Below are positions 1 through 36,271 of a DNA stretch of 36,271 nucleotides, one piece after another. The DNA comes from Spirochaetaceae bacterium (GTDB lineage: Bacteria; Spirochaetota; Spirochaetia; Treponematales; Rectinemataceae): assembly GCA_025355995.1 (NCBI GenBank), contig JANXYQ010000088.1, positions 1-36,271 of the forward strand, given 5' to 3'. Numbering within the stretch: position 1 is the first letter of the stretch; every line of letters starts with the position of its first letter. The position numbers and the translations under genes are program-made. Below the pieces are notes generated by a model. The model did no database searches, was not told where the DNA came from, and saw only the letters and a list, made by a program, of their open reading frames with translations.

Positions 1-133
1 CAACTATACCCGAGCCGGTTGGCGCAAATCAAGGGGAAGGGCTCGGGGCCGCCGCTCGTAGAGGAGAGTCCGAGGCTTTCGGGATTGAGTATATTAAAAT
101 GATGGCATATTTCCGTCGCGAGGGGGGTCTTCC

Positions 134-523
134 GTGGAGCGAATCGAGCTGTTCTGCGATCTGGGCGCTGCGCCCAAGGCGGTCTTCGAGGCGTGGCTGT
201 CCTCGCGGGGGCATTCCGAGATGACCGGCTCGCCGGCCCTTTTCGAGGATGGGGGCAGGGGCCGTTTCACGGCCTGGGACGGCTACATCTCGGGCGAGGT
301 CCTCGATGTCGAGGAGGGCCTTCGGATCCTGCAGTCCTGGCGTACGACCGACTTCGCCGCGGGTGACGAGGACTCCCTTCTCGAGCTGATTTTCCATGCC
401 CAGGGCCCTGGTACGAGGCTCACGCTGCGGCACTCGAACCTGCCCGAGGGCTCGTCCAAGCGCTATGAGCAGGGCTGGTTCGAGTACTACTTCGAGCCGA
501 TGAAGGCCTACTTCGCCAGCTAG
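134..523 (+). CDS. SRPBCC / AHSA1-like domain protein
   Basis: A 129-residue protein with the AHSA1-type START-like pattern: an N-terminal strand ending in PKAVFEAW, a central TAWDGYISGEVLDVEEG block, then the ILQSWRTTDF strand, and a C-terminal helix with the W-x-x-Y-x-x-P-M-K-x-Y-F pattern. These single-domain proteins bind hydrophobic ligands or act as small chaperone-like or stress proteins; the specific role cannot be read here. The start is GTG at 134, chosen because a purine-rich AGGGGGG lies six bases upstream. It stands alone on its strand, converging on the kinase-like gene. There is an AT-rich patch near 90-100 that could hold a -10 box, but no convincing -35. Family assignment is fairly sure, function unknown. 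Confidence 0.8.
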   Translation: MERIELFCDLGAAPKAVFEAWLSSRGHSEMTGSPALFEDGGRGRFTAWDGYISGEVLDVEEGLRILQSWRTTDFAAGDEDSLLELIFHAQGPGTRLTLRHSNLPEGSSKRYEQGWFEYYFEPMKAYFAS

Positions 524-563
524 GCCGAGTCAGGCTCGGCTAACCTCGTTCGGAAGGGGGAGT

Positions 564-600
564 GCGAGGGGGGAACTGTTCCCAACGGTTCCCCTCTCGC
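564..600. terminator. Hairpin between convergent genes, likely bidirectional terminator
   Basis: Inverted repeat with GCGAGGGG on the left and CCCCTCTCGC on the right, extended inward by GGAAC/GGTTCC. It lies between the AHSA1-like gene and the kinase-like gene, which converge. There is no strong T-tract. A very similar hairpin follows adhE at 25011-25048. Confidence 0.55.
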
Positions 601-611
601 TCGGAGTCGCC

Positions 612-2267
612 CTAATATTTAAACTCGCTATCACCTATAAACTCCCGCAAGAGGCTGTCCCCCGGGACGCTCGCCGAGGGGATGGGAGCGAAGTTGTCGA
701 GGAAGGACTGGAGGCGTCTGGCCTCCGAGTACTCGACGCAGCTGGGCTTGACCGTCCTCAGCAGGGGTTCGGCGTAGACCTTGAGGACGCCGAGCTCGTA
801 GTCGAGGGCGGAATTGAAGGCGGCGTCGGCGGAGTTCTGGTAAGGGAAGATGTGCTTGCGCTCGCCGGACTGGACCGAAGGCCACATCTTGAGGGTCGCC
901 TGGGCGGAGTGCCCGCGGAAGTTGTAGTCGCGCACCATGCGCCGTAGGAGGCGGTTGTCGGTGGTGCTCACGCGGTTGTGGTCGTCCAGGTTTATCTGGG
1001 TGAGGGCGCTGACGTAGATCTTGAATTTCTGCTCGCGGGGGACGCGGGGCGTGAGCTTGTCGTTGAGGCCGTGTATGCCCTCCAGCACGAGGATGCTCCG
1101 CTCGCCCAGCCTGAGCGTCTTGCCGGTGCTCTTGCGCGTGCCGGTCTTGAAATCGAAGGCGGTCCGCTCGATCTCCTGCCCCGCGAAGAGGGCGACGAGC
1201 TGCTGGTTCAGGAACTCGATGTCCAGCGCCTCGAGGCACTCGAAGTCGTAATCGCCCTTCTCGTCGCGGGGCGTGCGCTCGCGGTCGATGAAGTAGTCGT
1301 CGAGGGAGACGGTGACGGGGTCGAAGCCTATGACCTTGAGCTGTATGGCGAGCTTCTTCGAGGTCGTGGTCTTGCCCGAGCTCGAGGGGCCGGCGATGAG
1401 GGCCACCTTCACCGATCCGCCCATGGCCGCTATCTGGTCGGCGATGCCGGAGATCTTCTTGTCCTGCAGGGCCTCCGCCACCTGGATGTAGTCCTTGATG
1501 CCCTTGGAGGCGTTGACCTTGTTGAGCGCGCCGACCGAGGCGACGCCGAGCACGCGGGAGCGCTCCCTGGTCTCCTTGGCGATGGCGTAGAGCACGGGGT
1601 CGTCCTCGAAGCCCTTGATGCGGTCCGGCTCCTCCTTGTGCGGGTAGCGCAGGAGGAAGCCCTCGTGATAGGGGAGGAGGGCGAAGGTCTTCATCACTCC
1701 GGTGGAGGGGACCAGGGGGGCGACGTGGAGGTCGCGGAAGCCCGTGCACTCGTTCAGGGGGATTATCGAGTCGTTGAGGTGCTCGAGGAGGAGGAGGGTC
1801 CCCGGCTGGTCGGAGGCCTTGAAGTATTCTACGGCGTCGGCCCAGGCGCGCCACTCGATGCATATCGGTATGTCGCGCTCGACGAGGGAGCGCATGCCTA
1901 CCTCGAGGGCGACGACTTCCTCGGGGCTCAGCGGCGCGTCGTCGTCGAAGTAGTGGTAAAACCCGGTACCGATGGCCATTCCCGCCATCAGGCGCCGTTT
2001 CGGGTAGAGCTGCTTGGCGGCGATCGCGAGGAGGAAGCAGAGGGAGCGCCGATAGGTCGTCGCACCCTGGGCGGTATCGAGGGTGATGGGCTTGATTTCG
2101 CAGTCGGTGAGGATCTGGGAATCGAGGGATTTGAGCTCGTTGTTCATGAGGACCGCCGCGAGGGGCCACGCGAGGCTCCCCATCTTGCCGATGACGTCCT
2201 GTGCCTTGACCCCGGCCGGATAGGCGACGCTCTCGCCCGATGCATAGGTGACCGTCACTTGTCTCAT
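612..2267 (-). CDS. TGS-domain uridine-kinase-like P-loop protein
   Basis: A 551-residue protein. Residues 1-65 form a TGS-like ubiquitin fold (VTVTYASGESVAYPAG, PLAAVLMNN). A threonyl-tRNA-synthetase-like second domain follows (GFYHYFDDDAPLS, EVGMRSLVERDIPI). A phosphoribulokinase/uridine kinase domain then starts at a Walker A motif GPSSSGKT, about residues 292-299, followed by SLDDYFIDRERTP. This TGS plus kinase layout is known in Thermotoga, clostridia and spirochaetes, where it is usually annotated as a nucleoside kinase or uridine kinase-like ATPase; the substrate is not established from sequence. The ATG at 2267 was preferred over upstream in-frame codons because GGAG lies eight bases upstream and the TGS fold begins there. 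It is divergent from the LacI-family gene. Confidence 0.88.
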   Translation of the reverse strand: MRQVTVTYASGESVAYPAGVKAQDVIGKMGSLAWPLAAVLMNNELKSLDSQILTDCEIKPITLDTAQGATTYRRSLCFLLAIAAKQLYPKRRLMAGMAIGTGFYHYFDDDAPLSPEEVVALEVGMRSLVERDIPICIEWRAWADAVEYFKASDQPGTLLLLEHLNDSIIPLNECTGFRDLHVAPLVPSTGVMKTFALLPYHEGFLLRYPHKEEPDRIKGFEDDPVLYAIAKETRERSRVLGVASVGALNKVNASKGIKDYIQVAEALQDKKISGIADQIAAMGGSVKVALIAGPSSSGKTTTSKKLAIQLKVIGFDPVTVSLDDYFIDRERTPRDEKGDYDFECLEALDIEFLNQQLVALFAGQEIERTAFDFKTGTRKSTGKTLRLGERSILVLEGIHGLNDKLTPRVPREQKFKIYVSALTQINLDDHNRVSTTDNRLLRRMVRDYNFRGHSAQATLKMWPSVQSGERKHIFPYQNSADAAFNSALDYELGVLKVYAEPLLRTVKPSCVEYSEARRLQSFLDNFAPIPSASVPGDSLLREFIGDSEFKY

Positions 2268-2360
2268 GTCGCACTCCTTCGCTGCTATCCTGCGGAGCTC
2301 AAGCATAGTCCATGATCGGCGCCTTGTGTAGTTTACGCAAACGAACGGCAATTTTGTATA

Positions 2361-2387
2361 CTTAACCGGTTTAGTAATTCGGTTTAG
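2361..2387. promoter_or_regulatory. Candidate LacI-family operator
   Basis: CTTAACCGGTTTAG (2361-2374) is a near-perfect palindrome with a central CG step, as in many LacI-family operators. Its right half, CGGTTTAG, recurs at 2380-2387, 13 bases further on. The element lies in the divergent region between the kinase-like gene and the LacI-type gene, so autoregulation is the simplest reading. This is inference from pattern and position. Confidence 0.45.
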
Positions 2388-2393
2388 TTTTCA

Positions 2394-2422
2394 TTGACCA
2401 TATCTTCGGAGGCAGATAGACT
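2394..2422 (+). promoter_or_regulatory. Possible promoter of the lacI-peptidase operon
   Basis: TTGACC (2394-2399), a 17-base spacer, then TAGACT (2417-2422). The predicted start of transcription would leave only a very short leader before the ribosome site GAGGA at 2430-2434 and the ATG at 2440, which makes the call uncertain. Confidence 0.35.
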
Positions 2423-2439
2423 GTCGCTCGAGGATAATT

Positions 2440-3498
2440 ATGCGTCCAACGATCAAGGATATTGCGGAGAGGGCTGGTGTATCGAAGACGACGGTATCCT
2501 TCGCCCTCAACGATCCGGGCAGGATATCTGAAGAGACCTATAAGCGCGTGATGGCGGTCGTCACCGAGCTCGACTACGTTCCCAACCCCGTCGCCAGGAC
2601 GCTGACAACCAAGCGGCTCGGCGCCCTGGGGCTGCTCCTGCCTCAGCCGATAACCGAGGCGCTGCGCAATCCCTACGTCGTGGAAATCATCAGGGGCATC
2701 GGGGAGCTCTGCGCCGAGCGCGAGCTCTCGCTCACCATGCTCCCTCCGATGCGGGGCAGGGTCATCGAGGCGGCGCGCCGCGCCTTCGTCGACGGGCTCA
2801 TCACCATCGGCGTCGGGCCCGACCACGAGGTGGTCGAGCTCCTCAACAAGCGACACATTCCATTCGTCACGATAGACGGCGTGGATACCGAGGCGACGGT
2901 GAACGTTGGGGTCGACGACGAGGCGGCGGCCTACTCCCTCATGGCCCACGTGCTGGGCCTGGGGCACCGGCGGATAGCCGTGCTCGCCCTGATGCCCGAG
3001 ACGATCAAGCTGCCGGAGGAGCGTTACTCCCTGGTCCGCGACCGCCGCCTCGCGGGCTTCTCGAGGGCCCTGGCCGAGCTGGGCTTGAGCCTCGGCTCGC
3101 CGGGCATCTGCGTAGTGCCGGCGGAGAGCTCCATCGAGGGCGGCGACGCGGCCGTTTCGGCCATCCTCGCCTCCTCATCGCCGCCCGACCTGGCGCCGAC
3201 CGCCATCGTCGCGATGGCCGACGCGGTCGCGCTCGGCGCCTACGAGGCCTGTCGCCGCGTGGGACTGGCCATCCCCGCGGACCTGAGCGTCGCCGGCTTC
3301 GACGACATACCCACGGCCGCGGGCGCGATGCCGCCCCTGACCACCGTGCGGCAGCCCGGGCGCGAGAAGGGAGCGGCCGCCGCGGCCCTGGTCGTCGAGC
3401 TGCTGGACGGCGGGGACGATCTGGCGCACGAGGCCCTGCATCGCCGCCTGGATACCGAGCTCGTGATCAGGCAATCCACCGCCGCGCCCAAGGACTAG
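2440..3498 (+). CDS. LacI-family transcriptional regulator
   Basis: A 352-residue regulator. The N-terminal helix-turn-helix is classical for the family (TIKDIAERAGVSKTTVSFAL, residues 4-23), followed by the hinge helix region VPNPVARTLTTKR. A periplasmic-binding-protein-like effector domain follows, with LGLLLPQ, DGLITIG, VTIDGVD, LGHRRIAVL and SVAGFDDIP motifs. Length is usual for the family. A GAGGA ribosome site precedes the ATG. The gene is followed after 12 bases by an M28-like peptidase and then oligoendopeptidase F, so it may control peptide use, although LacI proteins usually sense sugars or nucleosides and the divergent nucleoside-kinase-like gene is an equally plausible target. The effector is unknown. 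Confidence 0.92.
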   Translation: MRPTIKDIAERAGVSKTTVSFALNDPGRISEETYKRVMAVVTELDYVPNPVARTLTTKRLGALGLLLPQPITEALRNPYVVEIIRGIGELCAERELSLTMLPPMRGRVIEAARRAFVDGLITIGVGPDHEVVELLNKRHIPFVTIDGVDTEATVNVGVDDEAAAYSLMAHVLGLGHRRIAVLALMPETIKLPEERYSLVRDRRLAGFSRALAELGLSLGSPGICVVPAESSIEGGDAAVSAILASSSPPDLAPTAIVAMADAVALGAYEACRRVGLAIPADLSVAGFDDIPTAAGAMPPLTTVRQPGREKGAAAAALVVELLDGGDDLAHEALHRRLDTELVIRQSTAAPKD

Positions 3499-3510
3499 GC
3501 CGCCATCAGG

Positions 3511-4353
3511 ATGAAATTCGCAGAGGATGCCGAGCGCTTCATGAGGCCCGGCGGCGATAGGCTCGTGGCCCTCGCCGGCCTGCTCGCGGCGAGGGGCCTG
3601 CGCTACTCGGTCGTCAAGACCCTGGAGGCGCGGCATCTGGTCGTGCGCGTCGGCGCGGCCAAGCCCCGGCTGGCCTTCGTCGCCCATTACGACCGCTATC
3701 CGGGCAGTCCCGGGGCCCTCGACAACTCTTGCGCCTGCCTCCAGCTCGTCGAGTTCGCCGCCCGCAGGGCGAACGCCGGGCCCCGGGGCGAGGCCGCCGC
3801 TCCGCCGCCCTTTATCATCGCCTTCACCGACGCCGAGGAGGCGCCGGGCTCGGGCGAGCCCCGGAGTCAGGGCTCCTACGCCCTGGCGCGGACCCTGAAG
3901 GCCGCCGCCGGGGCGGGAGAGGCCATGGCTGCGATAGTCCTGGACGTCACGGGAAGGGGAGGGCGCATCCTGCTTTCGAGCGCCCCCGCGGAACTCCTCG
4001 CCCGCAACGGCCTCTCGTATTCTCCCGCCGCGTCGGGGCACCGCGCCCTCCTGGCCTTGGCCAGGCGCGCCGCCGGGCGCGCTGGCTTGCCTAAGCCCCT
4101 GGAAGCCTCCCTGCCCTGGTCCGATGACCTCGGCCTCACTTTGGGCGGCCTGCCCGCCCTGGCCCTGAGCCTGTTGCCCGCGCGCGAGGCGGAGTTGCTC
4201 GCCGCTGGCAAGCGGCCGCCTCTCTGGGACCTCCTCCACACAGAGGCCGATTCGCCCGAGCTGGCGGAGGAGTCGGCCTTCGCCCTCATGTCCGGACTCC
4301 TCGACTCCCTGGCCTTCGAGCTTGCGCTGCTGGGAGATGGCTCCCTATACTGA
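3511..4353 (+). CDS. M28-like zinc aminopeptidase
   Basis: A 280-residue protein with the expected order of dinuclear zinc peptidase residues. H59-x-D61 lies in AHYDRYPGSPGALDN, the bridging D71 in the same block, the E109/E110 pair in FTDAEEAPGSG, D145 in IVLDVTG and H243 in LLHTEADS. This matches the M28 ligand pattern H-D-E-D-H, so an exopeptidase acting on short peptides is likely. No signal peptide is seen, so it is probably cytoplasmic. The ribosome site is weak (CAGG directly before the ATG), and translation may be coupled to the LacI-type gene 12 bases upstream. It is followed 18 bases later by pepF. Ligand assignment is by pattern only; substrate unknown. Confidence 0.75.
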   Translation: MKFAEDAERFMRPGGDRLVALAGLLAARGLRYSVVKTLEARHLVVRVGAAKPRLAFVAHYDRYPGSPGALDNSCACLQLVEFAARRANAGPRGEAAAPPPFIIAFTDAEEAPGSGEPRSQGSYALARTLKAAAGAGEAMAAIVLDVTGRGGRILLSSAPAELLARNGLSYSPAASGHRALLALARRAAGRAGLPKPLEASLPWSDDLGLTLGGLPALALSLLPAREAELLAAGKRPPLWDLLHTEADSPELAEESAFALMSGLLDSLAFELALLGDGSLY

Positions 4354-4371
4354 TTCCCCGAGGAGAACCCC

Positions 4372-6177
4372 ATGCCCGACCTATCCGCCGTCCCCCTCCG
4401 ATCCGAAGTGCCCGAGTCCGACCGCTGGGACCTCTCCCGGCTCTATAAGGACGAGGCTGCCTGGGAGGAGGGGCTCAGGCTCCTGGACTCCATGACGGCG
4501 AAGATAGCCCCCTTCAAGGGGAGCCTCGCCTCCTCGCGCGAGGCCTTCGCCGCGGCCCTCGGCTTTTACCGCGACTTCGGCCTCCTCGACGAGAGGCTCT
4601 CCTACTACGCCTCCCTGCGCGAGAGCGAGGACGAGGGCGACAACGCCTCGCGCGGCCGCTTCGCGCGCTACATGTCCGCCTCGACGCGGGCACAAGGCGC
4701 CTGGGCCTGGTTCGTGCCCGAGATCCAGGAACTGGACGATTCCTTCGCGCGCTCCTGCCTCGCCGACCCGCGATTCGTTGAGTTCGCGGTCTTTCTCCAG
4801 AGGCTCCTGCGCTACAAGCCGCACGTGCTCTCCGAGAAGGAGGAGCGCCTCCTCGCCCTCCAGGCCGAGTCGGCCGGCGTGGCCCAGGACGCCTTCTCGG
4901 TGCTCACGAACGTCGACGTAGACTTCGGCTCGATAGACACGAGCGAGGGCCCGAGGCCGCTGACCCAATCTAGCTACCAGGCCTTCCTGCGCTCGGCTGA
5001 CCGCGACCTGCGCAAGCGCGCCTTCTTCCAGCTCTACGGCGCATACGACGCGCACAAGAACACCCTGGCTGCCCTCTATTCGGGCTCGGCGAAGCAGGAC
5101 AAGTACCGCGCCGCGGTCAGGAATTTCCCCTCCGCCCGAGCGGCCGCCCTCTTCCCTGACGACGTGGGCGAGAGCGTCTACGACAACCTCGTCGGCACGG
5201 TGTCGGAGAGCTTGCCCGTCCTCCACGAGTACTACGAGCTGCGCCGGCGCGCGCTAAAGCTCGACGAGCTGCGCCACTACGACGTTTACGTGCCCCTCGC
5301 GCCCGAGGCCAAGGCCAGGCACAGCTTCGCGGAGGCGGTCGAGCTCGTCTGCGCCGCCCTCGCGCCCCTGGGGGAGGAATACGTATCGACCCTCCGCGCG
5401 GGGATCGAGGGCCGCTGGGTCGACCGGTACGAGAACAAGGGCAAGCACTCGGGCGCCTTCTCGGCGGGGTCCTTCTCCGGCGAGCCCTACATCCTCCTCA
5501 ATTACAAGGAGGAGGTCCTGCACGACGTCTTCACCCTCGCCCACGAGGGCGGGCACTCGATGCACTCCTGGTATTCGGCCCGGTCCAACCCCTTCCTTTC
5601 CTACGGCTACGCGATCTTCGAGGCGGAGGTGGCGAGCACCTTCAACGAGCAGCTCCTCTTCCGGCACCTGTACGATGGGGCGCGGGGCGAGGCGGACAAG
5701 GCCTCCCTCGTGAGCGCCAAGCTCGACGACCTTGTCGGCACCCTCTTCAGGCAGACCATGTTCGCCGAATTCGAGAGGCGCAGCCACGAGATGGTCGAGG
5801 CCGACGAGCCACTCACCGTCGACGCCCTCAGGAGCGAGTATCGCAGGCTCCTCGAGAAATATTTCGGGAAGGGCGTGGGATTAGAGGCGGTGAGCGATCT
5901 CGAGTGCCTGCGCATCCCCCACTTCTACAACGCCTTCTACGTGTACAAGTACTCAACCGGCATAGCGGCGAGCATCGCCCTCTCCGTGCGAGTGCTCGGG
6001 GGCGGAGCGCGCGAGCGCGAGGACTATTTCGCCTTCCTGCGCTCGGGCGGCTCGCGCTTCCCCATCGAATCGCTCAAGGTCGCGGGCGTCGACATGTCGA
6101 GCCCCGAGCCCGTGCGCGCGGCCTGCCGCGACTTCGCGCGCTGGTCGGCCGAGCTGAAGCGCCTGCTCCGGCTGTGA
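4372..6177 (+). CDS. pepF: Oligoendopeptidase F (M3B metallopeptidase)
   Basis: A 601-residue cytoplasmic zinc endopeptidase that cleaves medium-length oligopeptides. The zinc motif HEGGH is at residues 391-395 (AHEGGHSMHSWYS), and the third ligand E419 is in FEAEVASTFNE, 28 residues after the first His as in the M3 family. The C-terminal FYVYKYSTGIAAS block is typical of PepF. Length is normal. Ribosome site GAGGAG lies six bases before the ATG. It probably shares a transcript with the LacI-type gene and the M28-like gene, giving an endopeptidase plus exopeptidase pair for breaking down imported peptides. Confidence 0.95.
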   Translation: MPDLSAVPLRSEVPESDRWDLSRLYKDEAAWEEGLRLLDSMTAKIAPFKGSLASSREAFAAALGFYRDFGLLDERLSYYASLRESEDEGDNASRGRFARYMSASTRAQGAWAWFVPEIQELDDSFARSCLADPRFVEFAVFLQRLLRYKPHVLSEKEERLLALQAESAGVAQDAFSVLTNVDVDFGSIDTSEGPRPLTQSSYQAFLRSADRDLRKRAFFQLYGAYDAHKNTLAALYSGSAKQDKYRAAVRNFPSARAAALFPDDVGESVYDNLVGTVSESLPVLHEYYELRRRALKLDELRHYDVYVPLAPEAKARHSFAEAVELVCAALAPLGEEYVSTLRAGIEGRWVDRYENKGKHSGAFSAGSFSGEPYILLNYKEEVLHDVFTLAHEGGHSMHSWYSARSNPFLSYGYAIFEAEVASTFNEQLLFRHLYDGARGEADKASLVSAKLDDLVGTLFRQTMFAEFERRSHEMVEADEPLTVDALRSEYRRLLEKYFGKGVGLEAVSDLECLRIPHFYNAFYVYKYSTGIAASIALSVRVLGGGAREREDYFAFLRSGGSRFPIESLKVAGVDMSSPEPVRAACRDFARWSAELKRLLRL

Positions 6178-6258
6178 GCGCGACCGCGCGGCCGGACGGG
6201 CCTCTCGGGGCTTTTAATATATGATTGAATAAGTTAGGATCACCTTCCCGGAGGCCTT

Positions 6259-6627
6259 ATGAGATACTCCAGGCTCGTTTTAGCCGTCGCCCTAGCCCTC
6301 GCAGCCCTGCCTGCCCTCGGCCCCGCCGCGTCGGCCCAATCCGCGCGCGCCTACGCCGACGGGACCTACGCCCTCGACTACAAGGACGAGGAGCTCGGCT
6401 CGGTGAGCGTCTCGGTCGCAGTAGCGGGCGGCAAGCTCGCCTCCGTGAGCCTGCCCGCGGGCAAGGGAGACGTGGCCCTCGACGACGCCGAGCTCGCGGC
6501 TTGGCTGACGGCCTTCGTCGCGGCCCCTGATTTCCTCGTCGTGGACGCGATCAGCGGGGCGACCCAGTCCTGCGACCTCGTCAAGTACGCGGTGCTGGCC
6601 GCCCTCAAGAAGGCGGCCGTCAAGTAG
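6259..6627 (+). CDS. Exported small FMN-binding domain protein
   Basis: A 122-residue protein. An N-terminal signal peptide (hydrophobic stretch LVLAVALALAALPAL, likely cleavage after ASA near residue 26) is followed by a compact FMN-binding domain. The C-terminal motif D96-A-I-S-G-A-T102 fits the D-x-x-S/T-G-A-T site where ApbE attaches FMN to threonine by a phosphoester bond, as known for RnfG/NqrC-type domains. No lipobox Cys, so it is probably soluble outside the cytoplasmic membrane. Ribosome site GGAGG at 6250-6254. A second FMN-binding protein follows after 49 bases. Role as an extracytoplasmic electron carrier is inferred; partner unknown. Confidence 0.8.
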   Translation: MRYSRLVLAVALALAALPALGPAASAQSARAYADGTYALDYKDEELGSVSVSVAVAGGKLASVSLPAGKGDVALDDAELAAWLTAFVAAPDFLVVDAISGATQSCDLVKYAVLAALKKAAVK

Positions 6628-6676
6628 GTTCCAGCGCGGGCCCTCGCGCCCGCGTAGACGCATTTCGGAGGATTCA

Positions 6677-7390
6677 ATGCAGAGAAAGCTTCTCGCCGCG
6701 ATCGCCATGATCGCCCTCTCCCTCTCCTTCGCCACCGCCCAGAGCGGCCTCTCCCTCGGGCTCGGCAAGAGTTCCGTCTTTCGCGTCGGCCCCGGCAAGG
6801 ACTCCACCGGCACCCAGGTCTACAGCTTCACCTACGTCTACGGCTCGGCGCTGTTCGACGCCAAGGGCAAGATAGTGGGCTGCGAGTTCGACGAGCTCGA
6901 GGTGAGCACGCCCAACTACGACGGCGCCTCCATGCCCCACTTCGCGGGCTGGCCCGGCACCCCCGGCTACAACGTGACCAACCATGAGACCGCGAAGGTC
7001 GACGGCGTATCCCCCAACACGGTCGAGTCGACCACCGCCGACGTCACGCTCTGGAAGTCCAAGCGCGAGCGCGGCGACAGCTACGGCATGAACGCTAAGA
7101 ACGACTGGCACAAGCAGATGGATTTCTACCAGGGCATCTTCGTCGGCAAGACCGTGGACGAGGTCGACGCCTGGTTCGCCAAGTACGGCAACGACGTGAA
7201 CGGCCGCCCCCTCAACCCCGACACCAAGGACGCCAAGGAGAAGGCCAAGTACGACGCCCTCTCCGCCGCGGACAAGAAGGTCGCCGTCGACGCCCGCTCC
7301 GGCGCCACGATGAGCATCGAGGACGCCCACGGAAACGTGGTGGTCGCCCTCCGCGACGCCTGGAACAAGCGCAAGCCCCTCGGCAAGTAG
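6677..7390 (+). CDS. Exported FMN-binding domain protein
   Basis: A 237-residue protein with a signal peptide (LLAAIAMIALSLSFATAQS, cleavage near residue 22). The C-terminal D205-A-R-S-G-A-T211 motif is the FMN attachment site pattern, followed by EDAHGNVVVALRDAW as in FMN-binding domains. The middle part (VYSFTYVYGSALFDAKGKIVGCEFDELEV) is the beta-rich first half. Ribosome site GGAGG precedes the ATG. It sits downstream of a smaller protein of the same family and is followed by a strong hairpin. Both probably need ApbE, which is not in the window. Similar spirochaete and Firmicutes proteins carry electrons outside the membrane; that role is inferred here. Confidence 0.8.
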   Translation: MQRKLLAAIAMIALSLSFATAQSGLSLGLGKSSVFRVGPGKDSTGTQVYSFTYVYGSALFDAKGKIVGCEFDELEVSTPNYDGASMPHFAGWPGTPGYNVTNHETAKVDGVSPNTVESTTADVTLWKSKRERGDSYGMNAKNDWHKQMDFYQGIFVGKTVDEVDAWFAKYGNDVNGRPLNPDTKDAKEKAKYDALSAADKKVAVDARSGATMSIEDAHGNVVVALRDAWNKRKPLGK

Positions 7391-7413
7391 GCCCGGATAG
7401 TCCGCATTACGAA

Positions 7414-7441
7414 GGAGGGCCGCCCCTAGGGGTGGCCCTCC
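7414..7441. terminator. Strong GC hairpin between convergent genes
   Basis: GGAGGGCCGCCCC pairs with GGGGTGGCCCTCC with one G-T wobble and a two- to four-base loop. It lies between the second FMN-binding gene and livF, which converge. No long T-tract on either side, so it may act in both directions with Rho or as an RNA 3'-end protector. Confidence 0.65.
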
Positions 7442-7456
7442 GTATATGCCCGATCG

Positions 7457-8167
7457 CTATATACCCAGATAGGCCTTCTTCACGTTCTCGTCGCGGGCCA
7501 CGTCCTTAGCAAGCCCCGAGAGCACGATCTTGCCCGTCTGCAGGACATAGGCGCGATGCGCGATACCGAGGGCCATAAGGGCGTTCTGCTCGACCAGGAG
7601 TATGGTCGTCCCTCCCGCGTTGAGCTCCTTGATCACGTCGAATATCTGGTCGACGAGGACCGGCGCGAGGCCCATGGAGGGCTCGTCCATCAGGAGTATC
7701 CTCGGGTTCGACATCAGGCCCCTGGCGGTGGCGAGCATCTGCTGCTCGCCGCCGGAGAGGGTGCCGCCCTTCTGGGACGATCGCTCCTTGAGCCGGGGGA
7801 AGAGGGCGAAGGCGTGCTCGATCCCGCGCTCGATGACGGCGCGGTCCTTTACGATATAAGCGCCCATCTCGAGGTTCTCGAGGACCGTGAGGCGGGGGAA
7901 GATGCCGCGGCCCTCCGGCACCAGGCCGAGGCCCTCCTTGTGGACGAGGTTGGGGGCCATCTTGGTGATGTCCTTGCCCATCAGCCTCACCGTGCCCTCG
8001 CGGGGGTGGAGGAGGCCCGAGATCGAGCGCAGGGTCGTGGTCTTGCCCGCGCCGTTGCCGCCGATCAGGCAGACGATCTCCCCCTCCTCGACGGTCAGGG
8101 AGATGCCCTTGAGCGCGTGGATCTTGCCGTAGTAGGAATTGACGTTCTCGAGCTCGAGGAGCCTCAT
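7457..8167 (-). CDS. livF: Branched-chain amino-acid ABC transporter ATPase LivF
   Basis: A 236-residue ABC ATPase: Walker A GGNGAGKT (36-43), signature LSGGEQQ (137-143), Walker B ILLMDEP (157-163), H-loop region LLVEQNA. The short length, the EGRGIF segment and the C-terminal QTGKIVLSG are typical of LivF. It energises uptake of branched-chain amino acids or related amides together with LivG. It overlaps livG by four bases (ATGA), so translation is coupled. It is last in the livKHMGF order. Substrate specificity within this family (amino acids, urea, short amides) is set by LivK and cannot be decided here. Confidence 0.93.
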   Translation of the reverse strand: MRLLELENVNSYYGKIHALKGISLTVEEGEIVCLIGGNGAGKTTTLRSISGLLHPREGTVRLMGKDITKMAPNLVHKEGLGLVPEGRGIFPRLTVLENLEMGAYIVKDRAVIERGIEHAFALFPRLKERSSQKGGTLSGGEQQMLATARGLMSNPRILLMDEPSMGLAPVLVDQIFDVIKELNAGGTTILLVEQNALMALGIAHRAYVLQTGKIVLSGLAKDVARDENVKKAYLGI

Positions 8168-8994
8168 GCCTTCGCCTCCTCGGCCCCGCCGGCCGCCAGC
8201 TCGGCCGCGTTCCCGCCGGCCGCGCCGCGGCCCAGGTAAGCTTCGATGACCTTGGGGTTCGCGGCGATCTCGCGGGGCTCGCCCTCGGCGATCTTCTCGC
8301 CGTAGTCCATCACGCTGATGCGCTCGGAGATGTTCATAACCACCCTCATGTCGTGCTCGATGAGCAGTATCGTTATCCCGAGCTCGTCCCGGAGCCTCCT
8401 GAACAGGCTGGTTGCGTCCTCGGTCTCGGCGGGGTTCATGCCCGCCGTAGGCTCGTCCAGGAGGAGGAGCCTGGGCTCGGAGGCGAGGGCGCGCGCTATC
8501 TCGACGCGGCGCTGGGCGCCGTAGGGCAGGCTGCCGGCGAGCTCGTTGCCCACGCCCTTGAGGCCGACGTACCGCATGAGCTCCTCGGCCTTCGCCTCGG
8601 CGCGGGCTTCCTCGGCCTTGAAGGCCTTCGTCCGCAGCACCGTCTGGACGGCGCCCTGCTTGAGCCTCGTGTAGGCGCCGACCATGATGTTCTCGACGAC
8701 GGTCATGCCGCCGAAGAGCCTGATGTTCTGGAAGGTCCGCGCCATATGGAGCGTCGTGATCCTCTCAGGGGCGAAGCCGTCTATGCGCCTGCCCTCGAAG
8801 CTGATCGATCCCTCCTCGGTCTTGTAGAGGCCGGAGAGCGTATTGAAGAAGGTGGTCTTCCCGGCGCCGTTGGGACCGATGATGGAGTAGATCCGGCCCG
8901 CCTCCATCGAGAAGCTCATCTTGTTGACGGCCGTGAGGCCGCCGAAGCGCTTGACGACGTCGGTCGTCTCGAGTATCCAGGCGGGCCTACTCAT
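8164..8994 (-). CDS. livG: Branched-chain amino-acid ABC transporter ATPase LivG
   Basis: A 276-residue ABC ATPase: Walker A GPNGAGKT (40-47), LivG-type TFQNIRLFGGMTVVENIMVG, signature-like LPYGAQRRVEIARAL, Walker B LLLLDEPTAGMNP, then LLIEHDMRVVM. The C-terminus has an extra Ala/Glu-rich tail. The ATG at 8994 was chosen because AAGGGGG lies just upstream and the family N-terminus begins there; an upstream in-frame start would add a basic non-family segment. It overlaps the 3' end of livM by eight bases and livF by four. Confidence 0.92.
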   Translation of the reverse strand: MSRPAWILETTDVVKRFGGLTAVNKMSFSMEAGRIYSIIGPNGAGKTTFFNTLSGLYKTEEGSISFEGRRIDGFAPERITTLHMARTFQNIRLFGGMTVVENIMVGAYTRLKQGAVQTVLRTKAFKAEEARAEAKAEELMRYVGLKGVGNELAGSLPYGAQRRVEIARALASEPRLLLLDEPTAGMNPAETEDATSLFRRLRDELGITILLIEHDMRVVMNISERISVMDYGEKIAEGEPREIAANPKVIEAYLGRGAAGGNAAELAAGGAEEAKA

Positions 8995-10411
8995 GGTCGA
9001 CCCCCTTCTTCGCCGCATGCTCGGCGCCCGTATCCTCGGCGCCCGTATCCCCGGGAACGTCCAGCGAGTCGGGCGCCGAGAGCTCCCGCTTGCGCCTGGC
9101 CGCGGGGAGGATGCCCGTGGGTCTGTAGATCATCATGAGTATCAGGATTATGCCGAACACGAGGCGCTGGTACTTTGAGGGGTCGAGCTGGTTGGACAGG
9201 TCCTTCCAATGGAAGTTGATGATGGGGATCACCGCGTCGCTCTGCCGCAGCTGTGCGAGGAAGAGGGAGAAGCTCTGCAGGACCTGGACGTTGAGGATGG
9301 TGACCACCGCCGCGCCTATGATGACGCCGGGTATGCTGCCGATGCCCCCGAGGATGACCATCGTGAGCACGCCCACCGACTGGAGGAAGGTGAAGGACTC
9401 CGGGCTGACGAAGGTGCGGCTCGCCGCGAAGAGGACGCCCATCGCCCCGGCGAAGGAGGCGCCCACGGCGAAGGCTCCGAGCTTGAGCTTGTTGGCAGGT
9501 ATGCCCATGGCCTGCGCGGCGAGCTCGTCCTCGCGGATCGCGGCCCAGGCGCGCCCGATCTTGGAGTCCTCGAGGCGGTAGGTTACGACGATCACGACGA
9601 CCACCACGAGGACGGCGATCAGGTAGAACATGATGTTGTAGAACTGGTTGGCGGTCACGTCGTGGCCGACCAGGGGCTCGAAGAGCCGGTTGAAAAAGGC
9701 CAGCAGCTCCTTGGGGAGGCTGGGGCGCTGGATCGGGGTGATGCCCTGGGGGCCGTTTGTGAAGTTGAGCGGCTTGTCCAGGTTGTTCGCGAGCTGGCGG
9801 ATGATCTCGCCGCAGCCGAGGGTGATGACGGCGAGGTAGTCGCCGCGGACCCGTAGCACCGGCAGGCCCATCACCAAGCCTATGATGGCCGCCACGATGA
9901 CGCCGAGGAAGATGAAGATGTAGAACCAGTCGGGGGCGAGGAAGAACTTGGTGCCCGGGGGCACCGTGCCCGGTATCGCATGGAGGAGGAAGGGTTGCTG
10001 GGACCCGAAGAAGCCCCATAGATAGGCGCCGACCGCGTAGAAGGCCATGTATCCGAAGTTCAGGAGCCCCGAGAAGCCGACCACGATGTTGAGGCCGAGG
10101 GCGAGGGCCGAGAAGACGGCTATCTGGAAAATGACCTCCAGGTAGAAGATGTTGCGCGCGCCCAGTATAGGCACGATGACGACGGCGATCAGCACGGCCA
10201 GGGCGAGCTTCACGCTCTTCCTCATGTTCAGGAAGTAGGAGAGGCCCGCGGCGATCGCGAAGAGGAGGAAGGCGGGTATGGACCGGGGGCTGACGTAGAC
10301 GAGGACCGTGCCGAGGACGAGCAGGACGGCGGAGACGATGTAGGGCGTCCTGCCTCGGTTGAGGAAGGCGCCGAAGGATCGCAGCGAGTCGCGGACTATG
10401 TTTGCTTTCAT
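8987..10411 (-). CDS. livM: Branched-chain amino-acid ABC transporter permease LivM
   Basis: A 474-residue polytopic membrane protein. The LivM core is clear: ALALGLNIVVGFSGLLNFGYMAFYAVGAY, LRVRGDYLAVITLGCGEIIRQ, and the EAA-like cytoplasmic loop KIGRAWAAIREDELAAQAMGI that contacts the ATPases. Two to three extra hydrophobic segments precede the core (TPYIVSAVLLVLGTVLVYV, LALAVLIAVVIVPIL), making it longer than the E. coli protein. The C-terminus is a hydrophilic tail with a DTGAE-DTGAE repeat encoded by a perfect 15-base tandem duplication. The ATG follows AAGGGGG by six bases. Eleven bases separate it from livH. Confidence 0.92.
   Translation of the reverse strand: MKANIVRDSLRSFGAFLNRGRTPYIVSAVLLVLGTVLVYVSPRSIPAFLLFAIAAGLSYFLNMRKSVKLALAVLIAVVIVPILGARNIFYLEVIFQIAVFSALALGLNIVVGFSGLLNFGYMAFYAVGAYLWGFFGSQQPFLLHAIPGTVPPGTKFFLAPDWFYIFIFLGVIVAAIIGLVMGLPVLRVRGDYLAVITLGCGEIIRQLANNLDKPLNFTNGPQGITPIQRPSLPKELLAFFNRLFEPLVGHDVTANQFYNIMFYLIAVLVVVVVIVVTYRLEDSKIGRAWAAIREDELAAQAMGIPANKLKLGAFAVGASFAGAMGVLFAASRTFVSPESFTFLQSVGVLTMVILGGIGSIPGVIIGAAVVTILNVQVLQSFSLFLAQLRQSDAVIPIINFHWKDLSNQLDPSKYQRLVFGIILILMMIYRPTGILPAARRKRELSAPDSLDVPGDTGAEDTGAEHAAKKGVDHE
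9021..9050. repeat. 15-base perfect tandem duplication in livM 3' end
   Basis: The unit TCGGCGCCCGTATCC occurs twice back to back (9021-9035 and 9036-9050). In livM it encodes DTGAE twice. The frame is kept because the unit is five codons. Confidence 0.9.
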
Positions 10412-10422
10412 CGCGTGCCCCC

Positions 10423-11610
10423 TTAAGCCTTCTGCGAGACCTGCTCGCCGAGCAGTCCCGAGGGGCGGAAGATGATGAAGATGATCAGCACGAGGAAGGC
10501 GATGATATCCTTGTACTCGGATCCGAAAGCGCCCATCGTGAAGGTCCCGAGGTACGCGCCGGCGAAGCTCTCGAGCATGCCGAGGATGATGCCGCCGAGG
10601 AGGGCCCCGGTGAGGTTGCCGATGCCGCCGAGCACGGCCGCCGTGAAGGCCTTGATGCCGGGCATGAAGCCCACGAAGGGGTCGATGCGCGTGAACTTGA
10701 GGGCGTACAGCAGGCCCGCGGCGCCGCCTAGCGCGCCGCCTATCAGGAAGGTGAAGGATATTATCGCGTTGACGCCGATGCCCATCAGGGCGGCGGTGTT
10801 GCGGTCCTGCGCTACCGAGCGGATGGCCTTGCCGATCCGCGTCGCGTTGACGATGTAGTTCAGGCCCACCAGCATGAGGACGGCTGCCCCGATGACGACG
10901 ATGGACTTGATCTGTATGTCGACCAGCGTGGAGTCCTGCCCGGTCTTGATGCTGAAGAGCGGGAGGCGCTTGTCGAAGTCGCCGAAGGTCGGCATGACCC
11001 TGTAGAACTGGCCGGTCGTCAGGCTCTCGACGAGTCGGATGATGTCCTGCAGCGCGAAGGAGACGCCGATGGCCGAGATCAGCGGGACAAGCTTCGGCGA
11101 ATTCCGCAGCGGGCGGTAGGCGGTCCTCTCGACGAGCATGGCGATGCCGCCGGAGGCTACCATCGAGACGACGAGGGCGAGTACGAGGTACATGTACGAG
11201 CCCATGGGGCCGGCCGCCTTGAGGACGCCGAGCCTGTCCATCCCGATGAGGAATTCGACGCCGGCGAAGGCGCCGATCGCGAATATCTCGGAGTGGGCGA
11301 AGTTGATGAACTCGAGGACGCCGTAGACCATGGTGTAGCCCAGGGCGATCGCGGCGTAGACGAAGCCGAGCGTGACGCCGTCGATGAGGACCTGCGGAAG
11401 GTTCACGAGGGTGTAGGTGACTATGTTGATGCCCTGCGAGTCTACGAGGAGCTTGTCCGCTCCCGAGCCCCTGCACAGGAGGGCGAGGACGAGCATGATC
11501 GCGGAGAAGACCGCGCCCGCCCCGACGACGAATACCCCCATCCTGCCCAGGGGCAGGAGGATTTCCCGCAGCGCTTCCGATCCCGAGTTTCTTCTCAATA
11601 GGCCGCTCAT
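10423..11610 (-). CDS. livH: Branched-chain amino-acid ABC transporter permease LivH
   Basis: A 395-residue membrane permease. The LivH core begins around residue 77 with LIDGVTLGFVYAAIALGYTMVYGVLEFINFAHSEIF, and continues with ERTAYRPLRNSPKL, the EAA-like loop ATRIGKAIRSVAQDRNTAALMGI and AVLGGIGNLTGALLGGIILG. An extra N-terminal segment with its own transmembrane helix (GVFVVGAGAVFSAIMLVLALL, about residues 25-45) makes it longer than usual. Ribosome site GGGAGG is four bases before the ATG. It is separated from livK by a hairpin that may reduce read-through. Confidence 0.93.
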   Translation of the reverse strand: MSGLLRRNSGSEALREILLPLGRMGVFVVGAGAVFSAIMLVLALLCRGSGADKLLVDSQGINIVTYTLVNLPQVLIDGVTLGFVYAAIALGYTMVYGVLEFINFAHSEIFAIGAFAGVEFLIGMDRLGVLKAAGPMGSYMYLVLALVVSMVASGGIAMLVERTAYRPLRNSPKLVPLISAIGVSFALQDIIRLVESLTTGQFYRVMPTFGDFDKRLPLFSIKTGQDSTLVDIQIKSIVVIGAAVLMLVGLNYIVNATRIGKAIRSVAQDRNTAALMGIGVNAIISFTFLIGGALGGAAGLLYALKFTRIDPFVGFMPGIKAFTAAVLGGIGNLTGALLGGIILGMLESFAGAYLGTFTMGAFGSEYKDIIAFLVLIIFIIFRPSGLLGEQVSQKA

Positions 11611-11622
11611 GGGGCCTCCCTA

Positions 11623-11652
11623 AATAAGCCCCCGCCCCTGTTGGGGGCGGGG
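11623..11652 (-). terminator. Intercistronic terminator/attenuator between livK and livH
   Basis: On the minus strand GGGG/CCCC-rich arms of nine bases (11630-11638 and 11644-11652) enclose a five-base loop and are followed by CTTATTTA. This is a good intrinsic terminator shape. Its position after livK suggests partial termination, giving more binding protein than permease. Confidence 0.7.
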
Positions 11653-11699
11653 ACGGTGTGTGTTCTCAGGCGGCCTCGGTATGAGGCCTCGCTGGCGAA

Positions 11700-12890
11700 T
11701 TACTGCGGCGGCTCGATGTCGAGGGTCTGGTCGATCTTGTTGGACGACCACTTGGCGGGATCGGCCGAGGTGACCTGGATGATGAAGTACTTGGCCTTCG
11801 TCAGGTCGCCCTTCGCGTTGAAGTTGATGGCGCCGGTGATGCCGGGGAAGTCCTTGAGGGCCCGCACGGCGGCCGTCACGTCGGCCCTGGCGGGCATCTT
11901 GCCCTTGGCCGCGCTGACCGCGTTCTCGATGGCCTTGAGGGCGATAGCCGCGCAGTCGTAGGACTGGGCGGCGAAGGGCTGGGGCTCGGCGTTGAACTTG
12001 GCCTTGAAGTCCGCCAGGAATTTGGCGGTGCCCGGATAGACGCTCGCGGGGCCGGAGACCGTGGAGTAGTAGGTTCCCGCTCCCTCGAGCAGGGCGGCTC
12101 CGCCGATCTTGGTCGCGTCCGAGGAGTCGAACCCGTCGTCGGAGAGGAACATGCCCTTGTAGCCCTTCTGGCGGGCCTGCTTGAAGAGGACCGAGGACTG
12201 GTCGAACATGCCGCCGAAGTAGATCACCTGGGGCTTGGCCGCGAGGATGGGCGAGAGGATCGAGTCGAAGTTCGCCTTCTCCTCGGTGCCCGCGAAGCCG
12301 AGAACCTTGATGCCGATCTTCTCGGCCTCGAGCTTGAAGTAGGCCGCGATTCCCTGGCCATAGGCGGTCTTGTCGTGGAGGACGTAGGCGCTCTTGATGC
12401 CCTTGGAGTTCGCGAACTGGGCGCCTACGGCGCCCTGGACGTCGTCGCGGCCGCAGATGCGGTTGACTTCGGCGTAGCCGCGCTCGGTGACCTTGGGGTT
12501 CGTGTTTGCGGGCGAGATGTTTACGAGGCCGGCCGCGTGGTATTCCTCGGAGGAGGGGATCTGGACGCCGGAGTTGTAGTGGCCGACGATGGCGAGGATG
12601 GCGGGATCGGCGACTATGCTCTTCGCGTTGGCGACGCCCGTGTCGGGGTTGCCCTGATCGTCGAAGGCGGCGAGCTCGACCTTGTAGCCGAGCTTGACGA
12701 GGGGGGCGGAGAGCTGCTCGAGGGCGAGCTGGGCGCCGTTCTTGATGTCGGTGCCTACCGCGGACATGCCGCCGGAGAGGGGGCTCTGCGTGGCGATCTT
12801 GATGACCTTCGCCTTGGGCGCTCCGCAGGACGAGAACATCAGGCACGAGGCCGCGATGACGGCCGCGACGATGAGAATTCGATTGCGCAT
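11700..12890 (-). CDS. livK: Branched-chain amino-acid ABC transporter substrate-binding lipoprotein LivK
   Basis: A 396-residue periplasmic-binding-protein type I. The lipoprotein signal peptide has a relaxed lipobox FSSC, with C22 as the likely lipidated residue; Phe at -3 is tolerated in spirochaetes. The mature part carries IKIATQSPLSGGMSAVGTDIKNGAQLALEQL, the family ligand-binding start, then ILAIVGHYNSGVQIP and NISPANTNPKVTERG. ATG at 12890 was chosen over a TTG six bases upstream because GGAGG is eight bases before the ATG and only two before the TTG. It is first in the transporter operon. The ligand cannot be decided from sequence. Confidence 0.93.
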   Translation of the reverse strand: MRNRILIVAAVIAASCLMFSSCGAPKAKVIKIATQSPLSGGMSAVGTDIKNGAQLALEQLSAPLVKLGYKVELAAFDDQGNPDTGVANAKSIVADPAILAIVGHYNSGVQIPSSEEYHAAGLVNISPANTNPKVTERGYAEVNRICGRDDVQGAVGAQFANSKGIKSAYVLHDKTAYGQGIAAYFKLEAEKIGIKVLGFAGTEEKANFDSILSPILAAKPQVIYFGGMFDQSSVLFKQARQKGYKGMFLSDDGFDSSDATKIGGAALLEGAGTYYSTVSGPASVYPGTAKFLADFKAKFNAEPQPFAAQSYDCAAIALKAIENAVSAAKGKMPARADVTAAVRALKDFPGITGAINFNAKGDLTKAKYFIIQVTSADPAKWSSNKIDQTLDIEPPQ

Positions 12891-12998
12891 CTTCAATACC
12901 TCCGATTACTTCCTGAACTGGGTGGTGGGCTCGTAAGATGGTGAGTCTCGATCGTCCCCGGCCGCCTCCTTCCCGTATCGAAAGCGCCAAGGCTGGCT

Positions 12999-13016
12999 AA
13001 GGAATTATTATTCCTT
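12999..13016. promoter_or_regulatory. Perfect palindrome in the livK leader
   Basis: AAGGAAT-TATT-ATTCCTT, a perfect seven-base inverted repeat with a four-base centre. It lies between the predicted livK promoter and the livK start, about 110 bases upstream of the ATG, in an AT-rich island. It could be an operator just downstream of the transcription start or a leader hairpin. Confidence 0.45.
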
Positions 13017-13041
13017 CAGGCTGCCTGGCATCTGGGGCGAG

Positions 13042-13069
13042 TCTAAAAGGTCGAATGACTAGTCGTCAA
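13042..13069 (-). promoter_or_regulatory. Predicted sigma-70 promoter of the liv operon
   Basis: On the minus strand TTGACG (13064-13069), a 16-base spacer, and TTTAGA (13042-13047). It would give a leader of about 145 bases to livK. The 301-base gap 12891-13191 holds this promoter, the palindrome at 12999-13016, and a small TGCAT-TTTT-ATGCA hairpin near 13088-13101. No gene was seen in it. Confidence 0.5.
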
Positions 13070-13191
13070 GTTGGTTTTTGAGCGGCTCTGCATTTTTATG
13101 CATATTTTTCGACATTTGCGTAGGAAGCTCTCTGGCGGCATACGCGGAAGTACCTATGGCCTGCGGCTGTTTCAAATTGAGAAATGCCATT

Positions 13192-13956
13192 TCAGAGAAT
13201 CTGGAGAGCAGCCAGCGCGAGGACCGTAGCGGCGACTGCCGCCGTTTCCGTCTTGAGGATCCGCTCGCCGAGCCTGCGCGGCGCGAAGCCCGCGGCGCGC
13301 AGCGCCGAAAGCTCGGCCTCGGTCCAGCCCCGCTCGCTGCCGATGGCGAGAGTGACGGGCGCCTCGAGGCTGCGCGCGGCGCCCATCCGCTCCAGGTCGC
13401 CGTAGGGATGGAGTAATATGCGAGAGCCTCGCGAGGCGCCCTCGCCTTCGGCGATTTCGTCCAGGCAGCGGCGCAGGCTCCAGTGCGTGAAGACCGACGG
13501 CAGGCGCGGATTGCCCGCCTGCTCCGCGCCTTCGATGATCGGGCCGCGGAAGTCCCTGTCCTTGAAGATCGAGCTCTGGGCGTAGGACTTCTCGCCGAGC
13601 TCCGTGCCGGTGAGGTGAATCTCGGCGACGCCGAGGCTCGTGAGGTCCTTGAGTATCCGCGCCGCCTGGATCGGCCTCGGGAAGCCCAGTACGAGTCTCA
13701 GGGGGGCGAGGTCGGGGGGGACGCCGAGAGCTCCATCGAAGGCCTTGAAATCGAGGACCATCCCGGAATCGCCCAGCTCTCGCACCGTGGCCTCGCCGAG
13801 GGCGCCGTCCGCGATCCCGTCGGCATCGCACGCCATGCCTGCGGCCAGCCGGTCGCCCGGCGCCTTCTTGAGCACCTTCTTCACGTGCTCGTAGCGCCGG
13901 TCGGAGCGTGGGATCCTCGAGCCGATCTCTCCCCGCTCGAGGATGAGGATGTTCAA
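13192..13956 (-). CDS. rsmE: 16S rRNA m3U1498 methyltransferase
   Basis: A 254-residue SPOUT methyltransferase that methylates N3 of U1498 in 16S rRNA. Family signatures: the N-terminal PUA-like part with RRYEHVKKVLKKAPGDRL, then LVLGFPRPIQAARILKDLTSLGVAEIHL, and the C-terminal knot region with LAIGSERGWTEAEL and LGERILKTETAA. Length is normal. It starts 14 bases after the fabV stop and probably reads through from it; no strong terminator was seen between them. Confidence 0.93.
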   Translation of the reverse strand: MNILILERGEIGSRIPRSDRRYEHVKKVLKKAPGDRLAAGMACDADGIADGALGEATVRELGDSGMVLDFKAFDGALGVPPDLAPLRLVLGFPRPIQAARILKDLTSLGVAEIHLTGTELGEKSYAQSSIFKDRDFRGPIIEGAEQAGNPRLPSVFTHWSLRRCLDEIAEGEGASRGSRILLHPYGDLERMGAARSLEAPVTLAIGSERGWTEAELSALRAAGFAPRRLGERILKTETAAVAATVLALAALQIL

Positions 13957-13970
13957 GCCCTAGGCCTCGG

Positions 13971-15272
13971 TCACACCAGGCCGCTGGGCGGCGAGGCGCT
14001 CGCGTCCATCGCCCGCGAGGAGGATTTCTCGGGCGCGGCCACGAGGCCGGAACCGCGCTTGCCCGCCCCGTGCCGGGCCTGGCGCAGGGGAAGCCCGATG
14101 GGCGACACCTCGGCGCCGTAGTCCACTCCCTCCACCTCGAAGCCGTGCGCGCGCAGGAAGTCCAGCCTGAAGCCCTCGACGTCCGCCAGCTCCATGAGGT
14201 TCTCGGCCGTGACGCGCTGTATCCTCGCGTCCACCTCGGCCTGGACTGCCTGTCCCATCTCGAGCTCGTCCAGGCGGATCCGGCCTGCTTCGTCGAGCTG
14301 CAGGGGCGCGCCGGTATAGAGCCTCTCGCGGTACAGGCGGTCTATCTGCGCGATGCAGTCCTCGTGGATTCCCCTGTCCTTCATCACTCGGAAGAGGAGG
14401 GACATGTAGAGGGGGATGACCGGTATGACCGCGCTGGCCCTCGTAACCAGGGCCTTGTTGATGGATACGTAGGCATGGAGCCCGACTGGTGCCAGGGCGG
14501 GGAGCCGCGCGGCGGTCGCCTCGAGGTGGGCCTTGGCCGCACCTATGGTGCCTTCGCGGTAGATGGGCCAGGAGAGCTTGGGCCCGACGTAGGAATAGGC
14601 CACGGTGGTCGCCCCGGCGGCGAGGACCCCCGCTTCGGCCAAGGCGCGGATCCATAGCTCCCAGTCCTCGCCTCCCATGACCTTGACGGTAGCCGCCGTC
14701 TCCGCTTGGGTGGCGGGCTGGACCTCGGCATAGGAGAGTTCCTTCGTGAAGGGGTCCACGGTCAGCCCGCGATAGGGACCGCCTATCGGCTTGATCACCG
14801 AACGGTACATCTCGCCGCTTTCGGGGTCGGTCCTGACGGGCGAGGCGAGGGAGTAGACAACGAGATCGAATTTGAGGCCGAGTTCCCGCGCCGTCTCGAT
14901 GGCCCGCGCCTTGGTCTCCTTGGAGAAGGCGTCGCCGTTGAGGGTGAGGGCGGGCAGGGCCTCGGCGGTGGCGGCGGCATCGAATGCGCGGTTGTTGTAC
15001 CAGCCCGGCGTGCCGGTCGAAGTCTCCGAGGGCTCCTTCTCGTAGGAGACGCCCACGGTGGGCGCGCGGAAGCCGAAGGCGGCTCCTATCCTGGTGGCGA
15101 GGCCGTAGCCCGTGGAGCAGCCCAGGACCAGGACGGCCTTCGGCCCCGACAGCCTCCCGTAGGAGGCCGAGCGCTCGCGGACGTACTCGATCTGCCTCTC
15201 CGTGTCCGCCGCGCAGCCCAGGGGATGCGCGTTTATGCATATGCTGTTCCGAACCATTGGCTTGATTAACAT
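13971..15272 (-). CDS. fabV: Trans-2-enoyl-CoA/ACP reductase FabV
   Basis: A 433-residue NADH-dependent enoyl reductase. It closely follows T. denticola trans-2-enoyl-CoA reductase as I recall it: IKPMVRNSICINAHP, the nucleotide-binding VLGCSTGYGLATR (51-57 core), GTPGWYNN, VYSLASPVRTDP and VKVMGGEDWELWI. The catalytic Y238-x8-K247 pair of this family is present. The family normally ends soon after FEVEGVDYGAEV; here a 44-residue Ser/Ala/Pro/Lys-rich tail (390-433) follows. The ATG at 15272 is preferred over a GTG six bases upstream because of its distance from GGAAG. Next to fabHFZ it is most simply the enoyl-ACP reductase of fatty-acid synthesis, but reduction of crotonyl-CoA in butyrate-type metabolism is possible. 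Confidence 0.93.
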   Translation of the reverse strand: MLIKPMVRNSICINAHPLGCAADTERQIEYVRERSASYGRLSGPKAVLVLGCSTGYGLATRIGAAFGFRAPTVGVSYEKEPSETSTGTPGWYNNRAFDAAATAEALPALTLNGDAFSKETKARAIETARELGLKFDLVVYSLASPVRTDPESGEMYRSVIKPIGGPYRGLTVDPFTKELSYAEVQPATQAETAATVKVMGGEDWELWIRALAEAGVLAAGATTVAYSYVGPKLSWPIYREGTIGAAKAHLEATAARLPALAPVGLHAYVSINKALVTRASAVIPVIPLYMSLLFRVMKDRGIHEDCIAQIDRLYRERLYTGAPLQLDEAGRIRLDELEMGQAVQAEVDARIQRVTAENLMELADVEGFRLDFLRAHGFEVEGVDYGAEVSPIGLPLRQARHGAGKRGSGLVAAPEKSSSRAMDASASPPSGLV

Positions 15273-15393
15273 TGACACTTCCTTCTAGGAACCGCTCGGC
15301 GATTGCGCTGATTTCACGAGTCTTCAAGTAAAGTAATACGAAGCGCAGGCGAGGGCAAAGCCGATTAAAATTTACCGAGTCCCGCGATCCGCC

Positions 15394-15837
15394 TCATGCG
15401 CCTACTATGGCGATCCACTCCGCCTCGACGGCGACTTCCCCCCCGACCGAACCCACGCCTCTCTGATGCACAATCTTAGGCGAGGCCTTGAGGTTCTCGA
15501 TCACCATTTCGAGTCGCTCGCCCGGCCTGACGGGCCTGCGGAACCGAGCCTCGCGTATCTTCGCGAAAAGGAAGGTCCCCGCGTTCTGGATGCCCATCTT
15601 GCGTATCCCGACGCCCCCGCACTGTGCCATGGTCTCGATCAGGATGACCCCGGGCACGACGGGATAGTCCGGGAAGTGGCCTTTGAAGAACCACTCCGTA
15701 TCCGGATAGGTCCGCTCTGCCACTATCTTCCCGTCGACGATATCGACCTTGTCCACGAAGAGGAAGGGCTCCCTGTGGGGGAGCAGCTCCTTGATCTCCT
15801 TGCGGGGGTCTGCGGGATCGATGGTTCCCGCGCTCAT
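15394..15837 (-). CDS. fabZ: 3-hydroxyacyl-ACP dehydratase FabZ
   Basis: A 147-residue hot-dog-fold dehydratase removing water from 3-hydroxyacyl-ACP. The catalytic pair is visible: H54 in FKGHFPDYPVVPGV and E68 in LIETMAQCGG. LLPHREPFLFVDKV is the family N-terminal signature. Length is normal. It overlaps fabF by four bases (ATGA). A 121-base gap without a clear terminator separates it from fabV. Confidence 0.95.
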   Translation of the reverse strand: MSAGTIDPADPRKEIKELLPHREPFLFVDKVDIVDGKIVAERTYPDTEWFFKGHFPDYPVVPGVILIETMAQCGGVGIRKMGIQNAGTFLFAKIREARFRRPVRPGERLEMVIENLKASPKIVHQRGVGSVGGEVAVEAEWIAIVGA

Positions 15838-17129
15838 GCCGGCCTCTTGAAGATCACGATGCCGTTGTGCCCGCCGAAGCCGAGGGAGGCCGAGGCCGCG
15901 GCTCCCACCGCCATCTTCCTGCCGATCTTGGGCACGTAGTCGAGGTCGCAGCCGGCCTCGATATCCGGATTGTCGAGGTTGATGGTCGGGGGCACGAAGC
16001 CCTCCTCTATGGCCTTCACGCAGGCTAAAGCCTCTATCGCGCCTGCCGCGCCGAGCATGTGGCCGGTCATGCTCTTCGTCGACGAGATGGCGAGCTTCTT
16101 GGCGTGGTCGCCGAAGGCCTTCTTCACCATCAGGGTCTCGGTCGGGTCGTTTATCTGGGTCGAGGTCCCGTGCGCGTTGTAATAGGCGATGTCCGCGGGA
16201 GCCATGCCCGCGTCCTCGAGGGCCAGGGCGATGGCCCGCGCGCCACCGACGCCCGAGGGGTCGGGGGAGGTGAGGTGGTAGGCGTCGCAGGTCGCGCCGT
16301 AGCCGGCGAGCTCGGCGTAGATCCGCGCCCCGCGGGCGACCGCCTTGTCGTAGTCCTCCAGGATGAGGACCGCCGCTCCCTCGCCCATGAGGAAGCCGTC
16401 GCGGTCCTTGTCGAAGGGCCGCGAGGCGAGCTCGGGCCGGTCGTTGAAGGCGGTGCTCAGGGCCTGGAGGCGGCAGAAGGCGCCGATCGCGAATTCGGTT
16501 ATAGAGGCCTCCGCCCCGCCCGCCACCACCGCGTCGCAGCGGCCCGAGCGGATGAGGTCGAGGGCTTGGCCTATCGCGTCCGTGCCCGAGGTGCAGGCGG
16601 TGACGGCGGTGTAGGCGGGGCCGAGTATGCCCAGGCGCATCGCGATGTTGGCCGTGCCCTCGTTCGAGATCATCTGGGGAACCGTCATGGGCGGCATTCG
16701 GCCCGGGCCGGACTCGAGCATCTTCTTGTGCGATTCCATCATGATTTCGATGCCGCCGATGCCGATGCCCATGATCGTGGCCACGCGCTCGGCCGAGTAG
16801 GGCAGGGCCGACGCCGCCGAAGATCCGGCCGCGCCCTCCGTCGGTACGTAGCCTTCTCCTAAGCCCGCGTCCCGCCAGGCCTGGACGGCGGCCGCGACCG
16901 CGAATTGGCTGAAGTTGGCCATTTTCCTGGCCTCTTTCTTATCCATATAGAGGGTGGGATCGAAGCCTTTGACTTCGGCCGCGATTTTCGCGTCGGTCTT
17001 GGATGCGTCGAAGCGGGTGATGGGGCCTGCCCCCGAGCGTCCGCTCTTCAGCGCGGTCCAAAAGGCGGCGACGTCGTTCCCGATGGGGCTGATGACGCCG
17101 AGCCCGGTCACGGCTACTCTTCGTTTCAT
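15834..17129 (-). CDS. fabF: 3-oxoacyl-ACP synthase II FabF
   Basis: A 431-residue elongating condensing enzyme (KAS II). The Cys-His-His triad is C179 (VTACTSGTD), H320 (NAHGTSTQ) and H357 (KSMTGHMLGAAG). It begins with RRVAVTGLGVISPIGND, typical of FabF. The ATG at 17129 was chosen because GGAGG lies eight bases upstream and the family N-terminus starts there. It lies between fabH and fabZ on the same strand. No acyl carrier protein, fabD or fabG gene is in this cluster, so they must be elsewhere. Confidence 0.95.
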   Translation of the reverse strand: MKRRVAVTGLGVISPIGNDVAAFWTALKSGRSGAGPITRFDASKTDAKIAAEVKGFDPTLYMDKKEARKMANFSQFAVAAAVQAWRDAGLGEGYVPTEGAAGSSAASALPYSAERVATIMGIGIGGIEIMMESHKKMLESGPGRMPPMTVPQMISNEGTANIAMRLGILGPAYTAVTACTSGTDAIGQALDLIRSGRCDAVVAGGAEASITEFAIGAFCRLQALSTAFNDRPELASRPFDKDRDGFLMGEGAAVLILEDYDKAVARGARIYAELAGYGATCDAYHLTSPDPSGVGGARAIALALEDAGMAPADIAYYNAHGTSTQINDPTETLMVKKAFGDHAKKLAISSTKSMTGHMLGAAGAIEALACVKAIEEGFVPPTINLDNPDIEAGCDLDYVPKIGRKMAVGAAASASLGFGGHNGIVIFKRPA

Positions 17130-17196
17130 ATCTCGTTCCTCCCGATGGATCCGTATCGATAATTTACTGCGCAATAAGCCCTTTCGTCGCCCCTCG

Positions 17197-18174
17197 TCAC
17201 CATCGGACCACTACGGCCCCGTAGGTCAGGCCGGCCCCGAAGCCGACGAGCATGACGAGGTCGCCCTTATTCAGGAGGCCCTTGTCCTCCATCTCGCCGA
17301 GGGCTATCGGTATGCTCGCTGCGGAGGTGTTCGCGTATTCGTCCATGTTCATGTAAAACCGCTCCTCGGGCAAACCGAGCCGCTTCGCCGCCGCCTGGAC
17401 GATGCGGGCGTTGGCCTGGTGCGGCACTATCCACCGGATCTCGTCGAGGGAGTAGATGCTCGCGTGCACTATCCGCTCTATGAGCACGGTTATCGACTTT
17501 ACGGCGAAATTGTATACGTTCTTGCCGTTCATGGAGATGACCGGCGCCGTCGGGACGGGAGGCTCGAAGGTCTTCAGCCTCTCGGGCTGGACCAGGATGA
17601 GGTCCTTCGCGCCGCCTCCGTCCGCCCCGAGGATGAACTTGAGCATACCCCGGCCGCCTTCCTGGATCCGGGAGAGCACGGCGGCTCCCGCGCCGTCCCC
17701 GAAGAGCACGCAGGTGGCGCGGTCGTTCCAGTCGGTCACTCGCGTGAGGGTCTCGGCCCCGATGACGAGGGCGTTCCTGCCCTGCCCCGACTCCAGGAGT
17801 CCCGTCGCGACCTGCAGGGCGTAGAGGAAGCCCGTGCAGCCCGCGACCACGTCCAGGGCCGCGCAGCCGTGGGCTCCGATCTTGTCCTGGACTATGCAGG
17901 CCGTCGACGGAAAGCCGAGATAATCGGGGGTCGCGGTCGCGACTACGATATAGTCGAGCTCGTGGGGGCCGACGCCGGCCTTGGCGAGGGCCTTGCGGGC
18001 GGCGTCGGCGGCCAGGTCGCTGGTCTGCGCACCGTCGGCCGCGATGTGGCGGGCCCCGATCCCGGTATGCGACCGGATCCACTCGTCGGTCGTATCGACC
18101 CGGGACGCCAGCTCGTCGTTGGTCATTCGGCGCTCGGGAATGTGCACGCCCATCGCTCGGATCACTACGGACAT
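17197..18174 (-). CDS. fabH: 3-oxoacyl-ACP synthase III FabH
   Basis: A 325-residue initiating condensing enzyme (KAS III). The triad is C113 (VAGCTGFLYAL), H252 (VPHQANARI) and N282 (ANTSAASIP). DEWIRSHTGIGARHI is the family N-terminal motif. Length is usual. ATG at 18174 follows GGAGG by five bases. It is the first gene of the fabHFZ(V) cluster and is divergent from etfB. A candidate operator overlaps its predicted -10 box. Confidence 0.95.
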   Translation of the reverse strand: MSVVIRAMGVHIPERRMTNDELASRVDTTDEWIRSHTGIGARHIAADGAQTSDLAADAARKALAKAGVGPHELDYIVVATATPDYLGFPSTACIVQDKIGAHGCAALDVVAGCTGFLYALQVATGLLESGQGRNALVIGAETLTRVTDWNDRATCVLFGDGAGAAVLSRIQEGGRGMLKFILGADGGGAKDLILVQPERLKTFEPPVPTAPVISMNGKNVYNFAVKSITVLIERIVHASIYSLDEIRWIVPHQANARIVQAAAKRLGLPEERFYMNMDEYANTSAASIPIALGEMEDKGLLNKGDLVMLVGFGAGLTYGAVVVRW

Positions 18175-18233
18175 AGGGACCTCCTCATTGTGACAGCCGC
18201 ATCGCGCCGTATCTGCGTTTTTTTGACAAAATA

Positions 18234-18257
18234 CTAGCAAGTGTCAGGTACCGCTAG
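18234..18257. promoter_or_regulatory. Candidate operator upstream of fabH
   Basis: CTAGC (18234-18238) and GCTAG (18253-18257) form an inverted repeat with a 14-base spacer; one further flanking pair also matches. Its right arm touches the predicted fabH -10 box. It does not match the FapR or FabT consensus as I know them. Confidence 0.3.
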
Positions 18258-18283
18258 GATACTGATTCGGCAGGAAAAGTCAA
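18256..18283 (-). promoter_or_regulatory. Predicted promoter of fabH
   Basis: On the minus strand TTGACT (18278-18283), a 16-base spacer, TATCCT (18256-18261). It would give a leader of about 75 bases to the fabH start. Confidence 0.4.
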
Positions 18284-18317
18284 TACGACAGAAATTGGCA
18301 AAATGTCTTAATTCATA

Positions 18318-18345
18318 TTGACAGGTAGCGACGGAACATTAGATA
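18318..18345 (+). promoter_or_regulatory. Predicted promoter of the etf operon
   Basis: A perfect -35 box TTGACA (18318-18323) followed at 16 bases by TAGATA (18340-18345). The ribosome site GGAGG at 18359-18363 and the ATG at 18369 follow closely. Confidence 0.5.
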
Positions 18346-18368
18346 AGTATTCACCTACGGAGGTTGCG

Positions 18369-19274
18369 ATGCCGTACAAGTCCGTCGTCCTGGTAAAACA
18401 GGTACCCGATACCAAGAATATTTCCGGGGATGTGATGACTCCCGAGGGCACGATCAATCGTACCGCCCTGCCTACGGTCTTCAACCCCGAGGACCTCAAT
18501 GCCCTCGAAATGGCCCTCCAGGTGCGGGACCGCGAGGGGGGCGAGGTCATCGTGCTCACCATGGGGCCGCCCGCCGCCGCGGACATCCTGAGGGATTCCC
18601 TGTTCCGGGGCGCCGACCGCGTCATCCTCCTGAGCGACCGCCGCTTCGCCGGCGCCGATACCCTAGCTACGTCCTACGCCCTGGCCTGCGCGATCCGTAC
18701 GCTGGAGCGTTCGTTCGGGCCCGTGGACCTCGTGTTCGCGGGCCGCCAGGCCATAGACGGGGACACCGCCCAGGTGGGGCCTCAGACCGCCGAGAAGCTG
18801 GGGATACCCCAGATCACCTACGCAGAAGCGATAGTCAAGCTCGAGGGTCCATCCATAGTGGTGCAGCGCGCCCTCGACCACGGCACCGAGCTTGTCAAAT
18901 GCAGCCTTCCCTGCCTCCTCACCGTCGTCGGAAGCGCGAACGAGCCGAGGCCGGCCTCCGTGCGGCGCCGCATCGAGTACAAGCTCGCGGCGACCAAGCT
19001 GGAGTACAAGGGTCTTTTGGCCAAATGGCCGGCCTTCGGCGGCGAGGAGGCCCTAGACGCCTACCTCGTCGAGCGCGGCCTCGGGATCGCCGTATGGTCC
19101 GCCGCCGACATCGGGGCGGAGGAGGAGAAGCTCGGCCTGGCTGGCTCTCCCACCCAGGTATACAAGGTCAACTTCGTCGTCCTCGAGAGCGCCGATTCCA
19201 GGGAAATCCAACCGACGCCCGAGGGCATCGCGAGCCTGGTCCAGGAACTGGTCCGGGAATACATAGTAGGGTAG
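18369..19274 (+). CDS. etfB: Electron transfer flavoprotein beta subunit
   Basis: A 301-residue EtfB, which binds a nucleotide or second flavin and passes electrons to or from acyl-CoA dehydrogenase. It begins YKSVVLVKQVPDTKN and carries NPEDLNALEMAL, VLTMGPPAA, and FAGRQAIDGDTAQVGPQTAEKLG, all family hallmarks. It is longer than the usual roughly 260 residues, with an added C-terminal region (LGIAVWSAADIGAEEEKLGL onward). The ATG at 18369 follows GGAGG by five bases; upstream in-frame codons lie in the promoter. Seven bases separate it from etfA. Whether it is a bifurcating type cannot be settled by eye. Confidence 0.93.
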   Translation: MPYKSVVLVKQVPDTKNISGDVMTPEGTINRTALPTVFNPEDLNALEMALQVRDREGGEVIVLTMGPPAAADILRDSLFRGADRVILLSDRRFAGADTLATSYALACAIRTLERSFGPVDLVFAGRQAIDGDTAQVGPQTAEKLGIPQITYAEAIVKLEGPSIVVQRALDHGTELVKCSLPCLLTVVGSANEPRPASVRRRIEYKLAATKLEYKGLLAKWPAFGGEEALDAYLVERGLGIAVWSAADIGAEEEKLGLAGSPTQVYKVNFVVLESADSREIQPTPEGIASLVQELVREYIVG

Positions 19275-19281
19275 GCAAGGA

Positions 19282-20304
19282 ATGAGCGATACCAGGAACG
19301 TTTGGGTCTTCGTCGAGCAGGACGAGGGCAGGATCGCCGAGGTTAGCCTCGAGCTCGTCGCCAAGGGGCGAGAGCTCGCGGACGAGCTCGGGAGCGAGCT
19401 CTGGGCCCTGCTCTGCGGCGACGGAGTCGAGGCCCTCGCGACCGCTCTCATCGAGCGGGGCGCGGACCGCGTCCTCCTAGCCGAGGCGCCGGAGCTCGCG
19501 CTGTACCGCACCCTGCCCTATGCGCGGGTGATCACGCGCCTCGTGACCGAGAAAGGCCCCTATATCCTCCTCTTCGGCGCCTCGCCCGTCGGTCGGGATC
19601 TCGCTCCCCGCGTCGCGAGCGCCGTGCGCTCCGGCCTGACGGCCGACTGCACCGACCTCCAGATCGGCGACTTCGAGTCGAAGAAGGACGCCGTGGTCTA
19701 CAAGGATCTCCTCCTCCAGATCCGTCCAGCCTTCGGCGGCAATCTCATCGCCACCATCGTCAACCCGAAGCGGCGCCCCCAGATGGCTACCGTGCGCGAG
19801 GGCGTGATGCGGGTGCGGGATGCCGAGAAAGGCAGGAAGGGGCGGGTCGAGCGGGTGGAATGCTCCTTCGAGCCAGGCGACCTGGCCCTCGAGATACTGA
19901 GCCGCGAGCTCAGGGAATCCACGGTCCGCCTCAAGGACTCGCCGGTCATCGTCTCCGGCGGCGCCGGCGTCGCGACCGAGGAGGAATTCCAGCTTGTGCG
20001 GGACCTGGCCAACGCCCTGGGCGGGGAGGTCGGCGCGTCGCGCGCGGCCGTCGACTCCGGGCTCATCGGCAAGGAGCACCAGGTGGGCCAGACCGGCACG
20101 ACGGTCCGTCCCAGGCTCTACATCGCGGCGGGAATCTCGGGCGCCATACAGCACCGCGCGGGAATGGCGGAATCCAACAAGATCATCGCCATCAACACCG
20201 ACCCGGACGCGCCGATATTCCAGATCGCGCACTACAAGATCGTCGGCGACCTCAAAGAGGTCATCCCGCTCATGATCGACGCCCTGCGCGAAAAGGCCAA
20301 GTAA
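19282..20304 (+). CDS. etfA: Electron transfer flavoprotein alpha subunit
   Basis: A 340-residue EtfA. The C-terminal FAD domain is clear: AVDSGLIGKEHQVGQTGTTV, then LYIAAGISGAIQHRAGM, AESNKIIAINTDPDAPIF and ALREKAK at the end. The N-terminal domain has VWVFVEQDEGRIAEVSLELV and LTADCTDLQI. AAGGA precedes the ATG. It forms a heterodimer with EtfB and serves the acyl-CoA dehydrogenase that starts 11 bases later. Confidence 0.95.
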   Translation: MSDTRNVWVFVEQDEGRIAEVSLELVAKGRELADELGSELWALLCGDGVEALATALIERGADRVLLAEAPELALYRTLPYARVITRLVTEKGPYILLFGASPVGRDLAPRVASAVRSGLTADCTDLQIGDFESKKDAVVYKDLLLQIRPAFGGNLIATIVNPKRRPQMATVREGVMRVRDAEKGRKGRVERVECSFEPGDLALEILSRELRESTVRLKDSPVIVSGGAGVATEEEFQLVRDLANALGGEVGASRAAVDSGLIGKEHQVGQTGTTVRPRLYIAAGISGAIQHRAGMAESNKIIAINTDPDAPIFQIAHYKIVGDLKEVIPLMIDALREKAK

Positions 20305-20315
20305 GGAAGAAAGAG

Positions 20316-22079
20316 ATGGCTGATAACTTTTACCTGGACAACCCCGACCTCCGCTTCCGCGTGGAGAAGGCCGACCTGGGCTTCGTAGTCGGCCTTAAGG
20401 AGCGCGGCTACTCCTACGCGGCCACGCTCGAAAACGCGCCTTCGGCGCGAAATGCCTCGCGTTTCGCGCCTCGCGATTTCGCGGACGCGCAGGACAACTG
20501 GCGGCTCGTGCTCGAGATCCTCGGCGAGATCTGCGCGAGCGTGATCGCGCCGCGCGCGGCCGAGGCGGACGAGGAGGGCGCCAGCTACGAGAACGGCGTC
20601 GTCACCTACGCCAAGGCGACCCAGGCCGCCATCGAGGCCTTCCGCAAGTCCGAGATCCTCGGCTGCATGCTCCCCTGGGAGTACGGCGGCCTAAACCTCC
20701 CCGAGACCGTCTACCAGGCGATGATCGAGATGGTGTCCAGGGCCGAGGGAGGCCTCATGACCATCTTCGGCCTCCAGGAAATCGCCTCGACCATAAACGA
20801 GTTCGCCGACGAGGCGACCAAGGCCAGTTACCTCCCGCGCTTCTCGCGCGGCGAGGTCTTCGGCGCCATGGTGCTCACGGAACCGGACGCCGGCTCCGAC
20901 CTCGGCTCCGTGCAGTGCCGTGCCTCCCTCGACGAGGCCACCGGTAAATGGCGGGTGAACGGAGTCAAGCGCTTCATCACGAACGGCAACGCCGACATCC
21001 ACCTGGTCCTCGCCCGCAGCGAGGAGGGCTCGAAGGACGCCCGCGGCCTCTCCATGTTCCTCGTCGAGCGCGACGAGACCGTCCGCATCCGCCGCATCGA
21101 GAACAAGCTCGGCATCCACTCCTCGCCGACCTGCGAGATCCAGTATACGGACAGCCCGGCCATACTCGTCGGTAAGAGGCGCTTCGGCCTCATGCGCTGC
21201 GCGATGGCGCTCATGAACGGCGCTCGCCTCGCGGTCGCCGCCCAGGCCGTCGGCATCGCCGAAGCCTCCTTCCGCGAGGCCCTGCGCTACGCCGGTGAGC
21301 GCAGCCAGTTCGGCAAATCGATCGTCTCCCTGCCCGCCGTCTCGCGGATGCTCGTCTCCATGAAGGGCGAAATCGAGGCGGCGCGCGCCCTCATCTTCGA
21401 GACCTCCGTCTGGGTCGACACCCTCAAGGCCTGCGAGCAGAAGCAGGAAGAGCTCGAGAAGGCAGGCGCTCCATCGGATCCCGTCCTGATAGCCCGCAAG
21501 AAGCAGGCCTCGAACCTCGCCGACATCCTGACCCCCTTGAGCAAGTACTACGCGACCGAGATGGGCAACCGAGTGTGCTACAAGGGCATGCAGGTCCACG
21601 GCGGCGTCGGCTACATGCGCGAGTTCAACGCGGAGAGGCACTACCGGGACGTCAGGATCACCAACATCTACGAGGGCACCAGCCAGCTCCAGGTCGTGGC
21701 GGCCATGGGCAAGATGCTCGGCCGCGGCCTCGACGTCCTCCTCGACGCCTGGATGGCGGCGTCTGTTCCTGAGGAGCTCGCTGCGCTGAAGATCCGGCTC
21801 GTCGCGACGACCGGACTTTTCCAGAAGTGCTGCGACGCCCTCCACGGCGCCGAACGCGACGCCGTCGAGTACTTCGGCGCCGACCTGATGGATATGGCCG
21901 CTGCCGTGTTCAATACCTGGCTGCTGGTTCGCGATGCTTGCGTCGTGGGCGAGGCAAGGAAGATCGAGATGGCCCTGGCCTACGCAGCCGAGCAGCTGCC
22001 CAAGGCGGAGGGGTCGGCCGCCGCGATACTTCTTCTAGATATGAGTGCCATCTCTGCCAAGGATCGCATCCTAGCCTAA
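20316..22079 (+). CDS. Acyl-CoA dehydrogenase
   Basis: A 587-residue flavoprotein of the acyl-CoA dehydrogenase family. FAD and substrate motifs: GAMVLTEPDAGSDLGSV, RFITNGNADI, and the C-terminal HGGVGYMREFNAERHYRD. The likely catalytic base is E453 in NIYEGTSQLQ, the position used by MCAD-type enzymes. It is longer than short-chain forms because of a C-terminal helical extension, and residues 43-52 look like an insertion next to palindromic DNA. A GGAAG site precedes the ATG at 20316; the open frame continues upstream but overlaps etfA in another frame. With EtfAB it may oxidise acyl-CoA or form butyryl-CoA; direction and chain length unknown. Confidence 0.92.
   Translation: MADNFYLDNPDLRFRVEKADLGFVVGLKERGYSYAATLENAPSARNASRFAPRDFADAQDNWRLVLEILGEICASVIAPRAAEADEEGASYENGVVTYAKATQAAIEAFRKSEILGCMLPWEYGGLNLPETVYQAMIEMVSRAEGGLMTIFGLQEIASTINEFADEATKASYLPRFSRGEVFGAMVLTEPDAGSDLGSVQCRASLDEATGKWRVNGVKRFITNGNADIHLVLARSEEGSKDARGLSMFLVERDETVRIRRIENKLGIHSSPTCEIQYTDSPAILVGKRRFGLMRCAMALMNGARLAVAAQAVGIAEASFREALRYAGERSQFGKSIVSLPAVSRMLVSMKGEIEAARALIFETSVWVDTLKACEQKQEELEKAGAPSDPVLIARKKQASNLADILTPLSKYYATEMGNRVCYKGMQVHGGVGYMREFNAERHYRDVRITNIYEGTSQLQVVAAMGKMLGRGLDVLLDAWMAASVPEELAALKIRLVATTGLFQKCCDALHGAERDAVEYFGADLMDMAAAVFNTWLLVRDACVVGEARKIEMALAYAAEQLPKAEGSAAAILLLDMSAISAKDRILA
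20435..20470. repeat. Palindrome-rich 30-base insert-like segment in the acyl-CoA dehydrogenase gene
   Basis: CGCGCC occurs at 20435-20440 and again at 20465-20470, exactly 30 bases apart. The segment holds CGCGCC-TTC-GGCGCG and GCGAAA/TTTCGC arms, so it can fold. It keeps the reading frame and encodes A-P twice at either end of a ten-residue stretch (residues 41-52). Confidence 0.55.
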
Positions 22080-22118
22080 ATCGCCTAATTGGCTGGCAGG
22101 TAGCTTTCTAAAATATGA

Positions 22119-22148
22119 GCCCTCCCGTTTCGGGGAGGGCTTCTTATT
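22119..22148 (+). terminator. Intrinsic terminator of the etf-ACAD operon
   Basis: GCCCTCCC (22119-22126) pairs with GGGAGGGC (22133-22140) around a short loop and is followed by TTCTTATT. It lies 40 bases after the acyl-CoA dehydrogenase stop. Confidence 0.85.
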
Positions 22149-22240
22149 GCCCAAATAGCAATTAGGTAATGTATAGAAAACCTTGGTTTGTGAGAATACA
22201 ACAACAAATGCGAAAAAGCGCAAAAGTACTTGACTATAAA

Positions 22241-22269
22241 TTGATAAGACAATAGGTTTCTTGTATCGA
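22241..22269 (+). promoter_or_regulatory. Possible promoter of adhE in an AT-rich region
   Basis: TTGATA (22241-22246), a 17-base spacer and TATCGA (22264-22269). The whole gap from 22141 to 22317 is unusually AT-rich for this window, and a second -35-like TTGACT lies at 22230-22235. The exact promoter is uncertain. Confidence 0.35.
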
Positions 22270-22317
22270 TAAAAATGTAGAGATAAAATAAGCTCGATAA
22301 AGCTAGGAGGAGGGAGT

Positions 22318-25002
22318 ATGAGCAGCACAGTGATGACCGAGAGGAAGCAGCATAAGGGAAGAAGGCCCGGCGAGGATTTCGCGATAGAGGGCAGCAGCCT
22401 CGACTCCGTGGCGGGGAAGGCGCCGAGCTCTGGGTTAGGCGAGCTCGAGGCTACCGTCCGCAGGGCGAAAGAAGCCCAGGCCATATTCGCGAGCTTCGAC
22501 CAGGCGAGGGTCGACGCCATCTTCCGCGCGGCCGCCCTCGCGGCTAGCTCCAAGCGCATCGAGCTGGCCATCGACGCTGTCGCCGAGACCGGCATGGGCA
22601 TCGTCGAGGACAAGGTCATCAAGAACCAGTTCGCGGCAGAATATATCTATAACAAATACAAGTCCATGAAGACGGTGGGAGCCGTCGAGCGCGACGAGGC
22701 GGAGGGTATCACGAGGATAGCCGAGCCCATCGGCGTGATCGCTGGCATCATTCCCACCACCAACCCGACCTCCACCGCTATCTTCAAGGCCCTCATAGCG
22801 CTGAAGACGCGTAACGCCATCGTGTTTTCCCCCCATCCCCGGGCCAAGAATTGCACGGTCAAGGCCGCGAGGATAGTCCTGGACGCGGCGGTCGCGGCGG
22901 GCGCCCCCGCCGGCATCATCGGCTGGCTCGCCGAGCCCAGCGTCGAGGCATCGAACCGCCTCATGAAGCACCCCGACATCGGCCTGATCCTCGCGACCGG
23001 GGGCCCGGGCATGGTGAAGGCCGCCTATTCGTCGGGCAAGCCCGCCCTCGGCGTGGGCGCCGGCAACACGCCCGCCGTCATAGACGAGAGCGCCGACATC
23101 GACATGGCTGTGTCCTCGATCATCCTGTCGAAGACCTTCGACAATGGGGTCATCTGCGCCTCGGAGCAGAGCGTGATCGCGGTCGAGACCGTCTACGAGG
23201 CCGTCCGCTCGCGCTTCGCCGCCCAGGGCTGCCTGATCCTGAGCGAGGCGCAGAAAGCCGCCCTGGCCGAGGTCCTCGTCGCGGACGGTCGCATCAACGC
23301 GGCCGTCGTCGGCCAGAGCGCCGGCCGGATAGCCGAGCTCGCCGGCATCGAGGCCCCCGAGGGCGTGAAGATCCTGATAGCCGAAGTCGACTCGGTGGGG
23401 TCAGGCGAGCCCTTCAGCTGGGAAAAGCTCTCCCCCGTCCTCGCCCTCTACCGCGCGAGCGACTTTTCCGCGGCGGTGGACAGGGCCGTCGCCCTCATCG
23501 AATTCGCCGGCCTGGGGCACACGGCCGCCCTCTATACCGGCTCTGCCAACCAAGCCAGGATCGACGAGTTCGCCAAGCGGGCGCGGACCGGCCGCGTCCT
23601 CGTCAATATGCCGGCCTCCCACGGGGCCATCGGAGACGTATTCAACTTCAGGCTGGAGCCTTCGCTGACCCTGGGCTGCGGGAGCTGGGGCGGCAACGGC
23701 GTGAGCGAGAACGTGGGGCCGAAGCACCTGCTCAACTACAAGACCGTCGCGGAGCGCCGCGAGAACGCCCTCTGGATCCAGCTTCCGCCCAAGATCTATC
23801 ATAAATACGGCTGCCTCGGCCTGGGCCTGAGCGAGCTCGCGGGCAAGAAACGCGCCTTCATCGTGACCGACGAGAGCCTGCTCGGCCTCGGACTCGTCGC
23901 GAGGGTAGTGGGCAAGCTGGCCTCCCTCGGGATCGGGACCTCGGTGTTCTCCGAGGTCCTGCCCGACCCGACCATCTCGAACGTCCGGAGGGGCCTGGAG
24001 CGGATGGCCGCGTACGAGCCGGACGTCATCGTCGCCCTCGGAGGCGGCTCGCCCATGGACGCGGCCAAGCTCATGTGGCTCATGTACGAGAGTCCCGCGG
24101 CCGAGTTCGAGGAGCTCGCGATGCGCTTCATGGACATCCGCAAGCGCATAGCCGCTTTCCCCAGGCTGGGCTCCAAGGCGATCCTGGTAGCCATTCCCAC
24201 GACTTCCGGCACGGGCTCCGAGGTGACTCCCTTCGCCGTGATCACCGACGACGCGGGAAAGAAATACCCCCTCGCCGACTACGCGATCACGCCCACTATC
24301 GCGATATGCGACGCCGAGCTCGCGATGTCGATGCCCAAGGGCCTCACCGCGGCCGGAGGCATCGACGCCCTCACTCACGCCCTCGAGGCTCTGGTTTCCT
24401 GCATGGCGAGCGATTTCACGGCTCCCCTCGCGATGGAATCGGCGCGCCTGCTCTTCGAGTACCTGCCTCGCGCCTACTCGACGGGAGCCACGGATCGCGA
24501 GGCGAGGCAGGAGGTCCACAACGCCGCGACCATGGCTGGCATGGCCTTCGCCAACGCCTTCCTGGGCCTCTGTCACTCGATGGCCCACAAGCTCGGCGCC
24601 AGGTACCGCCTGCCCCACGGCGTCGCCAACGCCCTCCTCATCGAGCAGGTGATGTCGTACAACGCGGAGGAGGCGCCCGCGAAGATGGTCGCCTTCGCCC
24701 AGTACAAGTACCCTATGGCGAAGGCGGCCTACGCCCGCCTCGGCCGCTACCTCGGTTTGCGAGGATCGGACGACGAGGAGCTCCTATCCTCCCTCATCGC
24801 GGCCGTGGCGGGGCTCAAGAAGGAAATCGGAATCCCCGCCTCTATACGCGAGGCTGGCGTAAGCGAGGAAGCCTTTTTAGCCGATCTCGACGAGCTCGCG
24901 TTGGACGCCTTCGACGACCAGTGCACGGGAACCAATCCCCGCTACCCGCTCGTCGCAGAGATAAGGGCCCTCTACCTAAAGGCATATTACGGAAACAATT
25001 AG
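22318..25002 (+). CDS. adhE: Bifunctional acetaldehyde-CoA/alcohol dehydrogenase
   Basis: An 894-residue fusion that reduces acetyl-CoA to ethanol with two NADH. The N-terminal aldehyde dehydrogenase domain has PIGVIAGIIPTTNPTSTAIF, GVGAGNTPAVID and the thiolate C280 in NGVICASEQSVI. The C-terminal iron alcohol dehydrogenase domain has VALGGGSPMDAAKLMW, IPTTSGTGSEVTPFAVI and the metal-binding HSMAHKLGARYRLPHGVANALL. AGGAGG seven bases before the ATG supports this start, which gives an N-terminal extension of about 40 residues before the usual family beginning (LEATVRRAKEAQAIFASF). It stands alone between two terminators. Confidence 0.96.
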   Translation: MSSTVMTERKQHKGRRPGEDFAIEGSSLDSVAGKAPSSGLGELEATVRRAKEAQAIFASFDQARVDAIFRAAALAASSKRIELAIDAVAETGMGIVEDKVIKNQFAAEYIYNKYKSMKTVGAVERDEAEGITRIAEPIGVIAGIIPTTNPTSTAIFKALIALKTRNAIVFSPHPRAKNCTVKAARIVLDAAVAAGAPAGIIGWLAEPSVEASNRLMKHPDIGLILATGGPGMVKAAYSSGKPALGVGAGNTPAVIDESADIDMAVSSIILSKTFDNGVICASEQSVIAVETVYEAVRSRFAAQGCLILSEAQKAALAEVLVADGRINAAVVGQSAGRIAELAGIEAPEGVKILIAEVDSVGSGEPFSWEKLSPVLALYRASDFSAAVDRAVALIEFAGLGHTAALYTGSANQARIDEFAKRARTGRVLVNMPASHGAIGDVFNFRLEPSLTLGCGSWGGNGVSENVGPKHLLNYKTVAERRENALWIQLPPKIYHKYGCLGLGLSELAGKKRAFIVTDESLLGLGLVARVVGKLASLGIGTSVFSEVLPDPTISNVRRGLERMAAYEPDVIVALGGGSPMDAAKLMWLMYESPAAEFEELAMRFMDIRKRIAAFPRLGSKAILVAIPTTSGTGSEVTPFAVITDDAGKKYPLADYAITPTIAICDAELAMSMPKGLTAAGGIDALTHALEALVSCMASDFTAPLAMESARLLFEYLPRAYSTGATDREARQEVHNAATMAGMAFANAFLGLCHSMAHKLGARYRLPHGVANALLIEQVMSYNAEEAPAKMVAFAQYKYPMAKAAYARLGRYLGLRGSDDEELLSSLIAAVAGLKKEIGIPASIREAGVSEEAFLADLDELALDAFDDQCTGTNPRYPLVAEIRALYLKAYYGNN

Positions 25003-25010
25003 GAAATAGG

Positions 25011-25048
25011 GCGAGAGGGCAACCTTCGGCAAGGTTTCCCTCTCTCGC
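25011..25048. terminator. Hairpin terminator after adhE
   Basis: GCGAGAGGG and AACCTT on the left pair with AAGGTT and CCCTCTC-CGC on the right around a CGGC loop. No strong T-tract. It resembles the hairpin at 564-600 in layout and sequence. Confidence 0.7.
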
Positions 25049-25098
25049 TCTCCCTTCCAAGGCCAGGAAGGCCCTTGCGTGGATTTAGTTTGTCAGTT

Positions 25099-25122
25099 AT
25101 TATACTGGACGTCCAGCATAAT
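25099..25122. promoter_or_regulatory. 24-base palindromic operator of the TetR-type gene
   Basis: Centred on CTGGACGTCCAG (25105-25116), with arms reaching ATTAT on the left and ATAAT on the right; 11 of 12 base pairs match. The left arm contains TATACT (25101-25106), a good -10 box. The right arm ends just before the ribosome site AGGAG (25124-25128). Binding there would block transcription of the regulator and the coupled flavodoxin/ferredoxin gene. Confidence 0.75.
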
Positions 25123-25133
25123 CAGGAGCCTGA

Positions 25134-25778
25134 ATGCCGCGTAAAAGCAATGAGGACGACCGTCGCTCGGAGACCATCCGCGCCGTGTGGGCCCTGGTCG
25201 CGAGCCGCGGCATCGAGGGCGCGACTATCGAGAGAGTAGCCGGGCTCTGCTCCTTCTCCAAGGGCGTCATCCACTATTACTTCGACTCGAAGAAGGCTCT
25301 CCTCCTCGCCGCCTTCCAGGCCTACCTCGAGGCCTACGACGGAGAGATAGCCGCCAAGCTGGCAGCCCTCGGGCGCGAGCCCTGCGCGCTCGAGGTCCTC
25401 GAAGCCGTGATCGACTCCACCCTCCCTCCCTTCTCTATGGAGGACGTCGAGCCTGGGGAGCTTCCCGCCTTGGGGCCGGGCGAGCCCCTGAGCCCGCGCT
25501 ATAAAGCGAGGCTCTTCATCCAATTCTTCTCCCTCGCCGTCCGCGAAAGGGAGTTCGCCGAGGTCGTGCGGCTTTCCTACGAACGCCAGGGGGCGGCGAT
25601 CGAAGCCTGTTTCCCGGCCTTGGGACCCGCGGGCGCGAGGGAAGCCTCGGCTTCGCTCATGGCCCTAATAGACGGGTTCTCGCTACATCGAGTGCTCGGC
25701 TACCTGCCCTCGGGCTTGCCGGAGCACGCCGAGCTGGGACGCCGCTTCGCGGCTGGCTTCTCGAGGAGAGCTTTGTGA
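25134..25778 (+). CDS. TetR/AcrR-family transcriptional regulator
   Basis: A 214-residue regulator with a typical N-terminal TetR helix-turn-helix: TIRAVWALVASRGIEGATIERVAGLCSFSKGV followed by IHYYFDSKKALLLAAF (about residues 14-62). The ligand-binding half ends with a helix pattern like BetI-type regulators (ASLMALIDGFSLHRVL). Start at 25134 has AGGAG five bases upstream. A 24-base palindrome lies directly upstream, suggesting autorepression. Its stop overlaps the start of the next gene by four bases (GTGA), so it very likely controls that redox protein. The ligand is unknown. Confidence 0.9.
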   Translation: MPRKSNEDDRRSETIRAVWALVASRGIEGATIERVAGLCSFSKGVIHYYFDSKKALLLAAFQAYLEAYDGEIAAKLAALGREPCALEVLEAVIDSTLPPFSMEDVEPGELPALGPGEPLSPRYKARLFIQFFSLAVREREFAEVVRLSYERQGAAIEACFPALGPAGAREASASLMALIDGFSLHRVLGYLPSGLPEHAELGRRFAAGFSRRAL

Positions 25779-26830
25779 GCACCGCGCGTTTCCATGTTTT
25801 TTCCGGCACGGGCAACGGCCGCAGCATCGCCCGGGAGCTCTCGGCCCGGCTCGGCCTCAGGGGCTTCTCGACCGAGATGCTCGAGGTGAGCTTCCGCTCC
25901 ATCGAGAAGGGCTCCGCGACTATCTCGCGCGGCGAGGGCGATCTCGATATCTTCATCTTCCCGGTCTACGCGATGTCGGTCCCGCGCATAATGGCGAGAT
26001 ACGCCGCGGGCCTCGGAAGGGCGGGAAGGCAAGGCGGCGCCCCGAGGGCCGCAGTCCTCTCCGTCAACGGCCGGATCAGCCCCGAGCGCCGGGACGGCCA
26101 CGAGGGCCAGGCCCTCGCCCAGGCCGAGCGCGTCCTCCGCCGGCGCGGCTGGGACGTCCGCTACCGCGAGACCTTCGATTATCCGCAAAACGTGACGAGC
26201 ATCGGCTCGGCCCAGGACGCGGAGACGAGGGCGGCCATAGTCTCCCTCATGGCGCCGCGGCTGGAGACGGTGGCCGAGGAGCTCGCCGCCGGGCTGCGGC
26301 GGAAGAGGCCCTGCCCGGCCTGGGCCCATATCCTGGGCTGGCCCTTCGGCTGGCTCTACCGCATCTTTGGCAGGAGGGCCTGGGGCCTGCTCTTCGCCGC
26401 GGACGAGCGCTGCGACGGCTGCGGTCTCTGCGCCGAGCGCTGTCCCTCCGGCGCGATTCGGATGCGCGGCGGCAGGCCGGGGTGGAGCTACGCCTGCGAG
26501 GGCTGCGAGCGCTGCATGAATCTCTGCCCCAAGAAGGCCATTCAGGCTTCGCTGCTCAGGTTCTCGCTCGTCATCGGGCTCAGCATAGCCCTGTTCCGCG
26601 TACCGCCCGGATTGAGGGAAGCCCTCTCCTCGCTGCCCGGCTGGGTCCCGACCCTCGGATGGATGGGAGCCGCGACCCTCGCCGGGTTCGCCCTCCTCAG
26701 GCTCCTCGACCTCGCCCTGGTAGCTTTATCTCGCCTCGCCTTCCTGCGGCCCATCCTCGGCTTCGGCTGGACCCGCTGGACCCGGCGCTATCCCGATCCG
26801 AGCCGAGGCTCGACCGACGGGCGGCCGTAG
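25775..26830 (+). CDS. EFR1-type flavodoxin/ferredoxin fusion with membrane segment
   Basis: A 351-residue protein starting at GTG in a GTGA overlap with the TetR gene. The N-terminal flavodoxin-like domain begins with an FMN-phosphate loop SGTGNG (10-15). Two [4Fe-4S] motifs follow: C213, C216, C219, C223 (CDGCGLCAERCP) and C241, C244, C247, C251 (CEGCERCMNLCP). After them come two hydrophobic stretches (FSLVIGLSIALF and GWMGAATLAGFALLRLLDLALVAL) that may anchor it to the membrane. This layout fits the EFR1 family of ferredoxin-like proteins, whose partners are not well known. It probably moves electrons between ferredoxin and flavin carriers. Its last 105 bases overlap the 3' end of rex on the other strand. 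Confidence 0.82.
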   Translation: MSTARFHVFSGTGNGRSIARELSARLGLRGFSTEMLEVSFRSIEKGSATISRGEGDLDIFIFPVYAMSVPRIMARYAAGLGRAGRQGGAPRAAVLSVNGRISPERRDGHEGQALAQAERVLRRRGWDVRYRETFDYPQNVTSIGSAQDAETRAAIVSLMAPRLETVAEELAAGLRRKRPCPAWAHILGWPFGWLYRIFGRRAWGLLFAADERCDGCGLCAERCPSGAIRMRGGRPGWSYACEGCERCMNLCPKKAIQASLLRFSLVIGLSIALFRVPPGLREALSSLPGWVPTLGWMGAATLAGFALLRLLDLALVALSRLAFLRPILGFGWTRWTRRYPDPSRGSTDGRP

Positions 26831-27457
26831 CCGCTTTTCGAGCTCTCGCTTGACCGAGGCCAGCTGGAACCCGATGTCCTCGTTGAGGATGACGAGGCCC
26901 TCCACCTCCTCGAGGCTTTCGCCGGAGAGGTTGACGAGGCCGCGGATGCCGGCCTCGGCGGCGAGTTTTGCGCAGCCGGGGAATTTCGACTCGCCGACCG
27001 CCAGCAGGGCGAGCCTCACCCTCATCCGGTGTGCGAGCGCGGGCAATTCGGCCAGGGGCAGGACCCTCAAGCCGCAGACCAGCTCGGCGGCGCCCTCCGG
27101 CGAGGGGTCGAATACGGCCGCCACCTTGAAGCCGCGGCGGCCGAGGCTCCCGTCCCTGCAGACCGCCTCCCCTCGGGGCCCGGCGCCGATGAGGAAGACT
27201 TCCGTGAGGCCGTTTACGCCCACCAGCTCGCCCAAGAGCCTGGCCGTCTCCTCCACCCGGAAGCCGCGCCTCGGGCTGGCGGGCGCCCCCGTGAGGGCCA
27301 GGTCCTTGCGCACCTGTATCGCCGTGAGCCCGAGCTGCCTGCCCATCGCCTCCGAGGATATCCATCCCTCGCCCCGCAGTCCCTTTTCGCGCAGGAGGGC
27401 TAGGTAACGGGGCAGGCGCTTGAGGGTGGGGAGGGGAAGGGAGACGAGGTCAGGCAC
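26726..27457 (-). CDS. rex: Redox-sensing transcriptional repressor Rex
   Basis: A 243-residue Rex-family protein, which binds DNA when NADH/NAD+ is low and releases it when NADH binds. N-terminal winged helix: LPLPTLKRLPRYLALL, then LGLTAIQVRKDLALTG. The Rossmann domain starts at VFLIGAGPRGEAV (GAGPRG, 91-96) and continues with KVAAVFDPSPEG. Pro and Arg replace the usual Asn-Leu in the glycine loop. Start is GTG at 27457, eight bases inside the hypB 3' end, with no clear ribosome site, so coupling to hypB is likely. The C-terminus has an unusual 33-residue tail that lies antisense to the flavodoxin/ferredoxin gene. Likely targets are ech and adhE. Confidence 0.85.
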   Translation of the reverse strand: MPDLVSLPLPTLKRLPRYLALLREKGLRGEGWISSEAMGRQLGLTAIQVRKDLALTGAPASPRRGFRVEETARLLGELVGVNGLTEVFLIGAGPRGEAVCRDGSLGRRGFKVAAVFDPSPEGAAELVCGLRVLPLAELPALAHRMRVRLALLAVGESKFPGCAKLAAEAGIRGLVNLSGESLEEVEGLVILNEDIGFQLASVKRELEKRLRPPVGRASARIGIAPGPAGPAEAEDGPQEGEAR

Positions 27458-28133
27458 GGCCGTGGTCCGCGGCGGCGGAGCGGGCCGTAAGCGCGTCACG
27501 CGCTTCGCGGAGCCACAGGGCCAGGGCGTCGGCGCCCGCCCCGGTGCGGCCGTTGACCGGGAAGACCGGCGCGTTAGGCGCAACCGAGGCGAGGCCGGCC
27601 ATGAAGAAGCCCTCGTCGAAGCCCACGGCCTGGGCGAGGTCTCCCTTGGTGAGGACGCAGGCAGCCGACCTCGAGAAGGCGGTGGGGTATTTGTAGGGCT
27701 TGTCGCTGCCCTCGGCCGCGCTGGCGACCACTATCTTCAGGTCCTCGCCGATGACGAATTCCGCCGGGCAGATGAGGTTGCCGATGTTCTCGATGAAGAG
27801 CCAGGAGCCGTCGGAGAGCCTCATCCGGCCGAGGATGGCCTTGATCATGGGAGCGTTGAGGTGGCAATCGCCGCCCGTCTCGATCTGGAAGGCGTCGATG
27901 CCGAGGGCGCGCAGGGCCCGCGTATCGATGTCGCTCGCCACGTCGCCCTCTATCACCGAGAGGGCATCGGGGGCGAGGCGCTCCGCGAGCCTCGTGATGA
28001 GGCTGGTCTTGCCCGCCCCGGGGCTGCCCAGCACATTCACCGTGAATATGCCCCGCTCCCTGAGCCCGCGGTTTATCTCGCCGGCTAGGGCGTCGTTCTC
28101 CTCGTAGACCGCGCGCTTGAGCTCGACTCTCAT
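27450..28133 (-). CDS. hypB: Hydrogenase nickel incorporation GTPase HypB
   Basis: A 227-residue SIMIBI GTPase that helps HypA insert nickel into [NiFe] hydrogenase. P-loop GSPGAGKTS (37-45), then EGDVASDIDT, the metal-binding GGDCHLNA with Cys and His, and FIENIGNLICPAEF, all HypB signatures. It lacks the N-terminal His-rich nickel store. It overlaps hypA by four bases (ATGA) and rex by eight. The rest of the Hyp set (CDEF) is not in the window. Confidence 0.95.
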   Translation of the reverse strand: MRVELKRAVYEENDALAGEINRGLRERGIFTVNVLGSPGAGKTSLITRLAERLAPDALSVIEGDVASDIDTRALRALGIDAFQIETGGDCHLNAPMIKAILGRMRLSDGSWLFIENIGNLICPAEFVIGEDLKIVVASAAEGSDKPYKYPTAFSRSAACVLTKGDLAQAVGFDEGFFMAGLASVAPNAPVFPVNGRTGAGADALALWLREARDALTARSAAADHGRA

Positions 28134-28471
28134 GCTAACTCAATGAAATCGATGTAGAACTCGCTGCCGGCCTTGGTCATGATTCCCTGGGTCCCGCAGG
28201 CGGGGCAGTCGAAGGAGAAGCGGAGGCGCTCGAACTCGATGCCGCATGCGGGGCATGACAGCAGGGGCTTCACGTAGCGGACGTCGAGGGCCGCGCCCTC
28301 CGCCACCGTGCCTTTCGCGGAGGCCGCGACGTAGAACTCGAGTGACTCCCTCATGTAGCCCGTCGCCTCGCCCACGACGAGGCTGATCCTGGACACGCGC
28401 CCCGCCTTGCGCGCCATCGCCTCGGCCGAGGTCATCTTGACGATGGCCTCGGCCGCGCTCGCCTCATGCAC
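28130..28471 (-). CDS. hypA: Hydrogenase nickel chaperone HypA
   Basis: A 113-residue nickel metallochaperone. The start is GTG at 28471, giving the conserved M-H-E N-terminus whose His binds nickel. The zinc site is two CPACG motifs (CPACGIEFERLRFSFDCPACG). Length is normal. It begins eight bases inside the echF 3' end, directly beside the hairpin repeat array in that gene, and overlaps hypB by four bases. Confidence 0.94.
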   Translation of the reverse strand: MHEASAAEAIVKMTSAEAMARKAGRVSRISLVVGEATGYMRESLEFYVAASAKGTVAEGAALDVRYVKPLLSCPACGIEFERLRFSFDCPACGTQGIMTKAGSEFYIDFIELA

Positions 28472-28886
28472 CCGCGGCTCCAGCGATTCCTTCGGAATCG
28501 CCCGAGCGAGCTTCGCTCGAGCGAGCTTCGCTCGCTACTGCCGTCACGTGGTACTCCACCCTGCCGGCCAGGTCGGCGAAGGCGACGGACTTGGGCCGCT
28601 CGGGATCCATCCCGAGGCACTTCACGGGGCAGACGCGGACACAGAGGCCGCAGGTCACGCAGGCGAAATTCTCGATGCGCCAGGATTTCGGCTCCTTGCC
28701 GACGACTATGGCGGCAGCGGGGCAGCGCCTGGCGCAGGCCCCGCAGTGGATGCACTTGGGATAGTCTATCGTGATCCGGCCCCGGCTCGAGGCGAAGGCG
28801 GGTCTGACCACATAGGGATACCTCCGGGTCGAGGGCCCAGAGATGAGGTTCTTAAGGACGAATCGGACCATCGGAAATAAGGACAC
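28464..28886 (-). CDS. echF: Ech hydrogenase ferredoxin-like subunit
   Basis: A 140-residue 2x[4Fe-4S] subunit related to NuoI. The two cluster motifs are CIHCGACARRCP and CVTCGLCVRVCP; the N-terminus MVRFVLKNLISGPSTRRYP fits EchF. It takes electrons from soluble ferredoxin for the hydrogenase. The start is GTG at 28886, supported by GAGAGG six bases upstream; an ATG five codons later is possible. The C-terminus (VASEARSSEARSGDSEGIAG) is encoded by tandem hairpin repeats and looks added. Three bases separate it from the large subunit gene. Confidence 0.88.
   Translation of the reverse strand: MSLFPMVRFVLKNLISGPSTRRYPYVVRPAFASSRGRITIDYPKCIHCGACARRCPAAAIVVGKEPKSWRIENFACVTCGLCVRVCPVKCLGMDPERPKSVAFADLAGRVEYHVTAVASEARSSEARSGDSEGIAGAAGA
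28483..28534. repeat. Hairpin repeat array in the echF 3' end
   Basis: GCGATTCC-TTC-GGAATCGC (28483-28501) is a perfect palindrome with a three-base centre. It is followed by the 15-base unit GAGCGAGCTTCGCTC twice in tandem (28504-28518, 28519-28533), each unit itself a hairpin with six-base arms. In echF this encodes E-A-R-S-S/E-A-R-S-G and the following residues. Confidence 0.88.
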
Positions 28887-28889
28887 GCT

Positions 28890-29999
28890 TTACCTCTCGG
28901 TGCAGGAGATGCAGGGATCGATCGTGAGGATGATCGTGGGGACGTCGGCGAGGCTGGCGCCTCGCATGGCCTCGACCATCGCGGGCACGTTGGCGAAGGT
29001 GGGCGTGCGGACGCGGAAGCGCTCGAGGTTGCGGCTGCCGTTCGATTTGACGTAGTAGATGACCTCCCCGCGAGGCTGCTCGAGCCGGGCGAAGCACTCT
29101 CCGACGGGGGGCATGCCCTTTATGGGGAGGGAGACCGGCCCGGCCGGCATCTTGGCCACGACCTGCTCCATGATCGAGAAGGATTGCTCTATCTCCTTGA
29201 TCCGGATGGCGGCGCGGGCCATGCAGTCGCCGGCCGTCTCGAGGGCGGTCTCGAAGCCGACCTCGCCGTACGCCGCGTAGCCGCGCCTCCGGATGTCGAA
29301 GTCGTAGCCCGAGGCGCGGAGCATCGGGCCCACGGCGCCGAGCTCGTAGGCCTTCTCCTTGGAGATGACGCCCACCCCCTCCAGCCTGTGCCTGACCGTC
29401 GCGTCCTGGAGCATCACTCGGGAGAGCTTCTTGATGTCGTCGCGCGCTGGCTTGAGGGCCTCCATGCAGCGCATCAGGGTCTCGTCCGAGGGATCCTTGC
29501 TCACTCCCCCGACGATGGCCGAGCCGAAGATGACGCGGCCCCCGGCAGTCTCCTCGGCTACGTCGATGATGAGCTCCCTCGCGCGCCAAGTGGCCATGAA
29601 GAGGCTCTCGAAGCCGAAGGCGTCGGCGGCGAGGCCCATCCACATCAGGTGGCTGTGCGCCCGCTCGAGTTCGCACCAGAAGGTCCTCAGGAATCGAGCG
29701 CGGTCGGGGACCGCGACGCCGAGCAGGCCCTCGACGGCCTCGCAGTAGCCCATGCCGTGCATGAAGGAGCAGATGCCGCAGATGCGCTCCGCGACGTGGA
29801 CGTAGTCGGCGTAGTCGCGCTTCTCGACCAGGAGCTCGAGCCCGCGGTGGATGTAGCCGATCTGAGGCACGGCGCCTACGACCTTCTCGTCCTGGAGGAG
29901 GAGATCGAAGTGCAGGGGCTCGGGAAGCACGGGGTGCTGGGGACCGAAGGGAATGACGGAGGGCGCGTTCGCCTCGCGAGCTTCATGGCCAGAACTCAT
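28890..29999 (-). CDS. echE: Ech [NiFe] hydrogenase large subunit
   Basis: A 369-residue catalytic subunit of a group 4 membrane-bound hydrogenase, related to NuoD. The four nickel-iron ligands are C74 and C77 (ERICGICSFMHG) and C363 and C366 (DPCISCTER). The protein ends three residues after the last ligand, so there is no C-terminal peptide for a maturation protease to remove. GYIHRGLELLVEKRDY and LERAHSHLMW are typical of the group. The ATG lies after GAGGGGGGG and overlaps echD by four bases. Confidence 0.94.
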   Translation of the reverse strand: MSSGHEAREANAPSVIPFGPQHPVLPEPLHFDLLLQDEKVVGAVPQIGYIHRGLELLVEKRDYADYVHVAERICGICSFMHGMGYCEAVEGLLGVAVPDRARFLRTFWCELERAHSHLMWMGLAADAFGFESLFMATWRARELIIDVAEETAGGRVIFGSAIVGGVSKDPSDETLMRCMEALKPARDDIKKLSRVMLQDATVRHRLEGVGVISKEKAYELGAVGPMLRASGYDFDIRRRGYAAYGEVGFETALETAGDCMARAAIRIKEIEQSFSIMEQVVAKMPAGPVSLPIKGMPPVGECFARLEQPRGEVIYYVKSNGSRNLERFRVRTPTFANVPAMVEAMRGASLADVPTIILTIDPCISCTER

Positions 30000-30397
30000 A
30001 TCGTCCCCCCCTCGGAGCGGGGCCCCGTGATCGTGACCTTGCTGAAGGGCCCTCCGCCTCCAGTGGGCCCGGAGGCGACGTCGTAGACCTTGCCCAGCCA
30101 GTCGGCGCCTATGCGCTCGATGCGCAGGCCGAAGAGGTCGCGTATCTCGTTCTCGTACAGGAAAGCGGCGGGATAGATCGAGGTTATGCTCGGGACCTCG
30201 TCGTCGGGAAGGGCGCGGAAGCGCAGGGATTTCATGGCCAGGCCGCGGCCGAAGGAATAGCTGAGCTCGGAGCCCCCGGGCGAGGAAATGCAGAGGACCT
30301 GTACCAGGCGCCAGCCGGCGCTGCGCAGGGCGTCGGTCTCGGGCAGGAGGCGGCCCGGCTCGATCTCGTCTATGGTCTGGATTTCCTTCTCGGTCAC
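29996..30397 (-). CDS. echD: Ech hydrogenase subunit D (NuoC-like)
   Basis: A 133-residue subunit related to the 30-kDa NuoC family. The signature is the C-terminal SITSIYPAAFLYENEIRDLFGLRI block. The start is GTG at 30397, a GTGA overlap with echC, behind a G-rich stretch. It overlaps the large subunit gene by four bases. It is short, as EchD usually is, and has no known cofactor; it supports assembly of the peripheral arm. Confidence 0.88.
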   Translation of the reverse strand: MTEKEIQTIDEIEPGRLLPETDALRSAGWRLVQVLCISSPGGSELSYSFGRGLAMKSLRFRALPDDEVPSITSIYPAAFLYENEIRDLFGLRIERIGADWLGKVYDVASGPTGGGGPFSKVTITGPRSEGGTI

Positions 30398-30885
30398 GTG
30401 GCCCCCCCCGCGCGGCGCTTGGGCGAGCGCCGCCCTTCCTTGCGAGCTAGGGCGCGGGCCTTGCGCCCGGCCTTCTCTTTTTCCTTGAGGATCATGGCCG
30501 CGCGCACGACCCCGTCGAGGATGGATTCCGGCTTGGCCGCGCAACCCGGCACGTAGACGTCCACCGGTATCGTCGTGGCGACGCCGCCCGCGACGTTGTA
30601 GCACTCCGCGAAGACGCCGCCGGAGTAGGCGCAGGCGCCTATCGCGACGACGGCCTTGGGCTCCGGCATCTGGTCGTAGATGTTCTTGAGTATGGGCGCG
30701 TTGAGGTGGTTGACGCTGCCGGTCACCAGGAAGATGTCCGCCTGCTTAGGGTCGCCGGTCACTATGCAACCGAAGCGCTCGGCGTCGTAGACGGGCGTAA
30801 GGCAGGCGAGCACCTCGATGTCGCAGCCGTTGCAGCTCGACGCGTCGTAGTGAATGAGCCAGGGAGATCGTTCTATGGAGCTCAC
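30394..30885 (-). CDS. echC: Ech hydrogenase small subunit (NuoB-like)
   Basis: A 163-residue small subunit carrying the proximal [4Fe-4S] cluster. Ligand motifs are DASSCNGCDIE (C18 and C21), IGACAYSGG and VPGCAAKPE. The start is GTG at 30885 (VSSIERSPWLIHYDASSC), supported by GAGAGGA upstream and a GTGA overlap with echB. The C-terminus is a long basic tail (EKEKAGRKARALARKEGRR) that could contact the membrane or RNA; its role is unknown. Confidence 0.92.
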   Translation of the reverse strand: MSSIERSPWLIHYDASSCNGCDIEVLACLTPVYDAERFGCIVTGDPKQADIFLVTGSVNHLNAPILKNIYDQMPEPKAVVAIGACAYSGGVFAECYNVAGGVATTIPVDVYVPGCAAKPESILDGVVRAAMILKEKEKAGRKARALARKEGRRSPKRRAGGAT

Positions 30886-31751
30886 GGCGATCCTCTCGAT
30901 ATGAGATAGAAGGGGATTAGGTTGCCCGCTCCCGCCACTAGCGCGACGATCCACGCGAAGGAGAGGGCGAGCTCCCATTTGACGCGGGCGGTCGCGTTGT
31001 CCAGTAGGATGATGAGAAGGTAGGTGAAGCCGACGCCGAGTATCGCGGAGACCCAGCTCGAGGAGAAGAACAGGAGGACCAGCGCGAAGAGGTAGACCGA
31101 CTCGTACCAGTGGGCGAGCTCGACCATGGCCAGTGCGGGGCCGCCCATGTCGGCGGTAAGGCCCATGACCAGCTCCTGGTGCGCGTGGTGGGAGGTCGAG
31201 AGGTCGAAGGGGGACTTGCGCAACTTCATCTCGAGGACATAGACGAGGCCGAGGTAGATTCCGGGGAGGTAGAGGTAGGCGGGCATCTTGGAGCTCAAGA
31301 TCGCGTAGAAATCGAAGCTCTTCGCGACCCCGAAGAGGCCGACGAGGGCGATGATGATCATCGGCTCGTAGGCGGTCATGAGGAGGAGCTCCCGCTCGGC
31401 GCCGATCGTGCTGTAGGGCGAGCCGGTCGAGTAGGCGGCGAGGACGAGGAAGACGGAGGCCAGGGTGAGCACGAAGATGATGAGGAGTATGTCCGAGCCG
31501 TAGAAGAAGAGGACTCCCGTGAGGATCGCGAAGACGAGGTGACTCGCGATGAGGGGCATCTGCAGGCTGTTCACGGGCGCGATGCGGCGCGTGAGGAGCT
31601 TGCGCAGGTCGTAGAAGGGCTGGAGGAGGGGGGGGCCGACGCGGCCCTGGAGCCTCGCGGTGATCACGCGGTCCAGTCCGTCCAGCAAGCCTCCGACGAT
31701 CGGCCCGAGGATGACGTAAGCGATGGCGACATAGATCTCGATGCCCTTCAT
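30882..31751 (-). CDS. echB: Ech hydrogenase membrane subunit B (NuoH-like)
   Basis: A 289-residue polytopic membrane protein related to NuoH. It has about eight hydrophobic segments and the conserved VITARLQGRVGPPLLQPFYD loop near the N-terminus, then GAERELLLMTAYEP and RKSPFDLSTSHHAHQELV, which link the peripheral arm to the ion path. It overlaps echA and echC by four bases each. It anchors the hydrogenase arm and takes part in proton or sodium movement. Confidence 0.93.
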   Translation of the reverse strand: MKGIEIYVAIAYVILGPIVGGLLDGLDRVITARLQGRVGPPLLQPFYDLRKLLTRRIAPVNSLQMPLIASHLVFAILTGVLFFYGSDILLIIFVLTLASVFLVLAAYSTGSPYSTIGAERELLLMTAYEPMIIIALVGLFGVAKSFDFYAILSSKMPAYLYLPGIYLGLVYVLEMKLRKSPFDLSTSHHAHQELVMGLTADMGGPALAMVELAHWYESVYLFALVLLFFSSSWVSAILGVGFTYLLIILLDNATARVKWELALSFAWIVALVAGAGNLIPFYLISRGSP

Positions 31752-33664
31752 ATGGCGACCGTCCCGAGCAGTATTAGCGTCAATAGGATGCCGGCGGCTA
31801 TGCCGGCCTTGAGTATCTTGCCCTCGCCGAAGGGTCCTTCGAGGTAATAGGAGTGCATCGCGACCTTGAGCTCGATTCCCTTGGAGCCCTTGAACCCGAG
31901 GCCCGGGGAGGTCACCCGGCCCGACATATAGGCGGTCGAAAGCCCTTCCTTGCTCCGCCTCGAAATGATGAGGAGGAGGGCCGGCACCGCGACGGTCATG
32001 CCGACCATGAGGACCGTGACCAGCATGTTGCTGCGGTCGAGCCCGAAGGCCTTCCCGTAGCTCGCGAGGAGGTAGGGCTCGAAGGCGTACTTGGATACTA
32101 GAGGATAAAGCACGCAGGTGGCGATGGCGAGGATGGTGAGCGAGGCCTCGGAGAAGAGCTCGTAGCGCGTGACCTTGTCCTCGAGGAGGCCCCGGGGCGC
32201 CGTCGGGTCGGTGATGCGAAGCAGGAGGCCCATCCACTTGGCCCAGAAGAGGACGGTCGTGGCCGAGCCGAAAGCGAGGAAGGCGATCATGAAGGGGCTG
32301 ACGATGCTGTTGAGGTTCATGAAGGCCTCCATCGCCGCCCACTTGGAGACGAGCATGCCGAAGGGGGCGACGAACATGCAGGAGATGCCGACGATGAGGA
32401 AGAGCGTGATCCGCGGCATGCCCGTGACGAGGCCGCCCATGGACTCGATGTCGAGGCTGCCCGTGCCCACGCTGGCGGTTCCCACCGAGATGAAGAGGAG
32501 GGCCTTCGCGACGGCGTGGAAGAGCACGAGGAAGAGCGCCACCCACACCAGCTCGTAGGTGCCGATGCCCGCGCAGGTCGCGATCAGGCCTAGGTTGGAC
32601 ACGGTCGAGAGCGCGAGCACGCGCTTGGCGTTGCGCGCGGATACGGCCGCGAAGGCGCCGGCGATGAAGGTGAGTATGCCGATGAACGAGACGATATATC
32701 CCACCGTCGTGCCGGACATGGCCGGGGCCAGGCGGATCAGGAGGAACACGCCGGCCTTGACCATGGTGCTCGAGTGGAGGAGGGCGGAAACGGGAGTGGG
32801 CGCCACCATCGCGCCGAGTAGCCAGGGCGTGAAGGGCAGCTGGGCCGACTTGACGAGGCCGGCGAGCGCCATGAGGGCCACCGGCGCAGCGAGGAGAGCG
32901 GCCTCCGGCCCCTTGGCCGCCGCGAGGAGGACGTCGAGCTCAACGCTGCCGGTTCGCGCGGCGAGGAGGATTATGCCTAGCGAGAAGGCCAGGCCGCCTA
33001 GGACGTTCAGGTTGAGGGCGAGGAAGGCGCTCTTCTCGGCCGCCTCGTCTCCCCCGTAGCCGATGAGGATGAAGGAGGCGAGGGTGGTCATCTCCCAGAA
33101 GAGGAGCATGAGCCTGAGGTCGTTCGACATCACCAGGCCGTACATGGCGCCCAGGAAGGAGAGCATCGTGAAGCTGAAGAGCCTGCGGCGATCGCGGACC
33201 GCGGCGTGCTCCTCGTGGAAGGTCTTCATGTAGCCGGCGGCGTAGACGAGGATGAGCCCGCCCACCACGCCGACGATGATGACCAGGAGGAGGGAGACCT
33301 GGTCCACGACGAAATGCGCCTGGGCCTCGACGCCGCCGGTCCAGCGCTCGCCCACCAGGGCCAGCGCGGCCTGCGCGATGGCGAGCAGGAGGGGGAAGGC
33401 CCTTCGCTTGACCACGGCGAATACCGCGATGAAGGCGGCCATCGCGAGCTCCCCGCCGAGGATCCACGTGTCGAGGCCCGGCAGGGTCGCGACGAGGCGC
33501 AGGGGCAGGCTGTGCGCGGAAGTTACGGCGAGCGCGATCGCGAGGGCCGCTTGCGCGATGGCGCCCGTGATGACGATGAATCGCCTAACCCTATCGTCCT
33601 TGATGATGAGCGCGATAAAGCCGAACAGGGGCGGCGTTACCGCTACGATGAATGGTAGTGTCAT
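31748..33664 (-). CDS. echA: Ech hydrogenase antiporter-like subunit A (NuoL-like)
   Basis: A 638-residue multi-helix membrane protein of the NuoL/Mrp antiporter family. Hallmarks: LMLLFWEMTTLASFILIGY with the conserved Glu, ALAGLVKSAQLPFTPWLLGAMVAPTPVSALLHSSTMVKAGVFLL with conserved Lys and His, and further helices. It is the ion-pumping subunit. It opens the echABCDEF-hypAB-rex run; AAGGA lies before the ATG and a good promoter lies just upstream. Confidence 0.94.
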   Translation of the reverse strand: MTLPFIVAVTPPLFGFIALIIKDDRVRRFIVITGAIAQAALAIALAVTSAHSLPLRLVATLPGLDTWILGGELAMAAFIAVFAVVKRRAFPLLLAIAQAALALVGERWTGGVEAQAHFVVDQVSLLLVIIVGVVGGLILVYAAGYMKTFHEEHAAVRDRRRLFSFTMLSFLGAMYGLVMSNDLRLMLLFWEMTTLASFILIGYGGDEAAEKSAFLALNLNVLGGLAFSLGIILLAARTGSVELDVLLAAAKGPEAALLAAPVALMALAGLVKSAQLPFTPWLLGAMVAPTPVSALLHSSTMVKAGVFLLIRLAPAMSGTTVGYIVSFIGILTFIAGAFAAVSARNAKRVLALSTVSNLGLIATCAGIGTYELVWVALFLVLFHAVAKALLFISVGTASVGTGSLDIESMGGLVTGMPRITLFLIVGISCMFVAPFGMLVSKWAAMEAFMNLNSIVSPFMIAFLAFGSATTVLFWAKWMGLLLRITDPTAPRGLLEDKVTRYELFSEASLTILAIATCVLYPLVSKYAFEPYLLASYGKAFGLDRSNMLVTVLMVGMTVAVPALLLIISRRSKEGLSTAYMSGRVTSPGLGFKGSKGIELKVAMHSYYLEGPFGEGKILKAGIAAGILLTLILLGTVAI

Positions 33665-33676
33665 TTGTGTTCCTTT

Positions 33677-33705
33677 ATCTTATGCGAGAACCTCGAAAAT
33701 GACAA
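33677..33705 (-). promoter_or_regulatory. Predicted promoter of the ech-hyp-rex operon
   Basis: On the minus strand TTGTCA (33700-33705), a 17-base spacer, TAAGAT (33677-33682), only 12 bases before the echA start. The transcript leader would be very short. A CGAG-CTCG repeat in the spacer is too weak to call an operator. Confidence 0.55.
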
Positions 33706-33733
33706 CGCCTTTTCATATTCGCAGTTTTTCGAT

Positions 33734-33776
33734 ATAAAAAAGACGATTATCCCGAAGCCAAGCCTCGGGATAATCG
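33734..33776 (-). terminator. Strong intrinsic terminator of ftsH
   Basis: Perfect 12-base arms (33744-33755 and 33765-33776) around a nine-base loop, followed on the minus strand by TCTTTTTTAT. This cleanly ends ftsH and separates it from the ech operon. Confidence 0.92.
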
Positions 33777-33813
33777 AAAAACGTAGCATCTATTTGTAGA
33801 TACGGCGGTCGGT

Positions 33814-35748
33814 TCAGGCCTTCGCCGAGCGCGCGGCCATCAGGGCAGCGAACTCAGTCTCGTCGAGGGTCTCCGTCTCCAGGAGGCGCTCGGATATTGC
33901 GTCGAGGAGGCCGCGCTCGCCGCGCAGCATCTCCAGCACGCGGTCGTAGCGCTCCGCCACCATGCGCGCTATCTCGTCGTCGACGTATTTCTGCGTGTCC
34001 TCGCTATACTCGCGCGCCATGTAGGGCTCGGAGGGGCCGAGCATCGCGGCGCCGCGGCGGGTGAGGGCCACATGGCGGAAGCGCTCCGACATGCCGTAGT
34101 CGGTGATCATCCGCCTCGCGATGTCCGTTGCCCGGGTGAGGTCGTTGGCCGCGCCGGTCGAGATCATGCCGAAGGCGATCTCCTCCGCCGCCCGTCCGCC
34201 GAGCAGGACGTCGATCTGGCCGAGGAGCTCGTCCTTGGAGAGGACGAAACGGTCCTCTATCGGGAGCTGGAGGGTATAGCCGAGCGCGCCCATGCCGCGG
34301 GGCACGATCGAGACCTTGCGCACGGGATCGGCGCCCAGGGTGAGGGCCGCCGTTATGGCGTGCCCGGTCTCGTGGACCGCGACGGTCCTCCGCTCCTTCG
34401 GGTTCATCACGCGGCTCTTCTTCTCGAGGCCGGCCACGATCTTCTCGATCGCCGCGTCGAAGTCCGACTCGCGCACGGTCTTTCGCTTGGCCCTGACGGC
34501 GAGGAGGGCGGCCTCGTTGACCAGGTTGGCGAGGTCAGCCCCGACGAAGCCCGCCGAGCCCCGGGCCACCTTGGAAAGGTCCACCGACTCGTCCAGCTTC
34601 ACCGACTTGGCGTGTATCCTCAAGATCGCCTCGCGGCCCACGAGATCCGGCCTGTCCACGAGGACCTGGCGGTCGAAGCGGCCGGGCCGGAGCAGGGCCG
34701 GGTCGAGGACGTCCGGCCTGTTGGTCGCGGCGAGGATGATGAGCCCGCTCGTCGCGTCGAAGCCGTCCATCTCCACCAGGAGCTGGTTGAGGGTCTGCTC
34801 CCGCTCGTCGTTGCCGCCCATCGCGCCGGTCACCCGGCTCTTCCCTATGGCGTCGAGCTCGTCGATGAAGACGATGCAGGGCGCCTTCTCGCGAGCCTGC
34901 TTGAAGAGGTCGCGCACCCGGGCCGCGCCGACGCCGACGAACATCTCCACGAAGTCCGCGCCGCTCATCCTGAAGAAAGGGACCTCGGCCTCGCCGGCCA
35001 CGGCCCGCGCGAGCAGGGTCTTGCCGGTGCCGGGGGGGCCTACCAGGAGGACGCCCTTGGGGATCTTACCGCCGATATCGGTGTACTTCTTCGGGCTCTT
35101 CAGGAAGTCCACTACCTCGATGAGCTCGTCCTTGGCCTCGTCGACGCCGGCGACGTCCCCGAATCGCGTCTTCACGTCGCCCTCGGCCACGATCATCGCC
35201 TTGTTCTGCCCGAAGGCGAGTACGTTGCCGCCCGGGTTGCCGAGGCGCTTGAAGAGCACCCTCCAGATGATGAACATGAATACCAGGGGCAGGATCCAAT
35301 TGAGGACGAAGGAGAGCACCGCGTTGCCCTCCCGGGCCACGGACGCGTAGACGACGCCCTTCTCGTCCAGGAGGGCGGTGAAGCCGGGGTCGTATACGGG
35401 AACGGTCTTGTAGATGGTCGGCGCCCGGGACGTCTGGGGGAAAAGCCCCGAGTCGGTCTTCTTTTCCGCCTGGAGGTAGCCGGTATAATAGGCTTGGTCC
35501 AGGTCGATGCGCTTGATCTCGCCGGAGCGGACTTTGTCCTTGAAGGCGCTATACGGGATGATCGAATTATCGCTTTGGAATATGAAGAAATTGAGGAGCA
35601 CGACGGCGAGGATCATGACGACGACGTAACCGAGCGAAAATTTGAACTGGAAACCGCTGAAGTTCGGCGGGAGGAGGGGGTTCTTCCCGCTTCCCGGCCC
35701 TTTCTGCGTCGGTTTTTTCTTGTTCCAGCCCTTGTTGCTGCTTGCCAT
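33814..35748 (-). CDS. ftsH: ATP-dependent zinc metalloprotease FtsH
   Basis: A 644-residue membrane AAA+ protease that degrades membrane and regulatory proteins. Two transmembrane helices ([21 protein letters not shown] near residue 35 and [19 protein letters not shown] near 150) frame a periplasmic domain. The AAA domain has Walker A GPPGTGKT, Walker [12 protein letters not shown] and the second region of homology [20 protein letters not shown]. The zinc motif is H459-E-T-G-H463. The N-terminus is basic ([19 protein letters not shown]). ATG at 35748 follows GGGAG; longer in-frame starts are without family support. It is divergent from groES. Confidence 0.96.
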
Positions 35749-35856
35749 ACGACTCCCATCGGGCGGCGCGCGCATGGGCCGCGTCGCCGTACGCGTCAAA
35801 TGTAACCAATAAAGCGGCGCTAGGCTACGCGCGACCGGGTCCCTTCGCCGCAAGCC

Positions 35857-35885
35857 TTGACCGGCCAAGTCTTTTTCCGTATATT
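35857..35885 (+). promoter_or_regulatory. Predicted promoter of groES
   Basis: TTGACC (35857-35862), a 17-base spacer and TATATT (35880-35885), a near-consensus housekeeping promoter. No CIRCE element (TTAGCACTC and its inverse) was seen nearby. Confidence 0.7.
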
Positions 35886-35930
35886 TTCTCAGAAACCATA
35901 ACAAGCTCATTTTTTTCAGGAGGAATAGGT

Positions 35931-36218
35931 ATGAAGGTTAAACCCTTAGGGGATCGCGTTCTCATCAAGGTCACGGAAGGCGAGAGCAAGACGGCCAGCG
36001 GGATCATCATCCCCCAGACCGCCCAGGAGAAGACGCAGAACGGCGTAGTCGTCGCCGTAGGCCCGGGAATGAAGAACGACAAGGGCGTCATCGACCCCGT
36101 GCCCGTCGCCGTCGGGCAGAAAGTCATGTACGACAAGTACGCCGGCGCCCAAATCAAGATAGACGGCGCCGACCATCTCATCGTCAAGTTCGCCGACATT
36201 CTCGCCGTCCTAGAGTAA
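35931..36218 (+). CDS. groES: Co-chaperonin GroES
   Basis: A 95-residue Hsp10 that caps the GroEL chamber. [21 protein letters not shown], the mobile loop [21 protein letters not shown], and the C-terminal [29 protein letters not shown] are all canonical. Length is normal. AGGAGG lies seven bases before the ATG; the open frame upstream is only a continuation without start support. The remaining 53 bases of the window show no start of groEL. Confidence 0.96.
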
Positions 36219-36271
36219 AAAGCGCTCATTCCGGCATATTGAAGGGGCCGCTCGGCCGCGAGTCTTGCTCG

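Follow-up and report, generated by a model that had tools for sequence, protein, structure and literature searches.

In a 36,271-nt contig of a Spirochaetaceae bacterium (hereafter the window), a TetR-family regulator gene (tetR) and an EFR1-family gene (efr1) lie next to each other on the forward strand and constitute a real, conserved and probably self-regulated gene pair. The EFR1 family itself is known, and the form described here, which carries a membrane tail and is paired with a regulator, is a new variant of it. The anatomy of the protein, together with the comparative evidence, lends good support to a membrane electron carrier under TetR regulation, as the sequence-only reading had suggested, while the link of that carrier to the neighboring genes adhE, rex and ech was found to be weak.

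The tetR-efr1 gene pair and its products

The two ORFs, known from the ORF list and from the sequence itself, share a stop/start overlap exactly as the sequence-only reading had described (Table 1). Overlaps of four bases were also found elsewhere: ATGA in both TetR-EFR1 pairs of the nearest relative compared, a member of the same genus (congener UBA1306, G001), and GTGA in G017. A rex-like gene (ORF 26726-27583, minus strand, Put_DNA-bind_N match) runs convergently to efr1, and the 3' ends of the two genes overlap by ~105 bases (26726-26830). The hydrogenase genes are likewise convergent to the pair.

Table 1 Features of the tetR-efr1 region, in coordinates of the window
Feature	Position	Strand	Basis or remark
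adhE (aldehyde-alcohol dehydrogenase), upstream neighbor	22318-25002	+	ORF; adhE of the congener recognized via Aldedh and Fe-ADH domains
Strong RNA hairpin downstream of adhE, probably a terminator that sets the pair apart from it	25008-25050	+	MFE -25.1 kcal/mol, z -3.4
Operator-like palindrome ATTATACTGGACGTCCAGCATAAT	25099-25122		11/12 pairs, 24 bases
TetR-family regulator, BetI-like, 214 aa	25134-25778	+	TetR_N and TetR_C_6 matches
GTGA start/stop overlap	25775-25778	+	Translational coupling; read from sequence
EFR1-family protein with membrane tail, 351 aa	25775-26830	+	NF038196
Flavodoxin-like domain (beta-1 to beta-5, residues 4-134)	25784-26176	+	Profile match, Foldseek, loop
Phosphate-binding loop SGTGNG (residues 10-15)	25802-25819	+	T12, G13 and N14 invariant
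Two [4Fe-4S] motifs, CDGCGLCAERCP and CEGCERCMNLCP (residues 213-252)	26411-26530	+	Fer4 and Fer4_9 matches
Membrane hairpin of two hydrophobic segments (residues 256-274 and 300-318)	26540-26728	+	Kyte-Doolittle means 1.85 and 1.96
Invariant Arg-Tyr (338-339), basic C-terminal end after the hairpin	26786-26791	+	Alignment of tailed relatives

The TetR protein matched the TetR_N helix-turn-helix model with 34.7 bits (gathering score 24) and TetR_C_6 with 34.4 bits (cut-off 27). Its best NCBIfam models were those of BetI, the choline-responsive TetR repressor, with which it has the DNA-binding half and the TetR_C_6 domain in common, and it could be aligned with E. coli BetI over most of its length (24% identity, 206 aligned positions). 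However, the BetI score (TIGR03384) was 69.7 bits against an equivalog cut-off of 201.3, and the adjacent genes are not bet genes for choline/betaine; they are adhE, efr1 and the rex-like gene with hydrogenase-type genes. Since score and gene context both fail, the protein is not BetI, although it looks BetI-like in DNA recognition. It is membership of the TetR family alone that suggests the ligand induction assumed in the sequence-only reading.

The efr1 product scored 119.2 bits with the EFR1 family model NF038196 (curated cut-off 75) over residues 9-258. The likeness consists of a flavodoxin-like N-terminus and two [4Fe-4S] motifs; the model ends after the clusters, at residue 258, and does not cover the two-segment tail, which soluble EFR1 proteins do not have. 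The solved flavodoxin 2fz5 was matched by profile (E 6e-6). Foldseek matches to flavodoxins (E about 1e-4) came from a low-confidence predicted structure (mean pLDDT 52), which was used for the flavodoxin part alone. Foldseek matches to GPCRs were set aside as artefacts, caused either by low-confidence helices or by flavodoxin-type fusion partners in those crystals. Cysteines 213, 216, 219 and 223 and cysteines 241, 244, 247 and 251 form two CxxCxxCxxxCP motifs, and all eight are invariant in an alignment of nine tailed relatives. The first hydrophobic segment starts five residues after Cys251, the last cluster cysteine, so the last cluster may be held at the membrane surface. The combination of flavodoxin-like domain, two [4Fe-4S] clusters and membrane segments claimed earlier thus agrees with the profile, Foldseek and Fer4 matches and with the two hydrophobic segments. 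Weak profile matches to the ferredoxin part came from RnfB (23.1 against a cut-off of 68.7) and NapH (21 against 234), which likewise have membrane-associated [4Fe-4S] ferredoxin domains. They differ from EFR1, however, in that neither is known to contain a flavodoxin domain.

The palindrome before tetR and the upstream hairpin

The near-perfect palindrome, with half-sites ATTATACTGGAC and GTCCAGCATAAT, ends 11 bases 5' of the tetR start, and when the intergenic sequence was shuffled 20,000 times, its degree of pairing was reached in 7 cases. One other 24-mer with 11/12 pairs was found in the window, at 7416-7439 in the gap after a gene ending at 7390, and is possibly a terminator. The 21-base operator core is unique in the 4.5 Mb genome at ≤3 mismatches. 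At the same place in the congener, 18 of its 21 bases are identical (none of 2,000 shuffles reached 18; maximum 16), and this is the only such site in the congener genome. The intergenic DNA around the operator does not align between the two genomes, so the retained bases constitute a phylogenetic footprint. The operator-like palindrome proposed from sequence is thereby confirmed, but the presence of a -10 box beneath it was not established, as a sigma-70 scan recognized no promoter. The nearest candidate found by eye, TTGCGT-17-TATTAT at 25075-25103, is weak and has a poor first hexamer. When the operator was compared with every position in a 6 kb stretch of the E. coli bet locus, the best match (14/21) fell in the betI-betT intergenic region (TGATTGGACGTTCAATATAAA), and the next unrelated place reached 12/21, a comparison of sequence similarity only. 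The likeness to this region consists of a core TGGACGTYCA with flanking ATAA.

A hairpin of different sequence (z -4.0) stands at the equivalent place in the congener. The hairpin in the window contains no T-run, and consequently the terminator scan gave it no score. Since adhE is followed by a strong hairpin in each of the two genomes, tetR-efr1 is probably its own transcription unit. The gene order adhE-tetR-efr1 is kept in the congener, whose TetR protein is 60.6% identical to that of the window and whose EFR1 protein is split over two contigs, with halves 60-70% identical. A further tailed EFR1 gene of the congener (L045, on C124) lies behind a different TetR gene, again with a 4-base ATGA overlap.

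Tailed EFR1 genes in Spirochaetota

The EFR1 proteins of Spirochaetota fall into two kinds, with a bimodal distribution of the tail. In tailed proteins the last Cys-Pro is followed by 91-126 residues with two to three hydrophobic segments (44/44), whereas soluble proteins have 16-62 residues there and, in complete members, no hydrophobic segment. The few entries that deviate come from incomplete records, among them truncated copies of the proteins of the window and the congener. When the labels soluble and tailed were placed on a tree built from the shared core, three changes sufficed, against ~34 with shuffled labels, and at least one of these changes, the apparent tail loss of L073, is due to a contig end. 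By this measure the tailed form is nearly one clade, a near-single-origin subclass apart from soluble EFR1. Plasmid matches in Bacteroidales and Pusillibacter stop at query residue 257 and leave the tail unmatched. Three further EFR1-family genes over the cut-off occur in the genome of the window (G000): on C15 and C62 they are without the tail, and on C136 the gene reaches a contig end.

A neighborhood survey of EFR1 genes, suggested as a check on the sequence-only reading, was carried out on tailed genes with >500 bases upstream (n = 41). A same-strand TetR gene lies directly upstream in eight of them: the window gene, both copies of the congener, and those of G017, G465, G127, G190 and G124. 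The TetR gene of G138 makes a ninth, divergent pairing. In the genome of the window, 27 genes pass the TetR_N cut-off, so that ~0.7% would be expected to have an upstream TetR gene if ~4,000 genes are assumed; the resulting binomial probability of about 4e-10 is only a guide, since the relatives are not independent. The TetR proteins belong to at least four clans without full-length similarity (the window with one congener copy, G001a; the other congener copy, G001c, with G465 and G127; G190 with G124 and G138; and G017), and the tailed-with-TetR label required six changes on the EFR1 tree. Several of these pairs have their own long palindromes of differing sequence before the TetR gene, with 18-base arms in G017 and 10-base arms in G465. 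The palindrome at the start of the G017 pair (L051, about 4700-4735, minus strand), whose TetR is unrelated, is a perfect inverted repeat, TGAACTCATGGTTCATAT-t-ATATGAACCATGAGTTCA.

Soluble EFR1 genes lie behind TetR in 3 of about 58 cases, and the difference from the tailed genes was marginal (Fisher p 0.047). Given this value and the three soluble cases, we did not accept pairing with TetR as a specific trait of tailed EFR1.

Furthermore, a PAS_10 gene precedes six tailed genes, a hemerythrin domain was found in five upstream genes, and DUF438, hemerythrin and PAS occur together on a downstream neighbor elsewhere. We infer that the six PAS_10 neighbors are of the PAS-hemerythrin type. In L048, L098, L099, L100, L101 and L119, the tailed EFR1 gene lies 1-21 bases behind a gene for a conserved 430-residue protein, which the family scan suggests to be a PAS/hemerythrin sensor and hence a second kind of sensor pairing. 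The other neighbors of tailed EFR1 genes were mixed and largely housekeeping, and no enzyme partner recurred beside them in a Pfam scan.

The survey also bears on the proposed module with adhE, rex and ech. The adjacency of adhE stands in the sole congener seen, but the rex and hydrogenase genes are convergent to the pair, and no such neighbors recur at other tailed EFR1 genes. Terminator-like hairpins and the neighborhoods of other tailed genes led us to reject a tight link to adhE.

Proposed electron relay and alternative explanations

We judge the chances to be about even that tetR-efr1 is a self-contained, self-regulated unit encoding an inducible, stand-alone membrane electron relay. A BetI-like TetR dimer would bind the palindrome and repress its own operon until a ligand releases it, and translational coupling would keep carrier and repressor in proportion. 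EFR1 would act as a relay on the cytoplasmic side, where FMN in the flavodoxin-like domain would exchange electrons with two [4Fe-4S] clusters, the second held at the membrane surface by the two-helix hairpin. By electron transfer it would probably connect a membrane partner, for instance Rnf or a group 4 hydrogenase, with soluble low-potential carriers, namely ferredoxin, flavodoxin and NAD(P)H oxidoreductases; alternatively, EFR1 might feed a lipophilic substrate. The sequences themselves show the gene pair, the footprint at the operator, the order of the domains, the tail and the recurrent pairing, whereas repression and its release by a ligand, the FMN and clusters, the topology, the direction in which electrons flow and the partner are inferred.

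The genome encodes an RnfD-type protein (a strong match, 265 bits), and a group 4 hydrogenase-type operon lies within the window. The menaquinone pathway was not convincing, with one weak VitK2_biosynth match, a UbiA-type match below the menA cut-off and no convincing Mqn set. This favors a ferredoxin/Rnf/hydrogenase pool over quinone, and the relay probably works with that pool, although an exogenous quinone or other lipophilic compound may be the acceptor. Counting against the relay reading are the failure of the sigma-70 scan to recognize a promoter, an operator common to the window and the congener alone and to no further pair, the lack of an EFR1 model of adequate confidence, the 33 of 41 tailed genes with no same-strand TetR gene directly upstream, and the marginal Fisher test.

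An unlikely alternative is that EFR1 reduces quinones or xenobiotics as a membrane-bound enzyme, in which FMN and the clusters would pass electrons to a quinone-like or lipophilic compound that is also the TetR ligand, as part of stress-inducible detoxification. Lipophilic or aromatic compounds are often the ligands of TetR regulators, detoxification would suit genes that stand alone, coupled to a regulator but to no enzyme, and the low-confidence model also matches MdaB and WrbA, which are quinone-reductase-like and have the common flavodoxin fold. However, simple quinone reductases do not need two [4Fe-4S] clusters, and the weak menaquinone matches make a native quinone pool doubtful.

It is improbable that the pair is tied to adhE and tunes electron supply for alcohol/aldehyde metabolism in response to an acyl-CoA or aldehyde: the gene order kept in the congener speaks for it, but a terminator-like hairpin stands between them in either genome, no Pfam family found beside other tailed EFR1 genes belongs to AdhE, and AdhE uses NAD(H), not ferredoxin. 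We regard as very improbable a TetR protein that mainly regulates genes elsewhere, its coupling to efr1 being incidental. More than one target is known for some TetR regulators, depending on the species, but neither genome has a second operator at ≤3 mismatches, and unrelated TetR clans are repeatedly paired with tailed EFR1 genes.

The nearest analogue of the relay in gene logic is BilQ-BilS, a small regulator gene with a flavodoxin-like carrier. In the BilQ-BilR-BilS bilirubin reductase operon, BilQ is a MarR regulator, BilS is flavodoxin-like and BilR is a dedicated enzyme (PMC10769871), whereas tetR-efr1 has no such enzyme. An EFR1 homologue with an assigned reaction, which would have spoken against the sequence-only reading, was not found in the paper library; no paper there dealt with EFR1 function, and one gave the gene only as an entry in an expression table.

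The wider interest lies in a membrane-tailed EFR1 subclass repeatedly placed under unrelated sensors, for which the proposed mechanism is plausible. More tentatively, tailed EFR1 proteins could be an undescribed Spirochaetota class of inducible stand-alone membrane relays that connect to any low-potential pool the cell has, placed under PAS-hemerythrin sensors and under TetR regulators of at least four clans. The repeated placement under unrelated kinds of sensor suggests that expression, and not a dedicated enzyme partner, would define their role. EFR1 genes are found in many bacteria and are named by domain only, and a clearly delimited subclass that is anchored in the membrane and has repressors and operators of its own offers testable handles: the TetR ligand would point to the substrate or stress, and the hairpin to the membrane partner. 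If this is right, flavin and iron-sulfur cofactors would form an additional entry point into the membrane energetics of spirochaetes in which a convincing menaquinone pathway seems to be absent.
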